From Lonepinella koalarum (lineage in GTDB: Bacteria; Pseudomonadota; Gammaproteobacteria; Enterobacterales; Pasteurellaceae), in assembly GCF_004565475.1 (NCBI RefSeq), contig NZ_SRHX01000007.1, positions 82,479 through 146,478 of the forward strand: a stretch of 64,000 nt of DNA. The letters are read 5' to 3'. This document shows positions 1-64,000 of this stretch, piece after piece (the stretch's first letter is position 1; every line of letters begins with the position of its first letter). The position numbers and the translations under genes are program-made. The notes beneath the pieces were generated by a model, which saw nothing but the letters and a program-made list of their open reading frames with translations, was not told the DNA's origin and ran no database searches.

Positions 1-995
1 TCGGAAACTGTCAGATTTTGATTTTTCTCAGCGCGTCGATCGCCAAATCCGGTACCATTAAAAATATCCATGGTGTTAGTCCCCATAGAATTAATATTGG
101 CCAGAATTTTTTGTTGTGAACCGTTACCTAATGCCACCACACAAACCACAGACGTAATCCCAATAATAATTCCCAGCATGGTCAATAGTGAACGCATTTT
201 GTGAGCTAAAATAGCGTTCACCGACATTTTAAAGGATTCCATAAACTGATCTTTATAGAAACTAAAGGCATTTTTATTGATTTTTGGTGTGGTATCTTTA
301 TGAGCAATTAAATCACTTTTACGTGTATCTTCAATAATACGACCATCTTTAATTTCAATAATCCGGTTAGCAAAATTCGCCACTTGTTTGTCGTGGGTGA
401 CTAAAATAATGGTATGCCCTTCGCTATGTAACTGGGTTAGAATTTCCATTACCGTTTCACCACTTTTACTGTCTAATGCCCCTGTTGGCTCATCTGCTAA
501 AATAATTTCACCGCCATTCATCAAGGCTCGAGCAATACTCACCCGTTGCTGTTGTCCACCGGAAAGTTGGCTCGGTTTATTTTCTAATTTATCGCCTAAG
601 CCTAATTTATCTAACAAACTAGCGGCTCGTGCTAAACGAGCTTGTTGATCAACACCAGCATAAATGGCCGGAAGTGCTACATTTTCCACCGCACTTAGAG
701 TAGAAAGCAGGTTATAACGTTGGAAAATAAAACCAAATTTTTGTTGACGCAAGTCGGAAAGTTGATCTCGATTAAGATGACTAACTTCTTGATTATCAAT
801 TTTATAAGATCCCGATGTTGCCGTATCTAAACAACCGATAATGTTCATTAAGGTCGATTTACCCGAACCCGATTGCCCGATAATGGCAATAAAATCACCT
901 TTTTTAATATCTAAGTCAATGTCTTTTAAAACTTGGGTACGGTTTTCACCTTCACCAAAAAATTTGTTAATGCCTTTGATTTCAATGATATTCAT
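1..995 (-). CDS. macB: MacB, macrolide/enterotoxin export ABC transporter (5' part, runs off the left edge)
   Basis: Inner-membrane ATPase-permease that works with MacA and an outer-membrane TolC channel to export macrolides and other envelope substrates. The reading frame is open from ATG at 995 to the left edge (331 codons seen). The N-terminal ATPase shows Walker [10 protein letters not shown] (about residues 40-48), the signature LSGGQQQR (144-151) and Walker B ILADEP (165-170) followed by TGALD. After the ATPase comes the first membrane helix and the start of the periplasmic domain, which is the MacB arrangement (ATPase fused before the permease). It begins 9 bases after the macA stop, so the two form an operon. 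The C-terminal permease lies outside the window. Confidence 0.93.
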
Positions 996-1004
996 ATCGC
1001 AACC

Positions 1005-2168
1005 TTAGAACAATCTTGGTCCACGGTTACTATTACCGACAGTTTCACCTTCCGCTACCTGAGAGGTAATCACTTTTTCACCCTCATTTAAGCCAGATAA
1101 AATTTGGGTATTCACATCATCATTTAAGCCGATAGTAACTTCTCGTTTTTCTACCTGTTTATCATTATTTAATACATTGACATAAACTTGATTACCATCA
1201 TTTTGTAGGCTAGTGGTTGGCACTAATAAGGCATCTTTAACATCTGCAATAGTAATGGTATTTTGCGTTGTCATGCCGATACGCAATTTACCGTCTGGGT
1301 TATCTACAACCACATTGGCATAATAATAAACGGCGTTGGTATCGGTCACATCTTCTGTATAACCATTATCAGTTAATGTTGTCATGGCTGGATCGACCGA
1401 ATTAATTTGAGCATGATATTTGGTATTTGGATCAGATAGGGTAGTAAACTCAATTGACATACCTTGTTTCACTTTAGTAATGTCCCCTTCGGAAATTTCA
1501 GGTTTCACCAACATTTTGCTTAAATCAGCCACTTGTACGATTGTTGGTGTCGTTTGATTCGCATTGACAGTTTGTCCGACAGAGACAGGAATAGAAATCA
1601 CCGTACCATTTAATGGCGACACAATTTTAGTGTAACCTAAGTTAGTTTGAGCGGTGCTGACTTCAATTTCTGATTGCTTAATAGATGCTTGTACCGTTTC
1701 AATATCCGCTTCCGCGCTGGATAGGGTATTTTTTGCTGAATTTAAATCATCTAACGTGGCTGAATTTTGCTTATATAATTTAGCTATACGATTATAAGCT
1801 GACAATGCCACATCATAAGCTATTTTTTTTGCTTTTAATTGAGCCTGATAAGAAGACAGTTGAGCTTGCGCGGTATTTAGGTTATTGACTTGTGTTTTGG
1901 AATCAATTTCCGCAATCAAATCACCTTCTTTGACTTCTTGTCCTAAGATCACATGGATTTTTTCAATTTTTCCAGATACTTGCGCCCCCACTTCAACGCG
2001 GTTATAGCTTCGTACTGTCCCACTGGCAATCACTGATTTTTGTAAATTACCACGGTTCACTGTTTCGGTTAAATAGGTAATTTGCGAATCTTTATCTGCT
2101 TTAAAATAAAACCAACAACTGCCACATAATGCTAGGACGATTGCTGCAATGAATAACTTCTTTTTCAT
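1005..2168 (-). CDS. macA: MacA, periplasmic adaptor of the MacAB-TolC efflux pump
   Basis: Membrane-fusion protein of 387 residues that links MacB to TolC. It has an N-terminal membrane anchor (about residues 4-20), a split lipoyl/barrel-sandwich domain (SGKIEKIHVILGQEVKEGD near 65-85), a long helical hairpin rich in Gln, Ala and Ser (about 90-175), then the beta-barrel and membrane-proximal domains. The length is normal for the family. It is directly upstream of macB with a 9-base gap. CTTAA direct repeats upstream suggest control by a PmrA/QseB-type response regulator. Another HlyD-family adaptor is possible in principle, but the adjacent macB makes MacA the sound call. Confidence 0.93.
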   Translation of the reverse strand: MKKKLFIAAIVLALCGSCWFYFKADKDSQITYLTETVNRGNLQKSVIASGTVRSYNRVEVGAQVSGKIEKIHVILGQEVKEGDLIAEIDSKTQVNNLNTAQAQLSSYQAQLKAKKIAYDVALSAYNRIAKLYKQNSATLDDLNSAKNTLSSAEADIETVQASIKQSEIEVSTAQTNLGYTKIVSPLNGTVISIPVSVGQTVNANQTTPTIVQVADLSKMLVKPEISEGDITKVKQGMSIEFTTLSDPNTKYHAQINSVDPAMTTLTDNGYTEDVTDTNAVYYYANVVVDNPDGKLRIGMTTQNTITIADVKDALLVPTTSLQNDGNQVYVNVLNNDKQVEKREVTIGLNDDVNTQILSGLNEGEKVITSQVAEGETVGNSNRGPRLF

Positions 2169-2200
2169 AATATTGTCCGATAATAATTAAAGTGAGGGGA

Positions 2201-2242
2201 AGTATAAGAGATAAATCTTAATAAATCCTTAAGTATGCTTAA
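2201..2242 (-). promoter_or_regulatory. macAB promoter with three CTTAA direct repeats
   Basis: Read on the minus strand, a -10-like TATACT lies at 2206-2201. Upstream, CTTAA occurs on the + strand at 2217-2221, 2228-2232 and 2238-2242, starts spaced 11 and 10 bases, so all lie on one helical face and overlap the expected -35. Half-sites TTAAG-N5-TTAAG are the pattern bound by PmrA/BasR and QseB response regulators. The regulator assignment is inference. Confidence 0.5.
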
Positions 2243-2290
2243 TAGATTGTGATTTTAGGTAAAAGTTTCATTTTTATCTTTTTATCGACT

Positions 2291-2319
2291 TTGTAATCTT
2301 TATTTAAAGCGTGTAGAAT
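2291..2319 (+). promoter_or_regulatory. Sigma-70 promoter of glnS
   Basis: TTGTAA at 2291-2296 and TAGAAT at 2314-2319 are separated by 17 bases, 34 bases before the glnS start. Confidence 0.6.
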
Positions 2320-2352
2320 AACCCTCATTTTTAACCGCTTAAATTTGACTAT

Positions 2353-4026
2353 ATGACAACCGAAAAGACTGTAATTGAAGAAACGGGCGAGATTCGTCCA
2401 ACCAACTTTATTCGCCAAATTATTGATGAAGATTTAGCAAGTGGTAAACATAACAATGTTTACACTCGTTTCCCGCCTGAACCCAATGGTTATTTGCATA
2501 TCGGACATGCCAAATCTATTTGTTTAAATTTTGGTATCGCCCAAGATTATCAAGGCAAATGTAATTTACGTTTTGATGATACTAACCCCACCAAAGAAGA
2601 TGTGGAATATGTGGACAGCATCAAGCAAGATGTAGAATGGTTAGGTTTTCACTGGGAGGGTGAACCACGTTATGCTTCCGATTATTTTGATCAACTTTAT
2701 GGCTATGCCATTGAGTTAATTGAGAAAGGCTTAGCCTATGTAGATGAACTTTCAGCAGAACAAATGCGTGAATATCGTGGTACCTTAACGGAAGCAGGGA
2801 AAAATAGCCCGCATCGTGATCGCCCGATTGAAGAAAATTTGGCATTATTTGAAAAAATGAAAAACGGCGAAGTCCCTGAGGGTAAAATGAGCTTGCGTGC
2901 CAAAATTAATATGAGTTCACCCTTTATGGTGATGCGTGATCCTGTGATTTATCGGGTGAAATTTGCCAGCCATCATCAAACAGGAGATAAATGGTGTATT
3001 TATCCGATGTACGACTTTACTCACTGTATTTCTGATGCTATTGAACGCATTACCCATTCATTGTGTACGTTAGAGTTCCAAGATAACCGCCGTTTATACG
3101 ACTGGGTATTAGAACATATTTCTATTGCACGTCCGTTGCCACATCAATATGAATTTTCTCGTCTAAATTTAGAAGGTACTTTAACTTCTAAACGTAAATT
3201 ATTGAAATTAGTGGAAGAAAAAGTGGTAGATGGCTGGGACGATCCACGCATGCCAACCATTTCAGGTTTACGCCGTCGGGGTTATACGCCAGCATCTTTA
3301 CGTGAATTTTGTCGCCGTATTGGGGTGACTAAACAAGATAACGTGGTAGAATTTAGTGCATTGGAAAGTTGTATTCGTGATGATTTAAACACTAATGCAC
3401 CACGTGCCATGGCAGTGATTAATCCGTTAAAAATCGTGATTGAAAACTTAAAAAATCCAGAAATTTTAACCGCACCTAATCACCCCAATCGGGAAGAACT
3501 CGGCACTCGTCAATTAGCATTTACCCAAGCGCTTTATATCGATCAGGCAGATTTTCGTGAAGAAGCCAATAAACAATATAAACGTTTAGTATTAGGCAAA
3601 GAAGTACGTTTACGTAATGCTTATGTAATTAAAGCAGAACGAGTAGAAAAAGATGCAGACGGCAATGTGACCTGCGTTTATTGCTCTTATGATCCTGACA
3701 CTTTAGGCAAAAATCCTGCTGATGGACGTAAGGTGAAAGGCGTAATTCATTGGGTGTCAGCAACAGAAAATTACCCTGCGGAATTTCGTCAATACGGACG
3801 TTTATTTGATATGCCAAACCCGGGAGCGGAAGAGGATATTATAGCCGCCATTAGCCCGAATTCCTTGGTGGTGAAACAAGGTTTTGTAGAAAAATCCCTT
3901 GTTAATGCTCAAGCGGAACAAGCCTATCAATTTGAACGGGAAGGCTATTATTGTGCGGACAACAAACACAGCCGCGCGGATCAGTTGGTGTTTAATCTCA
4001 CCGTTAGCTTAAAAGAAGGATTTTAA
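2353..4026 (+). CDS. glnS: Glutaminyl-tRNA synthetase
   Basis: Class I cytosolic synthetase that charges tRNA-Gln with glutamine using ATP. The 557-residue length fits the E. coli enzyme. The HIGH region reads [13 protein letters not shown] (residues 41-53) and the KMSKS-equivalent loop is LTSKRK (about 277-282). Two C-terminal anticodon-binding beta-barrels follow. A consensus-like promoter precedes it, but the ATG has only a weak ribosome-binding site. The stop is immediately followed by the ATG of a small lipoprotein gene and then ycgN, so the three probably share a transcript. No damage is seen. Confidence 0.97.
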
Positions 4027-4182
4027 ATGAAAAAATTACTCTTCATCACCTTGAGTGTCTTGGTTTTAGCGGCGTGTTCCCAGCCAAAAGATATTTATTT
4101 TAATGGGGCGGAAGGCTCAGGTTCAGGCTTGAAATACAACAAAGACACCAGCCGTTTTGATGTCAATACGGAAATGAAATGA
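4027..4182 (+). CDS. Small predicted lipoprotein (51 aa)
   Basis: The ATG directly follows the glnS stop codon. The product starts with Lys-Lys, then a hydrophobic stretch ending in a lipobox, VLAAC, with the lipid-bearing Cys at residue 17. The mature part is only about 35 residues, hydrophilic and Gly/Ser/Lys-rich. The 3' end overlaps the ycgN start by four bases (ATGA), which supports translation as part of an operon. It should be exported and lipid-anchored, by rule in the outer membrane (residue after Cys is Ser, not Asp). I do not recognise a family or function. Confidence 0.7.
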   Translation: MKKLLFITLSVLVLAACSQPKDIYFNGAEGSGSGLKYNKDTSRFDVNTEMK

Positions 4183-4619
4183 TCACAACGGAAGCTCGCC
4201 CATTCTGGCAACGCAAATCCCTTGCGGAGATGACCGAATCGGAATGGGAATCCCTATGTGACGGTTGCGGTAAATGTTGCTACCGCAAATTTATCTCAGG
4301 ACGTGGACGGCGAGAACGCTTGTATTACACCCGTATCGCCTGTGATTTATTAAACCTAGAAACCGGAAAGTGCGGTGATTATTGCAATCGTTTTAAATTA
4401 ATTGACGATTGTACCAAACTCACCCAAAAAAATCTCGCTCAATTCAGCTGGCTCCCCGATACCTGTGCCTATCGTTTACTATACGAAGGCAAGCCTTTAT
4501 TTGACTGGCATCCGCTGATTTCCCATAACCCCAACTCAGTCAAATTAGCTGGCGTTATGATCAAAAATGGCATTCATGAAAGGGATGTGATTGATTGGTT
4601 TGAGTATGTGATTGATTAA
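4179..4619 (+). CDS. ycgN: YcgN/UPF0260 family cysteine-cluster protein
   Basis: A 146-residue cytosolic protein of the UPF0260 family, related to the YkgJ-type CxxCxxCC proteins thought to bind zinc or an iron-sulfur cluster. The cluster motif CDGCGKCC is visible with Cys at about 27, 30, 33 and 34, with further Cys at CGDYC and DDC. The exact role is unknown. Length is normal. It overlaps the upstream lipoprotein gene by four bases, and its stop overlaps by four bases the end of a convergent, frameshifted antitoxin gene. Confidence 0.88.
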   Translation: MITTEARPFWQRKSLAEMTESEWESLCDGCGKCCYRKFISGRGRRERLYYTRIACDLLNLETGKCGDYCNRFKLIDDCTKLTQKNLAQFSWLPDTCAYRLLYEGKPLFDWHPLISHNPNSVKLAGVMIKNGIHERDVIDWFEYVID

Positions 4620-4916
4620 ATCCGAAAAATATGTGTATTCCCCGTTGGCATTTCCACCGTAAGGCTAAGTTTTCCGCCAAGGGTTTCTACATAACGCTTT
4701 AAAGTAGAAAGTTTTAATTCATTGCCACGTTGTTCAATTTGAGCAATGGCAGGTTGGGAAATGCCTAATGAGTTGGCTAATTCTTTCTGTGACAACATCG
4801 CTTCTTCTCTTAGATTATTAAAGCCCAGATTCAAGGACGAGTTTTTCAGCTTCTTGTTGTATTTCTTGTTGTTCTTCAGGTGTGAATGTTGCGAGTAGAT
4901 CATCTAATGTTTTCAT
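4616..4916 (-). pseudogene. Frameshifted Xre-family antitoxin-like regulator
   Basis: The natural start appears to be ATG at 4916, which opens a 32-codon frame (Met-Lys-Thr-Leu, ending in EAEKLVLESGL) that stops at 4820-4818. The frame shifted by one base then encodes an intact Xre-type helix-turn-helix, LREEAMLSQKELANSLGISQ, followed by QPAIAQIEQ and a typical C-terminus LSLTVEMPTG. Together they make one standard antitoxin/regulator of about 100 residues, so a one-base insertion near 4820-4840 has split the gene, or a programmed shift occurs. No partner toxin gene lies upstream. Its end overlaps the convergent ycgN stop by four bases. Confidence 0.75.
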
Positions 4917-4936
4917 TATACTGCTCTAATTAAGTC

Positions 4937-4986
4937 ATGGCTTATTCTTTGATATTTTATAATTTATAGCTTATTTGTCAAGCCAT
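4937..4986 (-). promoter_or_regulatory. Promoter and dyad operator of the split antitoxin gene
   Basis: On the minus strand TTGACA (4981-4976) and TAAAAT (4959-4954) are spaced by 16 bases. The promoter is flanked by an inverted repeat, ATGGCTT at 4937-4943 and AAGCCAT at 4980-4986, a plausible autorepression operator. Confidence 0.5.
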
Positions 4987-5055
4987 AGAATTATTCTTAT
5001 ATAATGGAAAACATAATGCAAAGTTAGGCTGCAAGCAAAAAAGATGATCAATATT

Positions 5056-5181
5056 TGGAATCCAGATCACAAAAATCCATATCGTAGTAAGCCTGATTGT
5101 TCTTCTATGATTCCAACAAATATGACAAAGATCACAAAACTGAATTAAATTTATTGAGTTTATTATAGACCTTGCTAAAAT
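5056..5181 (+). promoter_or_regulatory. malQ/glycogen operon promoter with CRP-like sites
   Basis: A sigma-70 promoter is seen as TTGAGT (5154-5159), 16 bases, TAAAAT (5176-5181). Upstream, TATGA-N6-TCACA at 5121-5136 matches the CRP consensus TGTGA-N6-TCACA at 9 of 10 positions; its centre lies about 60 bases before the expected start of transcription, the class I position. A weaker match, TGGAA-N6-TCACA, lies at 5056-5071. A GAGG ribosome-binding site at 5195-5198 precedes the malQ ATG. Confidence 0.55.
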
Positions 5182-5205
5182 GTAGTTGAAACTTGAGGTA
5201 CACCT

Positions 5206-7290
5206 ATGAATTTAACGGAACAACAACGCTGTACTGAACAGAAAGCTGAAAAATTAGGGATCTGTCTTTCCCATTATGATATTGATGGTCATTTTATTAC
5301 AGTATCAGCAGAAACTTTAGATTATTTCACCGCACTTTTATCAACGGAAAATAGCCAGTCTAATGATCACTTTGATGATGTTTTTGTCATAAACGCAGAA
5401 CAAGCTACAAACTATTCCTTTTCTTCTTTTTTCTTATCCGTCACAACTTGCCGTTTAACCAACGAACAAGATGAAATATTACTTGAACAGCAATCCCAAC
5501 AACAAATCAGTTTACCAGCTTTGCCCGTCGGTTATTATCAATTGACCCTTTCTGACCAAAATCAGCAGCGTAAAATACGTTTATTAGTACAACCCAAAAC
5601 CACTTTTCAATCTCCGTTATTAGAGCAACAAAAAGCATGGGGGATTAATGTTCAGCTTTATAGTTTGCGTTCTGAGCGTAACTGGGGGATTGGCGATTTT
5701 GCCGATTTAACTTATTTAGTACAACATGCGGTGCAATTTGGTGCGGATTTTATCGGGATTAATCCATTACACAAAATGTATGCTGCCGTACCAGATTGGG
5801 CGAGTCCGTATAGTGCCACATCTCGTCGTTGGTTAAATCCGATTTATTTGGCGGTAGATTGGTTGCCGGAATATAAATTAGCTAAATCTGTGCAGACGTG
5901 GTTTGTTCAACAACAAGACGAAATGACGCGTTTACGCCAACAGCCACAAGTAGATTATCAAGCAATTTCTCGTTTAAAATTCACCGCACTTGAGCAGCTT
6001 TTTGCCTTTAGTCAGCGTAGTAAAACCGCCAAAATTATCACTCGCCGGCAAGCCTTTTTAGATTTTGTTAAACAACAGGGAGATAACCTGTTAAATCAAG
6101 CATTATTTGATGTATTAGATGGGATTGAGCATCCAACTCATCAAGCTGAGGAAAAAAATATCGGTTGGTTAGGCTGGCGAAAAGAATGGCAACAATTAAG
6201 TGATAAAAACCGTAACGCGTTAATTAAAAAATATCAAAATCAAATTGAATTTTATATGTGGTTGCAATGGCTAACTGAACAACAGTTGGCAGAAGTAAAA
6301 ATTGTTGCTCAGAAAGTTGGCTTACAATTAGGTATCTACGGTGATTTAGCGGTACAAAGTTCACGGGGTAGTGCGGATGTTTGGAGTGATCCTGAACTTT
6401 ATTGTGTCAATGCAAGCATTGGTGCACCACCCGATCCATTAGGACCTATCGGACAGAATTGGAATTTACCACCTTATAATCCAACCGTATTAAAAGCACG
6501 TGGTTTCCAACCTTTTATTGAAATGTTACGAGCGAATATGCAACATTTCGGCGTATTGAGAATTGATCATGTGATGGGATTGTTCCGTTTGTGGTTGATT
6601 CCAGAAAATAAAACCGCTGTTAATGGTGTTTATGTGTTTTATCCGTTTGCGGAATTAATGGCAATTTTAGCCATTGAAAGCCAACGCAATCAATGTGTGA
6701 TTGTGGGGGAAGATTTAGGTACTGTTGCTGATGAAGTGCGGTCAACATTAAATCAATTTTTAATCTATTCGTATTTTGTGTTGTATTTCTCGCAAGCGAA
6801 TGGTGAATTTCCCCCCGCTGAAAAATTCCCAACTCAAGCCTTTGCCACCATTGGTACGCATGATGTGCCATCTTTACGGAGTTTTTGGCATTGTAAGGAT
6901 TTAGCCTTATTTGAACAATTAGGCGTGTTGCAAGGGGATTTTTTGCAACAAAAATATCAACAGCGAGTAGAGGACAAACAAGCCTTATTAAATAGTTTGC
7001 ACCGTGATCATTATTTACCCGATGATTATGACGGCGATGCGTTAAGCATGGCGATGCACGATCATCTAAATTTTGTGATTCATCGTTATTTAGCATGTAG
7101 TCAAAGTCGATTGATTGGTGTACAGTTAGAAAATCTGATCGATCAAGAAGTGTCGTTTAACTTACCAGGGACATCAACCGAGTACCCAAATTGGCAAATT
7201 AAACTTGCTATGCCACTAGAACAAATATTTAGTGACCCACGCATTCAGGCATTATTAAATGAAATTAACCATAATAGGAAGTCATTATGA
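5206..7290 (+). CDS. malQ: 4-alpha-glucanotransferase (amylomaltase)
   Basis: GH77 enzyme of 694 residues that transfers glucan chains between maltodextrins, feeding linear glucans to phosphorylase. Family motifs are intact: [20 protein letters not shown], the nucleophile in RIDHVMGL (Asp about 454), acid/base Glu about 502 in VGEDLG, and THDVPS with Asp about 553. It is the first gene of the malQ-glgB-glgX-glgC-glgA-glgP cluster; its stop overlaps the glgB start by four bases. The first 150 residues are the poorly conserved N-terminal domain usual for gamma-proteobacterial MalQ. A GAGG site supports the chosen ATG. CRP-like sites upstream suggest catabolite control. Confidence 0.96.
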
Positions 7291-9962
7291 AAAAATTAGT
7301 AGAACAATCAGTAATAGATGCGTTTTTTAATGGAACGCATGCTGATCCATTTTCGGTGTTAGGTATGCACGAAACGGAAAGGGGAATTGAAGTTCGTGTA
7401 TTAATGCCAGATGCAAACAGTGTTGAAGTTATCAATCGAACAACACAAAATGTTGAAGTGGTGTTGGATTTGATTGATGAACGAGGTTTCTTCACCGGTG
7501 TCGCACCAAATACTCGTGATTTTTTTGATTATCAATTAAAAGTCTATTGGGGTAATGAAGCGATATTTATTGAAGACCCTTACCGTTTTCATCCGATGAT
7601 CGAAGAATTAGATAATTGGCTATTAGCCGAAGGTTCCCATTTACGCCCTTATGAAGTATTAGGCGCTCACTTTACTGAGTGTGACAATGTCACAGGGGTA
7701 AATTTCCGTTTATGGGCTCCAAATGCGAAACGGGTTTCTGTGGTCGGTGATTTTAACTATTGGGATGGTCGCCGTCATCCAATGCGTTTCCATGCCGATA
7801 GTGGTGTATGGGAATTATTTATTCCGAAAGTCACCTTAGGGCAATTATATAAATTTGAATTATTAGATAGCAATAATCAACTTCGCTTAAAATCTGATCC
7901 GTATGCCTTTGCCGCACAATTACGCCCAGATACTGCATCACAAGTCAGTGCGTTACCTGAAATTGTGGAGATGACGGATGCTCGTCGCAAAGCTAATCAA
8001 GCGGATCAACCGATCTCTATTTATGAAGTCCATTTAGGCTCATGGCGTCGGAACCTTGAAAATAATTTCTGGCTAGACTATGACCAGCTTGGCGATGAAC
8101 TTATTCCTTATGTAAAAGATATGGGTTTTACCCATATTGAATTATTACCAATTTCTGAATATCCATTTGATGGTTCTTGGGGTTATCAACCTTTAGGCTT
8201 ATATGCGCCAACCAGCCGTTTTGGTACACCAGAAGGCTTTAAACGTTTTATTGCCAAAGCACATGAAGCGGGAATTAATGTGATTTTAGACTGGGTTCCG
8301 GGGCATTTCCCGAGTGATACCCATGGTTTAGCTGCTTTTGACGGTACGGCATTATATGAACATGCGGATCCAAAAGAGGGCTATCATCAAGACTGGAATA
8401 CCTTAATTTATAATTATGGTCGTAACGAAGTGAAAAACTTCTTGACGGGAAATGCGTTATATTGGTTAGAACGTTTTGGCTTAGACGGCTTACGTGTTGA
8501 TGCGGTCGCTTCGATGATTTATCGTGATTATAGCCGTAAAGACGGCGAGTGGATTCCAAACCAATATGGTGGTCGTGAGAATTTAGAAGCGATTGATTTC
8601 TTACGTCAAACCAACCGTATTGTAGGTACCGAAGTGCCGGGGGCAACCAGTATTGCAGAAGAATCCACCGCTTTTGCTGGTGTGACTTTACCGCCTGAAA
8701 ATAACGGCTTAGGATTCCATTTCAAATGGAATATGGGTTGGATGAATGACACCCTTTCTTACATGAAACTGGATCCGATCTATCGTCAATATCATCACAA
8801 TAAAATGACTTTTGGTATGGTGTATCAATATAGCGAGAACTTCTTATTGCCATTGTCACATGATGAAGTGGTACATGGTAAATCTTCGTTGTTAGGTAAA
8901 ATGCCGGGGGATGCATGGCAAAAATTTGCTAATTTGCGTGCGTACTATGCCTATATGTGGGGTTATCCAGGTAAAAAATTACTGTTTATGGGTAATGAAT
9001 TTGCTCAAGGTCGTGAGTGGAATTATCAAGAAAGCCTTGATTGGTACTTACTGGATGATTTCCATGGCGGTGGTTGGCACAAAGGGGTGTTGCAATTAGT
9101 CAAAGATTTAAATAAAACTTACAAAGAAAACACCGCACTTTATCAATTAGATAATAAACCAGAAGGGTTTGATTGGTTAGTGGTTGATGATAATCAAAAT
9201 TCTGTCTTTGCTTTTGAACGTAGTGATAGCAATGGTGAGCGTATTGTGGTGGTGAGTAATTTTACCCCTGTGGTGCGTGAAAACTATCGTATCGGGGTGA
9301 ACGAAGAAGGGGAGTATGAAGAAATTTTGAATACGGATTCGGCTTACTATAAAGGCTCAAATGTCGGTAACTTTGGTGTGGTCACAACGGAAGATATTGA
9401 AAGTCATGGCAAAGCACAATCTATTTCTGTTGTGGTGCCTCCATTGGCAACAATTTATTTTCGTTGGAAAAAAAACACAAAAAAGGCTAAAAAAACAGCT
9501 ATAAAACGGACTAAAACTGCAGAAATTGCGATGGAAAAACCGATAAAAGCGACAAAATCGAAACAAACTAAGGTTACGGAGATCAAAGTGAAAGCCACTA
9601 AAGCAGATACCGTGCAAGCGGACGTGGCAGAAAGCAAAGTGACCAAAGCTAAAACCAAAACCACAAGAACAAAATCTGTTAAATCAGATACGGTAAAACC
9701 AGAAGTGGTAACACCGGAAACGCTTGTGACTGAAAATAGTGCGGTGAAATCCACAGCAAAAACGACGGCGAAAAAAGTGACAAAAGCCACGAGCAAAAAA
9801 GCCGAAGTAGATGCTGAGCCGACGAAAAAAACGGTTAAAGCTAAAACTGCGCCAAAAGTAGTAAAAGAGAAAGTAGCAACAGTAAAAAAAGCAACAGTGA
9901 AAACTGAGGCTACTACAACAAAAACAGCTAAACCAAAAGCTAAAAAAACGGCTGAAGAATAA
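7287..9962 (+). CDS. glgB: 1,4-alpha-glucan branching enzyme with an added Lys/Thr/Ala-rich C-terminal tail
   Basis: GH13 branching enzyme that introduces alpha-1,6 branches into glycogen. Residues 1-730 cover the whole usual protein: N-terminal carbohydrate-binding modules, then the catalytic barrel with Asp405 (RVDAVAS), Glu458 (IAEE) and Asp526 (SHDEVVHG), the same numbers as the E. coli enzyme. The normal end is near FRWKKN (725-730). The frame continues for 161 more residues of low complexity; from residue 728 on I count 45 Lys, 34 Thr and 24 Ala in 164 residues, with repeated KATK, KTAK and VKAK units like histone H1 tails. The tail is clean in frame and not a readthrough of the next gene. 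Its function is unknown. Confidence 0.95.
7681..7693. promoter_or_regulatory. matS site (MatP binding)
   Basis: GTGACAATGTCAC matches the palindromic matS consensus GTGACRNYGTCAC exactly. It lies inside glgB. matS sites mark the terminus macrodomain bound by MatP. Confidence 0.75.
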
Positions 9963-9982
9963 CAGATAGGGAATGTAATAGC

Positions 9983-10012
9983 AGAAATGGGACATTTAAA
10001 TGTGCCATTTCT
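9983..10012 (+). other. Strong hairpin between glgB and glgX
   Basis: AGAAATGG at 9983-9990 pairs with CCATTTCT at 10005-10012, and inside it ACATTT pairs with AAATGT, with one G-G mismatch. There is no T-run after it, so it is not a standard terminator. It may adjust transcript stability or the amount of glgX and downstream expression. Confidence 0.6.
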
Positions 10013-10058
10013 GAATATTATCATTAATATTAATGGATTATTTAAAATTATTATTGTT

Positions 10059-12032
10059 ATGAGCACGTTATTAGGGGCGAATATTGAAATTCGCAATAAT
10101 CAACAAGGGGTTAGTTTTGCCCTATATTCCAGCCAAGCAAGCAAAATAGAATTATGTTTATTTGATTCGGAAGATAATGAAAAACGCTTTGTCATGAAAA
10201 AAAATGAACAAAATATTTGGCATTGTTGGATTGCTGATGTTGATGAGGGGGCTCAATATGGTTATCGTCTTTATCCTAAAGATGGCATTAGCCTAAATAA
10301 CCCTAACAAATTAATGTTAGATCCTTATGCCAAAAGGGTTGTAGGAAAACCAGATTTATCGACGGCGGATAAAAGATCATGGTTTTTATTAAATGATCGA
10401 CGTGATAATGCCAAATTGGCACCCAAAGGGGTGGTGACCAGTTCATCCAATTTTGATTGGCAAGGGGATAAGCCGTTACAAACGCCGTGGGAAAAAAGCA
10501 TTATTTATGAATTGCATGTTAAGGGGTTTACTAAATTACGTGAAGATTTGCCAGCTCATATTCGTGGCACCTATGCAGGTCTCGCGCATCCGAAAAGTAT
10601 TGCTTATTTGCAATCTTTAGGGATAACGGCAGTTGAATTATTACCAGTGAATTTTTTTGTTAATGAACCACATTTACAAGAAAAAAGATTAAGTAATTAC
10701 TGGGGTTATAATCCGTTAGCCATGTTTGCTTTAGAAACTACTTATGCAGCGACAGATAACCCAATGGATGAATTTAAACAAGCGGTGAAAGCTTTGCATC
10801 GAGCCGGTATTGAAGTAATTTTAGATGTGGTATTTAACCATACTGCTGAAGGGGAAAAACATTTTCCGACCTTTAGTCAACGTGGAATCGACGATCAAAC
10901 CTATTATTATCATAATGATCAAGGTTATTATGAAAACTGGACAGGTTGTGGCAATACGTTAAATTTATCTACCCCACAAGGACGAGCATGGGTGCTTGAT
11001 TGTTTAAAATACTGGGTGGAAGAATATCATATTGACGGTTTCCGTTTTGATTTAGCGTCTAGCTTGGGAAGAGAACAACCGTATTTTAATCCGCAAGGTT
11101 TGTTATTTAAAGCCATTGAAAACGATCCGATATTAAGCCGCTGTAAAATGATTAGTGAACCCTGGGATTTAGGTGATGGAGGCTATCAGGTAGGAAATTT
11201 TCCAAGCTATTTTGCTGAATGGAATGACCGTTATCGTGATGATATTAAGCGTTTTTGGTTGTGGAAAAGTGGGGCATTGGGGACTTTTGCCGAACGATTA
11301 GCGGGTTCAAGTGATATATATCGTAAAGCGAATCAGTTACCCTACAAAACCTTGAATTTTATCTCCGCGCATGATGGTTTTACGTTACGTGATTTGGTTA
11401 GTTATAACTATAAACATAATTGGGCGAATGGTGAAAATAATTATGATGGACACAATGAAAATTACAGTTATAACCACGGTATAGAAGGTTTTACGGAAGG
11501 TTTGCCTAAAAATGAGCAGAATACGGTAGAAAAACAACGTTTTTTAACCAGTGTGGCTTTATTACGTACTTTATTACTATCTAATGGTACGCCAATGTTA
11601 TTAGCGGGTGATGAATTTGGTAATACGCAATATGGTAATAATAATGCCTATTGTCAGGATAATCAGATTACTTGGTTGAAGTGGTCAATGTTTGAGCGAG
11701 ACTTATTTGTAGCGACACAACAAGCCATTCAATTACGTAAAAAAATTCAAAGCCTAACCAATGGACAATGGTGGAATACACAGAATGTAAATTGGCTTAA
11801 TGAATCTGGACATAGCTTGCAAGTAGAAAACTGGCAAAACTATGCAAGTAAAGCAATACAAATTTTATTAGATGATAAATGGTTATTGGTAATCAATGCC
11901 AAAGATGATTTACAAAATTTCATTTTGCCAGATGGTAAATGGCAAATGCTAGTTTCTAATCGAACTCAGTTGTTAAAAGGGCAAGTTTTATTAGTAGAAA
12001 CCTTAGATTTTTGTATATTGCAACGAAAATAA
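10059..12032 (+). CDS. glgX: Glycogen debranching enzyme
   Basis: GH13 enzyme that hydrolyses alpha-1,6 linkages of phosphorylase-limit dextrin. The chosen ATG (MSTLLGANIE) gives 657 residues, in line with relatives. An upstream in-frame ATG at 9987 would add 24 hydrophobic residues but lies inside a strong hairpin and has no good ribosome-binding site. Seen in order: an N-terminal CBM48-like domain, then the barrel with DVVFNHTAEG, the nucleophile region GFRFDLAS, the acid/base region MISEPWDLGDGGYQ and FISAHDGFTL. It follows glgB by about 100 bases and precedes the glgC promoter. Confidence 0.93.
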   Translation: MSTLLGANIEIRNNQQGVSFALYSSQASKIELCLFDSEDNEKRFVMKKNEQNIWHCWIADVDEGAQYGYRLYPKDGISLNNPNKLMLDPYAKRVVGKPDLSTADKRSWFLLNDRRDNAKLAPKGVVTSSSNFDWQGDKPLQTPWEKSIIYELHVKGFTKLREDLPAHIRGTYAGLAHPKSIAYLQSLGITAVELLPVNFFVNEPHLQEKRLSNYWGYNPLAMFALETTYAATDNPMDEFKQAVKALHRAGIEVILDVVFNHTAEGEKHFPTFSQRGIDDQTYYYHNDQGYYENWTGCGNTLNLSTPQGRAWVLDCLKYWVEEYHIDGFRFDLASSLGREQPYFNPQGLLFKAIENDPILSRCKMISEPWDLGDGGYQVGNFPSYFAEWNDRYRDDIKRFWLWKSGALGTFAERLAGSSDIYRKANQLPYKTLNFISAHDGFTLRDLVSYNYKHNWANGENNYDGHNENYSYNHGIEGFTEGLPKNEQNTVEKQRFLTSVALLRTLLLSNGTPMLLAGDEFGNTQYGNNNAYCQDNQITWLKWSMFERDLFVATQQAIQLRKKIQSLTNGQWWNTQNVNWLNESGHSLQVENWQNYASKAIQILLDDKWLLVINAKDDLQNFILPDGKWQMLVSNRTQLLKGQVLLVETLDFCILQRK

Positions 12033-12060
12033 GTGATTTTTTTAATTAAATTTTCAAAAG

Positions 12061-12103
12061 TTTGAACTTTGTCACAGAAAATTAATTTTATTTTTTGTAT
12101 AGT
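12061..12103 (+). promoter_or_regulatory. glgC promoter with a CRP-like site at the class II position
   Basis: TTTGA-N6-TCACA at 12061-12076 matches the CRP consensus at 9 of 10 positions. The -10 element TATAGT is at 12098-12103 and no good -35 is present. If transcription starts about 7 bases after the -10, the CRP centre lies near -41.5, the classic class II activation spacing. This would let glgC-glgA-glgP be driven separately from malQ-glgB-glgX. Confidence 0.55.
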
Positions 12104-12177
12104 GTAAGCAGATTATTGATTAGTCCTTATTTTGAACTGAAACGATTAGCCCGCAATTTTATCTATGGAGAATAATT

Positions 12178-13485
12178 ATGAGTAGCAAAGTAGCAGTACC
12201 TAACAAATATGAACTTGTTAAAGAAACTTTAGTGTTAATTTTAGCAGGTGGACGCGGTTCTCGTTTACACGAATTAACGGATAAACGTGCCAAACCAGCA
12301 CTTTATTTTGGTGGTAATCGTCGTATTATTGATTTCGCTTTATCAAACTGTATTAACTCGGGATTAAACCGTATCGGTGTGGTAACACAATATGCGGCAC
12401 ATTCTTTGTTACGCCATTTGCAAACAGGCTGGTCTTTCTTACCACAAGAACGAGGTGAATTCGTTGACATGTTACCTGCACGCCAACAAATTGATAATTC
12501 TACTTGGTATCGTGGTACAGCGGATGCTGTGTATCAAAATATGGAAATTTTGAAACATCATTATCAACCGAAATATGTGTTAATCCTTGCTGGTGACCAT
12601 ATTTATAAACAAGATTATAGCCAAATGATTCTCGACCATGTCACCAGTGGTGGAAAATGTACGGTGGGTTGTATTGAAGTACCGCGTTCAGAAGCATCTG
12701 AATTTGGGGTGATGGCGGTTGATGAAAACTTAAAAGTTAAAGATTTTATTGAAAAACCAAAAGATCCTCCGGCGATGATTGGTAAACCAGATACATCTTT
12801 AGCATCAATGGGTATTTATGTGTTTGATGCGGATTATTTATATGACGTGTTAAAACGTGAAGTGAAATCTCCTTATACATCTCACGACTTTGGTAAGGAT
12901 ATTTTACCAAAATCCTTAGAAGAAGGTGTGTTATATGCTCATCCATTCAGTCGTTCTTGCATGGGGCGCAATACTGAAGGTGAAATTTACTGGCGTGATG
13001 TGGGTACATTAGATAGTTTCTGGCAATCTAATATTGACTTAGTATCAGAAAAACCACAATTAGACATTTATGATCAACGTTGGCCAATTCGTGGTAATCC
13101 TGTACAAACTTATCCGTCAAAATTCTTCTATAACAATCCGCATATTAAACCGGTAGATAATTCGTTAATTTCAGGTGGTTGTATGATTACGGATGCAAGT
13201 ATTAGTTATTCTGTATTATTTGACCGCGTTAAGATTAAAGAAAATTCGAGTGTTGATCACTGTGTTATTTTACCTCAAGTAACTATTGGTAAAAATTGTG
13301 TATTAAGAAATTGTATTATTGATCGCCATGTGGTGATCCCTGACGACACACAAATCGGGCTTGATATTGAAGAAGATCGTAAACGTTTCCGTGTAAGTAG
13401 TACCGGAAAAGTTGTGTTAGTTACCGATTCTATGATTAAAAAATTAAATGGTGAAGACGTTAGTTCTGACGAAAATTTAGATTAA
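12178..13485 (+). CDS. glgC: Glucose-1-phosphate adenylyltransferase (ADP-glucose pyrophosphorylase)
   Basis: Makes ADP-glucose from glucose-1-phosphate and ATP, the committed step of bacterial glycogen synthesis. The 435-residue protein has the N-terminal nucleotidyltransferase domain with LILAGGRGSRLHELT and KPALYFGG, the allosteric/substrate region RSCMGRNTEGEIYWRDVGT, and a C-terminal left-handed beta-helix (IKENSSVDHCVILPQVTIGK). Length matches E. coli GlgC. GGAGAA before the ATG is a good ribosome-binding site. It has its own CRP-like promoter and is followed by glgA after a stem-loop. Confidence 0.97.
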   Translation: MSSKVAVPNKYELVKETLVLILAGGRGSRLHELTDKRAKPALYFGGNRRIIDFALSNCINSGLNRIGVVTQYAAHSLLRHLQTGWSFLPQERGEFVDMLPARQQIDNSTWYRGTADAVYQNMEILKHHYQPKYVLILAGDHIYKQDYSQMILDHVTSGGKCTVGCIEVPRSEASEFGVMAVDENLKVKDFIEKPKDPPAMIGKPDTSLASMGIYVFDADYLYDVLKREVKSPYTSHDFGKDILPKSLEEGVLYAHPFSRSCMGRNTEGEIYWRDVGTLDSFWQSNIDLVSEKPQLDIYDQRWPIRGNPVQTYPSKFFYNNPHIKPVDNSLISGGCMITDASISYSVLFDRVKIKENSSVDHCVILPQVTIGKNCVLRNCIIDRHVVIPDDTQIGLDIEEDRKRFRVSSTGKVVLVTDSMIKKLNGEDVSSDENLD

Positions 13486-13493
13486 TTATTTTA

Positions 13494-13555
13494 TAGCCCC
13501 CAATTTATTTCCCCCTGCTTGCGGGAGAGATACATTTGAAAGATAATGGGGGCTA
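13494..13555 (+). other. Stem-loop between glgC and glgA
   Basis: TAGCCCCCA at 13494-13502 pairs perfectly with TGGGGGCTA at 13547-13555, enclosing a smaller C-rich/G-rich stem near 13511-13528. No T-run follows, so it is better seen as a transcript processing or attenuation structure inside the operon than as a terminator. Confidence 0.55.
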
Positions 13556-13577
13556 AATTAAGGAAACATAAAATTAA

Positions 13578-15008
13578 ATGAGAGTATTACACGTTTGTTC
13601 TGAATTATACCCTTTACTTAAAACCGGTGGATTAGCCGATGTCATGGGAGCATTGCCTTTTGCACAAAAAGAAGAGGGCACTGATGCTCGGGTGTTATTA
13701 CCGGGTTATCCCGCTATTTTTGCGGGCATTCCTGAAACCTATGTAGTCGCAGAGTTTTTCAATTTTGCCGGTCATATTTTATTACGTTACGGTGAATACA
13801 ATGGTGTAGGTGTTTATATTATTGATGCTCCACATTTATATGATCGTCCCGGCAATCCCTATCATGATCAATGGTATCAGGATTACACCGATAACTATAA
13901 ACGCTTTGCCTTATTAGGTTGGGTAGGGGCAGAATTAGCAACTGGCTTAGACAATTGGTGGCATGCTGAAGTTGTACATTCTCACGACTGGCACGCAGGG
14001 TTAACCAGTGCGTATTTGTATAACAAAGGTAAACCAGCTAAATCGGTATTTACCATTCATAACTTGGCTTATCAAGGTCGATTTGATTATCGTCATTTAT
14101 ATGAAATTGGGTTACCTGCCGGCATGTTCCATGTGGATGGTTTAGAATTATATGGCGAAATTTCTTATTTGAAAGCGGGCTTATATTATTCTGATGCAGT
14201 GACAGCCGTGAGTCCAACCTATGCCAAAGAAATTACTCGACCTGAATTTGCTTATGGTTTGCAAGGTTTGCTTGGCACCTTAGAATATCAAGGTCGCTTA
14301 CATGGTATTTTAAACGGCGTAGATGAAAAAATCTGGCATCCAAATAACGATCCTTATATTACCGATCACTATAAATTAAAATTTATGGCGGGTAAGAAAA
14401 AAAATAAGGAACAATTACAGGCTCATTTCAATTTACCGCTAAATCCTAATGTGCCGGTTTTTGTGATGATTACTCGTTTAACCGAACAAAAAGGCGTGGA
14501 TTTATTACTTGAAACCACCGATGAAATCGTAAAACAAGGTGGACAACTGATTGTATTAGGTTCTGGCGCTCAGCACTTTGAACAAGGGCTATGGGGGCTA
14601 ACTCAATATTATCCGCAAAATGTAGCGGTTAAAATCGGTTATGATGAAGCCTTATCTCACTTAATGGTTGCAGGTGGCGATGTTATTTTAGTACCAAGCC
14701 GTTTTGAACCTTGTGGGTTAACCCAATTATATGGTTTAAAATATGGTACATTACCTTTAGTGCGAGCTACCGGTGGACTCGCAGATACCGTGGTGGACAG
14801 CACTAGCGAAAACATTAAAGCAGGAATTGCCACCGGATTTGTGTTTGAACATGCTGATCCACAAGGCTTACGTTATGCCTTAAATAATGCCTTTGCATTA
14901 TGGCAAAAACAACGTTTATGGGTTAATGTAAGAGCTAATGCGATGGCCCAAGATTTCAGTTGGGCATTAGCTGCTCGCAGTTATCAAACACTTTATGACA
15001 GAATTTAG
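13578..15008 (+). CDS. glgA: Glycogen synthase
   Basis: GT5 enzyme of 476 residues that extends glycogen from ADP-glucose. The nucleotide-sugar loop KTGGLADVMGALP is at about residues 15-27, AHDWHAG-like SHDWHAGL near 137, HNLAYQG near 162, and the C-terminal Rossmann fold has ITRLTEQKG and the ADP-glucose site SRFEPCGLTQLYGL plus TGGLADTV. Length matches E. coli. Ribosome-binding site AAGGAAA precedes the ATG. It is in the glgC-glgA-glgP group, and an uptake-sequence hairpin separates it from glgP. Confidence 0.97.
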   Translation: MRVLHVCSELYPLLKTGGLADVMGALPFAQKEEGTDARVLLPGYPAIFAGIPETYVVAEFFNFAGHILLRYGEYNGVGVYIIDAPHLYDRPGNPYHDQWYQDYTDNYKRFALLGWVGAELATGLDNWWHAEVVHSHDWHAGLTSAYLYNKGKPAKSVFTIHNLAYQGRFDYRHLYEIGLPAGMFHVDGLELYGEISYLKAGLYYSDAVTAVSPTYAKEITRPEFAYGLQGLLGTLEYQGRLHGILNGVDEKIWHPNNDPYITDHYKLKFMAGKKKNKEQLQAHFNLPLNPNVPVFVMITRLTEQKGVDLLLETTDEIVKQGGQLIVLGSGAQHFEQGLWGLTQYYPQNVAVKIGYDEALSHLMVAGGDVILVPSRFEPCGLTQLYGLKYGTLPLVRATGGLADTVVDSTSENIKAGIATGFVFEHADPQGLRYALNNAFALWQKQRLWVNVRANAMAQDFSWALAARSYQTLYDRI

Positions 15009-15022
15009 TTGTAAAAGTCACC

Positions 15023-15050
15023 AAAGTGCGGTTAAAATACCGCACTTTTT
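15023..15050 (+). terminator. Inverted uptake-sequence hairpin between glgA and glgP
   Basis: AAAGTGCGGT at 15023-15032 pairs with ACCGCACTTT at 15039-15048, followed by a short T-rich run. It is an inverted pair of DNA uptake cores in terminator form; it probably reduces rather than abolishes readthrough into glgP. Confidence 0.75.
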
Positions 15051-15074
15051 ATTATTTAGCTAAGGATTATTTCT

Positions 15075-17525
15075 ATGCAAGAAATGCAAATTTATGCACG
15101 TCCGTCTAATGACGTAGAATCGTTGAAAAAAGCTATCGTCTATAAATTAGTTTATCTAATCGGACGTTCACCAGAAGAAGCCAGCCAACGTGACTGGTTA
15201 AATGCCACTTTATTTGCTGTACGCGACTTAGTTACCGAAGGATGGATTTCTACTGCGAAAAAATCAAGAGCGAAAGATACTCGTCGAGTTTACTATCTCT
15301 CAATGGAGTTTTTAATTGGTCGTACGCTTTCTAATGCGTTAATCGCTGAAGGTATTTATGACAGAGCGCAACAAGCATTACAGGAATTAGATATTGATTT
15401 GGAAGAAGTCTTAGCCAAAGAAGTGGATCCGGGCTTAGGTAATGGCGGTTTAGGTCGCTTAGCCGCGTGTTTTATGGATTCATTAGCGACCTTATCCATT
15501 CCAAGTATGGGTTATGGTATTCGTTATGAATACGGTATGTTCAGACAACGCATTGTGGATGGTCGTCAAATTGAAAAACCAGATGCATGGTTAGAAAAAG
15601 GCGTGCCTTGGGAATTTATCCGTCCATCTAAACGGTTCAAAATCCGTTTGGGAGGTCATGTTTATTTTGAAGGCAAAAAATGTATTTGGAAAAATGATGA
15701 AGAAATCACCGCACTTGCTTACGACCAAATGATACCGGGGTTTGAGAATGATAGTGCAACCACGTTGCGTCTTTGGTCTGCTCATTCAGGCAGCACGTTC
15801 AATTTAGCCGATTTTAATAAAGGTGACTATTTCCGGGCAATGGAGAAACGTTCTTCCTCTGAAAATGTTTCAAGAGTACTTTATCCAGATGATTCAACAG
15901 AGGCTGGTCGTGAGCTACGTTTACGTCAAGAATATTTCCTTGTGTCAGCCTCTTTGCAGGATATTTTAAAACGCCATTTACGTATGCACGGCACTTTCGA
16001 TAACCTTGCAGACAAAGTAGCAATCCATTTAAATGACACACACCCAGCGTTAGCCATTCCTGAATTAATGCGTATTCTAATTGATGAAAACGGTTATACT
16101 TGGGAAAAAGCATGGCAAATGAGTTGTCACATTTTCTCTTATACTTGCCATACCTTAATGTCAGAAGCCTTAGAAACTTGGCCAGTAGAAATGATGGCGA
16201 AAATCTTACCTCGTCATTTACAAATGATTTTCGAAATCAACGATTATTTCTTAGAGCACGTGAGAAGTAACGTAACCACAGATGAAGAATTTATCCGTCG
16301 CGTGTCTTTAGTAGAAGAGGGGGATGTACGTAAAGTACGCATGGGCTGGTTATCCGTAGTTGGTTCACACAAAGTGAATGGGGTAGCGGCGATCCATTCT
16401 GATTTAATGGTGACATCCACTTTTGCAGATTTCGCTCGTATTTATCCTGAACGCTTTACCAATGTGACAAATGGTATTACACCACGTCGTTGGATTGCAG
16501 TAGCAAACCCTGATTTATCTACTTTATTTGATAAATACATTGGCAAAGAATGGCGACGTGATTTAACTCAACTTGAATTGTTCAAAAAACATATTCAAGA
16601 TCCAGAAGTAAAAAAAGCTATTCCAGCAATTAAACGTGCTAACAAAGTTCGCTTAGCGAATTATGTGAAAAAAGAATTAGGCGTAGAGTTAAATCCAGAT
16701 GCCTTATTTGATGTACAAGTTAAACGTATTCACGAATACAAACGCCAAAGTTTGAATGTTTTACATATTGTTGCTCGTTACAATGAAATGTTAGCAAATC
16801 CAGAAAAAGACTGGACACCACGCGTATTTATCCTTGCCGGTAAAGCCGCATCGGCTTATTATGTGGCCAAACAAACCATTAATTTAATTAATGATATTGC
16901 TAACGTCATTAATAATGATGAACGTTTACAAGGTCGTTTAAAAGTGGTCTTTATCCCGAATTACAGTGTAAGTCTTGCTCAAATCATTATTCCGGCGGCA
17001 GATATTTCTGAACAAATTTCATTAGCCGGTACCGAAGCATCTGGCACAAGTAATATGAAATTTGCGCTAAATGGTGCATTGACAATAGGGACGCTAGATG
17101 GGGCAAATGTCGAAATATTACAAAATGTAGGCGAAGATAATATCTTTATCTTTGGTAACACTGTTGAACAAGTGGAAGAACTACGCCGTCATGGTTACCG
17201 TCCATTTGATATTTACCAATCGGATCAACAGTTACGCGATGTCATCGACCAAATCAGTTCAGGTTATTTCTCGCCAAATGATCCTAATCGTTATCAAGAC
17301 TTATTATTAAATGGTTTAAACTATCACGATTATTACCAAGCTTTTGCAGATTTCCGTAGCTATATCGAAACTCAAAAAGCTGTAGATGAGAAATACAAAG
17401 ATCAAGAAGCTTGGGTGAACAGTGCGTTACAAAACATTGTTAACATGAGTTTCTTTTCATCTGACCGTACCATTGCGGAATATGCAGAAAAAATCTGGAA
17501 AATTAAGCCATTGAAGTCAGCGTAA
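15075..17525 (+). CDS. glgP: Glycogen/maltodextrin phosphorylase
   Basis: GT35 pyridoxal-phosphate enzyme of 816 residues that releases glucose-1-phosphate from glycogen ends. The PLP lysine is Lys662 in [14 protein letters not shown], and other family motifs are intact: [17 protein letters not shown], the region [11 protein letters not shown], and TNGITPRRW. Last gene of the glycogen cluster. With MalQ and GlgX it degrades what GlgC, GlgA and GlgB build. GlgP and MalP are close paralogs; the gene context favours GlgP. A strong terminator follows. Confidence 0.96.
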
Positions 17526-17545
17526 TTGATAGTGTGGTAATGTAA

Positions 17546-17575
17546 AAAATGCGGTGAATTTTCACCGCATTTTCA
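17546..17575. terminator. Bidirectional terminator between glgP and tcyP
   Basis: A 13-bp perfect stem, AAAATGCGGTGAA at 17546-17558 with TTCACCGCATTTT at 17561-17573, has A- and T-rich flanks on both sides. It can end glgP (+) and the convergent tcyP (-). Confidence 0.85.
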
Positions 17576-17590
17576 TTGATAATTTAAGGA

Positions 17591-18910
17591 TTATTTCAAC
17601 CATTTATTAGTTAAAGTGCCTGCCACCATTGCACCATTAACATTTAATGCTGTGCGTCCCATATCAATTAACGGTTCAATAGAAATGAGTAAGCCGACTA
17701 ACGCTAGGGGAAGATTTAAGCTAGATAATACTACAATTGCGGCAAAAGTTGCGCCTCCACCGACACCAGCAATACCAAAGGAAGAAATAGCAACCACTAA
17801 AATTAAGCTCAGAATATATTGTACGGTAAAAGGGTCGATTCCTACTGTTGGAGCGACCATAACAGCTAACATTGCTGGGTAAATTCCAGCACAACCATTT
17901 TGTCCAATGGTAGCACCAAAGGTGGCAGAGAAATTTGCAATTACACTTTTATTGCCTAATTTGTCTATTTGGGTTTCAATATTCAACGGGATAGATGCGG
18001 CACTTGAACGGGAAGTAAACGCAAAACTCAATACGGGTAACACATTTTTAAAATAGTTAAACGGATTAATACCAGAAAAAGCAAGTATTACACCGTGTAC
18101 AATAAACATTAATAAAATTGCTAAATAGGATGCAATAATAAAGCTACCTAAATTTACAATATCTTCCCATTTAGATGTAGATGCCATTTTTATCATTAAG
18201 GCAAAAACACCATAAGGCGTTAAGCGAATCACAAAACGAACTAAACGCATGACTAATTGATTTAGTGTATCAACACCTTGAGCAATACGATTACCTAATT
18301 CTTCGTTTTCTTTACGTAAACTTAATGTTGCAATCCCTAATAAAGCAGAGAAAATAACGACACTAATAATAGATGTTGGATTAGCGCCGGTGAGTTCTGC
18401 AAACGGATTTTTCGGAATAAAAGAGAGGAGTATAGTAGGCACACTCAAATGACTAACTTGATCTACGCGACCATCCACTTTAGCTTGAGCCGCTAATTCA
18501 CGTTCACCCACAATTAAACCATCTGCAGATAAATCAAAAATATAAGTCATTGCAATACCGATAGCGGCGGCAATTGCAGTGGTGACTAATAAGACACCAA
18601 GTACGCTGAAACTGATTTTACCTAATGAGCTTGCTTGATTTAATTTAGTAATAGCTGAAAGAATAGAAACAAAGACTAATGGCATCACAATCATTTGTAA
18701 TAATCGCACGTAACCATTACCGACTAAATTAATCCAATCAAGAGCGGTGTCAATGAATGATTTTTCCGTAAAGGATTGTAGCGTAGTTCCAAATAATAAA
18801 CCTAAAACTAACGCCACAAGCACCGTTAAACCTAATTTTTGATGTTTACGATACAATACATTTAAACCATAAAGTATAGCTAAAAATGCAACCAAAGTAA
18901 CAATCAGCAT
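17591..18910 (-). CDS. tcyP: L-cystine symporter TcyP (DAACS family)
   Basis: Inner-membrane secondary transporter of the dicarboxylate/amino acid:cation symporter family, 439 residues with eight or more hydrophobic segments. Family signatures are intact: LLQMIVMPLVFVSILSA (about 70-86), SFIPKNPFAELTGANPTS, FAFTSRSSAASIPLN and GATIGQNGCAGIYPAMLA. The near-continuous resemblance to E. coli TcyP (YdjN) in these blocks favours cystine over glutamate or dicarboxylate as substrate. Ribosome-binding site AAGGAAT lies before the ATG. The gene runs against the direction of the local replication fork, since it lies left of dif on the minus strand. Confidence 0.88.
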   Translation of the reverse strand: MLIVTLVAFLAILYGLNVLYRKHQKLGLTVLVALVLGLLFGTTLQSFTEKSFIDTALDWINLVGNGYVRLLQMIVMPLVFVSILSAITKLNQASSLGKISFSVLGVLLVTTAIAAAIGIAMTYIFDLSADGLIVGERELAAQAKVDGRVDQVSHLSVPTILLSFIPKNPFAELTGANPTSIISVVIFSALLGIATLSLRKENEELGNRIAQGVDTLNQLVMRLVRFVIRLTPYGVFALMIKMASTSKWEDIVNLGSFIIASYLAILLMFIVHGVILAFSGINPFNYFKNVLPVLSFAFTSRSSAASIPLNIETQIDKLGNKSVIANFSATFGATIGQNGCAGIYPAMLAVMVAPTVGIDPFTVQYILSLILVVAISSFGIAGVGGGATFAAIVVLSSLNLPLALVGLLISIEPLIDMGRTALNVNGAMVAGTLTNKWLK

Positions 18911-19027
18911 TTTATTAATTCCTTATAAATGAAAATAGAAAAATAAGGGAGTAATGATACCAGAATGCTAAAAATAACGTTATTACCATTTCGGTATAAC
19001 TTATAACTAAATAGAATCACAATAAAT

Positions 19028-19040
19028 GTGACATTGTCAC
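19028..19040. promoter_or_regulatory. matS site (MatP binding)
   Basis: GTGACATTGTCAC is an exact match to GTGACRNYGTCAC, here in the intergenic region upstream of tcyP and 1.3 kb from dif. Confidence 0.75.
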
Positions 19041-19074
19041 TTATGCTAATAAAATAGTGTAGATGGTAAAATAT

Positions 19075-19113
19075 AATCGCGGTCAAAAAATTCAATATTT
19101 TTTGACCGCGATT
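19075..19113. terminator. Terminator after the FkbM methyltransferase gene
   Basis: A 16-bp perfect inverted repeat: 19075-19090 (AATCGCGGTC plus A6) pairs with 19098-19113, with a 7-base loop and a T-run on the + side. It lies just after the stop of the minus-strand methyltransferase gene. Confidence 0.8.
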
Positions 19114-19115
19114 TT

Positions 19116-19964
19116 TTATTTGGAATTTACTGTAATATGCTTTAACACAGGATCTTGTTCATGTACAGCCAATATATTAATACCTTGTGAAAAGATACGA
19201 TAGCCTAATGGAATCAAAAGATTATTGACGGGTTGTAAGCCAGTTTTTAGAATTTCTACCAACATAATTGGCTTAAATCGTTTAATTAAGTTTAAACCAC
19301 TTTTTAATACTTCTTCCTCCATGCCTTCTACATCCATTTTAATAAAGTCCAATCGTTGTAATTCTAAACTGTCTAAGGATAATAAAGGGACTTTGATTTT
19401 TTCTGCATGTTGATAATCAATATTTTGACCGATAAATTCAGAACGAGCTAATGGTTTTAATTCAAAACTACCGAAAGAAGCGTGTTGATTGTAATCCAAT
19501 TTAGGAATAAATAAGAATTTCTCTTGGCTATCATCACCTAATGCAACATTTAATGCCCTGACATTAAAGCAATTATTAATCGCGATATTACCGGCTAAGG
19601 CGTAATAAATTCGTTCCTGAGCTTCAAAAGATAATACATTTCCCCAATGTGTCATTTCATTTCCCCAAGCAATAGAATGCGCCCCGATATTTGCGCCGCA
19701 ATCTAATGCTTGAACGCCATCACCATAATATTGACGACGTAAACGTAATAATTGCAAAGCAAGATTAATCTCATGCTGATCAAATTCCGATGTCGTCAAA
19801 TATTGATAGCCTACGCCAAAATATTCTCCGTTCGCATTAGATGTATAATCCTGCCGATTTAAAATCATCGTTCCAGTGTGGGTTGATGCAAGAATAAAAG
19901 AGATAGGACGAGTAGTACGGTTATCAATGGAGTTCGATGTGTCGTTAATTGGTTGATTAGGCAT
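19116..19964 (-). CDS. FkbM-family SAM-dependent methyltransferase
   Basis: Predicted cytosolic methyltransferase of 282 residues. The SAM-binding motif I is LDCGANIGAHSIAWG (about 93-107), and the FkbM signature LDFIKMDVEGMEEEVLKSG is near 208-226. FkbM-type enzymes methylate O-groups of glycans or small molecules; the substrate here is unknown. There is no glycosyltransferase or polysaccharide cluster next to it, so context does not help. It stands alone between tcyP and the dif region. The start was chosen as the first ATG; AGGAGTTC lies upstream as a ribosome-binding site. Confidence 0.8.
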   Translation of the reverse strand: MPNQPINDTSNSIDNRTTRPISFILASTHTGTMILNRQDYTSNANGEYFGVGYQYLTTSEFDQHEINLALQLLRLRRQYYGDGVQALDCGANIGAHSIAWGNEMTHWGNVLSFEAQERIYYALAGNIAINNCFNVRALNVALGDDSQEKFLFIPKLDYNQHASFGSFELKPLARSEFIGQNIDYQHAEKIKVPLLSLDSLELQRLDFIKMDVEGMEEEVLKSGLNLIKRFKPIMLVEILKTGLQPVNNLLIPLGYRIFSQGINILAVHEQDPVLKHITVNSK

Positions 19965-20339
19965 TTTGAGTGAACTCCTATCTTAAGTAAAGGGATTTTT
20001 TAATTATTTTATCGTTATTCTAACATAATTAATTTTATTCAGATAAAAGTAAAAAGTACAGTGAAAATTCACCGCACTTTGAACAAAATTAGAGCAGCAT
20101 CAAAAATAATAAACCTTGGAATTAAAACTGCGAATATCGTTGAATCTAAAATTTCTAAATCGTTTAAATATTTATTTAGTAACGCTGTCACTTATAGCAA
20201 ATTAAGAAGTTCAGTAAAAAAATCTGACGATAAGTTATATTCATTTATTTTCAGATTTTACGTAGCACTATCAATATAACTTTCATACTTAAATAAATCC
20301 AAACTAGAGTAGTTATAATTGTGACATTTCAATTGCTAT

Positions 20340-20367
20340 ATTTAACATAATATACATTATGCGAAAT
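20340..20367 (-). other. dif, XerCD chromosome dimer resolution site
   Basis: On the minus strand the 28-mer has a XerC arm ATTTCGCATAA (20367-20357), central region TGTATA (20356-20351) and XerD arm TTATGTTAAAT (20350-20340). It differs from the E. coli dif 28-mer only in the outer four or so bases of the XerC arm; the inner XerC arm, the centre and the whole XerD arm are identical. XerC and XerD recombine sister chromosomes here under FtsK control. Local gene strands converge on this point, as expected at a terminus. Confidence 0.9.
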
Positions 20368-20649
20368 CTGTTATAAGGTTAGCAGATACTACGAATTAAA
20401 TAAATCACAGAGTTATCAACAGTCACGTTGTAGCAGTTAAACGAGACAAATTAAGGGATGAAATGACTATGTAACGCAGAATTTTATGAAATTATTAACA
20501 ACAAATAATAAAAAGCACTAGTTAAGAAAGACAATTCCTTAGGCAATGCTATGCAAAATCTGAGAATTCTTTGTTGAGATTCTAGTTACAAAATTTATCT
20601 ATGTAGATGCTGTTTAATAAAATAATACTTATGACATGAGCTAAATATA

Positions 20650-20690
20650 AAAAACGCTTATGTACATAAATACATGAAGCGTTTTTGTTT
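20650..20690. terminator. Terminator after sbcB
   Basis: AAAAACGCTT-ATGTA pairs with TACAT-GAAGCGTTTTT with one bulged base and a 6-base loop. T-rich tracts lie on both sides. It lies 35 bases after the sbcB stop on the minus strand. Confidence 0.8.
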
Positions 20691-20724
20691 TATTCTTGTT
20701 TATTTTGTTATGATGTCATAAAAA

Positions 20725-22143
20725 TCACAGCAATTTTGATGCATACTCATAAACCGAATGTAGTAACTGCAATTTCTCTTCATCGTTACTGTATTCTTCA
20801 ATCAGGTTTTGCATTTTTTGCTCAAAATCCACCGCAGTTTTTTCCAATTTACGGCGGCGGTAGCGTTCCCATTGCAATTGTTCGCCACGATTTAAGGTTT
20901 TGAAAAAATGTCTAGCACGGTAATGAAACAGCAACTGCTCTACCCTGTCATCTTCAAAGGTTAAGCCATGATTGGCGAGTTGTTCGGGCGTGAGTTCTCG
21001 CAAAATATGTTGATTGTTGCGATCATTTTGGCTGAAAAAGCCACGATATAACTGGGTTTCTACATTATCATTGAGTTCAAAAAAGCGTTCTTCGGCAAAA
21101 ATCTGCTCCATTTTTGACCGCAGTTCAGGGGATTGTCGCAGTTTTTGCAAGTTGGCAAGGCAATATTGGCGGTCAATACCTAAACGTTCAGCATTTTCAG
21201 GCAATAACACTTTGGCAGGGGCAAGAATCGGGCATTTATTGAGATGCACCAATTTCAACGGCACGGGCAAAATCCCCTGTTCTTCTAGCTCGGATTTTTT
21301 GGTATATAAATGTGTTCGCAATTCATCGGCGGATTTCGTGAGTAAATCATCGATATTTTGCGACAAATCGCACACAATTAACGCATTTTGATTGGTGGGA
21401 TGCCACGCCAGCGGGGCAATCCAAGTGCAATTGCCCCGATAATTACCCAGCATGCCAGAAACATGCACCAGTGGGGTCATTTCTGCTACATTCACCAAGG
21501 TTTCCAAGGCTTTTTTTCCCCGATAATTAAAGAAAAATTGAAAGAATTTCGGCTGTTTTTGCTTAATTAATTTTGCCATGGCAATGGTCGCATACACGTC
21601 CGCCATGGCATCGTGGGCGTTGCGATGTTCTATGCCGTTGGCTACGGTCAATTTTTCCAAGCGGAAACTTGGGTTTCCATCTTCATCATACGCCCATTCA
21701 ATGCCATCAGGACGTAACGCATAACAAGCCCGCACCAAATCCAGCAAATCCCAGCGAGAATTGCCGTTTTTCCAGCTGTATTCGTACGGATCAATAAAAT
21801 TGCGATAAAAGGTGTAACGGGTCATTTCGTCATCAAAACGAATATTGTTATAGCCAATAATGCAAGTGTTCGGTTGGCTAAATTCCGCTAAAATTTGAGC
21901 AGCAAATTCAGGTTCGCTCACGCCTTTTTCATTGCATTCTTGCGGCGTAATCCCCGTCACCAACACCGCTTCGGGACTCGGCAAATAATCATTGGTTTGC
22001 TTGCAATACAACATCACAGGCTCGCCAATAATATTAAACTCGCTGTCCGTACGAATGCCCGCAAATTGGGCGGGACGGTCTTCGGCTGGGCTTATGCCGA
22101 AACTCTCAAAATCGTAGAAAAAATAGCTAAATTCGTTGTTCAT
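20725..22143 (-). CDS. sbcB: Exodeoxyribonuclease I
   Basis: 3'-5' single-strand DNA exonuclease of 472 residues used in recombination, repair and mismatch correction. The DEDD active-site motifs are present: FFYDFESFGISP (Exo I, about 7-18), IGYNNIRFDDEMTRYTFYRN (Exo II) and HNAHDAMADVYA (Exo III, with His and Asp). SH3-like and C-terminal helical domains follow. Length is close to E. coli ExoI. It is the first gene right of dif and is transcribed towards dif. The downstream end has a terminator; the transporter gene lies 3 bases upstream of its start. Confidence 0.95.
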   Translation of the reverse strand: MNNEFSYFFYDFESFGISPAEDRPAQFAGIRTDSEFNIIGEPVMLYCKQTNDYLPSPEAVLVTGITPQECNEKGVSEPEFAAQILAEFSQPNTCIIGYNNIRFDDEMTRYTFYRNFIDPYEYSWKNGNSRWDLLDLVRACYALRPDGIEWAYDEDGNPSFRLEKLTVANGIEHRNAHDAMADVYATIAMAKLIKQKQPKFFQFFFNYRGKKALETLVNVAEMTPLVHVSGMLGNYRGNCTWIAPLAWHPTNQNALIVCDLSQNIDDLLTKSADELRTHLYTKKSELEEQGILPVPLKLVHLNKCPILAPAKVLLPENAERLGIDRQYCLANLQKLRQSPELRSKMEQIFAEERFFELNDNVETQLYRGFFSQNDRNNQHILRELTPEQLANHGLTFEDDRVEQLLFHYRARHFFKTLNRGEQLQWERYRRRKLEKTAVDFEQKMQNLIEEYSNDEEKLQLLHSVYEYASKLL

Positions 22144-22146
22144 CAG

Positions 22147-22998
22147 TTACAATCTTAATAACAAAATAGCGAGAATACCCAATGCAATACCGGCAATATT
22201 CACTTTGCTAATGCGTTCTTTGAAAGCAAACGCCCCGATAATCGTACCAAGACAAATCACCCCCACATCCATGGTGGCGTAAACAATGGTCGGGCTTTCT
22301 TTGTAGAATTGGTGGGCTTTGATATAAAACAAAATATTGCCAAAATTCAGCACGCCAAGAACAATCCCCGCCAGCAAACTCGGGGCTGTCCATTGGGTGC
22401 GTTTAATCAATAAATAAGTGAACATAATCACCATGGCACAGGCGAAAGACATAAACAAGCTCACGCCGCCATCCCCTTGCAAGGCGATGATTTTAAACAA
22501 AATCCCCGTTGTCCCCCAAATTAACCACACACCAGCCAGCGACAACGCAGCAATTTTGGCATTACCCAGACTGCCAGCAGGTTTATACAACAAACCAAAC
22601 AAGGCAAAAAACGCCACAATCACGCCGTAAGTTTTCATTTCCGTAATGGCTTCGCCGAAAATTACCACTGCCGCAATAATTTGCAAAAACAACGCCAAAC
22701 GCTGTGCCGCATCAGTTCGCACAATTCCGCCATGCTCCACCGCTTTGGACATAATAATAAAACCCAAAGGCAACAACACACCAAGGGTTAAGAAAATCCA
22801 GTTCGATTCACTTTGCAACACATATTCCGTGAAGCCCAACCCTTTAAAATCAGGGGTAAGCAAGAAATAAGTCAGCGACAACGCCACCACATAACCAAAG
22901 GCAACCATTTGCTCCGTTGTGACATTGTAACGTTTTACCAGTTTGAATAACACAGAAACCGACACACTACAAAGAATGGCGAGAATGAGAAAATGCAT
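22147..22998 (-). CDS. EamA-family (drug/metabolite) transporter
   Basis: Ten-helix inner-membrane protein of 283 residues with two EamA repeats (about 5-135 and 150-283), typical of the DMT superfamily of metabolite exporters. The substrate cannot be read from sequence. An earlier in-frame start at 23043 would add 15 hydrophobic residues; ATG at 22998 is preferred because AGGA lies 9 bases before it. It sits 3 bases before sbcB and may be co-transcribed. Base use is somewhat C-rich on the + strand like the neighbouring sbcB. Confidence 0.8.
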   Translation of the reverse strand: MHFLILAILCSVSVSVLFKLVKRYNVTTEQMVAFGYVVALSLTYFLLTPDFKGLGFTEYVLQSESNWIFLTLGVLLPLGFIIMSKAVEHGGIVRTDAAQRLALFLQIIAAVVIFGEAITEMKTYGVIVAFFALFGLLYKPAGSLGNAKIAALSLAGVWLIWGTTGILFKIIALQGDGGVSLFMSFACAMVIMFTYLLIKRTQWTAPSLLAGIVLGVLNFGNILFYIKAHQFYKESPTIVYATMDVGVICLGTIIGAFAFKERISKVNIAGIALGILAILLLRL

Positions 22999-23030
22999 AA
23001 AAATTCCTAATATTAAAAATAATCTAAATT

Positions 23031-23107
23031 TGTAGGGGAGCATCTATGTATTCGCATAAAAATCACGCTCCGAATTTAACGGGCGGATACATCGATCCGC
23101 CCCTACA
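23031..23107. repeat. Dispersed hairpin repeat, copy 1
   Basis: The ends are inverted, TGTAGGGG at 23031 and CCCCTACA at 23107, enclosing GGCGGATACATCGATCCGCC. A shorter relative lies at 24440-24469, so this is a small family of intergenic, REP-like hairpins with GTAGGGG termini. Confidence 0.6.
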
Positions 23108-23209
23108 ATTACACTGTTCTGTATTGTAACGAATTATCCATGCTTTCTCAATTTATTAATTTTTTGTGATTTTACTTTCAGGATTGAAAATCTAATGTGA
23201 AATTCTAAG

Positions 23210-23236
23210 ATAACTCACAGCTAGTCACTCAAAAGG
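23210..23236. repeat. Left direct repeat flanking the DinJ/YafQ cassette
   Basis: ATAACTCACAGCTAGTCACT (continuing CAAAA) matches the copy at 23846-23872 at 21 of the first 25 bases. The two copies bracket exactly the antitoxin and dead toxin genes. Confidence 0.55.
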
Positions 23237-23250
23237 TATTAACAAAGGGG

Positions 23251-23513
23251 CTATTTAAACACTTCAGAATGCGTATTCATTCTTGCTAAATACAAATCGT
23301 CACCTTGATACCGATAAATCAGCACAAGGTCATTGGCAATATGGCAATCTCTAAATTATAGCCAATTTCCTTTTAATAGGTGATCTTTGTATTTTTCGGG
23401 TAAAGGTTTATGATTCTGCAATAAATACATTACTTCCACAAATCCGGGGTAACCGCTACTTCAAGAAATTTTGCGAGATCACGCTTGAAAGCCTTACTGT
23501 AAACGATGTTCAT
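23251..23513 (-). pseudogene. yafQ: YafQ-family toxin, inactivated by a frameshift and a stop codon
   Basis: The frame opens at ATG 23513 (MNIVYSKAFKRDLAKFLE) and stops after 27 codons. A frame one base away continues as EVMYLLQNHKPLPEKYKDH then LLKGNW, meets an internal TAA, and goes on as FRDCHIANDLVLIYRY and LARMNTHSEVFK to the true stop at 23251. KYKDH..L.GNW..FRDCHI..DL.LIY is the RelE-superfamily YafQ fold, an mRNA interferase. Two separate lesions make it a clear pseudogene. It overlaps the end of its antitoxin gene by 20 bases, the usual dinJ-yafQ order. Confidence 0.8.
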
Positions 23514-23766
23514 GTTTGATATTCTCAACTAACTCATCAATTGAACCAACAATCTCACCTTTCCCGTCCATAAGTTCTTGCATGGCAACCATGGTGGCTT
23601 TATTGGGTTCAGGTTCATAGTCAAGACTAACAGGAATCGTATTGGTTTCTGCAACTTGCTGTAAGAACATTTTAATCGCTTGAGCAGGGTTTAATCCGTA
23701 GTTTCTAAACACATTGAATGCTTGTTCTTTGAGTGTTTCATCTAAGCGGAATGTATAAGAAGTCAT
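23494..23766 (-). CDS. dinJ: RelB/DinJ-family antitoxin (orphaned)
   Basis: A 90-residue ribbon-helix-helix antitoxin. The N-terminus MTSYTFRLDETLKEQAFNVF gives the DNA-binding strand and helix, then NYGLNPAQAIKMFLQQV, the classic DinJ region; the acidic C-terminus (DGKGEIVGSIDELVENIKHE) would cover the toxin. ATG 23766 is chosen because AGGAG precedes it; a longer frame from 23832 starts upstream of the promoter elements. Its toxin partner is a pseudogene, so it now probably acts only as an autorepressor or is on the way to loss. Confidence 0.82.
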   Translation of the reverse strand: MTSYTFRLDETLKEQAFNVFRNYGLNPAQAIKMFLQQVAETNTIPVSLDYEPEPNKATMVAMQELMDGKGEIVGSIDELVENIKHEHRLQ

Positions 23767-23783
23767 CTTCAATTCTCCTATAA

Positions 23784-23833
23784 AATGTAAGACATTTGTA
23801 TTACATTGTAAAAGAACTGAAAAAATTTGCAAT
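23784..23833 (-). promoter_or_regulatory. Promoter and operator of dinJ
   Basis: On the minus strand TTGCAA (23833-23828) and TACAAT (23810-23805) are 17 bases apart. An inverted repeat, AATGTAA at 23784-23790 and TTACATT at 23801-23807, overlaps the -10 and is a likely DinJ autorepression site. Confidence 0.55.
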
Positions 23834-23845
23834 GTATTTTATGAA

Positions 23846-23872
23846 TAACGCACGACTAGTCACCCAAAAACC
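23846..23872. repeat. Right direct repeat flanking the DinJ/YafQ cassette
   Basis: ATAACGCACGACTAGTCACC (continuing CAAAA) is the second copy of the repeat at 23210-23236. It lies just upstream of the dinJ promoter. Confidence 0.55.
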
Positions 23873-24000
23873 TTAATTTTGTGATCTTGATTCCAAAATT
23901 TGCCTTTGCCATTATTATTTTTCCATACTTCGATTATTATTGAGCCTGTATGCTGTATTTGTTGTGAATTATAATTTACAGTTTGTTGTGCTTGATTTAT

Positions 24001-24063
24001 AATTCAAAGGTTAAAAACGATATTAAAAAAGCCAAACAACTCGCACAACAACTGGGGGGATAA
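24001..24063 (+). pseudogene. C-terminal remnant of a HigB/RelE-type toxin
   Basis: The last codons before TAA at 24061 read KNDIKKAKQLAQQLGG, the normal C-terminal helix of HigB-type addiction toxins (compare DIEKAKVILADIKTGK in the intact toxin at 59565-59876). Upstream sequence gives no recognisable toxin frame, so the gene is truncated. The remnant ends 3 bases before its antitoxin gene. Confidence 0.6.
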
Positions 24064-24066
24064 TTT

Positions 24067-24372
24067 ATGCTTGAATTACAAGATTTTGATATAGCAGAAC
24101 ATTTAAAAAGCGAAGAACAAATTCAGCTTTACTTAAATGAAATATTACAAGAAGATAACGTGGAATTGATTTTGTCTGCCTTGGGGGATATTGCCCGAGC
24201 AAGAAATATGAGCCAAATTGCTCGTGATGCGGGTGTCACCCGAGAAGGTCTTTATAAAGCCTTATCTGGGAAAGGCAATCCCACTTTTTCAACGGTGCTA
24301 AAAGTGATGAAAGCATTGAATTTGCGGTTGGAAATTAAACCAAATAGACTTGCTCAAACAGCCCTAAATTAA
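24067..24372 (+). CDS. HigA-type addiction-module antitoxin (orphaned)
   Basis: A 101-residue antidote protein of the family paired with HigB/RelE toxins. It has a short N-terminal acidic region (DIAEHLKSEEQIQLYLNEIL), then a Xre-type helix-turn-helix, ALGDIARARNMSQIARDAGV and TREGLYKALSGKGNPTFSTV. The same architecture is found in the intact antitoxin at 59887-60210. The toxin before it is reduced to its last codons. It is the only + strand gene between dif and 34 kb. No strong promoter was recognised. Confidence 0.8.
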   Translation: MLELQDFDIAEHLKSEEQIQLYLNEILQEDNVELILSALGDIARARNMSQIARDAGVTREGLYKALSGKGNPTFSTVLKVMKALNLRLEIKPNRLAQTALN

Positions 24373-24439
24373 CGAGTCTACGTTAAAATTTTTTAGCCTA
24401 GGCTCGGCTTGTGAAAAATCATTAATAAGCCCAATTCCA

Positions 24440-24469
24440 GTAGGGGCGAATCTATGTATTCGCTCCTAC
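24440..24469. repeat. Dispersed hairpin repeat, copy 2
   Basis: GTAGGGGCGAATCTATGTAT followed by TCGCTCCTAC is nearly self-complementary and forms a long hairpin. It shares its GTAGGGG/CTAC ends and TATGTATTCG core with the copy at 23031-23107. It lies between higA and mukB, just after the mukB stop. Confidence 0.6.
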
Positions 24470-24489
24470 ATCGCTACATCTGTCTTCCG

Positions 24490-27400
24490 TCATCTGTCAT
24501 CTGTCTTCTGATCCCCAAATCCTCGAAGTCCAACAACGTGAACCTGCTCTTGATTCCCCGAAATTTTCCGTACCAGTTTATAAGTCGTGCCTTTTTCTGG
24601 GCTGATGTTTTCAGGGGCGGCGATTAATAATTGCATATCCAACCGTTCGCAGAGTTCAAACAGCGTGGAAATGGATTTGCCATCCAAACGTGCGGCTTCA
24701 TCAAGGAATAACAAGCGACAAGGCACAATGTCTTTTCCCCGAATACGGCGGCTTTCTTCTTCCCAGCTTTGCACCACCATTAACAAGATCGACATTCCCG
24801 TACCAATGGCTTCACCTGTTGATAATGCCCCACTTTCGGCACGCAACCAGCCGTCTGCACCACGGAACACTTCCACTTCTAAATCCAAATAATTGCGGTA
24901 ATCGAGCAATTCTTCGCCGATGGTTTGGGCGGTACGTTGCCCCATATCAATATGCGGATTAATGCGTTGATAGAGTTTCGCCATTGCTTCTGAGAAGGTG
25001 ATGCGGTTGTCGCTAAATAAATCTTGATATTCCTGCTGTTCGCCTGATAAGGCATCTAACAGCATGGCGTGGGTATCCCGAATATTGACCACCAACCGCA
25101 CGGATTTTACTTGACCAAAGGAAATATTTTGTAATCCTTGGTTGAGCTGACGAATGCGATTTTGTTCACGTTGAATGGTTTTTCGCATAATGTTCGCCAC
25201 ACTTTCTGAGCTTATCGCCAATTTTTGTTCACGCCCTGTGAGTTCGTCCGTTAAGCGGTTAAGCTCAATTTCCATTTGTTCAATGGCATCAATTGGGTCA
25301 TCGGTTTTGATAATATCTTGACGAATCCGCTCACGCAAATGTTGATACACCGCAATAAAGAACCGCACTTTGTTTTCAGGTTTGCGGTTATCTTCCGACA
25401 AACGCAGGCTGTCACGCAGATATTCATTGTCTACCACTGCTTGGCGTAATGCCCCAAGGGCTTTATCCGACATTGAACGCAAATCGTCTGCGGATAAATA
25501 GGCAAGCTCACGGCGGTGTAGTCGTTTTTCCACATCGCTGTTGCGAGATAACCGCAACACCACGCACCAACTGGCTTTGGCGGCGACCACGATTTCACGT
25601 TGCTGTTTATAATCTCGCTCTGCTTTGCGAATACGGCGAGTTAAATTTTCTGCATCACTTTCAATCAAGGTAAGTTGTTTTTCCACATAAGAACGGCGTT
25701 GACGATTGGTGGAAAGTTGTTGATATAATTCATCTTTCCGCACTCTCGCACGATCTTCTGCTCCCTGATCGGCTCTTACGCCTAATTCGTTGACTTCGGT
25801 TAATAATTCTTTCAGCAAATCATTTTTACTGTTATACGCACTTTGCAACTGAATCATCACCTGATTATATTGGGCAAATTGTGCTTGTTTTTGGCGGAGC
25901 TGTTCACGTTGTTGCTCACGGCGTGCTTGGGTCTGCTCCAATTTCAACCGCAGTTGCTCATTTAGGCTGTTGCTTTCGGTTTGAATGGCATCATCATAGG
26001 CAAAATGGGCTTTGCGTTGCACCACGTCGGAAAGAGCAAAGATTTTCTGTTGCACCTGTTTTTGCATTGCCACCGCTTGGGCTAAATCGTCTTTTAAACG
26101 CTGGTAATTTTCAGGGTCGCTTTGCAAGCTGTTCGCAATCGGCTCTAATTGTGACAATGTCACGCCGTGATGGCGGATAAACAATTCATCTTGCTCAAGG
26201 TTATCCAACTGCTCCCGACATTCTTCAATGCGATCTTGCAGGCTTTCATCGGCAATCACGGCTAATTGCGGAATAATCCGATTGAGCAACTGCATTTTTT
26301 CTTTGGCTTGATCTAATTTCAAGCGTGCCTGTTGTTCGCCTGTGGAAAGTGCGGTTAATTCTCGCTCAATTTCATTGCGTTCCGCATTAATGGCTCGCAG
26401 ACTTTCTTCTGGGTTTGGTAAGAACACCAAGGCTAAATGCAAGCCGACAAATTGGCTAAATTGTTGGTGTAAGCGTTGGCATTTTTGTACATCAAAGGCG
26501 GCTTCGGCGTATTTTTCTGTGACATTGTCACGCTCAATTTCCAATTCCGCTAAGTGTTTTTCCCGAGCCGCACGCCCGAACAATGGAATTTCAGGGAATT
26601 TGGAATAACGCACTTCCCTATCCGATACCTGCACCACCACCCCGTGTTCCAACTCATTGGCAGATAGCACGCTATCATCAAAGGCACTTGGATCGCCTTC
26701 AATTAAATACAAATCATCAGGGCAATCGTCTACATTGGCAAGTTGGGCTTTCACGGCGGCTAAATCACGCACCACAATGGCGTGGCGAGCAGGACCATAA
26801 AGGGCAGAGAAATACGGTGCATCTTCTATCGGCACATCATCGTAAAGTTCGGACAACAACACGCCGCCAAAACGCTCTGCCAACACATTCAAACGGGCAT
26901 CTTCTGAGCCATCAGGTTGGCTTAAACGTGAAATCTGTGTTTCTAACTGTTGACGTTTTTGAGCTAACTCGTCCCGTTGTAGCGTAAACTCACGTTCTTT
27001 CACCAACAACGATTGCATATAATTCATCACATCTTGGCTGTCACCAAACTGCTCGCCTGATTGTTCGGTTAATCGTTCAAGTTCGGCTTGAGCCAATAAC
27101 CACGCAGGGGCTTTTTGCGAATGTTCATTATAGGCTTGATTTAACTGCTCTCGTTTTTGACGTAAGGTAGAACGGTTTTCCACTTGATCGGAAAGTTCGG
27201 CTCCCAAATCGTCAATCAGGGCTTCTTGTTCGCTGTAAAATGCTTCCAACTCATCAGCGGTTTCCAACTGTGTGTTGGCACGTTGATTAAAATCTTTTAA
27301 TAAACGCACCGCACTTTGTTGCTGGGCAAAACGCTGTTCCAATTCGTGCAATTTTGCTCGTAATTGTGGGGTTTGGGTGGCATTGAGTTTTTGGGTTGGA

Positions 27401-29025
27401 TATTCACGCAACAGTTCTTTCGCTGATTCCCACGCCGCACTTCTTGGCACATCGCCCGCAATTTTGCACACCAATTGATAGGCTTTATCAAATTGCGATT
27501 TTGCCGCTTCAGAAATGGACATTTTATGCTCAAGCTCTAACACTTTTTCGGTCAGAATGTCCCCTTGAGCGGTAAATTCCTGCTGATAATCGTCCACATT
27601 TTTCACGCTCAAATCTGCCAATCCGCAGAGCTGTTTGGCTTTTTCTAACGCCGCAATGGCTTGTTGATATTGCAACGCTCGAGTTTGTTGGGCATCTAAT
27701 GCTTGTTGATAATCGGCAAGCTGGCTGCGAATTTGATCCACTTCGCTTTCTAATTGCTCAAATTGGGCTTGGCTTTCTTCTAGCTGTTCTTGGCTCGTTT
27801 CTACCACCATTTTTTGTTCTTCAAGACGTTCGGTTAAGCCACCAATATCGTCTTGATAACGCTCAATTTTTTCTTGATGACGTAACGCATTGAGCACCAA
27901 ATTTAAATGATCCGCTGCACTTTGATGATCTACTTCCAGCCCTTTTTCGCTTTCGGCTAATTCCTGAGCTTCACGGCTTAAATCAATTAAACGATGTTGC
28001 GACAACGCCTGTTCTGACTTAGCTTGATACCACTCACGGCGGAATTTCAAGGCATTTTCAATATTGCCCTGACGCTCATTGGCATTACGCATATAATCCG
28101 ATGCTACATAATTGGTGGTTTCGGTAATCAAATGCTTAAATAAATCCCGATCCGCTTGGGTCAGTTTAATGGCTTCCAAGGTCATACGGTTTTCCCGCAA
28201 CGCCGATTCCATATCTTGGAACGCCTTGCGAACGCCGAGATTTTCAGGCAATAAATAATCACGCAAGGATTTGGTGATGGCACTGGAAATCCCCCCGTAC
28301 AGGGACGCTTCAATCAGTTTATAGAATTTCGCACGGTCACTGGATGAACGCAGACGTTTTGGAATAATCCCCAAATCAAACATCATTGCGTGATAATCGG
28401 CGATGGAATGATATTGCTTGAATTGTCCGCCAATATCGTCAATCTTGTCTTTAAGTTCGTTTAAATTCAACACTTTGGCTTGGCGATCATTGACCACTTC
28501 GGTGAAAATCGCAGTGGGATTGATGGATAATTCCACCCCTTGTAAACTAAAGGTTTTAATATCTACTTTCTTATCACGCCCTGCAATTTGCTGCAATCTT
28601 GCCCCCACCAAGGTGCGTTGATGACGTGAATTAAGGGTATCCAACACCGCATAACACACCCCAGGGCGAAGTTTACCGTGCAACCCTTTATCACGGGATC
28701 CGCCACTCGCCCCTGCTTCGGTGGTATTGCGGAAATGCAACAAGGTCAAATCAGGAATCAACGCCGTGACAAAACCTGCCATTGTGGTGGATTTCCCTGC
28801 TCCGTTACCACCCGACAGCGTGGTCACCAGTTCATCTAAATCAAAGGTGCGAGCAAAAAAACCGTTCCAGTTAATCAAGGTGAGCGAGCGGAATTTGCCC
28901 CGTTCTACCCCTGCTTGCGGTTGAAATGGCGAAACGGCGGTGAAAATTTCTTCTGTTTCTTCCTGCATTTCTTCTACCACATCTTGTTGGCTTAAATCAT
29001 CTTGTTCTAATTCAAACTCTGCCAT
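24490..29025 (-). CDS. mukB: Chromosome partition protein MukB (SMC-like ATPase)
   Basis: The SMC-like subunit of the MukBEF condensin that loops and segregates the chromosome, 1511 residues. Walker [10 protein letters not shown] is at 72-80; the signature [13 protein letters not shown] and Walker [14 protein letters not shown] lie near the C-terminus. Between them are long coiled-coil arms around a central hinge. The N-terminus carries about 40 extra acidic residues before [15 protein letters not shown] compared with E. coli. Its ATG overlaps the mukE stop (TAATG), so translation is coupled. Two matS sites lie within the gene. MukBEF is known to be displaced from Ter by MatP. Confidence 0.97.
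26151..26163. promoter_or_regulatory. matS site (MatP binding)
   Basis: GTGACAATGTCAC, an exact GTGACRNYGTCAC match, inside mukB. Confidence 0.75.
26519..26531. promoter_or_regulatory. matS site (MatP binding)
   Basis: GTGACATTGTCAC, an exact GTGACRNYGTCAC match, inside mukB and only 368 bases from the previous site. Confidence 0.75.
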
Positions 29026-29768
29026 TATTCCGCCCCTTCTTCATTCTCATCTTGGCTATCATCAAAATCTTCGTCATTTTCCACCGCAGTTTCTTGATTG
29101 AATGCCGCTTTTCCCGCTTGCAACGACTGTGGAGTTGCCGCTTCACCGTCCCGAATCAAGCGTAATTGGGCTTCCAACGGATCATCCCCCGTCCGCACTT
29201 CCGCCCCAAAACGGAACACCGATTCGGAAATGGTAAACTTACCACTATTCTGCTCGCCCACCGTATGCAACATTCCCAAACGGCGTAACCGCCCAATGGC
29301 TGCTCGCACTTTTTCCGCCAGCTTTTGTTTATCCAAATCCGACCCACTGGCACGCAAATTAATCGCTTTCAGAAGTTTGGCTTCATCTGCAAGATTCAGC
29401 AACTCATCATACACTTCTTGCACCGAAAAAATCCCCTGTTGAGCCAGCCGTTCAGGGCTTAAATACAGATAACAAAGCACTTTCCCCACCAACATTTCCA
29501 GCTCCGACAACACGGAACGTGAAATCAAGGTCGTGGCTTTCGGTCGCAAATAGAAAAACCCTTCGGGGGCACGAATCAGCTCCACATTATAACGGCGATA
29601 AAAACTGTCTAATTCTGCCTGAAAATCGCCTAAAAACGCATAATTATCTAAATACTCTTGCCCAATATGCCGCCCCGCCCGCAACTGGCTATCCACCGCA
29701 GGAAATAGTGGATTGGCAATAGCGGCTGCCAATTTGGTTGAAATCACGTCTTGAAGATTGTCTGTCAT
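29025..29768 (-). CDS. mukE: Chromosome partition protein MukE
   Basis: Small accessory (KITE) subunit of the MukBEF condensin, 247 residues. It is made of tandem winged-helix domains (for example [20 protein letters not shown] and [17 protein letters not shown]) and ends in an acidic tail ([17 protein letters not shown]). It binds MukF and DNA. It lies 15 bases after mukF and overlaps mukB by one base, the standard mukF-mukE-mukB order. Confidence 0.96.
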
Positions 29769-29783
29769 TTTGTCTTCTCTTTC

Positions 29784-31118
29784 TTATTTAAATTCATCAA
29801 TCACATTCGCCTGCACTTCTGCACCAGCGTTATTAATCGGTTGCCACGGGGAATAAATGCCCGAGAGATCTTGACTGGCTAAACCTAATCGCACCGCTTG
29901 ATCCACGATAATGCGTGCCACGTCAAAATGGCGAGAAAGCGGATAATGTTCAAGCTGTTGTTTTAACACAAGGCTTAAATCAATCGGTTGATTGTGTTCA
30001 CGTTGGGCGATGAGCAAGGTTTGCATCGTTTCTACAATTTGATCGTGCAAGTCTGTAAGCTCTTCATACTGCAATTCATCTGGCAATTCACCAAGTGCAT
30101 CTTCATCTCGCAACAGCAATTCTTCATCACGCAAATCAATCAAGCGTTCCGCTTGAGCCGTCCACAAATACCACGGTGCATCAAAATAATGATGAATAGA
30201 ATTTCGTAGCCGTTGGCTAAACACCCGATTTTTATCCATATCAATGGCAGTACGAATAAATTTATGCACATGGCGGTCGTAGCCGATCCACAAGTCAATG
30301 GCTTGCTGTCCCCAGCTGATAATGCGGTCAAGTTTTGCCTGCAAATCTACAATCAACTGGTCAATAAAATACAGCGTGCTATTCCCGATAATACAGTCTT
30401 GAATCCGCAGAAGTTGTGCTTGTAGCTTGTCGCCAGCAGCGTTTAAGGTGTCTTGCAATTCTCGCAAATTGCCCGATGTTTCATCTAACAACCGTTCACA
30501 GCTGGCAATCGCCGCTTGCCAATCTTTGCTTAACAAATCAGCGATTTCTTGCTTAATCCCCTGCTGATTTTCGTCCATTATACGTTGCGATAAATCAATG
30601 CTATCAAAAATCTCTGCCACGGAATATTTAAGCGGTGCAAACACATTTCGCCGCCAAAAATACGCATCTTCGTTTTTCCGCACACCTTCTTCAGCAGACT
30701 CTGATGCACGCTGAATTTCATCTGCCACAATAGCAAGCTGCACGGATAATCGTAGAGCGGAAAATTCACGTTGACGAATATAATAATCAGACACGCCCAC
30801 ACCCAACGGGGTCAAGCGGTAAATGGAAAGCCCTTCGGTGAAATCACTACTAAAACGGTTTAAAAACCGCTGTTTCACTAAATCATTAATGGCATTGTTG
30901 GCTCGGGTGACGACACTCTCAGAATACTCAAATTCAGAAGACACTTGACGGAAAATATCCACCAAATCAGATTCTTGCATCTCGCCGTCAAAACGTTCGT
31001 TATTATAAAGTGCAATGGCAAGTAAAAACGCTAGCCGTTCGGTGTTGAGCGATAGCGAAAATTCCCGCTCTCTCGCCCACGACACCAATTCAGGGATAGT
31101 TTGTGATGTTTCAGACAT
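29784..31118 (-). CDS. mukF: Chromosome partition protein MukF (kleisin)
   Basis: Kleisin subunit of the MukBEF complex, 444 residues, first gene of the operon. It starts with a winged-helix dimerisation domain ([20 protein letters not shown]), then a helical middle region that binds MukE and a C-terminal winged helix that contacts the MukB head. Length matches relatives. Its ATG lies 22 bases from a 269-bp inverted-repeat element, so any promoter must lie inside or beyond that element. Confidence 0.96.
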
Positions 31119-31139
31119 TAAAATTTCTCACAACTTGTA

Positions 31140-31408
31140 GGGTCTGTTGACCTTTTGGTTTGACCTATTTGCTAGAGCTTAATTTTAGCCAAATCAAGGC
31201 GGAAAACCTGCCGTTTGGTCATTCCAAACAAAGGTTTTTCAACGCCGAGTTGGCTAAAATTAAGCCTAGCCCTTTGGGTTGTGGCTAAAATCGCCACATC
31301 CCGCATCATAAAACTTGTGAATGGAATAACCATTCACTACGTTTTATTCCTTGCCTGTGACGATTTTAGCCGACAACAAATAGGTCAAACCAAAAGGTCA
31401 ACAGACCC
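31140..31408. mobile_element. MITE-like element with 32-bp perfect terminal inverted repeats
   Basis: The ends 31140-31171 and 31377-31408 are perfect inverted copies of 32 bases starting GGGTCTGTTGACC and reading on to GACCTATTTG. The 269-bp body encodes no transposase and is full of smaller dyads: CTTAATTTTAGCCAA with TTGGCTAAAATTAAG, GTGGC with GCCAC, and GTGAATGG with CCATTCAC. No clear target-site duplication is seen at the borders. The GGGTCTGTTGA-type end recalls IS5-group insertion sequences, but that family link is inference. It separates acnA from mukF. Confidence 0.75.
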
Positions 31409-31512
31409 CAATAAAAATATAAAATTAGACAGGATTATACAGGATCTTTAGGGGGATTGTAAGGGGGGTAAAAAAGGGGATCGCTCCCCTATTTTTATGC
31501 CTAATTTTACGC

Positions 31513-34167
31513 CTATGCGTCTTTCAAATACTGCCGTAACACATATTGCAAAATGCCATCATTTTTATAGTATTCAATTTCAATGGCGGAATCTAGGCGG
31601 GCTTTCACCTTAAATTGCGTTTCTTTGCCACTGGGATGCACGGCTTTTACATCAAGCATTTTAAAGGGTTTTAAATCCTTGGCTAAGCCTGTAATGCTAA
31701 AGGTTTCCGAGCCGTCTAAACCAAGGCTTTCGGCATTTTCGCCCTCTTCAAACACCAAGGGGGCTATCCCCATGCCTACTAAATTACTGCGGTGAATCCG
31801 CTCAAAACTTTCCGCAATAATGGCTTTAATTCCAAGTAAAAATGTGCCTTTCGCCGCCCAGTCACGGGACGATCCAGAGCCGTATTCTTTACCCGCTAAC
31901 ACGATTAACGGCGTGCCGTCTTTGGCATAGGCTTGTGCGGTGTCAAACACAGTGTCCACCTTATCACTGGGGAAATGGCGACTAAAACCGCCCTCTTTAT
32001 TGGCAATTTTATTTTTAATCCGCACATTAGCAAAAGTGCCTCGCATCATCACTTCATGATTACCACGCCGTGAACCATAGGAGTTAAAATCCACAGGCTC
32101 TACGCCTTGTTCTTGCAAATAACGCCCCGCCGCCGTTTCGGGTTTAAATGAACCTGCGGGCGAAATATGGTCAGTGGTCACGGAATCGCCTAAATACAGC
32201 AATACACGAGCATCTTCAATATCCGTAATCGTCTTGGTTTCAACGGTTAAATTATCAAAAAATGGTGCTTGTTTAATGTAAGTAGAGCTTTCATTCCATT
32301 GATAATTTTCACTTAAATCCACTTCCAAGTCTTGCCAATCAGTTGAACCATCAAAAATCACATCGTAAACTTGCTGAAAATCTTCTTGTTTTAAACAATC
32401 ATGAATGGTCTGCACAATCTCGTCTCGACTTGGCCAAATATCTTTTAAAAAGACAGGGTTGCCATTGGGATCGGTGCCAAGGGGATCTTCTAATAAATTC
32501 AAATCCACTCGCCCCACTAAAGCATACGCCACCACCAACATCGGCGACATTAAAAAGTTCATTTTCACCTGTGGATGTACCCGTGCTTCAAAATTACGAT
32601 TGCCCGACAATACCGATGCCACCACCAGTTCCCCTTGATCCACGGCATTAGCAATATGTTCTGGCAAAGGCCCAGAGTTACCAATACAAGAAGTGCAACC
32701 ATAACCCACATTATAAAAACCTAAGGCATCTAAATCCGCATTTAAGCCCGAACGTGTTAAATATTGGGTGACCACTTTTGAACCTGGGGCAAGGGAAGTT
32801 TTCACCCAAGGTTGACTGGATAAACCTCGTTCCACCGCCTTGCGTGCCAACAAGCCCGCCCCAATCATTACCGCAGGATTCGATGTATTGGTGCAACTGG
32901 TAATGGCAGCAATCACGATATGACCATCGCTTAATGTATATTCTTGATTATTATGGGAAATCTGCTCGCTATGCAGGGTTTGACGATGATATTCGTTATC
33001 TAATAATGTTGTGACAGTGTCACCCAAATTTTTAACCAGCACTTTATCCTGTGGACGTTTTGGACCTGAAACCGTTGGCACTAAACTGTTTAAATCAAAT
33101 TCCACCACGGAAGAATAGGTAATGTCTTCTTTCCCCGTACGCCACAATAAGTTCTCTTTACAGTATTTTTCCACTAATTCAATTTGCGCTGGCGTTCGAT
33201 TGGTAGTGTGCATATATTCGAGCGTACGATCATCAATGGGGAAATAAGTCACCGTACAGCCAAACTCAGGCGACATATTAGAAATCGTGGCTCGGTCGGT
33301 GACGCTTAAACTGTCTAAGCCATCACCAAACACTTCCACAAATTTCCCCACCACCCCTTTATCACGCAATACTTTAGTAATGGATAACACCATATCCGTG
33401 GCAGTGCAATGATCAGGAATGCTGCCTGTGAGTTTTAATCCAATCACTTCAGGGCAAGTAAAGAAAATCGGTTGACCAAGCATAGCGGCTTCCGCTTCGA
33501 TACCGCCCACACCCCAAGCAATCACGCCAATGCCATTGACCATAGGGGTATGCGAATCAGTTCCCACCAAAGTATCAGGAAATAACCAACCATCTCGAGC
33601 AATCACACCTTGCGCCAAATATTCTAAATTCACTTGGTGACAAATCCCCATACCGGGTGGCACTACAGTAAAATTCTTCAAGCCTTTTTGTGCCCATTTG
33701 AGTAATTCATAACGTTCTTTATTACGTTCAAATTCAAGAGACACATTTTTATCATAGGCAGCGTCTGTGCCGAAAAAATCCACTTGCACCGAGTGATCAA
33801 TCACCAAATCCACGGGAATAGCAGGATTAATTTTCTCCCCGTCTTTACCATGACGCACATACTCTGCCCGCAGCGATGCCATATCCACCACCGCTGGCAC
33901 GCCGGTAAAGTCTTGCATTAAGATGCGTGCAGGTTTAAAGGGAATATCTTTATCCACAGGTTCTGGTGACCAATTTAATAAGGTATCAATATGCTCTTGA
34001 GTAATACTAAAATCATCATGATTACGCAGCACATTTTCTAATAAAATACGGATACTAAAGGGCAGTTTGGCGACTTTGTCTGCGTCTAATTCCGCAAGCC
34101 CACTATAATGATACTGTTTTCCCTGTAAAGATAATTGTTTTATACATTTTGCCTTTGAATTATTCAT
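31513..34167 (-). CDS. acnA: Aconitate hydratase A
   Basis: [4Fe-4S] enzyme of the TCA cycle that interconverts citrate and isocitrate, 884 residues from ATG 34167. Cluster ligands are Cys425 (ITSCTNTSNP), Cys491 and Cys494 (GCTSCIGNSG). Other blocks: VGTDSHTPMVNGIGVIAWGV and the C-terminal swivel domain with GKEYGSGSSRDWAAKG. An earlier TTG at 34179 is in frame, but GGAG sits properly before the ATG. Its presence means the organism has at least part of the oxidative TCA branch, unlike H. influenzae. Confidence 0.96.
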   Translation of the reverse strand: MNNSKAKCIKQLSLQGKQYHYSGLAELDADKVAKLPFSIRILLENVLRNHDDFSITQEHIDTLLNWSPEPVDKDIPFKPARILMQDFTGVPAVVDMASLRAEYVRHGKDGEKINPAIPVDLVIDHSVQVDFFGTDAAYDKNVSLEFERNKERYELLKWAQKGLKNFTVVPPGMGICHQVNLEYLAQGVIARDGWLFPDTLVGTDSHTPMVNGIGVIAWGVGGIEAEAAMLGQPIFFTCPEVIGLKLTGSIPDHCTATDMVLSITKVLRDKGVVGKFVEVFGDGLDSLSVTDRATISNMSPEFGCTVTYFPIDDRTLEYMHTTNRTPAQIELVEKYCKENLLWRTGKEDITYSSVVEFDLNSLVPTVSGPKRPQDKVLVKNLGDTVTTLLDNEYHRQTLHSEQISHNNQEYTLSDGHIVIAAITSCTNTSNPAVMIGAGLLARKAVERGLSSQPWVKTSLAPGSKVVTQYLTRSGLNADLDALGFYNVGYGCTSCIGNSGPLPEHIANAVDQGELVVASVLSGNRNFEARVHPQVKMNFLMSPMLVVAYALVGRVDLNLLEDPLGTDPNGNPVFLKDIWPSRDEIVQTIHDCLKQEDFQQVYDVIFDGSTDWQDLEVDLSENYQWNESSTYIKQAPFFDNLTVETKTITDIEDARVLLYLGDSVTTDHISPAGSFKPETAAGRYLQEQGVEPVDFNSYGSRRGNHEVMMRGTFANVRIKNKIANKEGGFSRHFPSDKVDTVFDTAQAYAKDGTPLIVLAGKEYGSGSSRDWAAKGTFLLGIKAIIAESFERIHRSNLVGMGIAPLVFEEGENAESLGLDGSETFSITGLAKDLKPFKMLDVKAVHPSGKETQFKVKARLDSAIEIEYYKNDGILQYVLRQYLKDA
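33011..33023. promoter_or_regulatory. matS site (MatP binding)
   Basis: GTGACAGTGTCAC, an exact GTGACRNYGTCAC match, inside acnA. Confidence 0.75.
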
Positions 34168-34439
34168 TTTCCACTCCAATCAAAAATAACAAATAAGAAT
34201 AAAAATCAATATTATCAATAAGATAATATCATATGTCTAGTTATAGCATAGTTTAGCTGAGAGATAAACCTTATTTTTCAATCTTGCCGATTTAGCCCTT
34301 TATCTCAAAATCTGCCCTCGCCCCTGCTTCGGTAGTTGAATAATTTCTAAGGGAATGATGAGTAGTAATTTTAATTTTTTATTGATATTTATGAATGCAA
34401 TCCGTACCATACGCAAATTAATTTTAACGGATAACACCA

Positions 34440-35363
34440 ATGATAACCGAACAATACAAAAAACAAACCTACAATCTGAACAAATTACAAAAACGCTTAC
34501 GCCGTAATGTGGGCAATGCCATTGCAGATTTTAATATGATTGAAGATGGCGATAAAGTGATGGTTTGCCTGTCAGGTGGGAAAGACAGTTATACTTTGTT
34601 GGATATTTTGCTCAATTTAAGGCTAAACGCTCCTATTCATTTTGATATTGTGGCGGTCAATCTTGATCAAAAACAACCGGGATTCCCTGAGCATATTTTG
34701 CCCCAATATTTAGCTAGCATTGGCGTGGATTACAAAATTGTGCAAGAAAACACCTACGGCATTGTGAAAGAAAAAATCCCCGAGGGGAAAACCACTTGTT
34801 CGCTCTGCTCTCGCCTACGCCGTGGCATTTTATACCGCACGGCTACGGAACTCGGAGCAACCAAAATTGCCTTGGGGCATCACCGTGATGATATGTTGGC
34901 GACCTTATTTTTGAATATGTTTTACGGCGGAAAACTGAAATCCATGCCACCGAAATTAATCAGCGATGACGGCAAGCAAATTGTGATCCGTCCGTTGGCT
35001 TATTGTAAAGAAAAAGACATTGAAAAATACGCCATTGCGAAACAATTTCCGATTATTCCATGTAATCTTTGTGGTTCGCAACCGAATTTGCAGCGTCAAG
35101 TGGTGAAAGACATGTTGAATACGTGGGATCGCCAATATCCGGGGCGATTAGAAACCATGTTTAGTGCAATGCAAGATATTGTGCCGTCCCATTTGTGTGA
35201 TGCGGAATTGTTTGATTTTAAAGGGATTAAAAAAGGTGTGGTAATTGATGGCATTGAGGGGGATTTGGCGTTTGATAAGGAAGAATTTTCTGCGGTGTCC
35301 TTGAATGATGAAAATGAAGATTTTGAGTTAGAGGGGAAAATTGCGTTTAGGGAAGTTATTTGA
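34440..35363 (+). CDS. ttcA: tRNA 2-thiocytidine(32) synthetase TtcA
   Basis: Installs the 2-thio group on cytidine 32 of certain tRNAs; a cytosolic PP-loop ATPase with a [4Fe-4S] cluster. Of its 307 residues, the PP-loop is CLSGGKDS (44-50), and two CxxC pairs are seen at Cys120/Cys123 ([10 protein letters not shown]) and Cys208/Cys211 (CNLCGSQ). Length matches E. coli. It is divergent from acnA across 270 bases in which I see no clear promoter. The ribosome-binding site is weak (GGATAAC). A single uptake core lies just after the stop. Confidence 0.95.
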
Positions 35364-35668
35364 TGAAATAAAGTGCGGTGGAAAATTGGAGAATACCTAG
35401 CACTGGCGTACTAGGTTAAGCATGGTGACGCTACTCCGTAGCTTAGGAAAAATAGCTATTTATTCACCTTACTTTTACTCCGCTCGATCAAATCGCTCCC
35501 CGTCTGAACCGCCTTTGCGACTTGGCATTTTTAGCTAAATTTTGCTTGTCTGAGCGAAGCGAGTTCAAAATTTAGCGTGAATAAAATGCCAAATGAGCAA
35601 AGATAAGCGGTGAAGTCGGGGTGTGCTTTCTTTTGTTACTTTTCTTTGCACAAGCAAAGAAAAGTAAA
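35364..35668. repeat. Structured intergenic repeat region between ttcA and sppA
   Basis: 305 bases without a gene, made of nested dyads. An outer stem TTGGCATTTT (35522-35531) with AAAATGCCAA (35583-35592) encloses GCTAAATTTTG (35534-35544) with CAAAATTTAGC (35566-35576). A separate perfect 14-bp stem, TTACTTTTCTTTGC (35636-35649) with GCAAAGAAAAGTAA (35654-35667), ends at the sppA stop and can serve as its terminator. An uptake core is at 35371-35379. This is typical of dispersed intergenic repeats in this family. Confidence 0.7.
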
Positions 35669-37567
35669 TCACTTCACAACCCCACAATTCAAACAATACA
35701 AATACTGCCCTTTCGGATCATTAAATTTCCCCAAAATTCCCAACTGATTTCTCAATTGATCCTGTACTTGTTTAGCCTCTGGTAATCCAACCATTTCACT
35801 TACACTAGTTTTCACTAAGGATTTCGCTCCTTGCTGTAAGGATTGTAGTAAAGCTTTAAAACCTTGCGGTTCTTCATCAAACCATTCAATAGAATAATTT
35901 GCTTTCTCACCTATTTGTTGATCGGCTAATTCTTGAGCTTTTCTTACCGCGGTTTCAAAATCGCCCAGTTCATCTACTAACTTATATTGTAACGCATCTT
36001 GTCCTAACCAGACTTGCCCTTGGGCTATTTTATCAACTTCTGCTTTGGATAAATGGCGACCACGGCTCACTACGTCCAAAAAACGCTCATATCCTTGTTC
36101 TATTTCTAATTGAAAAACCTCTTTGAGTTCATCAGATAACGGGCTTGTAGAAGATAATTCACTTAATTTAGAAGTACTAATACCATCGGCGGATATACCA
36201 ATTTTTTTCAAACTATTTTCAAAAGTTGGAAATATTGAAAAAATACCGATGGAACCTGTTATTGTATTTTTATCTGCCACAATATAATCCGTAGTACTTG
36301 CAATCCAATAGCCTCCCGAAGCTGCTTCTGCTCCCATTGACGTCACAACAGGTTTTCCAAGTGCTTGCAAGTTATCAATTTCTTGACGAATAACTTCAGA
36401 AGCAAAGGCACTCCCACCCGGGCTATTCACGCGTAATATAACGGCTTTCACGGTTTCATCATTAGCTGCTTGATGTAATAAATTCGCAATGGTATCACCA
36501 CCGACTTCATTTTCATAGCTTTCGCCATCAACAATTGCCCCTTCAACATTGACTACCGCAATTTTATGAGTTGGATTAGAAAAATGACTATCCCCTAATT
36601 GACGATCAGGTAAAGCAGATAAGTATGTGTCAAAATCCACATTTTTAAATTCCGTTACATCATTATCCTGTGTATTTTCACCAAAAAGTGCGGTTAATTT
36701 TTGCTGAATTTCTGCCATTGTGGTAAATTCTGTAATTAACTTGCGTTGTTTGACATAAGCGCTACTATCCCCTTTCAAGGCTTTCAAATCTGCTAAATAT
36801 TGCGGGCTATCTGGCAATACTTGATTAGGTTCAATTTGACGGTTCTTGGCTACAATATCACGGAAATTTATCCACATACCACTTAACCAACGTTCAGCAT
36901 TCGCTTTAGCGGCAGGCGACATATCATCGCGTAAAAATGGTTCAACGGCTGATTTATAAGTGCCTACACGGAAAATATGAGGGGTTATCTCTAGTTTATC
37001 TAGCATAGATTTAAAATATAGATTCTGTGCAGATAAACCATGAATATCCACTGTTCCCATTGGATTTAAATAAATTTCATCGGCAAAACTTGCTAGAAAA
37101 TACTGACTTTGGCTATAATTTCCTGCTAACGCAATGACGGGTTTATGTTGTGCTTTAAAATGTTGAATTGCCGACCCCACATATTCCAACGCAGGTAGAT
37201 CTGCTCCTTGGAAATAATTTAAATCTAGTACTAGCCCTTTAATGCGATCATCATTTTTAGCATTTTCAATAGCATAAACTACATCAAAGGTTGAAATTTT
37301 ACGAGTTATATTACTCCCATCTAATTCATTTAAAGCCCTTTGCCATGATAGATATTTTTCACGATTATCAGCTAAATAACCATTTAAATTTAATAATAAT
37401 GCCCCTTGTTCACCAACTAGTTGAACATTATTAGTTTGTGAATTGAACAGACTAATTATGGTTGCAAGAAATAATACAAAGAGTAAAAAAACAAGGTTCA
37501 TCACCACGCGACGAACAAAATTGATAGCTTTCCAAATTATTTTAAAAAAATTAAAAATAGTTTTCAT
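35669..37567 (-). CDS. sppA: Signal peptide peptidase SppA (protease IV)
   Basis: Inner-membrane serine protease that degrades cleaved signal peptides. The 632-residue protein has one N-terminal membrane helix (about 23-42) and two tandem ClpP-like domains. The catalytic dyad is Lys205 in RVGTYKSAVEPF of the first domain and Ser417 in GAEAASGGYW of the second, as in the E. coli enzyme. Ribosome-binding site AAGGAAG lies before the ATG. It is divergent from the ydjA-like nitroreductase gene, an arrangement shared with E. coli. Confidence 0.95.
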   Translation of the reverse strand: MKTIFNFFKIIWKAINFVRRVVMNLVFLLFVLFLATIISLFNSQTNNVQLVGEQGALLLNLNGYLADNREKYLSWQRALNELDGSNITRKISTFDVVYAIENAKNDDRIKGLVLDLNYFQGADLPALEYVGSAIQHFKAQHKPVIALAGNYSQSQYFLASFADEIYLNPMGTVDIHGLSAQNLYFKSMLDKLEITPHIFRVGTYKSAVEPFLRDDMSPAAKANAERWLSGMWINFRDIVAKNRQIEPNQVLPDSPQYLADLKALKGDSSAYVKQRKLITEFTTMAEIQQKLTALFGENTQDNDVTEFKNVDFDTYLSALPDRQLGDSHFSNPTHKIAVVNVEGAIVDGESYENEVGGDTIANLLHQAANDETVKAVILRVNSPGGSAFASEVIRQEIDNLQALGKPVVTSMGAEAASGGYWIASTTDYIVADKNTITGSIGIFSIFPTFENSLKKIGISADGISTSKLSELSSTSPLSDELKEVFQLEIEQGYERFLDVVSRGRHLSKAEVDKIAQGQVWLGQDALQYKLVDELGDFETAVRKAQELADQQIGEKANYSIEWFDEEPQGFKALLQSLQQGAKSLVKTSVSEMVGLPEAKQVQDQLRNQLGILGKFNDPKGQYLYCLNCGVVK

Positions 37568-37723
37568 AGAACTTCCTTATTGTAAAATTAAACCGCATTT
37601 AATAAACTAAGCAATTATTTTAATGAATAATTGCATTAAAAAGAAATATACCGCAAAAATGACAAGTTTTCACGGTATTTTTATGTTAGAATTTTCAATT
37701 TATTATTCATAATAAGGACAGTT

Positions 37724-38278
37724 ATGGACGCATTAGAATTACTGACAACTCGCCGGTCAAATAAAAAATTAGTCGCTCCGGCCCCTAATAAAGAACAACT
37801 GGAACAAATTTTTCAAGCGGCTTTACGTACGCCTGATCATGGAAAACTGAAACCTTATCGTTTCGTTGTAATTGCAGATAAGGGCTTAATAAAATTAGCT
37901 AATGCCTTAACTCAAGTCGCAACCGATCTTAACTTAGATAATAAGCAATTTAGTAAAATTGATAAAATTTGTGCAAGTCCAATGGTAATTGCGGTCGTTG
38001 CTAAACTTGATCCGAAAGTTGACAAGGTGCCAGAATGGGAACAATTAGTGGCGGCGGGTTGTGCAACCTATGGTATTCAATTAGCGGCTCAAAGTTTAGG
38101 CTTTGATAATGTATGGATTACTGGTAAATGGGCGGGTGGTGATGCATTACGTCAGACTTTAAATTGTACAGAACAAGAAAAAATTGTTGCATTATTATTA
38201 ATCGGTACAGCGGAGAATGAAAAATTAGAACGTGATAGTAAGACCGCTGATACACAAGATTTTGTTTCATATTTATAG
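37724..38278 (+). CDS. ydjA: YdjA-type nitroreductase-family oxidoreductase
   Basis: Small FMN-binding protein of 184 residues. The start, MDALELLTTRRSNKKL, and the APDHG-like TPDHGKLKPYRFVVI carry the FMN-contacting Arg pair and loop of the family; EWEQLVAAGCATYGIQLAAQ and LLLIGTAE follow. The physiological substrate is unknown. Its place divergent from sppA is the same as in E. coli. AGGACAG precedes the ATG. The dedA-like gene follows after 8 bases, so the two form an operon. Confidence 0.9.
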   Translation: MDALELLTTRRSNKKLVAPAPNKEQLEQIFQAALRTPDHGKLKPYRFVVIADKGLIKLANALTQVATDLNLDNKQFSKIDKICASPMVIAVVAKLDPKVDKVPEWEQLVAAGCATYGIQLAAQSLGFDNVWITGKWAGGDALRQTLNCTEQEKIVALLLIGTAENEKLERDSKTADTQDFVSYL

Positions 38279-38286
38279 GATTTTTA

Positions 38287-38895
38287 ATGGACGTTTTAAT
38301 TAGTTTTTTTACCGACTACGGTTATTGGGCGGTACTTTTCGTACTGATTATCTGTGGTTTTGGTGTGCCTATTCCTGAAGATATTACGCTGGTTTCAGGA
38401 GGTATTATTGCCGGGCTTTATCCCGAAAGTGTAAATGTACATCTTATGTTAACAGTGAGTATGATCGGTGTATTAGCTGGTGATAGTACAATGTACTGGC
38501 TTGGTCGTATTTATGGCATAAAAATACTTCGTTTTCGCCCTTTACGAAAATTACTTTCAGCCAAACGTTTGAAAAACGTACGTGAAAAATTTGATCAATA
38601 TGGTAATCGTGTACTTTTTATCGCTCGTTTTTTACCCGGCTTAAGAGCTCCAATTTATATGGTTTCTGGAATTACTAATCGTGTAAGTTATACTCGTTTT
38701 TTATTATTAGATTTTTGTGCTGCGATTATTTCTGTTCCTGTGTGGGTGTATTTAGGTTACCACGGAGCCAATAACCGTGATTGGTTAGCTCAACAAATAA
38801 AAAACGGACAACATGGTATTTATGTCATTATAGCTGTGGTCGTGTTGTATATTGGCTACAAAATCTATAAAGCTAAAAAAGCGAAGAACAAATGA
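38287..38895 (+). CDS. DedA-family membrane protein
   Basis: Inner-membrane protein of 202 residues with several hydrophobic segments. The family features are the re-entrant region GFGVPIPEDITLVSGG and the conserved FIARFLPGLRAPIYMVSGIT (Arg and Pro-Gly) near residues 116-135. DedA proteins move lipid carriers or phospholipids across the membrane and support proton-motive force. Which of the several E. coli paralogs it corresponds to is not clear. It follows the nitroreductase gene by 8 bases and is followed by two hairpins. Confidence 0.88.
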   Translation: MDVLISFFTDYGYWAVLFVLIICGFGVPIPEDITLVSGGIIAGLYPESVNVHLMLTVSMIGVLAGDSTMYWLGRIYGIKILRFRPLRKLLSAKRLKNVREKFDQYGNRVLFIARFLPGLRAPIYMVSGITNRVSYTRFLLLDFCAAIISVPVWVYLGYHGANNRDWLAQQIKNGQHGIYVIIAVVVLYIGYKIYKAKKAKNK

Positions 38896-38932
38896 TAATG
38901 AGTAGTGCAATTATTTATATCATTAATTCAAT

Positions 38933-38983
38933 GCCACCAATTACAGGTGGCAACCAAAAGCGTAGAAAACACTACGCTTTTTT
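38933..38983. terminator. Tandem hairpins between dedA-like gene and sspB
   Basis: GCCACC (38933-38938) pairs with GGTGGC (38946-38951). Then AAAAGCGTAG (38956-38965) pairs with CTACGCTTTT (38972-38981) and is followed by T residues. The second hairpin is a standard terminator and serves both convergent transcripts. Confidence 0.8.
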
Positions 38984-38991
38984 CTCTCATA

Positions 38992-39459
38992 CTATTTAAT
39001 AATTTTCAAATGTGATGCCGATTTATTATCTGTTTTCTTGGCTTTATTTAGATTAGCTTTTGGTTTATCCACAATATCTTGGAAATTAGTTGGTTGTTCA
39101 ATTTGTGCGGTCTGATCTAATTCATCATAAATCATTTCAGGTTCAAACATCACACCGTCACCATTCTCACGAGCGTAAATAGCTAAAACCGCCCCCATTG
39201 GGATATACACATCTCTTGGCATTCCTTGAAAACGTGCATTGAATTCAATCGCGCTATTACCTAAAGATAATGCGCCAACTGCGCCAGATGAAATATTTAA
39301 CACAATCTGACCATCTTTCACATATTCTTGTGGTACTACAACTCCACTATAGGTTGCATCCACCACTAAATAAGGCGTAAAATTATTATCAACCAACCAG
39401 TCATAATATGCTCTTAATAAATAAGGACGTTTAGGCGTCGATTTATATTCCATTACCAT
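38992..39459 (-). CDS. sspB: SspB, ClpXP specificity adaptor
   Basis: Cytosolic adaptor of 155 residues that binds ssrA-tagged proteins and delivers them to ClpXP. The N-terminal substrate-binding domain is clear (RPYLLRAYYDWLVDN, TPYLVVDATY, ARFQGMPRDVYIPMGAVLAI, NGDGVMFEPE). A flexible linker follows, then a basic C-terminal motif (SASHLKIIK) that docks on ClpX. The ATG overlaps the sspA stop (TAATG); an alternative ATG two codons later is possible. The tmRNA gene and smpB are also in this window. Confidence 0.95.
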   Translation of the reverse strand: MVMEYKSTPKRPYLLRAYYDWLVDNNFTPYLVVDATYSGVVVPQEYVKDGQIVLNISSGAVGALSLGNSAIEFNARFQGMPRDVYIPMGAVLAIYARENGDGVMFEPEMIYDELDQTAQIEQPTNFQDIVDKPKANLNKAKKTDNKSASHLKIIK

Positions 39460-40097
39460 TACTTATCATCCATTAAATTTCTAGGTGTAGCATTGCCAAC
39501 AGATTGTTGAAAAGAATCACGATCAAATACTCTGTTCATATAAGCTTTAAGTGCTTTACTTCCTACCCCTGTGAATTCTACCCCCAAATCCTGCATTCTC
39601 CATAATAATGGAGCAATATAGCAATCTACTAAACTAAATTCTTCACTCATAAAAAATGGAGTTTGATCAAAAATTGGAGCAACTGCCAACAATTCTTCTT
39701 TTAATTGAGCTAACGCATTTTCTCGTTCTTCGGTTGTTCCATTTTCTACTTTAAATAAAGTCGGATACCAATCTTGTTCAATACGTTGCATTAATAGACG
39801 TGTTTTACCTCTTGACACTGGATAAACTGGCATTAAAGGAGGGTGTGGAAAACGTTCATCTAAATATTCCATAATAATACGAGAATTAAACAACACGAGA
39901 TCACGATCTACTAATGTTGGTAACGTACCATAAGGATTTAACTCCATTAAATCTTCTGATAAACTCTGAGCATCTACAATTTCCGCTTCATAAGCAACCC
40001 CTTTTTCCGCTAATACAATGCGCACCTGATGACAATAAATATCGGATTTATCATAAAAAAGAGTCATTATTGAACGTTTATTTACTGCACTAGTCAT
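39459..40097 (-). CDS. sspA: Stringent starvation protein A
   Basis: RNA polymerase-associated protein with a glutathione-S-transferase fold, 212 residues. The N-terminal thioredoxin-like domain is NKRSIMTLFYDKSDIYCHQV then RIVLAEKGV, and the conserved surface patch includes DERFPHPPLMPVYPVSRGK. The helical domain follows with FSLVDCYIAPLLWR. It is thought to act as a transcription activator during stress and stationary phase. It forms the standard sspA-sspB operon with a one-base overlap. Confidence 0.95.
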   Translation of the reverse strand: MTSAVNKRSIMTLFYDKSDIYCHQVRIVLAEKGVAYEAEIVDAQSLSEDLMELNPYGTLPTLVDRDLVLFNSRIIMEYLDERFPHPPLMPVYPVSRGKTRLLMQRIEQDWYPTLFKVENGTTEERENALAQLKEELLAVAPIFDQTPFFMSEEFSLVDCYIAPLLWRMQDLGVEFTGVGSKALKAYMNRVFDRDSFQQSVGNATPRNLMDDK

Positions 40098-40267
40098 TTA
40101 GTCCTCCAGCGACTAAAATAGAATGTTAAAATTTCCAAAACGTAGTTGATTCTGCTGTAGAACCAAACCTTATAAATATCCGGCTATTGTAGCATAAATA
40201 TAGTCAAAATATCCAAGTAAAAAATAAACCGTGCTTAACACACGGTCTATTCACATCTCATTACTTA

Positions 40268-41182
40268 TCACTTATCCAAAAATAACGCTGCCGCACCACG
40301 CACACCACCTGAATCACCATATTTAGCTTTTTTAATCACGGGCACTTTGGCACTTCGCATCAAATGTGCTGGCAAAGCTTTTGGCAAAGCGTGATACAAA
40401 TGATCAAAATTAGATAACCCGCCACCAAAAACAATTAAATGTGGATCAAATGCGGTAATAATATTGCCGATGGAAATTGCCATTAATTCCACAAAAAGTT
40501 CGACAAAATCTACCGCAGTTTTATCTCCCACATAAAAGCGTTCAATAATTTCTTTGGCAGACAAATTTTCGCCTTTTAAATCACGGTATAACATTTCAAA
40601 ACCACGACCAGACAAATACGTGTCTAAACAAGCTGTGTTACCACAACCGCACGAATAAATCGGCGCCTTATCCCAACCTAGCAGTTTTAAAGCATGGTAA
40701 TTTAACTGTAAATGCCCTAACTCACCAGCCATTCCCACTTTACCAGAGTGGACTTGGCCATTGAAAACTAATCCACCTCCAAATCCAGTGCCCAGAATTA
40801 AACCTAATACAAAAGGATATTGCTGATTTTCTTCGTCCCACGCTTCGGATAAAGCAAAGCAGTTGGCATCATTTTCCGCCCGCACTTCTCGTCCTAATAA
40901 CCTAGAGAGATCTTGTAAAATCGGTTTATTATCAGCAACACGAATGTTGGTCACTTCAGCTAATCCCGTTTCTCGATTCACGAACCCCGGTATGCCTAAT
41001 CCCACTGAACCTTGATTACCGAATTTTTCATCCACTCGATTAACTAATCCCACAATGGCTTGTAACCACTGCTGATAACTGTCTTTTGGGGTTTCAATCC
41101 GTTCACTGTATTGCTTTTCTAACTTTTCGTTAAAAGCAGCTAATTCAATTTTAGTACCACCAATATCTAAACCATATAACAT
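40268..41182 (-). CDS. nagK: N-acetyl-D-glucosamine kinase (ROK family)
   Basis: Phosphorylates GlcNAc for recycling or catabolism. The 304-residue protein has the N-terminal phosphate loop [10 protein letters not shown], the substrate region [27 protein letters not shown], the zinc site [17 protein letters not shown] of ROK proteins and GGGLSNF. The blocks agree better with NagK than with fructokinase (Mak). ATG 41182 is chosen since AGGAG precedes it; an upstream in-frame start adds nine poorly conserved residues. It lies 34 bases after pgpB on the same strand. Confidence 0.9.
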
Positions 41183-41216
41183 AAAAAACTCCTGTTTTTT
41201 AAACCGCACTATTTTA

Positions 41217-41951
41217 CTAATTTAACTTTATTTTGCTGAAAATTTGTTTTCTTTCAAGATAAAAGAATAACGGTAAATGGACTAACCACGCAATTAATGT
41301 ACTCACCAGTAAATCTATCGGATGATGCATGCCTAAACGTAAACGGCTCACTAACATTAACACTGACCAAAGTAATATCCCCACAACTAAAATCTTTGAA
41401 GAAGTACGGCAACGTCCCACCATTTGAGTAAAACCAACCGCCAATAACAACCAACTCACGGCAAAAATAGTATGCCCAGACGGGAAAGAATAACCCGTTT
41501 CGTTCTTACGGTGATGGACTAACCATACTGGCACATCTGCATTATTCGCATAAAATTGACTTACAATCATCGCTCTTTGCTCTCGAGTTTGATCGTAAAA
41601 ATAATTCGTTGATACACCATTTTTATCAGTTAATTCTGTCACATAAGGTCTCGGTTCAGCAAAAATACTTTTTGCGATGGTTTTAATGCCTTGCGTCATT
41701 ACCATGGATATTGCCATAATAATCACTGCAATAATCCATTTGGCTCTAGTAGAAAAAATCGGTAAAAAACATAAGGCAAAAACGCCACAAGTAATGATTG
41801 CATAAGGTGAACTACCAGTTTCGGTTAACCAATATAAAAAATAATCAAATGCGGTTAAATGACTATCATCTTGCCACTGCCATGAAAAAATCCAAGTAAA
41901 AAATGGCACAAGGCAAAGTAAAAAAGTATATAATGACATGCGTCTTAGCAT
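41217..41951 (-). CDS. pgpB: PgpB-type PAP2 phosphatase (phosphatidylglycerophosphatase B / Und-PP phosphatase)
   Basis: Inner-membrane phosphatase of 244 residues that removes phosphate from phosphatidylglycerophosphate or undecaprenyl pyrophosphate. The three PAP2 motifs are intact: [20 protein letters not shown] and [12 protein letters not shown], with several membrane helices. Located divergent from ribA, as in H. influenzae. It is probably co-transcribed with nagK. Confidence 0.9.
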
Positions 41952-42022
41952 AGTGAACTTCCTATGTAATAAAAATTGTATTTTATCACTAGAAAACTAA
42001 AAGAAAAATAAGGATTTATTAT

Positions 42023-42703
42023 ATGGCAAAAATTCAGCTTGTGACTGAAGCCAATTTACCTACTGAATTTGGACTGTTTAAGATTGTTGGTTTTGAATTT
42101 CCCAAGACGAAAAAAGAGCATATAGCTTTGGTGATGGGCGATATTGCAGATGGCAAACCTGTGTTGGCGCGTATTCATTCGGAATGTTTAACGGGTGATA
42201 CATTGTATAGTTTAAAATGTGATTGTGGTTTTCAGCTTGCCACTGCCTTACGTCAAATTAGTGAAGAAGGACGTGGTGTATTAATTTACCATCGTGAAGA
42301 AGGTCGGGGCATTGGGTTAATTAACAAAATTCGTGCCTATGCGTTGCAAGATCAGGGAATGGATACCATTGAAGCGAATTTAGCTTTGGGGTTTGCCGCA
42401 GATGAGCGTAATTTTGCTGTTTGTGCGGATATTTTTGACTTACTGGCGGTTAATCAAGTACGGTTATTAACCAATAATCCAGCCAAAATTGATACCATGA
42501 AAAAAGCGGGCATTAATGTGGTTGAACGTGTTCCCTTGAATGTAGGGGAAAATCGTTACAATAGAGCTTACTTAGATACTAAAGCAAAAAAAATGGGACA
42601 TTATATTGTTCATCACAATGGTGATGCGCAAAACACAGAGAAACATTTTTTAAGTTGTCCACACTGTTTATCGGAAGTGCCGACACCACAAAATGAACAA
42701 TAA
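42023..42703 (+). CDS. ribA: GTP cyclohydrolase II
   Basis: First enzyme of riboflavin synthesis, opening the GTP ring. Zinc ligands are Cys55, Cys66 and Cys68 ([14 protein letters not shown]), and the active-site region is [11 protein letters not shown]. The conserved core ends at AKKMGHY near residue 195, where E. coli RibA stops. About 30 more residues follow with an additional Cys pair (SCPHC), a tail of unknown role. AAGGA lies before the ATG. Confidence 0.95.
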
Positions 42704-42842
42704 ATTAGCTAAAATTATGATATAGATCACAAAATTAGCATCTAATTGCAAAATTTTATTGTTGCGAGATTGTTACAATTATAGAATAGTGAATTATGTT
42801 TTTCACATTGGTTGTGATATTTGTTTTTAGGGAAACTTAACT

Positions 42843-43547
42843 ATGGCTACGCCACAAATTCTTATTGTTGAGGATGAAACGATTACTCGAAATACGTTAA
42901 AAAGTATTTTTCAAGCCGAAGGTTATAATACCTTTGAAGCTTGTGACGGTAATCAGATGCAACAAATTCTATCAAATAAAGAAATCCATTTAATTGTCAT
43001 GGATATTAATTTACCGGGTAAAAATGGCTTAATGTTAGCGCGTGAACTGCGAGAGCATACCAAAACAGCATTAATGTTTTTAACCGGTCGTAACAATGAA
43101 GTGGATAAAATTTTAGGTTTAGAAATTGGCGCGGATGATTATATCACCAAACCCTTTAACCCGAGAGAACTAGCTATTCGAGCTCGTAATTTGTTACAAC
43201 GTACCATGGGGGACGTTAAAGATGAGCCAAAAGTTGATGCTTATCGTTTTAATGGTTGGACATTAGATATTAACCAGCATGCACTGATCAATCCCGAAGG
43301 TGAAGTGCTCAAATTACCACGCAGTGAGTTTCGTGCCATGATGCATTTCTGCCAAAATCCCGGTAAAATCCAAACACGTGAAGAATTGTTGAAAAAAATG
43401 ACCGGACGAGAATTAAAAGAAAATGATCGAACAGTCGATGTAACAATTCGTCGTATTCGTAAGCATTTTGAAGATCACGATGGTACGCCTGAAATTATTT
43501 CAACCATTCACGGTGAAGGCTATCGTTTTTGTGGAACGTTAGAATAG
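42843..43547 (+). CDS. arcA: ArcA, aerobic respiration response regulator
   Basis: OmpR-family response regulator of 234 residues that represses aerobic respiration genes under low oxygen. The receiver has Asp54 ([12 protein letters not shown]) as phosphorylation site, with Thr and Lys partners (MFLTGRN, DYITKPF). The C-terminal winged helix is intact ([12 protein letters not shown] to RRIRKHFED). ArcB is not in the window. The 138-base upstream region is AT-rich with a small TCACA-N5-TGTGA dyad (42803-42817) in the probable leader. GGGAAAC lies before the ATG. Confidence 0.96.
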
Positions 43548-43565
43548 TCTTTTCTTAGCAATATC

Positions 43566-43606
43566 AAGTGCGGTTAAAAATTTAGAAAATTTTACCGCAC
43601 TTTTTG
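43566..43606. terminator. Inverted uptake-sequence terminator after arcA
   Basis: AAGTGCGGTTAAAA from 43566 pairs with TTTTACCGCACTT ending at 43602, followed by T5. It is a pair of uptake cores acting as an intrinsic terminator. Confidence 0.85.
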
Positions 43607-43686
43607 TTTATATTTTCCCTTGTTTATTTGTACATTGCCCCGATATTAGGTAAAATGAGATTATCTTTTGTAATCCATTGAATATT

Positions 43687-44169
43687 ATGACAAAGAAAAA
43701 AATTAAAGTTGCTTCCAATACCATTGCTTTGAATAAACGTGCGAGACACGATTATTTTATTGAAGACGAAATTGAAGCTGGGCTTTCCTTACAAGGTTGG
43801 GAAGTCAAATCTATGCGTGCTGGCAAAGCCAATATTAGTGATAGCTATGTAGTATTTAATCAAGGAGAGGCCTATTTATTTGGCGCAACTATTCAACCCT
43901 TAAGTGTAGCATCCAGCCATATTGTTTGCGATCCGACTCGCACACGTAAATTATTATTAAACCAACGCGAATTAGATACCCTATTTGGCAAAGCAAACCG
44001 TGACGGTTATACCATTGTGGCGCTGTCACTATACTGGAAAAATGCTTGGGCGAAATTAAAAATCGGCTTGGCAAAAGGGAAAAAATTACACGATAAACGG
44101 GAAGATATTAAAGATCGTGAATGGCAGGTACAGAAAGATCGGATTATGAAACATGCAAATCGTGGATAA
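43687..44169 (+). CDS. smpB: SmpB, tmRNA-binding protein
   Basis: Partner of tmRNA in trans-translation; 160 residues from ATG 43687. The OB-fold core is intact: [40 protein letters not shown], and [20 protein letters not shown]. The C-terminal helix with basic residues ([18 protein letters not shown]) enters the ribosome. A TTG start nine bases earlier is in frame but less likely. The ssrA gene lies 8.7 kb to the right, so both parts of the rescue system, with the SspB adaptor, are in this window. Confidence 0.96.
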
Positions 44170-44223
44170 TCTGTTACAATGTCTTTTGATGTAAAAATTT
44201 TGTTAACTATTTGGAGAAAATGA

Positions 44224-45468
44224 ATGGCACAGGATCAAGATCCTTGGGCACCGCCGGGGACGAATTCAGGAAATTCGTCAGGGCAAAAGCCTAATAATCA
44301 GCAAACGAATGAACCAAGAAATAAGCGAGATAATGAACAATCTCCACCAGATTTGGAAGAAGCCTTTACCAATTTACTGAAAAAATTGTCTGGTAAAAAC
44401 AAAGGGAATGGCTCAAATAATCAACAAAATAATAAATTACCAGACTTTAATGTTGGGAAATTATTACCGGTAGCAGTGCTAGTCGGTGCTGTAATTTGGG
44501 GGTTGAGCGGTTTATATACAGTGAAAGAAGCCGAGCGTGGTGTTGTCACTCGTTTTGGTCAACTCCATTCTATTGTGCAACCGGGGTTAAACTGGAAACC
44601 TACTTTTGTGGATCAAGTCATTCCGGTTAACGTGGAACAAGTGAAAGAGCTGAAAACCCAAGGATCTATGTTAACTCAAGATGAAAATATGGTCAAAGTT
44701 GAGTTGACCGTGCAATATCGTGTGCAGGATCCAGCTAAATTCTTGTTTAGCGTTACCAATGCTGAAGATAGCTTAGGACAAGCCACCGATAGTGCTTTGC
44801 GTTATGTGGTCGGTCATATGACTATGGATAATATTTTAACCACTGGACGTTCCGTGGTACGTCAAGACACTTGGAAATCTTTAAATGAGATTATTAAACC
44901 TTATGATATGGGATTAGAAGTCATTGATGTGAACTTCCAGTCTGCTCGTCCGCCAGAAGATGTGAAGGATGCCTTTGATGATGCCATTAAAGCACAAGAA
45001 GATGAACAACGTTATATCCGTGAAGCGGAAGCTTATGCACGTGAACGTGAACCGATTGCACGTGGTAATGCTCAACGTATTTTAGAAGAAGCTACTGCTT
45101 ACAAAGAACAAATTGTGCTTGAAGCCAAAGGGGAAGTTGAACGTTTCCAACGTTTATTACCTGAATTTAAATCCGCACCGGAGGTACTGAAAGAGCGTCT
45201 ATATCTGCAAACCATGGAAAATGTGATGGCGAAAACGCCGAAAGTGATGATGGATGCGGGCAATAATTTAACCGTATTACCCGTAGATCAACTATTACGT
45301 CAAAAACAACAAGCAACGCTCCCAGAAACCGATGTTCAACGTTTTGAGAAAAGTATATCCAATATTGGCAACTCAAATAGTGCGGTGAATAATTCATCTG
45401 TTTCCAGTTCACCGGTGTCTAATACACCAATATCAACTAACAATGGACGCCAAGGGAGATTTAACTAA
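44224..45468 (+). CDS. hflK: HflK, SPFH-family regulator of FtsH
   Basis: Inner-membrane protein of 414 residues that, with HflC, surrounds the FtsH protease. A long Asn/Gly/Gln-rich cytoplasmic N-terminus (about 75 residues) precedes one membrane helix (about 79-98), then the periplasmic SPFH domain (KEAERGVVTRFGQLHSIVQP) and a helical region rich in Glu/Ala (AIKAQEDEQRYIREAEAYAR). The Ser/Asn-rich C-terminus is low in complexity. GGAGAAA lies before the ATG. Its stop overlaps the hflC start (TAATG). Confidence 0.96.
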   Translation: MAQDQDPWAPPGTNSGNSSGQKPNNQQTNEPRNKRDNEQSPPDLEEAFTNLLKKLSGKNKGNGSNNQQNNKLPDFNVGKLLPVAVLVGAVIWGLSGLYTVKEAERGVVTRFGQLHSIVQPGLNWKPTFVDQVIPVNVEQVKELKTQGSMLTQDENMVKVELTVQYRVQDPAKFLFSVTNAEDSLGQATDSALRYVVGHMTMDNILTTGRSVVRQDTWKSLNEIIKPYDMGLEVIDVNFQSARPPEDVKDAFDDAIKAQEDEQRYIREAEAYAREREPIARGNAQRILEEATAYKEQIVLEAKGEVERFQRLLPEFKSAPEVLKERLYLQTMENVMAKTPKVMMDAGNNLTVLPVDQLLRQKQQATLPETDVQRFEKSISNIGNSNSAVNNSSVSSSPVSNTPISTNNGRQGRFN

Positions 45469-46349
45469 TGCGTAAATATTTAACTCCGATTGTGATCGTT
45501 TTAGCCTTGGTAGTATATTCCAGTCTTGTGGTAGTACACGAAGGTAGCCGTGGTATTATGTTACGTTTCGGCAAAGTGCAACGTGATGTTGATAATAAAG
45601 TAAAAATCTATTCACCGGGTTTGCATTTTAAATTGCCGATTTTAGACAGCATGAAATTACTAGATGCACGTATTAAAACTTTGGATGGTCAAGCCGATCG
45701 GTTTGTCACTGTCGAGAAAAAAGATTTACTCGTAGATTCTTATGTAAAATGGCGAATCAGTGATTTTGGTCGTTTCTATACTTCCACCGGGGGGGGAGAT
45801 TACACGCAAGCTTCGAATTTATTACGCCGTAAACTTAATGACCGTTTGCGTTCTGAAATCGGTTCAAGAACCATTAAAGATATTGTCTCTGGTACGCGTG
45901 GTGAACTCATGGCAGATGCCAAAAAATCACTCAGCACAGGACAAGACAGCACCGCTGAGCTGGGGATTGAAGTGATTGATGTACGAGTAAAACAAATTAA
46001 CTTACCAGATGAAGTGTCATCTTCTATCTACCAACGTATGCGAGCAGAACGTGATGCGGTAGCACGTGAACACCGTTCACAAGGGAAAGAAAAGGCGGCA
46101 TTTATTCAAGCTGATGTAGATCGTAAAGTCACTTTAATTACTGCAAATGCGAACAAAACCGCTCAGGAATTACGTGGTGAAGGGGATGCAAACGCGGCCA
46201 AATTATATTCTGATGCTTTTGCGCATGAAACGGAATTTTACAGCTTCTTACGTAGTCTAAAAGCTTATGAAAATAGTTTTAGCGGTGCTGAAAATATGAT
46301 GATTTTAAAACCGAACAGTGAATTCTTCCGTTATATGCAAGCCCCCTAA
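45468..46349 (+). CDS. hflC: HflC, SPFH-family partner of HflK
   Basis: 293-residue inner-membrane protein with an N-terminal signal anchor (about 5-24) and an SPFH domain starting VVHEGSRGIMLRFGKVQRD. The long helix follows (MRAERDAVAREHRSQGKEKA). Together with HflK it modulates FtsH. Start overlaps the hflK stop by one base. The hflK-hflC-purA order is that seen in many gamma-proteobacteria. Confidence 0.96.
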   Translation: MRKYLTPIVIVLALVVYSSLVVVHEGSRGIMLRFGKVQRDVDNKVKIYSPGLHFKLPILDSMKLLDARIKTLDGQADRFVTVEKKDLLVDSYVKWRISDFGRFYTSTGGGDYTQASNLLRRKLNDRLRSEIGSRTIKDIVSGTRGELMADAKKSLSTGQDSTAELGIEVIDVRVKQINLPDEVSSSIYQRMRAERDAVAREHRSQGKEKAAFIQADVDRKVTLITANANKTAQELRGEGDANAAKLYSDAFAHETEFYSFLRSLKAYENSFSGAENMMILKPNSEFFRYMQAP

Positions 46350-46370
46350 AAATAGTTAAACAAGAAGTCT

Positions 46371-46398
46371 AATCATCTATTTGATTAGGCTTTTTTAT
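46371..46398 (+). terminator. Terminator after hflC
   Basis: AGTCTAATCA pairs with TGATTAGGCT (one G-T pair) around a short loop, followed by T6. Confidence 0.8.
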
Positions 46399-46444
46399 TG
46401 AGCTTTAGGCTAAAAAATAGTAAAGTATCTAAGTTATTTTTTAA

Positions 46445-47761
<1,317 letters not shown>

Positions 47762-47769
47762 TAAAAAAT

Positions 47770-47801
47770 CACCCTATTCTTCCCGTGTGGAAAATAGGGT
47801 G
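47770..47801. terminator. Hairpin after purA
   Basis: CACCCTATT (47770-47778) pairs with AATAGGGTG (47793-47801), extended inside by TTCC/GGAA. Only a weak T-run follows (GTTTATC). Confidence 0.7.
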
Positions 47802-47818
47802 TTTATCTAGGAATATAG

Positions 47819-48541
47819 ATGCCGTTTGAGAAGCCAAATAAACTGTTTTACCATTGGGATAAAATTTCTCTAAAGCGACTGATTTACCTATTCGCTAGTT
47901 TAATGTTGCTGGCAATAACCTTTCTTATTCTAATCGATCAATATGTGGGTTATAAAGTTCGTCATGATATCTATCAAAAAGTTGAACAAACCCCCTATCG
48001 CCCTTACGCCGTAGTACTTGGTACCGCAAAATATGTCACCAAAAATACCCCCAATCAATTTTATAATTACCGTTTAGAAAGCACTAAAGCCTTATTTGAT
48101 GCAGAGAAAATTGACTATATTTTATTAAGTGGGGATAACCGTACATTACAATATAATGAACCACGTACTATGCGGCGAGATCTGATCGCCATGGGTATTG
48201 CCCCCCAATATCTATTTCCTGATTATGCAGGCTTTCGCACGCTCGACAGTATTATTCGTGCCAAAGAAATCTTTCACGCCGAACCAATGATCATTATTTC
48301 CCAAGCCTTTCATTGCGAACGTGCTTTATTTATTGCTCAATATCACAATATCAACGCCATTTGTTTTGCAGCGGATAATCCCGATATTTACACCATCACC
48401 CGATTTCGTGAAATTTTTGCCCGTTTTTTAATGGTGTGGGAATTAATTACCGAAAAAAAACCGCACTTTTTAGGGAAGCCTGAGCCGTTGCCGCCACCAT
48501 TAAATCGTCATATTGCTCAAAGTGCGGTGGAAAATCCTTAA
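47819..48541 (+). CDS. sanA: SanA-type envelope protein (DUF218/YdcF fold)
   Basis: Membrane-anchored protein of 240 residues related to E. coli SanA, which supports envelope barrier function at high temperature (vancomycin resistance). One N-terminal membrane helix (about 20-42) is followed by the DUF218 domain: AVVLGTAKYV, YNYRLESTKALFDA, ILLSGDNRTLQYNEPRTMRR and ISQAFHCERALFIAQY. The catalytic activity, if any, is unknown. Two uptake cores (48470 and 48520) lie inside the gene's 3' part. It is convergent with epmC, 5 bases apart. Confidence 0.88.
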   Translation: MPFEKPNKLFYHWDKISLKRLIYLFASLMLLAITFLILIDQYVGYKVRHDIYQKVEQTPYRPYAVVLGTAKYVTKNTPNQFYNYRLESTKALFDAEKIDYILLSGDNRTLQYNEPRTMRRDLIAMGIAPQYLFPDYAGFRTLDSIIRAKEIFHAEPMIIISQAFHCERALFIAQYHNINAICFAADNPDIYTITRFREIFARFLMVWELITEKKPHFLGKPEPLPPPLNRHIAQSAVENP

Positions 48542-48546
48542 GGTTT

Positions 48547-49098
48547 TTAAATTCTACTCACATCAAACTTCGCTACATCAATCTTATCTTCCGTGCCATA
48601 AAATGCACATAACGACTTACGTAAAGTTTCCGCTCGTTTTGGCAAGCCTTTTTCAGCATAGCTTTTCACTTGTTCATACACCGCTAATTTAAACGGCATC
48701 GTATCGCCAACTTCACCGTTTAAATTATCTGAACTGGCAAAATAACGGAAATTCGCTGCAGTAGATAAAATCCATTCTAAGGCTTGTGGTTTCACTTCGG
48801 CTTGTTCAAAATCTCGTTGCCGTTGTTCTGAACGTCCATCAGGTTCATACCAATAACCAAAATCTTCTAATTTACGGCGTTCTTTACCCGCCACTAGCCA
48901 ATGAGCAATTTCATGCAAGGCACTGCTATAAAAACCACGAGCAAAATAAATAGCATGGTAAGGTACATCATCATTAGCCGGTAAATAAATTGGTTCATCA
49001 CCACCTTTGACTAATTTAGTATTAAATTCTGCATAAAAACATTGATTAAATAGTTGAATAATATCGTCTAATTGATGGGTTTCGGTATTTTGTTGCAT
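48547..49098 (-). CDS. epmC: EpmC, elongation factor P hydroxylase
   Basis: Hydroxylates the modified lysine of elongation factor P (YfcM family). The 183-residue protein has the metal-binding motif HEIAHW (His62, Glu63, His66), plus DDEPIYLPA-like GGDEPIYLPANDDVPYHAI, FARGFYSSALHE, DFGYWYEPDGR and EVKPQALEWI. ATG 49098 is preferred over the upstream ATG at 49125 because AGAGGA lies about 10 bases before it. It is co-oriented with the ybjD-like gene to its right. Confidence 0.9.
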   Translation of the reverse strand: MQQNTETHQLDDIIQLFNQCFYAEFNTKLVKGGDEPIYLPANDDVPYHAIYFARGFYSSALHEIAHWLVAGKERRKLEDFGYWYEPDGRSEQRQRDFEQAEVKPQALEWILSTAANFRYFASSDNLNGEVGDTMPFKLAVYEQVKSYAEKGLPKRAETLRKSLCAFYGTEDKIDVAKFDVSRI

Positions 49099-49211
49099 GG
49101 TTATGTCCTCTGATAACATTGCCAAATTGCTGGAAAGGTTTGATTACATTAAAGTTCGGTTAAAAAGTGTGAAAATTTAACCACGCTTTAGTATTTTATG
49201 TATAAAAAACA

Positions 49212-50762
49212 TTATTGAGTTCGACTTAAATTCAATACTTTTGAAAATAATCGTTTCAATAATAATGGAATAGATGACGAGCCTCGTCTCTTCATTTCAT
49301 TGGATAACGCAATAGCAAGATCAGGTTTTGATGTACGTTGAATTGCTCGCTGAATAATTTTACGCATCGGCCGTGCTTGATGTGGCGTTTCTTTCCAGTT
49401 GGCTAATTTCACAAAAATATCGGCAAATCCTTCGGTATAAAAGAAATGTTCAATATCCTGTCTTGGTAAAGTAGTTAAACGATTGGTTAAAATATCCTGA
49501 TCATTTACCAATTCTCGCACCGTGCCAGCATATTTATGCCCCGCTTCGTCACCATCCGTCAAAACATACCATTCAATTCCCATGGCTTGAGCATATTTGA
49601 TTAAGGATTTTAATCCCATCTGCGCGAATTCCACAATACGAATCCCTTCGGCAGATAAATTAATATCCAACAGCTTCGCTAATTCCGATAATACCCAGAC
49701 TTCGGTTTCCCCTTCCACTAAAATCCACATTTTCGAGAACAACGCAAGACTACGATTATGTCGAATATGAAACGTTAAACGGCGTAAATCATTTTTACTA
49801 ATATCATGATGGTTTAAACTATAAGCCACCGTCTTATCCCAATAACGTACCAACCGGCAAATTGATGGTAGATTAACTTGTGAAATGAGTTCTACTGAAT
49901 TAGTGGTGGTAATCCGCTGAATCGGTAAATATTGTGACAATTCCCACACAATAGATGCCATTCTCGGATGTAAACGTGAGCCAAGATCTTCAAATAAAAT
50001 AATCGGACTCAGAGCTTTGATATTTTTCTGTTCCTGTGGTTGCAAAAATAACGAACGTAAAAATACCATTAATTGTTTTTGAATATAATGAGTGCTATCC
50101 TGACGCAAACGAAAACATAGGCTGTTTAATTTTTCCCATAATAAGGTTGGATCGATTTCATAATCTGTTATATGTTGGCGATCTAAAAAATAATATTGCA
50201 ATAAATGACCCACCGCCAAAAATTCATGTTTCAAGCTTTCATCACCTTGCCAAGACAGTGGCAAACAAGCTATTTTTTCCTTATTTAAACGAGCATCTCG
50301 AAAACGATATACTGGATAATTTTTTATTAAATATTGTGCAATTTTCTGGCTATTTTTATCAACAACGACCTCCCCATGCTGATTAAGAAAAGTATAGTTG
50401 GTGATCAAACGATCTTCTTGTTTTTCACCAGATACTCGCAAATATAATCGTTGTAAACCATCTTGATGAGAAACCAATAAATGTCGGTATAAATGATGAT
50501 GTTTATTAAGATATTCATTTTGTTTTTGTTCACAAAAACAAAATAACAAGGTAATATCTTGAGGATCCTGTGGAGAAATATGACAATCTTGGGGAATAAA
50601 TTGATATAATGTATCACTACCATTTAGCACTAAACTTAATGCAGACAATAAACTTGATTTTCCCCAAGCATTTTCACCGATTAACACCATGTTCGGTTTA
50701 AAATGAATAGATAAGCGTTGAATTCCCCGAAAACTGGCGATATCTAATTGACGTAAATACAT
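49212..50762 (-). CDS. ybjD: OLD-family ATP-dependent nuclease (YbjD-type, AAA + TOPRIM)
   Basis: A 516-residue protein with an N-terminal ABC-type ATPase (Walker A GENAWGKSS at 29-37, and late LFEDLGSRLHPRM as Walker B/signature region) and a C-terminal TOPRIM domain (ILVEGETEVWVLSELAKLL, VLTDGDEAGHKYAGTVREL). This is the OLD nuclease architecture; the close likeness to E. coli YbjD is clear in FRGI, IGENAWGKSSLL, FHIRHNRSLALF and IQRTSKPDLAIAL. DNA target and biological role are unknown; related OLD proteins act in phage defence. It is divergent from lysO, its neighbour region in E. coli too, so it is probably core, not acquired. Confidence 0.88.
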   Translation of the reverse strand: MYLRQLDIASFRGIQRLSIHFKPNMVLIGENAWGKSSLLSALSLVLNGSDTLYQFIPQDCHISPQDPQDITLLFCFCEQKQNEYLNKHHHLYRHLLVSHQDGLQRLYLRVSGEKQEDRLITNYTFLNQHGEVVVDKNSQKIAQYLIKNYPVYRFRDARLNKEKIACLPLSWQGDESLKHEFLAVGHLLQYYFLDRQHITDYEIDPTLLWEKLNSLCFRLRQDSTHYIQKQLMVFLRSLFLQPQEQKNIKALSPIILFEDLGSRLHPRMASIVWELSQYLPIQRITTTNSVELISQVNLPSICRLVRYWDKTVAYSLNHHDISKNDLRRLTFHIRHNRSLALFSKMWILVEGETEVWVLSELAKLLDINLSAEGIRIVEFAQMGLKSLIKYAQAMGIEWYVLTDGDEAGHKYAGTVRELVNDQDILTNRLTTLPRQDIEHFFYTEGFADIFVKLANWKETPHQARPMRKIIQRAIQRTSKPDLAIALSNEMKRRGSSSIPLLLKRLFSKVLNLSRTQ

Positions 50763-50823
50763 ATTTCCCCCATATTTGTATTTTAATAATATACTACCAC
50801 CCCATTTTTGTACAAGGAAAATT

Positions 50824-51732
50824 ATGCTAGAAGGTTTACTTATTGTTCTGATTCCAATGTTATTAGGTTATCTCATCAAATCAAAAAATCATACTTTTTT
50901 AACCGCAGTTAATAAAATTGTGATGTTACTACTCTATGCTATTTTATTTGTTATGGGTATATCTCTTGGACAATTAGACGATGTGGCAACCAAGTTACCA
51001 ATTATAGGCTTGTCTGCTTTTATATTTAGTGCCTGTATTATAGGCTGTAATATCGTTGGATTAATCACCTTTGATAAACTGAATCCGGCGCCTTTAAAAC
51101 ATTTGGGACATGATATTCCACCACGTTGGAAATTATTGTTAGACAGTGCCAAATTATGCTCAATGGTGTTGATCGGCTTTCTGGTCGGATTATTTAGCAA
51201 AAATTCCATAAATTTACCTTTTGGAGCAAGCACTTATGTACTTATTGCGTTGATCTTCTTTGTGGGGATTCAATTACGAAACAACGGTATTTCGTTACGC
51301 GAAGTGTTATTTAATAAACGAGGCATTTATACTGGCATGATTATGACCGTCACATCATTACTTGGTGGAATACTTGCCGCTTTACTATTAAAATTACCAC
51401 TCACACAAGGACTGGCGATTTCTTCTGGTTTGGGTTGGTATTCCTTATCTAGCGTGGTAATTAATAACGCTTGGGGAGCAGAATTTGGTAGCATTGCTTT
51501 TTTTAACGATCTTTCGCGGGAAATTATAAGCCTATTTGTAATTCCCTTTTTTATGTTTAACTACCGTTCTACCGCCATTGGACTAGCGGGAGCCACAGCT
51601 TTAGATTGTACTTTACCGATCATTCAACGTTCAGGGGGAATGGAAGTCGTTCCGTTAGCCATTAGCTTTGGCTTTGTAACCAACATTGCCCCCCCTATTT
51701 TATTGGTATTTTTCTCGTCTATTCCTTTGTAA
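50824..51732 (+). CDS. lysO: LysO, L-lysine exporter
   Basis: Inner-membrane exporter of 302 residues (YbjE family, two DUF340 halves, eight or so helices). Matching blocks: LLIVLIPMLLGYLI, LFVMGISLGQLDD, FLVGIQLRNNG-like FFVGIQLRNNGISLREVL, GLGWYSLSSVVI, FFNDLSREIISL and GATALDCTLPIIQRSGG. ATG 50824 is chosen because AAGGAAA precedes it; an in-frame start at 50776 adds 16 residues before the first helix. It is divergent from the ybjD-like gene. Confidence 0.9.
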   Translation: MLEGLLIVLIPMLLGYLIKSKNHTFLTAVNKIVMLLLYAILFVMGISLGQLDDVATKLPIIGLSAFIFSACIIGCNIVGLITFDKLNPAPLKHLGHDIPPRWKLLLDSAKLCSMVLIGFLVGLFSKNSINLPFGASTYVLIALIFFVGIQLRNNGISLREVLFNKRGIYTGMIMTVTSLLGGILAALLLKLPLTQGLAISSGLGWYSLSSVVINNAWGAEFGSIAFFNDLSREIISLFVIPFFMFNYRSTAIGLAGATALDCTLPIIQRSGGMEVVPLAISFGFVTNIAPPILLVFFSSIPL

Positions 51733-51741
51733 TAGCTGAAA

Positions 51742-52749
51742 TTAGGGCTTATTTTTAATCCAATATGCCTTAACTCGATTATTTTCCGCTTTAAACTGCC
51801 GTTCATTACGTAAATAATGGCGAATGGTTTTGGCTTGTTGATTTTCTAATGCTCCCCAGACTTTTTCAATTTCAGGATGCTGTTGTAAAAAAGTCAAAAT
51901 TTGATCCGCACTTTCGCTATACTCAAAGCGAAATAATTGACTTCCTGCGGGGAATAGATTCTCATTCAAATAGGTCTGATCAGCAGGATCTTGAGTAATA
52001 CTAATGACTGTCGGAGGGATTGGATTTTGCCAATTTTCTAGTAGTTTTGCTACAGTTGGCAAGGAGGTTTCATCAGCAATTAACAATGCTCGCCCTGTTG
52101 TTAGATGGTCAGTTTGTTCATAAAATTCATTATTTGCTACCACAAATTCCCCAACGGTCAAATCTTGTGTCCATAAACTACCAGCGGTATCATTATGCTG
52201 AAAAATATCCACTACAGCAATATCTGCATAATCTAAATTTGGCGAGCTTTTTTCTGTGTTTCGTAAGGTATAATAACGCCCCAGATGTGTATTAATATGC
52301 TGTGAATCGGGTTTATTAGAAAAACGTTCAAGGATAAAACGCCAAGCATAACCAGCTGGACTCTGCTCTGCCAACGGACTATCTGATTTTAAAAATAAAC
52401 GACACATATTACGGCTTACTTGCTGTTTTTTTAATAATTGGAAATGCCAAAATTGGGAGATTAATTTACCTAATTTTTTCATCGCATGCATAGCTAGATT
52501 ATGCACATTATGATGCAAACTATCTTGCGTTAAAAATGCAACAAAATGTGATTCAATCAGATCACCGATTTGACATTGTAAGATAATCCCTTCCTCAAAT
52601 AAATCAACCAATTGTGCGTTTTCTACTTGTTCATTGATATATACATGAGCAATGGCAAGCAACGCTTTAGTATGTCCTAAATTAACATGTTCTATTATGT
52701 CTAATTTTTGATCATAATCGGCAATGGGTGTTCTAGATGTGGCTTGCAT
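51742..52749 (-). CDS. Siderophore-interacting FAD-binding protein with an N-terminal DUF2470-like domain
   Basis: 335 residues. The C-terminal two thirds resemble the SIP family of ferric-siderophore reductases: RMYTLRN-like GRYYTLRN near 167, the interdomain FVVANNEFYEQTDHL, RALLIADETSLPTVAKLLE (nucleotide-side motif) and WGALENQQAKTIRHYLRNE. The first 100 residues (IIEHVNLGHTKALLAIAHVY) resemble the DUF2470 heme-binding-associated domain; that part is less certain. A Fur-like site upstream fits iron-repressed expression. Likely role: release of iron from imported siderophores in the cytosol. Confidence 0.75.
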   Translation of the reverse strand: MQATSRTPIADYDQKLDIIEHVNLGHTKALLAIAHVYINEQVENAQLVDLFEEGIILQCQIGDLIESHFVAFLTQDSLHHNVHNLAMHAMKKLGKLISQFWHFQLLKKQQVSRNMCRLFLKSDSPLAEQSPAGYAWRFILERFSNKPDSQHINTHLGRYYTLRNTEKSSPNLDYADIAVVDIFQHNDTAGSLWTQDLTVGEFVVANNEFYEQTDHLTTGRALLIADETSLPTVAKLLENWQNPIPPTVISITQDPADQTYLNENLFPAGSQLFRFEYSESADQILTFLQQHPEIEKVWGALENQQAKTIRHYLRNERQFKAENNRVKAYWIKNKP

Positions 52750-52772
52750 ATTTATTCACCTCTATCAATTAA

Positions 52773-52788
52773 GAATAACTATCATTTC
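52773..52788 (-). promoter_or_regulatory. Candidate Fur box upstream of the siderophore-interacting protein gene
   Basis: GAATAACTATCATTTC is a partial palindrome of ATNAT-type units like the Fur consensus GATAATGATAATCATTATC, 24 bases before the gene start. Confidence 0.45.
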
Positions 52789-52865
52789 TATATTAGCATA
52801 TACAAAATCAAAAATGAAATTTACACAATTCCTAATGACAAAACCGCGGTGTTTTTTTGTTTTAT

Positions 52866-52894
52866 TTTACAAAATCAAAAACTTTTGTTAAAAT
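52866..52894 (+). promoter_or_regulatory. ssrA promoter
   Basis: TTTACA (52866-52871) and TAAAAT (52889-52894) are 17 bases apart, 12 bases before the mature tmRNA 5' end. An uptake core (52896-52904) lies exactly between the -10 and the mature end. Confidence 0.7.
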
Positions 52895-52906
52895 AACCGC
52901 ACTTTT

Positions 52907-53272
52907 GGGGCTGATCTTGGATTCGACGGGATTGGCGAAGTCCAAAGTGCACGTCAAGGTGCGGTAGGCCTTGTAAATAAACCGCAAAACAATAGTCGCA
53001 AACGACGAACAATACGCTTTAGCAGCTTAATAACCTGCTCATCGCCTTCGCTCCCTAGCTTCCGCTCGTAAGACGGGGATCAAGCGGAGTCAAACCCAAA
53101 CGAGATCGTGTGAAGGCTTCGGCTTGGAGTTGACACATTAAATCCAATCAAGCTAGTTTATCTTTTCGCGTGTCTGTCCGCAGGGGGTAAGCGAATTTAA
53201 AGACTGACTAAACGTGTAGTACTGAAGATAGAGTAATTTCGGACGGGGGTTCAACTCCCCCCAGCTCCACCA
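52907..53272 (+). ncRNA. ssrA: Transfer-messenger RNA (tmRNA)
   Basis: The 5' end GGGGCTGATCTTGGATTCGA and 3' end GTTCAACTCCCCCCAGCTCC-ACCA form the alanine tRNA-like half. The tag frame starts with the resume codon GCA at 52998 and reads ANDEQYALAA followed by two TAA codons (53028-53033). Length is 366 bases with encoded CCA. It rescues stalled ribosomes with SmpB and tags the products for ClpXP, aided by SspB. The 3' end is the attachment site of the integrated element that follows. Confidence 0.98.
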
Positions 53273-53303
53273 AAACACAATTTTACACCATCCAAAGACG
53301 TAC

Positions 53304-53341
53304 AAAAAAGCCTTATTTCTTAACGATTTAAGGCTTTTTTA
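53304..53341 (+). terminator. Terminator after ssrA
   Basis: AAAAGCCTTA pairs with TTAAGGCTTTT around a 12-base loop, followed by T6. Confidence 0.8.
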
Positions 53342-53387
53342 TTGTCTTTTGCCGTGTTATGCGGTATTATCAAATCCAGTGATTTTA

Positions 53388-53604
53388 GGAACACCAGATA
53401 GACCACCAGCACTTTTTGTCAAAAGCTGGTGTTCCAAAAATGGCTTAAACCCTTATAGCAAAAGGCTTTGTGGCACTTTGTGAATTTAAATTCTGGTGTT
53501 CCAAAACCCCTTGCTGGTGTTCCAAATCACTAAAAACAGTGTTCCAAATAATGCCTAACCCCTTGTGATAAAAGGCTTTTTGGAATTTTTCCCAGTGTTC
53601 CAAA
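53388..53604 (+). repeat. Array of integrase arm-type repeats
   Basis: The unit (CT or CA)GGTGTTCCAAA-like occurs five times in direct orientation: CTGGTGTTCCAAA at 53426, 53493 and 53514, and CAGTGTTCCAAA at 53537 and 53593, with one inverted copy GGAACACCAG at 53388. A second unit, CCTTATAGCAAAAGGCTTT at 53451 and CCTTGTGATAAAAGGCTTT at 53561, is interleaved. Their place between the attachment site and int fits arm-type integrase binding sites. The rest of the 350-base gap holds the ssrA terminator. Confidence 0.6.
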
Positions 53605-53625
53605 CAATAAAACAAGGTGGACATT

Positions 53626-54879
53626 ATGGCAAGAACAACTAGACCACTAAACGCTACTGAAGTAGAAAAAGCGAAACCAAAAAATAAAGAATATTACCTT
53701 TCAGACGGGGACGGTTTAAAATTGCGTGTTCGTCCAAATGGTACGAAATTATGGTTGTTTAATTACTATCGCCCCTACACCCAAAAACGCAATAATTTAA
53801 GTATTGGCACATACCCCGAAATCAGCCTAGCACAAGCGAGAGAAAAGCGGTTAGAGTTTCGCAGTCTATTGGCTCAAGATGTCGATCCACAAACGCACAT
53901 TCAAGCAATCCAAGCCGAGAAATCCGCCGAGCTTAACAACACCTTTGAAAATATTGCGTGGCAATGGTTAGAACACCGCAAAAACCGTGCGAACTTTTCA
54001 GCAAGCTACGCAAATGACGTTAAACGGCTTATAGAGCGGATTTTACTCCCAGCCTTTGGAAAGTATCCAATCACCCAAATAAACGCCCCTATGGCGTTAA
54101 AAGCGTTTAAACCGCTCCAAGAAAAAGGAACGTTAGAAACCTTAAAGCGTTCCATTCAAAAGCTCAATGAAATAATGACATTCGCCCTACACCGTGAAAT
54201 TATCCCTTACAACCCTACGGCGAATCTCTCTAAAGAATTTGATAGCCCACGGGTGGAACATTTCAAAACCTTGAAGCCTGAAGACCTAGGGGAATTTCTC
54301 TACACGCTGAATAACGCTCAAATCAAGCTACAAACACGCTATTTGATTTTGTGGCAATTGTTGACAATGACACGCCCTAATGAAAGTGCTACCGCCAAAT
54401 GGGCGGATATTGACGAAAAAGCCCGAATCTGGACGGTGACGATTAACAAGGGAATCAAAGAAACCGACAACGGGCGAGAACACAAAATTACCCTTTCATG
54501 GCAAGCCTTAGCCCTATTGCGAGAAATTAAAAAATTGAGTGGTGGCAAAGAATATTTGTTCCCTAGCACAAAAGACCCTAAAACGCACACCAATACGCAA
54601 ACGGCAAATGCGGCGATTAAACGCATGGGCTATCACGGAAAACTGGTTGCTCACGGTTTACGGGCTATAGCAAGCACCTATTTAAACGAACAAGGGCATA
54701 ATCCCGAATTAATCGAAGTTGCCCTGTCACATATTAATCAAGATAAAGTGCGAATGGCATACAACCGAGCGGATTATTTACCACAACGCTTTAAACTGCT
54801 CCAAGCATGGGCGGATTTTGTCGATCAGTGTTCAAATGGGGCATTGCCTGAATATCATTTAAAAATTGTGAATGGGTAA
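53626..54879 (+). CDS. int: P4-type tyrosine recombinase (integrase)
   Basis: Site-specific recombinase of 417 residues. The N-terminal DUF4102 arm-binding domain is clear (YYLSDGDGLKLRVRPNGTKL then WLFNYYRP, SIGTYPEISLAQAREKR), then a core-binding domain and the catalytic domain with Arg in TMTRPNESATAKW, HGLR in VAHGLRAIASTYLNEQGH, the second His in ALSHI and Tyr in MAYNRADY. Intact. ATG 53626 is preferred to an in-frame GTG nine bases earlier, as AAGGTGG lies properly before it. It sits next to the tmRNA 3' end, a common target of this family. An uptake core follows the stop. Confidence 0.93.
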   Translation: MARTTRPLNATEVEKAKPKNKEYYLSDGDGLKLRVRPNGTKLWLFNYYRPYTQKRNNLSIGTYPEISLAQAREKRLEFRSLLAQDVDPQTHIQAIQAEKSAELNNTFENIAWQWLEHRKNRANFSASYANDVKRLIERILLPAFGKYPITQINAPMALKAFKPLQEKGTLETLKRSIQKLNEIMTFALHREIIPYNPTANLSKEFDSPRVEHFKTLKPEDLGEFLYTLNNAQIKLQTRYLILWQLLTMTRPNESATAKWADIDEKARIWTVTINKGIKETDNGREHKITLSWQALALLREIKKLSGGKEYLFPSTKDPKTHTNTQTANAAIKRMGYHGKLVAHGLRAIASTYLNEQGHNPELIEVALSHINQDKVRMAYNRADYLPQRFKLLQAWADFVDQCSNGALPEYHLKIVNG

Positions 54880-54957
54880 AGTGCGGTGGAAAATGGGCGA
54901 AATTTTTAATTTTAGCTTGTATTGAAAATAATTATTTTAGAATGTAAAGGTATTTTT

Positions 54958-55872
54958 ATGGGTTTATTAAAATCACTAAAAAAGAAATGCGGAGAAAATC
55001 CAAATTTTCCCAAGGCTGGAATATTTCTAGTTGATGAATTGAGTTTTATTTTTAATCATTTTGATGAAAATGAAGTTATAAATATATTAAAAAACAATGA
55101 ATTAAGTGAATATTTGATTAAAACTATAGAACAATTACAAAATTATGAACTTGTAAGAGTGGCAAAGGCGGAAATTATAAAGAATCCAATTTACAATACT
55201 ATTTTCTTTGAGCTTGATGGCACTCCAATAATTAGCAAAATAAGAAAATATTTCTTTGAAACAGTCCCACTACCTAACCTTTCAAATATATTTGTATTAT
55301 TAACTACCAAAATTAAACACATTGAAAAATTTAGAAATCTTAAAGGATATCAATTAGCTGGCATTATATCTTTTTACTATCTACAAAGTGCGTTAAAAAT
55401 TATTACTCATGGATATGTTAGAACATTAACAGGAAAAGCACTAAACTCTTTGAAAAAACAAATTGAGAGAAATTCAATTAAATCAATGGAATTATGTTTA
55501 CAATCTAGTGAAGCGATTATATTATCTAAACAAATATTATTTGAACACAAAGAAAAAAGTATTATTGAAACAGCAAAATATTTGCTAAGCAAAGAAAGAG
55601 AAAAAATAAAAATAATTAAAGAAGAATTTGAAGCTGAAAAATTAGAAATAGCCAATAATGCAATAAAGGAAAATTCTAAAAAAGCATTGGAGGCTAGAAA
55701 TAAACCAATATTGGAAAATAAAAGGAAATTTCTAAAAGCCTTTGATGAATATAAAGAGCAACAAATTTCTAAAGGATTGAAAGTTAGCAAAGATCACTTT
55801 GCTGAAGAAAACGCACAAAAATACGGAGTAAAAGTAAAAACAGCACGAAAAAATTGGTTACAAGGTTACTGA
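54958..55872 (+). CDS. Unknown cargo protein with a coiled-coil region and C-terminal HTH-like segment
   Basis: I do not recognise this protein. From ATG 54958 (AAAGG before it) it has 304 residues; an earlier ATG at 54922 adds 12. It is rich in Lys, Ile, Glu and Asn, and the DNA is visibly more AT-rich than its neighbours, which suggests separate acquisition. No signal peptide or membrane segment. The middle (about 200-265) is charged helical and could form a coiled coil (KEREKIKIIKEEFEAEKLEI). The end, DHFAEENAQKYGVKVKTARK-NW, looks like a small helix-turn-helix. It lies in the spot after int where satellites often carry accessory or anti-phage genes. A terminator follows. Confidence 0.7.
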   Translation: MGLLKSLKKKCGENPNFPKAGIFLVDELSFIFNHFDENEVINILKNNELSEYLIKTIEQLQNYELVRVAKAEIIKNPIYNTIFFELDGTPIISKIRKYFFETVPLPNLSNIFVLLTTKIKHIEKFRNLKGYQLAGIISFYYLQSALKIITHGYVRTLTGKALNSLKKQIERNSIKSMELCLQSSEAIILSKQILFEHKEKSIIETAKYLLSKEREKIKIIKEEFEAEKLEIANNAIKENSKKALEARNKPILENKRKFLKAFDEYKEQQISKGLKVSKDHFAEENAQKYGVKVKTARKNWLQGY

Positions 55873-55907
55873 ACTTTACTAGTAAAAGGTAACCATTCAC
55901 AAGCAAA

Positions 55908-55941
55908 GCCCTGCTATTCACTAGTACAGGGCATTTTTTTT
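55908..55941 (+). terminator. Terminator after the unknown cargo gene
   Basis: GCCCTG (55908-55913) pairs with CAGGGC (55927-55932), followed by A and T8. Confidence 0.8.
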
Positions 55942-56038
55942 GCCCAAAATTCCTTGTTTAATACGCTCAACCTATCGCACACCACCAGCACCGATAGGCA
56001 TTATTTAAACCATTCAACCAATACAAGGAAAAAACACA

Positions 56039-56254
56039 ATGAGCGAAACTATCAATAAAATTCTTCGTAGAACACAAGTATTAGCAATGCTAGGCGTAAG
56101 CCGTTCCACAATGGCAGACTGGGAAAATCCAAAATCTAAACGCTACCGCCCAAACTTCCCGAAAAAAATATCTTTAGGGGCTAATTCTATTGGATACCTT
56201 GAAAGTGAAATCAATGCGTACATTGAACAATTAGCAAGCCAACGGATTAACTAA
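56039..56254 (+). CDS. alpA: AlpA-family regulator
   Basis: 71-residue DNA-binding protein with a MerR-like winged helix (ILRRTQVLAMLGVSRSTMAD then WENP). The pattern KRYRPNFPKKISLGANSIGY then LESEINAYIEQL is the standard AlpA/excisionase end. AlpA-type proteins activate excision and early genes in P4-like satellites and islands. AAGGAAAA lies before the ATG. It starts the right-hand operon of the element. Confidence 0.85.
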   Translation: MSETINKILRRTQVLAMLGVSRSTMADWENPKSKRYRPNFPKKISLGANSIGYLESEINAYIEQLASQRIN

Positions 56255-56263
56255 GGGGGAATG

Positions 56264-56431
56264 ATGAACAATGACCGGTGGCAAATAATCGCCTACCAAG
56301 CAGACAAAAAGCCGTTGATTATTGGCTCAATGCCATTTAACCAATCATTATTTTCAATCTTACAACAAGCACAAGAAAACAAACATTATCAAGCCATTGT
56401 GCTAAAACGAATGGTCGGAGAAATCAAATGA
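56264..56431 (+). CDS. Small hypothetical protein (55 aa)
   Basis: A short frame with GGGGGA directly before tandem ATGs (56261, 56264). The product contains WQIIAYQADKKPLIIGSMPF and QAIVLKRMVGEIK. The stop overlaps the next gene's start by four bases (ATGA), which supports it being translated. No family is recognised. Confidence 0.6.
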   Translation: MNNDRWQIIAYQADKKPLIIGSMPFNQSLFSILQQAQENKHYQAIVLKRMVGEIK

Positions 56432-56760
56432 AACGAAACAAACAACCGGAACGCAAAGAGCGAGTAGCGAAATTGTTACTTGCTCACCCGAAAGGTATTT
56501 CAGAGCGTGAACTAGTATTCAGTGAAAATATGACTAGCGGACGTAATGAAGTAAACAAACTGGAACGCTTGCTAGATGTGGAATTTAACCGAACATGGGA
56601 GAAAACCGCTGACGGTTACGGGCGATATTACCGCTATTCAATCCCAAACCGTGAAACCGCTGAAATATTGGCAGACTATGCCACCGCTAAAGCTAGAGAG
56701 CGTGGAGCAGTGATTTTCAATGAAAGCCAACTACTCCACATTTTAGGGCAATTTGCCTAA
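56428..56760 (+). CDS. Small winged-helix-like protein (110 aa)
   Basis: The N-terminus is basic, then ERVAKLLLAHPKGISERELV and NEVNKLERLLDVEF read as a winged helix (helix, helix, recognition helix, wing with YGRYYRYSIP). Cytosolic. No name is recognised; a role in the replication or control of the element is inference. It overlaps the preceding small gene by four bases. Confidence 0.65.
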   Translation: MKRNKQPERKERVAKLLLAHPKGISERELVFSENMTSGRNEVNKLERLLDVEFNRTWEKTADGYGRYYRYSIPNRETAEILADYATAKARERGAVIFNESQLLHILGQFA

Positions 56761-56828
56761 TTAAATTTACCGCCCCTTGTAAACTCTCACACCTACTAGG
56801 GGCGATTTAATCAAGCAAAGGTTATTAT

Positions 56829-57263
56829 ATGGCAGATCACAAAAATAACAAAGACAGACGAATTAACGAGAAATTTCTCGCCCTCCCTAATTCGGTGCTA
56901 GACAGCCTAGCTTTTCGGTCATTAACAGGCAATGAAACAAAAGTATTTATTCATCTTTGCCGAAAATATAACGGCACGAATAACGGTAACTTAGCCATCC
57001 CCTACAATACCGTTGAGAAAGAATACAATCTATCACGCCAAACGCTTTACAAATGTCTGAAATCGTTGGAAGAGAAAGGATTTATAGAAACCAGCAGACA
57101 AGGCAGAAAAGGCGTATTGAGTCTGTATGCGGTCACAATTCACGGCGTTGATGAATGTTTAAATAATGGCTACCCTATCCACGACCTAAAACCAACAACC
57201 CAAATTAAGCATAGTTGGAAATATTACAACGACCAACTAAACGCAAAATCCAACAATACCTAA
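56829..57263 (+). CDS. Helix-turn-helix protein of mobile-element type (144 aa)
   Basis: Central segment TGNETKVFIHLCRKYNG, then LAIPYNTVEKEYNLSRQTLY and KCLKSLEEKGFIE, is a replication-initiator or DnaD-like winged helix as found in plasmids and integrative elements. The N-terminal FLALPNSVLDSLAFRSL is also common to those. No catalytic domain. It could be a regulator or an origin-binding protein; the noncoding block with inverted repeats lies just after it. Confidence 0.65.
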   Translation: MADHKNNKDRRINEKFLALPNSVLDSLAFRSLTGNETKVFIHLCRKYNGTNNGNLAIPYNTVEKEYNLSRQTLYKCLKSLEEKGFIETSRQGRKGVLSLYAVTIHGVDECLNNGYPIHDLKPTTQIKHSWKYYNDQLNAKSNNT

Positions 57264-57643
57264 TCTCAAGCCTTGTGAACAGCAAGGCATTTTTAATTCA
57301 ACGCTAGCAAAAATCAGGCAAACGAGAACAAAAATGTGTTTATTTTGGTAAAAAATCCGACCGCGGAGGCATATGAATGTATTTTTTGATGTTTCTGGGG
57401 GTATTTTTTTACTAAGATAAATTCTGTACCTCTTCTTAGAAATCTCTATAGGATATGGTATATATATAAACGTGTTAAATTTTTTAACACCAAGAATGGC
57501 GAAATAATTCTATTTTCTTAACATAAAGAGCTAAATGCGTACAGGTTTTGTATAAAAAAAAGACAATGACGTTAAGAAAATAGAAATATTGTGTTAAAAA
57601 ATTAGAACAGAGAAAATCTAAAATTGAAGCGAGAAAATAGTAA
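57264..57643. other. Noncoding AT-rich block with paired inverted repeats (candidate origin or control region)
   Basis: 380 bases with no clear gene. A perfect 15-bp inverted repeat, TTCTATTTTCTTAAC (57508-57522) and GTTAAGAAAATAGAA (57571-57585), is separated by 48 bases; a hairpin GTGTTAAA-TTT-TTTAACAC lies at 57472-57490, and GTGTTAAAAAA recurs at 57591. Near the left end GGAGG (57365-57369) precedes a 15-codon frame at 57373-57420. Such a layout fits a replication origin, packaging or operator region of the element; none is proven. Confidence 0.5.
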
Positions 57644-58099
57644 ATGATGACAGTCCTCACCCCAAAACAAGAAGCCTTCTGTTTAGCCTACATTGAAACA
57701 GGCAACGCCAGTGAAGCCTACCGCCAAGCCTACAGCGTGGATCAAATGAAACCTGAAAGCGTTCACCGGAAAGCCAAAGAGCTATTAGATAACGGCAAGA
57801 TCACGGCAAGGATTGAGCAGTTACAAGCGGACAATGTGGCACGGCACAAAATCACCGTTGACAATCTGCTTGATGAATTGGAGAAAGCGAGAAAAATCGC
57901 CGAGAGCAACAACAACCCAAATGCGATGATCACTGCCACAATGGGGAAAGCTAAGCTGTTAGGTTTTGACAAGCCGAAAGCGGACAATGACGATATGGCA
58001 AACTTGCCGACTGAGAACAATGTTAGCTTTGAAGATTGGTTGAACGGCATTGATAATTTTAAAGTAAATCCACCAACAAGACGGGAAGCGATAAAATGA
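57644..58099 (+). CDS. terS: Phage terminase small subunit
   Basis: 151 residues. The N-terminal helix-turn-helix LTPKQEAFCLAYIETGNASE followed by AYRQAYSV, and the helical region KELLDNGKITARIEQLQADN, are the terminase_2 family pattern: the DNA-recognition subunit of phage packaging motors. No large subunit gene is present, so it would need a helper phage's large subunit. In satellites a private small subunit redirects packaging to the satellite genome; that role here is inference. Confidence 0.82.
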   Translation: MMTVLTPKQEAFCLAYIETGNASEAYRQAYSVDQMKPESVHRKAKELLDNGKITARIEQLQADNVARHKITVDNLLDELEKARKIAESNNNPNAMITATMGKAKLLGFDKPKADNDDMANLPTENNVSFEDWLNGIDNFKVNPPTRREAIK

Positions 58100-58299
58100 G
58101 ATGTAACGAAGCAAAGCGATTTTTAAGACCGTCAGCAATTGAGCATTACATCATAAATGGCAATAATTCAATTTATAGATTTATGAGCCTATACAGCGAC
58201 AATGAACCCTACCCGATTAATGAGCTGGTGGAAATTCAAAAGCAAGTGATAGGCGAAATCATGGCTGATTATAAACTATGTGCTAGTGAGTTTTTATAG
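58096..58299 (+). CDS. Small hypothetical protein (67 aa)
   Basis: Starts within the terS stop (ATGA overlap), so it is probably translated with it. Sequence blocks RPSAIEHYIINGNNSIYRF and ELVEIQKQVIGEIMADYK suggest a small helical protein. No family recognised. The 150 bases after it read KQAERLLKRIEYREKQLI in one frame, so it may once have been longer. Confidence 0.55.
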   Translation: MRCNEAKRFLRPSAIEHYIINGNNSIYRFMSLYSDNEPYPINELVEIQKQVIGEIMADYKLCASEFL

Positions 58300-58446
58300 C
58301 AGCAATTAAAACAGGCAGAACGCTTATTAAAACGCATTGAATACAGAGAAAAGCAATTAATAGCCGGAAACACTGAATACAAACCGAATTAGAGCAGATA
58401 CCGGCAAATAATAACGCCTACTAATTCCACCAACAAGCGACATATT

Positions 58447-58470
58447 AACCTAGATTATTCTAGGTTTTTA
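58447..58470 (+). terminator. Terminator before the first toxin-antitoxin pair
   Basis: AACCTAGA (58447-58454) pairs with TCTAGGTT (58459-58466) with a 4-base loop and T run. Confidence 0.8.
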
Positions 58471-58495
58471 TTTTATTTAAAATCTTATAATCTTA

Positions 58496-58524
58496 TTGCT
58501 TATAAGATAATGATATCTTATAAT
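58496..58524 (+). promoter_or_regulatory. Promoter and operator of the RelE-like toxin-antitoxin pair
   Basis: TTGCTT (58496-58501) and TATAAT (58519-58524) are 17 bases apart. A perfect dyad TTATAAGATA-ATGA-TATCTTATAA covers 58500-58523, and TCTTATAATCTTATT occurs twice nearby. The overlap of dyad and promoter fits autoregulation by the antitoxin. Confidence 0.6.
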
Positions 58525-58556
58525 CTTATTATTGACAAATAACCAAACGGCAAAGA

Positions 58557-58820
58557 ATGAATAAAATCTACTGGACGATAAAAGCAACCAAGCAGCTTTT
58601 AAAAATTGATAGACGATATATCATCGCAATAAAAAGTACCGTAGAGCGTTTAGTTAGTTTTCCTGATGTTGATGTAGATATAAAGAAGCTCAAAGGCACA
58701 ACTAATCAATATCGCCTAAGAGTGGGAATTTATCGCATAATTTTTGAAGTCATCAACGAAGAACCAAAGATTATCAGTATTCAAGCGGTCAAAAAACGTA
58801 GTGAACAAACCTACAATTAA
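58557..58820 (+). CDS. RelE/ParE-superfamily toxin
   Basis: 87 residues, basic, with the fold's landmarks: WTIKATKQLLKIDRRYIIAI (helical hairpin), DIKKLKGTTNQYRLRVGIYR (core strands with Arg residues) and IIFEVINEEPKIISIQAVKK. Such proteins are mRNA interferases or gyrase poisons. The antitoxin gene follows after 13 bases. Toxin-first order is as in higBA-type modules. The gene is intact. Confidence 0.85.
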   Translation: MNKIYWTIKATKQLLKIDRRYIIAIKSTVERLVSFPDVDVDIKKLKGTTNQYRLRVGIYRIIFEVINEEPKIISIQAVKKRSEQTYN

Positions 58821-58833
58821 ACAGGGGGAAATA

Positions 58834-59229
58834 ATGGCACAATTACAATATATCAATGACAAACAAGGCTCACCGCTTTTTGTGTTGTTACCTATTGAAG
58901 AATATCAGTTATTACAACAATACAAAGCAATCAGCACGAATGACACCAGCAATGATGAACACTGGCAAGATGTGGAATATATCAAGGGAGACAATGATAA
59001 CGAGCTGATACCGCACGAAGTCTTAACCTTGATGATTGATGATGATATTAGTTTATTAGGTGCGTGGCGAAAATACCGCAACTTGTCACAATCAGAAGTA
59101 GCCAAACAAACAGGGCTTTCACAATCAGCCATTTCACAGGCTGAACGCAAAGAAAGCCGACCACAACAGAAGACCTTAGAGCGGTTATCTAAGATTTACC
59201 AAGTGAAGCCAGAACAGCTTACCCTTTAG
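58834..59229 (+). CDS. Xre-family antitoxin with a Phd-like N-terminus
   Basis: 131 residues from ATG 58834, with GGGGG before it. The N-terminal part (QYINDKQGSPLFVLLPIEEY then QLLQQY) resembles antitoxin/Phd-like segments that bind the toxin; the C-terminal part is a Xre helix-turn-helix (AWRKYRNLSQSEVAKQTGLS then QSAISQAER). The longer frame starting at 58744 overlaps the toxin gene and is not the real start. It should neutralise the adjacent toxin and repress the module. Confidence 0.82.
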   Translation: MAQLQYINDKQGSPLFVLLPIEEYQLLQQYKAISTNDTSNDEHWQDVEYIKGDNDNELIPHEVLTLMIDDDISLLGAWRKYRNLSQSEVAKQTGLSQSAISQAERKESRPQQKTLERLSKIYQVKPEQLTL

Positions 59230-59233
59230 CGAT

Positions 59234-59263
59234 ACAGCCTACTTTAACCGGTAGGCTGTTTTA
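59234..59263 (+). terminator. Terminator after the first toxin-antitoxin pair
   Basis: ACAGCCTAC (59234-59242) pairs perfectly with GTAGGCTGT (59251-59259), followed by TTTATT. Confidence 0.85.
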
Positions 59264-59564
59264 TTATTCATAGGTTTTATACAGTATATCTTAAGGGGAT
59301 AAATTTTCAAAAAAAGAAAAATTTTTTTATAAAAACGAAAAAAGGCTATTTTATACAGTACATTAAGAAACAACACAGATTTTAAAAGGTACTTCCGACG
59401 GGGTACGCCTTTCCACGTGGTAACGGACTCACGGAGAAAGGCAAATTTTCGCATTTTTTGACCGTCATCATCTTGTGGTTATTTTGTGATTTTTCCAATA
59501 TTGAGAAAATGAAATACTTGCTTGTCTGTAGTGAAAACATTACAATGCAACTCAAAGGGGGAAC
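59264..59564. other. Noncoding gap with direct repeats and a GC-richer dyad
   Basis: No gene in 300 bases. TTTTATACAGTA occurs twice (59275-59286 and 59349-59360). Between 59391 and 59446 a GC-richer patch with GCCTTTC and GAAAGGC in inverted order stands out from very AT-rich surroundings. It could be a packaging (cos-like) or binding site. AAGGGGGAA at the right end is the ribosome-binding site of the next gene. Confidence 0.45.
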
Positions 59565-59876
59565 GTGAATAAAATCAAGCAAACAACCGAATTTAAACAG
59601 TGGTTTAAGACGGTGAAAGATCCGATTGCGAAAATCGCTATGACCAAACGCATTGAGCGAGCAATGATAGGCAATTTTGGCGATTATAAAAGCCTAGGTG
59701 GTGGATTGTATGAAATGCGGATTAATACAGGCAAGGGCTACCGCATTTACTATGCTCAACATGGCGAAATTATTTATATTTTGCTCAATGGGGGCGATAA
59801 GTCCAAACAGCAAGCAGATATTGAAAAAGCCAAGGTAATATTGGCAGACATTAAAACAGGCAAAATAATCAAATAG
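59565..59876 (+). CDS. higB: HigB-type addiction-module toxin
   Basis: 103-residue RelE-superfamily killer protein. Landmarks: TEFKQWFKTVKDPIAKIAM, GDYKSLGGGLYEMRINTGKG then YRIYYAQ, ILLNGGDKSKQQADIEKAKV. The start is GTG with AAGGGGGAA before it. The antitoxin gene follows after 10 bases. The intact C-terminal helix shows what the remnant at 24001-24063 came from. Predicted translation-dependent mRNA interferase. Confidence 0.88.
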   Translation: MNKIKQTTEFKQWFKTVKDPIAKIAMTKRIERAMIGNFGDYKSLGGGLYEMRINTGKGYRIYYAQHGEIIYILLNGGDKSKQQADIEKAKVILADIKTGKIIK

Positions 59877-59886
59877 GACGGCATAC

Positions 59887-60210
59887 ATGGAAAACAATAC
59901 AGACATTTCCCCTGAAATGGTGGAAAAATACGGCATTACCGATTTTGACACGGCGGAATATTTAGAGAATGATGAACTTATTGCATTATATCTAGCGGAA
60001 ACTTTACGCACTGGCACACCTGAAGAATTTATCCAAGCCTTAAACACCGTAGCGAGAGCGAAAGGCATGAACGAATTAGCCCAAAAATCAGGCATTGGCA
60101 GAGAAAGCCTATATCAAACTCTTTCATCCAGCAAGCCCCGTTTTGAAACCGTGCTAAAAATTCTTAACGGGCTGAATATTGAGTTAGTGCCACGGATAAA
60201 GACGGCTTGA
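59887..60210 (+). CDS. higA: HigA-type addiction-module antitoxin
   Basis: 107 residues: an N-terminal toxin-binding part (ITDFDTAEYLENDELIALYL) and a Xre-type helix-turn-helix (NTVARAKGMNELAQKSGIGR then ESLYQTLSSS). Same family as the orphan antitoxin at 24067-24372. It completes the second, intact toxin-antitoxin module at the right end of the integrated element, where it may stabilise the element. Confidence 0.88.
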   Translation: MENNTDISPEMVEKYGITDFDTAEYLENDELIALYLAETLRTGTPEEFIQALNTVARAKGMNELAQKSGIGRESLYQTLSSSKPRFETVLKILNGLNIELVPRIKTA

Positions 60211-60416
60211 AAAACAAGTCCAAATTTAACCGCGGTTTTGAATAACTGATCATCTAAAAATGGGGACACTTTGAATTAAAGTAACACCATAAGTAACACC
60301 GGCGAAAATCTGAATTAAGAAAACCCAGTATCTATAAGGCTTGAACGCACCCAATTCAGATGACCCCAGCGACTAAACCACTTTAATTTCTATCGCCTAC
60401 ACATCTTTCTTCAATT

Positions 60417-60464
60417 AATTAAGCATCTAATTTCCTTAATCGTAACTCATTTAGATGCTTAATT
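60417..60464. terminator. Terminator after ybaN
   Basis: AATTAAGCATCTAA (60417-60430) pairs perfectly with TTAGATGCTTAATT (60451-60464), 5 bases from the ybaN stop. The 200 bases to its left hold no gene and include a TCTGAATT/AATTCAGA dyad (60309-60360) near the presumed right end of the element. Confidence 0.75.
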
Positions 60465-60468
60465 ATTT

Positions 60469-60831
60469 CTATCTTTCATCAATCGTCTTAATCCAAAAGA
60501 AAAAGAACCAGTATTCAATTAATAATAGGATCACAATACAAATTCTGCCATAAATCGGCGTAAAGTAGAAACTGATTGCCATCATCACTGTCGATAAAGT
60601 TAAAATTGAAATTTTAGATTTTTTGGTTAAAGCACGTTGCTCATCAAAAGATTTTAAGTGTTTTTTATAAATTTCCGTTTGTAAAAACCAACTGTGTAAA
60701 CGTGGCGAACTTTTGCCAAAGAAGAACAGAGCCAACAATAAAAAAGGCGTGGTAGGCATCACGGGTAACAATGCACCAATAACCCCTAATCCGATACAAA
60801 TAAATCCTAATCCAATATATAAAAATCGCAT
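60469..60831 (-). CDS. ybaN: YbaN/DUF454 inner-membrane protein
   Basis: 120-residue membrane protein with a typical start (FLYIGLGFICIGLGVIGALL then PVMPTTPFLLLALFFFGKSS) and LHSWFLQTEIYKKHL, the DUF454 signature. Two or three membrane helices. Function unknown. ATG 60831 is chosen because AAGGAA lies before it. It is divergent from prlC and marks the return to the core chromosome right of the element. Confidence 0.85.
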   Translation of the reverse strand: MRFLYIGLGFICIGLGVIGALLPVMPTTPFLLLALFFFGKSSPRLHSWFLQTEIYKKHLKSFDEQRALTKKSKISILTLSTVMMAISFYFTPIYGRICIVILLLIEYWFFFFWIKTIDER

Positions 60832-60941
60832 TTTATTCCTTATAAAATTTAACAATATTCACTTGATTTGCTACAATCCACCTCAATATAACAAGATTAT
60901 ATCGGAAATGAAAATTAATATTAAATATCAAAGGATAGATT

Positions 60942-63014
60942 ATGACAAATCCATTACTAGAAAACAATAAATTCCCCCCATTCTCTCGCATTGAACCACA
61001 ATATATTCAACCAGCTGTCGAAAAATTAATCCAAGATTGCCGTGATGTCACTGAACAGGTGTTAAAACAACCGCAGTTTACTTGGCAAAATTTTTATCAG
61101 CCATTGGCGGAAGTCAATGATCGTCTAAGTAAGGCTTGGTCCCCAGTTGGGCATTTAAATGCGGTGAAAAATAGCCCAGAATTACGTGATGCCTATCAAG
61201 CCTGTTTGCCTTTATTGTCAGAATATAGCACTTGGGTAGGACAACATCAGGGCTTATATCAAGCCTATTTAAGTTTAAAAAATAGCCCTGAATTTGCCAC
61301 CTATTCCACAGCCCAAAAGAAAGCGATTGAAAACAGCTTACGTGATTTTGAATTGTCTGGCATTTCTTTACCGCCAGAACAACAAAAACGCTATGGCGAA
61401 ATTGTCGCTCGTTTATCGGATTTAACATCACAGTTTAGTAATAATGTGCTAGATGCGACGATGGGTTGGGGAAAAGTGATTACCGATGAAAAAGAGCTAG
61501 CTGGCTTGCCTGAAAGTGCGTTGCAATTAGCTAAACAATCGGCGGAAAGTAAAGGTTTACAAGGCTATCGTTTCACGCTTGAAATGCCAAGCTATTTGCC
61601 AGTGTTGACTTATTGTGAAAATCAAGCGTTACGTGAAGAAATGTATCGTGCTTATGCTACTCGTGCATCGGATCAAGGACCTAATGCAGGAAAATGGGAT
61701 AACTCCGCCATTATGGATGAAATTCTAACCTTACGCTTAGAACTCGCTAAATTATTAGGATTTGAACATTATACTGATCTTTCATTAGCCACTAAAATGG
61801 CAGAAAATCCACAACAAGTATTGGATTTCCTTGAAAATTTAGCTACTCGCTCAAAAGCACAAGGGGAAAAAGAACTTTGTGAATTAAAAGCCTTTGCGGT
61901 CAAAAATTATAATGTAACCTATTTTGAACCTTGGGATATTGCCTTTTATAGTGAAAAACAAAAACAAGCGTTATATGCCATTAATGATGAAGAACTTCGT
62001 CCTTATTTCCCTGAAGAACGGGTACTTTCAGGTTTATTTGAACTTGTGCAACGCATTTTTAATATTCGTGCAGTAGAACGTTTTGATGTGGAAACCTATC
62101 ATAAAGATGTGCGTTTCTTTGATTTAATCGATCAGACGGATGAAGTACGCGGCAGTTTTTATTTAGATTTATACGCTCGTGAACACAAACGTGGTGGTGC
62201 ATGGATGGATGATTGTATTGGTCGCAAACGAAAAACAGACGGCTCATTACAAAAACCTGTCGCCTATTTAACCTGTAACTTTAATGCTCCAATCGGGGAT
62301 AAACCAGCGTTATTTACTCACGATGAAGTTACTACCCTATTCCATGAATTTGGGCATGGTATTCATCATCTGTTAACGCTGATTGATGTGGGGGATGTGT
62401 CTGGGATTAATGGTGTGCCTTGGGATGCAGTGGAATTACCAAGTCAATTTATGGAAAATTGGTGTTGGGAAGAAGATGCGTTAGCCTTTATTTCAGGGCA
62501 TTATCAAACTGGCGAACCATTACCAAAAGAAAAATTGACACAGTTGATTAAGGCGAAAAATTTCCAAGCTGCGATGTTTGTATTACGTCAATTAGAATTT
62601 GGCTTGTTTGATTTCCGTCTGCATCATCATTATCAAGTGGGCAAAGCTAATCAAGTGTTAGACACGTTAAAAGCCGTGAAAGATCAAGTGGCTGTAATTA
62701 AAGGAGTGGACTGGGTGAGAACTCCTCATAGTTTTAGCCATATTTTTGCGGGTGGTTATGCCGCAGGTTATTACAGCTATTTATGGGCAGAAGTATTATC
62801 CGCCGATGCCTATTCTCGCTTTGAACAAGAAGGTATTTTTAACCCTATCACAGGACAATCTTTCCTTGATGAAATTTTAACTCGTGGTGGTTCAGAAGAA
62901 CCGATGCAACTGTTTGAACGGTTCCGTGGTCGTAAACCAACCTTAGATGCGTTATTACGCCATAAAGGGATTTTGGACAAGGTGGAAAAAGCCCCCTGTG
63001 TCACGAAACAATAG
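60942..63014 (+). CDS. prlC: Oligopeptidase A
   Basis: M3-family zinc metallopeptidase of 690 residues that degrades short peptides, including cleaved signal peptides, in the cytosol. The zinc motif is HEFGH (His468, Glu469, His472), with the downstream Glu ligand in ELPSQFMENWCWE. The C-terminal part has HSFSHIFAGGYAAGYYSYLW as in E. coli PrlC (OpdA). Length is standard. AAAGGATAG lies before the ATG. It pairs functionally with SppA, also in this window. Confidence 0.95.
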   Translation: MTNPLLENNKFPPFSRIEPQYIQPAVEKLIQDCRDVTEQVLKQPQFTWQNFYQPLAEVNDRLSKAWSPVGHLNAVKNSPELRDAYQACLPLLSEYSTWVGQHQGLYQAYLSLKNSPEFATYSTAQKKAIENSLRDFELSGISLPPEQQKRYGEIVARLSDLTSQFSNNVLDATMGWGKVITDEKELAGLPESALQLAKQSAESKGLQGYRFTLEMPSYLPVLTYCENQALREEMYRAYATRASDQGPNAGKWDNSAIMDEILTLRLELAKLLGFEHYTDLSLATKMAENPQQVLDFLENLATRSKAQGEKELCELKAFAVKNYNVTYFEPWDIAFYSEKQKQALYAINDEELRPYFPEERVLSGLFELVQRIFNIRAVERFDVETYHKDVRFFDLIDQTDEVRGSFYLDLYAREHKRGGAWMDDCIGRKRKTDGSLQKPVAYLTCNFNAPIGDKPALFTHDEVTTLFHEFGHGIHHLLTLIDVGDVSGINGVPWDAVELPSQFMENWCWEEDALAFISGHYQTGEPLPKEKLTQLIKAKNFQAAMFVLRQLEFGLFDFRLHHHYQVGKANQVLDTLKAVKDQVAVIKGVDWVRTPHSFSHIFAGGYAAGYYSYLWAEVLSADAYSRFEQEGIFNPITGQSFLDEILTRGGSEEPMQLFERFRGRKPTLDALLRHKGILDKVEKAPCVTKQ

Positions 63015-63063
63015 CATCACAAAACAATAGTAACCCTGTTAACAAATTAAGTAAGGAGTTTTT

Positions 63064-63810
63064 ATGAGTATTTTAGTCACTGGTGCATCCGCTGGTTTTG
63101 GTAAAGCTATATGTAAAAGTTTAGTTAAAGCTGGCTATAAAGTGATTGGTGCAGCACGTCGCGTAGAGAAATTACAAACATTACAAGTCGAGTTAGGGGA
63201 GAATTTTTATCCCCTTATAATGGATGTGTCAAAAACAAGCGAAATTGACACCGCGCTTGCCAGCCTACCAACAGAATGGGCGGAGATTGAATTGTTAGTC
63301 AATAACGCTGGTCTTGCCCTAGGTTTAGAACCCGCTCATCAAGCGCATTTTGATGACTGGCTAACCATGATCAATACCAATATTATCGGTTTAACTTATT
63401 TAACTCGCCAAATTTTACCTAAAATGGTAGAACGCAACCAAGGGCATATTATTAATTTAGGCTCTATTGCTGGCACTTATCCCTATCCCGGTGGTAATGT
63501 TTATGGCGCAACCAAAGCTTTTGTTAAACAATTTAGTTTAAATTTGAGAGCGGATTTAGCTGGTACAGCTATTCGAGTCACCAACGTTGAACCAGGGTTA
63601 TGCGGTGGAACAGAGTTCTCAAATGTACGTTTTAAGGGGGATGATGAAAAAGCGGCTAACCTATATAAAGGCACAAACGCCATTCAACCTGAAGATATTG
63701 CTAATGCCGTGTTATGGATTTATCAACAACCTGCTCACGTAAATATTAATCGGATTGAGATTATGCCTGTGTCGCAGAGCTTTGCGGCGTTGAATGTAGT
63801 AAAAAATTAG
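63064..63810 (+). CDS. ydfG: YdfG-type NADP-dependent 3-hydroxy acid dehydrogenase
   Basis: Short-chain dehydrogenase of 248 residues. The nucleotide loop is TGASAGFG (6-13), then NNAG (80-83) and the catalytic Ser134, Tyr147 and Lys151 (GNVYGATKAF). Closely like E. coli YdfG in GLALGLEPAHQAHFDDW, VEPGLCGGTEFSNVRFKGDD and MPVSQSFAALNV, an enzyme acting on L-allo-threonine, serine and malonic semialdehyde. AAGGAG lies before the ATG. It may be co-transcribed with prlC. Confidence 0.92.
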   Translation: MSILVTGASAGFGKAICKSLVKAGYKVIGAARRVEKLQTLQVELGENFYPLIMDVSKTSEIDTALASLPTEWAEIELLVNNAGLALGLEPAHQAHFDDWLTMINTNIIGLTYLTRQILPKMVERNQGHIINLGSIAGTYPYPGGNVYGATKAFVKQFSLNLRADLAGTAIRVTNVEPGLCGGTEFSNVRFKGDDEKAANLYKGTNAIQPEDIANAVLWIYQQPAHVNINRIEIMPVSQSFAALNVVKN

Positions 63811-63818
63811 CAAAAAAA

Positions 63819-63856
63819 TACCGCACTTAGATATTAAATTATCAAAGTGCGGTAAT
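63819..63856. terminator. Inverted uptake-sequence hairpin after ydfG
   Basis: TACCGCACTT (63819-63828) pairs with AAGTGCGGTA (63845-63854). Confidence 0.75.
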
Positions 63857-63905
63857 TTATCATCTAAAAATTAGGCATAATGGACAAAATGGTTGCTAAG
63901 TAGTA

Positions 63906-63936
63906 GGTTAAAGCCTTATAGTACAAGGCTTTAACC
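63906..63936. other. Perfect 12-bp hairpin near the right edge
   Basis: GGTTAAAGCCTT (63906-63917) pairs with AAGGCTTTAACC (63925-63936). Its core CCTTATAGTACAAGGCTTT matches the unit at 53451-53469 in the integrase leader at 17 of 19 bases. Confidence 0.6.
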
Positions 63937-64000
63937 CACTTTCAAAATTATGAACAAAAAAATTGCCCATTTTGCTTAAAAAATACTACAAAAAAATATG

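Follow-up and report, generated by a model that had tools for sequence, protein, structure and literature searches.

A 7.1-kb tmRNA-integrated element of Lonepinella koalarum, a probable satellite with a predicted Rep-iteron origin

The window analyzed here, a stretch of 64,000 nucleotides from contig NZ_SRHX01000007.1 of Lonepinella koalarum, contains an element of 7.1 kb (positions 53259-60370) adjoining an intact tmRNA gene. Its 12 genes, all located on the plus strand, encode an integrase, p305, AlpA, p56, p110, Rep, TerS, p67, and two toxin-antitoxin (TA) pairs. The features of the locus are as follows (window coordinates).

52907..53272, plus strand: tmRNA gene (ssrA), target site (Rfam RF00023, 259.8 bits)
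53259..53265, plus strand: attL core CCCCAGC, on the 3' strand of the acceptor stem, reaching base 69
53388..53601, no strand: GTGTTCC/GGAACAC repeat cluster, likely arm sites of the integrase (the window has 11 such heptamers, 6 of them within 53340-53620)
53626..54879, plus strand: P4-type tyrosine integrase, 417 aa (Arm-DNA-bind_3, Phage_integrase, Phage_int_M)
54955..55872, plus strand: p305, orphan protein encoded at the variable position that separates int from alpA (25.6% GC)
56039..56254, plus strand: AlpA regulator/excisionase (PF05930, E 6.9e-12)
56261..56431, plus strand: p56, small protein (family F24, clustering with one protein of the delimited element L141)
56428..56760, plus strand: p110, small conserved protein (family F4, 11 proteins)
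56829..57263, plus strand: Rep, 144-aa winged-helix protein with no primase domain (phrog_678, E 5.7e-12)
57454..57626, no strand: predicted origin directly behind rep, with box TATGGTATATATATAAA at 57454-57470, box GAGAAAATCTAAAATTG at 57610-57626, and predicted iterons at 57474-57488 (plus, diverged), 57508-57522 (minus), 57571-57585 (plus), and 57593-57607 (plus)
57644..58099, plus strand: TerS, terminase small subunit, 151 aa (PF03592, E 2e-15; phrog_51, E 7e-23)
58096..58299, plus strand: p67, short conserved protein (family F6, 11 proteins)
58557..58820, plus strand: ParE/RelE-type toxin of TA pair 1 (Pfam ParE_toxin, E 3.2e-9)
58834..59229, plus strand: HTH antitoxin of TA pair 1 (phrog_7241, E 6.3e-34)
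59565..59876, plus strand: Gp49-family toxin of TA pair 2 (Pfam Gp49, E 2.6e-6)
59887..60210, plus strand: HI1420-type antitoxin of TA pair 2 (TIGR02684, E 1.1e-27)
60281..60300, no strand: a pair of GTAACACC repeats that may be right arm sites
60352..60370, plus strand: right end CAATTCAGATGACCCCAGC, which includes the attR core (60364-60370); GACTAAACCA comes next, in place of TCCACCA

Ten element proteins were given to each of the Pfam, PHROGs, and NCBIfam profile libraries, and all 12 genes were covered by at least one library. None of the 12 matched any family of primases, large terminases, portals, capsids, tails, or lysis proteins, in agreement with the lack of structural, primase, and large terminase genes noted in the first-pass annotation. 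The co-oriented gene set described there (integrase, AlpA, TerS, and two TA pairs) was recovered in every part; the picture drawn from it is corrected by the addition of a predicted replicon of the element's own, consisting of Rep and an origin. The integrase is 66 to 79% identical to seven tmRNA-site-family integrases from other genera, and TA pair 1 also occurs near the right end of element L055. For p305, no family was found in Pfam, PHROGs, or NCBIfam, and the only hit at E values up to 0.001 in a word-based search covering 5.8 billion proteins was p305 itself. A fair structure model of p67 (pLDDT, 87.8) gave no PDB match at an E value of 0.001 or better.

The ends of the element were defined by comparison with Pasteurellaceae relatives, and attL and attR were found to share the 7-bp core CCCCAGC. 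The right end of the earlier interval, 53273..60360, held to within ten bases and is now set to 60370, while the left end moves to 53259. Only because relatives were compared could position 60370 be located: the window contains no repeat of the tmRNA end within three mismatches that could serve as attR, nor any strong ungapped match. In 19 of the 20 elements that have the tmRNA at their left end, the attL and attR cores are identical, L127 being one base off; in L136, L138, and L141 the core reads CGCCAGC, matching their tmRNA. A right-end pattern allowing at most one mismatch occurred 29 times, spread over 27 of the 140 family genomes, and never in the reversed control; two of the 29 places (L112 and L117) were judged from their flanks to be unrelated. 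The last seven bases of the tmRNA gene, TCCACCA, appear to be supplied by the left end of the element; the gene is intact as present.

Twenty elements were delimited, comprising 6 small and 11 large ones, two short family remnants (L133 and L139), and L131, the latter three being set aside. The small class (5.4 to 8.4 kb) carries the O-like Rep of about 140 aa in 6/6 elements and a primase family in 0/6; the large class (10.2 to 13.7 kb) carries a primase family in 11/11, with primase/helicase types D5_N/DUF5906 or DUF927, and Rep in 0/11. One element that does not belong to the tmRNA set, L063, carries a primase together with Rep, so the two do not strictly exclude each other. The 137 open reading frames of at least 80 aa in the large elements (integrases excluded) matched 24 Pfam families at E values up to 1e-5; none of these was a capsid, portal, large terminase, tail, or lysis family, and Terminase_2 was the sole packaging family. 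The F1 family member at L054:11328-11909 had no PHROG match. In the five other small elements, 55 open reading frames of at least 60 aa matched 32 PHROGs, and TerS was the only head-and-packaging type among the 25 listed. The relatives carrying this integrase at tmRNA thus resemble satellites and not pieces of prophages, and none of them showed these genes within a full prophage at the same place. The first-pass annotation was also correct in calling the element smaller than typical PICIs, a small size that recurs as a class in 6 of the 20 delimited elements.

On the integrase tree, the small/large label requires four changes, at least three of which are forced by well-supported branches, and the smallest well-supported clade containing the window integrase (100/100) comprises eight rows, five of them large elements. 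When labels were shuffled on this tree, 103 to 105 of 500 shuffles were as low, i.e., the labels are neither clearly clustered nor clearly scattered. These data bear on a reading in which the element is what decay has left of a larger tmRNA satellite, immobile and stripped of its primase region. While larger, primase-bearing relatives with the same integrase family do occupy the same site, and the short remnants mentioned above do exist, the listed genes of the window element are intact open reading frames, its Rep-origin layout is common to five other elements of similar size, and small elements appear in several parts of the integrase tree, as expected from module exchange; we consider decay quite improbable.

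Rep is similar to the N-terminal portion of the O-type initiators of phages and therefore provides the element with a candidate replication gene. Like these initiators (PF04492 and TIGR01610), it has a winged-helix N-terminal domain, but it is devoid of their C-terminal part, and its matches to the two profiles are weak, both below the cut-off (E values of 4e-4 and 0.0022, respectively). Its structure model is poor (pLDDT, 55). The origin of phage lambda is bound by the O protein at iterons. In the window, the repeat array at 57435-57654 exceeds composition-matched resampling with a P value of 0.004, which is nominal and applies to the region as chosen (500 resamplings). Iterons 1, 3, and 4 lie at 0, 97, and 119, and the same holds for the sequences of L129, L130, L132, and L138. 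In the window, L130, and L138, the origin boxes have diverged and escape the 5' box pattern; an isolated match resembling the 3' box is present in the primase element L059. Between L129 and L132, Rep is 89% identical, with the differences lying mainly in the recognition segment, and the two origins differ mainly in their iterons; L200 combines an L129-type Rep with L129-type iterons. The paired differences between L129 and L132 argue for binding of Rep to its iterons, and the small protein and the repeat array are predicted from their sequences to start the element's own DNA replication.

The same features could be read as a transcriptional regulator and its operators in front of terS, with replication being passive or relying on helper proteins. 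Such a role would suit the generic winged-helix fold of Rep, the naming of some homologues as ArsR-family regulators by their sources, the presence of TATAAT within the 5' box of several relatives, and the absence from Rep of primase or helicase-loader domains (Pfam and PHROGs). It fits less well with the best PHROG matches of the window Rep and five other members, which are O-like initiators and DnaD-like loaders, with the location of the repeat arrays 3' of rep, the same placement as in PICI origins (PMC6092414), and with the occurrence of Rep in those tmRNA-site elements that have no primase. We therefore regard a purely regulatory function as unlikely and retain the assignment as a predicted replicon.

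TerS is 54% identical to gp1 of phage ES18 over 89% of the length and 52% identical to a Bordetella phage TerS over 93%; ES18 packages its DNA by the headful mechanism. Since TerS is clear in just two of the six small elements, with a weak TerS-like protein in a third, the small class is not defined by it. The contractile-tail prophage of the same genome was considered as a helper and rejected by its TerS: this is the only other PF03592 match in the genome, and its identity to the element TerS is just 28% over 76 residues, so no matched helper is established in the element's own genome. Helper dependence and packaging of the element are inferred.

Gram-negative PICIs such as EcCICFT073 and PmCI172 are 12 to 15 kb in size and possess an integrase, AlpA, Pri-Rep, and an optional TerS, and in the PICI origin, which immediately follows the initiator gene on its 3' side, an AT-rich region is described as lying between two sets of iterons (PMC6092414). 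The window element agrees with them in its integrase, AlpA, unidirectional genes, optional TerS, and lack of structural and lysis genes, and in the organization of integrase, replication module, and the master regulator AlpA, the module being a predicted one of a different kind; judged by sequence only, its predicted origin has the arrangement of the PICI origin as well. It differs in its size of 7.1 kb and in having the 144-aa winged-helix Rep in place of Pri-Rep. Moreover, a prophage-free attachment site is a PICI criterion, but ssrA of G088, a genome of the same genus, holds a 43-kb prophage-like element with a different integrase and a large-terminase match, whose exact crossover may differ. 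The PICMIs of Vibrionaceae carry an integrase, AlpA, and a primase (DUF3987/DUF5906) next to fis, and terS is given as not found for PICMI115 in the cited account (PMC10803314). Very small size, the integrase-AlpA pair, the lack of capsid remodeling genes, and the lone gene that in many PICMIs separates int from alpA are shared with our element, which differs in having Rep instead of a primase, tmRNA instead of fis as the site, and a TerS. Large Pasteurellaceae tmRNA satellites (e.g., L055, L054, L126, and L141) have the same integrase family and, by clustering, share AlpA (8/11), p67 (9/11), p110 (9/11), and TerS or a short relative (6/11), whereas the F3 antirepressor-type gene found in 10/11 of them is absent from the window element. 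P4-like satellites differ by their alpha primase, and no C4-type immunity RNA was detected, the tmRNA being all that Rfam matched in the window when gathering scores were applied. A cf-PICI carries its own capsid and head genes; none were found in the element with Pfam and PHROGs.

Taken together, the element is probably a miniature helper-dependent satellite of the Gram-negative PICI type residing in tmRNA, in which a compact, predicted Rep-iteron origin would take the place of the usual primase module. In the cycle we propose, a helper phage would trigger AlpA, and integrase and AlpA would excise a circle via the CCCCAGC core. Rep would then bind the iterons and open the origin, with helicase and primase coming from the host or the helper, and TerS would pass the element DNA to the large terminase and capsid of a headful helper. 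Excision would join the tmRNA to the damaged attR side (U70 is missing in most elements, TCCACCA here), so that loss of the element would be penalized both by the two TA pairs and by the damaged attR. Exact terminal repeats of 15 to 200 bases were present in none of 31 IMG/VR loci with Rep relatives (15 of them whole contigs), and these loci thus give no evidence of circular forms.

At attR, TCCACCA is kept in none of the 27 right ends and is missing as a whole from that of the window; at the position of U70, 24 of the 27 have another base, and in 6 exactly its T is missing. The third acceptor pair of tmRNA is described as a completely conserved G-U and a determinant for AlaRS, and Haemophilus influenzae is listed among the bacteria for which trans-translation is essential (PMC3985003). 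As 24 of the 27 right ends are without the base required for G3-U70, excision should damage the tmRNA gene of the host. When flanks were joined, ARAGORN still called a tmRNA in 15 of 20 cases, 14 of them with altered ends, and the expected loss of function is therefore deduced from the identity pair. The lesions might instead represent neutral decay of a useless gene fragment with no role in retaining the element. The displaced fragment is presumably unselected during integration, and more of it remains in L144, which retains TCCA, and in L176, which was found by another route and retains an intact TCCACCA at attR. Against neutral decay, the losses are deletions of variable length that begin at one fixed acceptor-stem site, where the 7-bp core ends on its right side, and in related hosts (L101, L103, L124, and L102) their lengths are nested, while the element side of the core is nearly constant; the different element at tmRNA in G088 retains an intact fragment. 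PICIs residing in several tRNA genes have been reported to show attR deletions of the same type (PMC10111431). On balance, neutral decay retains an appreciable but minor chance, and we prefer a contribution of the lesions to retention.

With more reserve, at somewhat less than even chance, we suggest a class of primase-free satellites of 5 to 8 kb that combine a plug-in Rep-iteron replicon, whose specificity drifts by paired changes of one recognition segment and its iterons, with host addiction via the broken alanine-identity pair of tmRNA. If this is true, a replicating satellite needs fewer genes than thought, initiation is separated from priming in PICI-like elements, and a cell that loses the satellite forfeits its main system of ribosome rescue; the damaged tmRNA end would show concretely how an integrated element could make itself indispensable, and the paired Rep-iteron variants offer a ready natural test of specificity. 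No prior description of a primase-free satellite replicon or of attR damage at tmRNA was found in the literature searched, in which subscription papers and supplements were little covered.

Regarding the chromosomal surroundings, ybaN was considered as the native neighbor of tmRNA and dismissed, being absent within about 1.5 kb at 19 other tmRNA loci. The prmB gene follows the other tmRNA element in G088 and is located elsewhere in the genome of the window. In G091, attR abuts foreign DNA, and a rearrangement made by the integrase was considered; srmB was found about 37 kb further on, so a second element in tandem is the simpler account.

The element at 53259-60370 in the tmRNA gene (ssrA) lies in a 2.5-Mb genome of 47 contigs, in which the window sits at the end of one contig, and is made up as follows.

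53272: end of the tmRNA gene
53272 to 60370, all on the plus strand: in order, integrase, p305, AlpA, p56, p110, winged-helix protein (Rep, 144 aa, 56829-57263), TerS, p67 and two toxin-antitoxin pairs
60352 to 60370: right end, with the attR core at 60364-60370
60469, minus strand: ybaN, to the right of the element

The first-pass annotation had described a co-oriented gene set at the tmRNA gene, devoid of structural, primase and large terminase genes, as fitting a satellite. The gene set is real, and primase, large terminase, portal, capsid, tail and lysis families were all absent from the window proteins in Pfam, PHROGs and NCBIfam (10 proteins were scanned per library, and every gene in at least one). 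The satellite reading is judged to be good, relatives at the tmRNA gene likewise lacking structural families. While its anatomy resembles that of PICIs, the element departs from them in three criteria, i.e., primase, size and exclusive site, and is therefore named PICI-like rather than a PICI. Sequence comparison establishes it as one of a new class of PICI-like satellites in which a small Rep and a predicted iteron origin replace the primase module. In many elements, the slot between int and alpA (54955-55872 in the window) holds a different long gene; some subsets of these genes are similar mainly C-terminally, as if N-terminal domains had been exchanged. The second toxin-antitoxin pair is 57% and 62% identical to a Gp49/HTH pair in a prophage of the same genome (contig C44; L067, 17134-17851).

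No attR was recovered by searching the window for the tmRNA 3' end. Two tmRNA-site elements from other family genomes (L055 in G089, L054 in G091), with integrases 67 to 68% identical to that of the window, end in CAATTCAGATGACCCCAGC, which is present at 60352-60370; comparison with relatives thus yielded the attachment sites and moved the right end from the 60360 first annotated to 60370. The pattern TTCAGATGACCCCAGC (at most one mismatch) occurs at 29 places in 27 of 140 family genomes, its reversed control at none in the same genomes. Two places (L112 and L117) were judged unrelated by their flanks, leaving 27 right ends: for 19 a tmRNA was seen at the left end of the fetched stretch, two are parts of a tandem array in one genome (G021), and six (L105, L108, L109, L118 and two in L120) showed no tmRNA, partly owing to a contig end. 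When L176 (Actinobacillus minor NM305), found via its integrase and a looser motif, is added to the 19, attL equals attR over 7 bases exactly in 19 of 20 elements; in L127 the cores differ by one base. The shared core is CCCCAGC; in three hosts it is CGCCAGC, as in their tmRNA. PMC10111431 describes at least seven shared bases as usual for such integrases. Tandem arrays at the tmRNA site are likely in A. segnis HK_296 (L132), with two satellite ends, and in G091 and G092 (L054 and L139), where about 37 kb of other DNA lies between attR and srmB and the right side is therefore probably not the native flank.

A second new feature is a right end that would damage tmRNA. The sequence expected 3' of the core, TCCACCA, is kept at none of the 27 right ends, including the 19 with a left-end tmRNA; the core is followed by CCACCA in 6, CACCA in 1, ACCA in 3, CCA in 4 and none of these in 13, and the first post-core position lacks T in 24 of 27. 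Losses in Aggregatibacter are nested from one start, with L101 lacking the T and L103, L124 and L102 having progressively lost more. The exceptions are L176, which keeps TCCACCA at attR, and L144, which keeps TCCA. If the 5' acceptor stem GGGGCTG is numbered against 3' CAGCTCC, the first lost base is U70 of G3-U70; according to PMC3985003, the third pair of tmRNA is a G-U that is completely conserved and acts as a potent AlaRS determinant, and trans-translation is among the functions listed as essential in H. influenzae. On the joined flanks of the 20 elements with a left-end tmRNA, ARAGORN made no call in five (window, L054, L129, L135 and L136), called a tmRNA with changed ends in 14 and an unchanged one in L176. 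A tmRNA is still called on most joined flanks, and the loss of charging that would follow induction and excision, and would penalise loss of the element, is inferred from the identity pair. A prophage-like 43-kb element at ssrA in a genome of the same genus (G088; L034 and L053, C1 84684-128379), with a different integrase and a large-terminase match, retains the tmRNA-end repeat intact at the right end.

Twenty elements were delimited from the tmRNA end to the attR motif (window, L054, L055 and 17 of 20 further fetched stretches), the left boundary of L132 being the preceding attR. In ORF clustering, the six small elements (5.4 to 8.4 kb; L142, L130, window, L138, L132 and L129) all carry the Rep family and none a primase family; the 11 large ones (10.2 to 13.7 kb) all carry one of two primase families and none Rep. 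L131, which differs in its other genes, and the remnants L133 and L139 fall outside both classes. Rep and primase are not strictly exclusive, since L063, at another site, carries both. The 137 ORFs of the large elements matched 24 Pfam families, none of them structural: DUF927 (6 ORFs), DUF5906 (4), D5_N (4), Terminase_2 (4) and, for the rest, mostly regulator and toxin-antitoxin families. For the five other small elements, 55 ORFs matched 32 PHROGs; among the 25 of these listed are TerS, antirepressors, methyltransferases and DnaD-like loaders, with no primase or structural family. Named hosts of small elements are Aggregatibacter kilianii PN_528, A. segnis HK_296, Haemophilus parainfluenzae C2004002729 and Ursidibacter arcticus Bamse1. 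A short Rep-like match is present in L189 (Pasteurella bettyae), where no attR motif is clear. On the integrase tree the small/large label needs four changes, of which well-supported branches force at least three, and shuffling did not show clear clustering of the labels (103 to 105 of 500 as low).

L131 (A. segnis ATCC 33393, 10.7 kb) shares ends and integrase, its genes being mostly on the opposite strand and unclustered. The primase family is split over two ORFs in the large elements L054, L127 and L128, which suggests broken genes. The H. parainfluenzae element L138 may carry restriction-modification cargo: a type II methyltransferase-like gene (1909-3282) lies next to an ORF on the opposite strand for which PADLOC gave no match.

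In PHROGs, the window Rep (best E 5.7e-12) and five other members hit O-like initiators and DnaD-like loaders; Pfam and NCBIfam give weak matches, below the cut-offs, to the N-terminal domain of O. A profile of eight Reps retrieved 934 proteins at E <=1e-10, the closest named relative among the 120 matches listed being from Lonepinella sp. BR2882 (82% identity). The genus of the window's host may therefore be Lonepinella, within the Pasteurellaceae, the family indicated by its relatives. Downstream of rep, an iteron array lies between two boxes, one like TATGGCTATAATATATAAA on the 5' side and one like TCAAAAAATCGAAATTAC on the 3' side; this is the predicted origin at which replication would start. 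Both boxes were matched by pattern in L129, L132, L142 and L060, and the 3' box also in L130; inspection by eye added diverged forms in the window, L130 and L138, and a lone 3'-box-like match occurs in L059, a primase element. Repeats in the window element are densest, outside the left arm, in this stretch behind rep (32 pairs; P = 0.004 against 500 same-composition resamplings, uncorrected for choice of region). As read from the sequences, iterons 1, 3 and 4 have offsets of 0, 97 and 119 in L129, L130, L132 and L138; the window has them at 57474, 57571 and 57593, with iteron 1 diverged; the last two are likewise 22 apart in L142 and L060, and L063 has spacings of 44/53/22/22. According to PMC6092414, the origin of a PICI follows immediately after the initiator gene and has two sets of iterons flanking an AT-rich stretch.

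Rep and iterons change in parallel. The rep genes of L129 and L132 begin almost identically; divergence sets in abruptly over the predicted helix-turn-helix segment (H59-66 and H70-83, placed by a low-confidence structure model), and their iterons differ within largely similar flanking origin sequence, making the pair an experiment of nature. In a third element, L200, Rep and iterons are both of the L129 type. Three IMG/VR contigs of about 60% GC (L214, L216 and L228) combine a Rep relative with a TerS matching that of the set at 67%, and L214 also has an integrase and no Pfam primase among ten ORFs scanned; they possibly represent the same layout in other bacteria.

Packaging would involve TerS, whose window version aligns with gp1 of phage ES18 at 54% identity over 89% and with the TerS of a Bordetella phage at 52% over 93%. 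It has matches in 180 of 50,697 phage records and relatives in 23 of 140 family genomes, own genome counted. By ORF clustering, TerS family F5 occurs in 9 of 20 delimited elements, with clear TerS sequence in four of the nine (window, L142, L054 and L055). A shorter TerS-like protein with a GNATHAL motif replaces it in L129, L126, L127, L136 and L141 (phrog_51, E 6.8e-4, for that of L129); L054 and L055 have a related short protein alongside TerS. The other PF03592 match in the genome is 28% identical to window TerS over 76 residues; the prophage that holds it also has tail sheath, portal and large terminase genes. Relatives of the ES18 large terminase occur in 20 of 140 genomes (E <=1e-20, own genome counted), the own-genome relative being 37% identical across roughly half the protein. 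Given these two values, neither the own prophage TerS nor the ES18-type large terminases of the 140 genomes identified a matching helper phage. A 9,865-bp circular sequence listed as plasmid pPSEST02 of Stutzerimonas stutzeri RCH2 (L245, NC_019938.1) resembles a circular satellite, with genes for a recombinase, AlpA, a VapE-domain protein and TerS.
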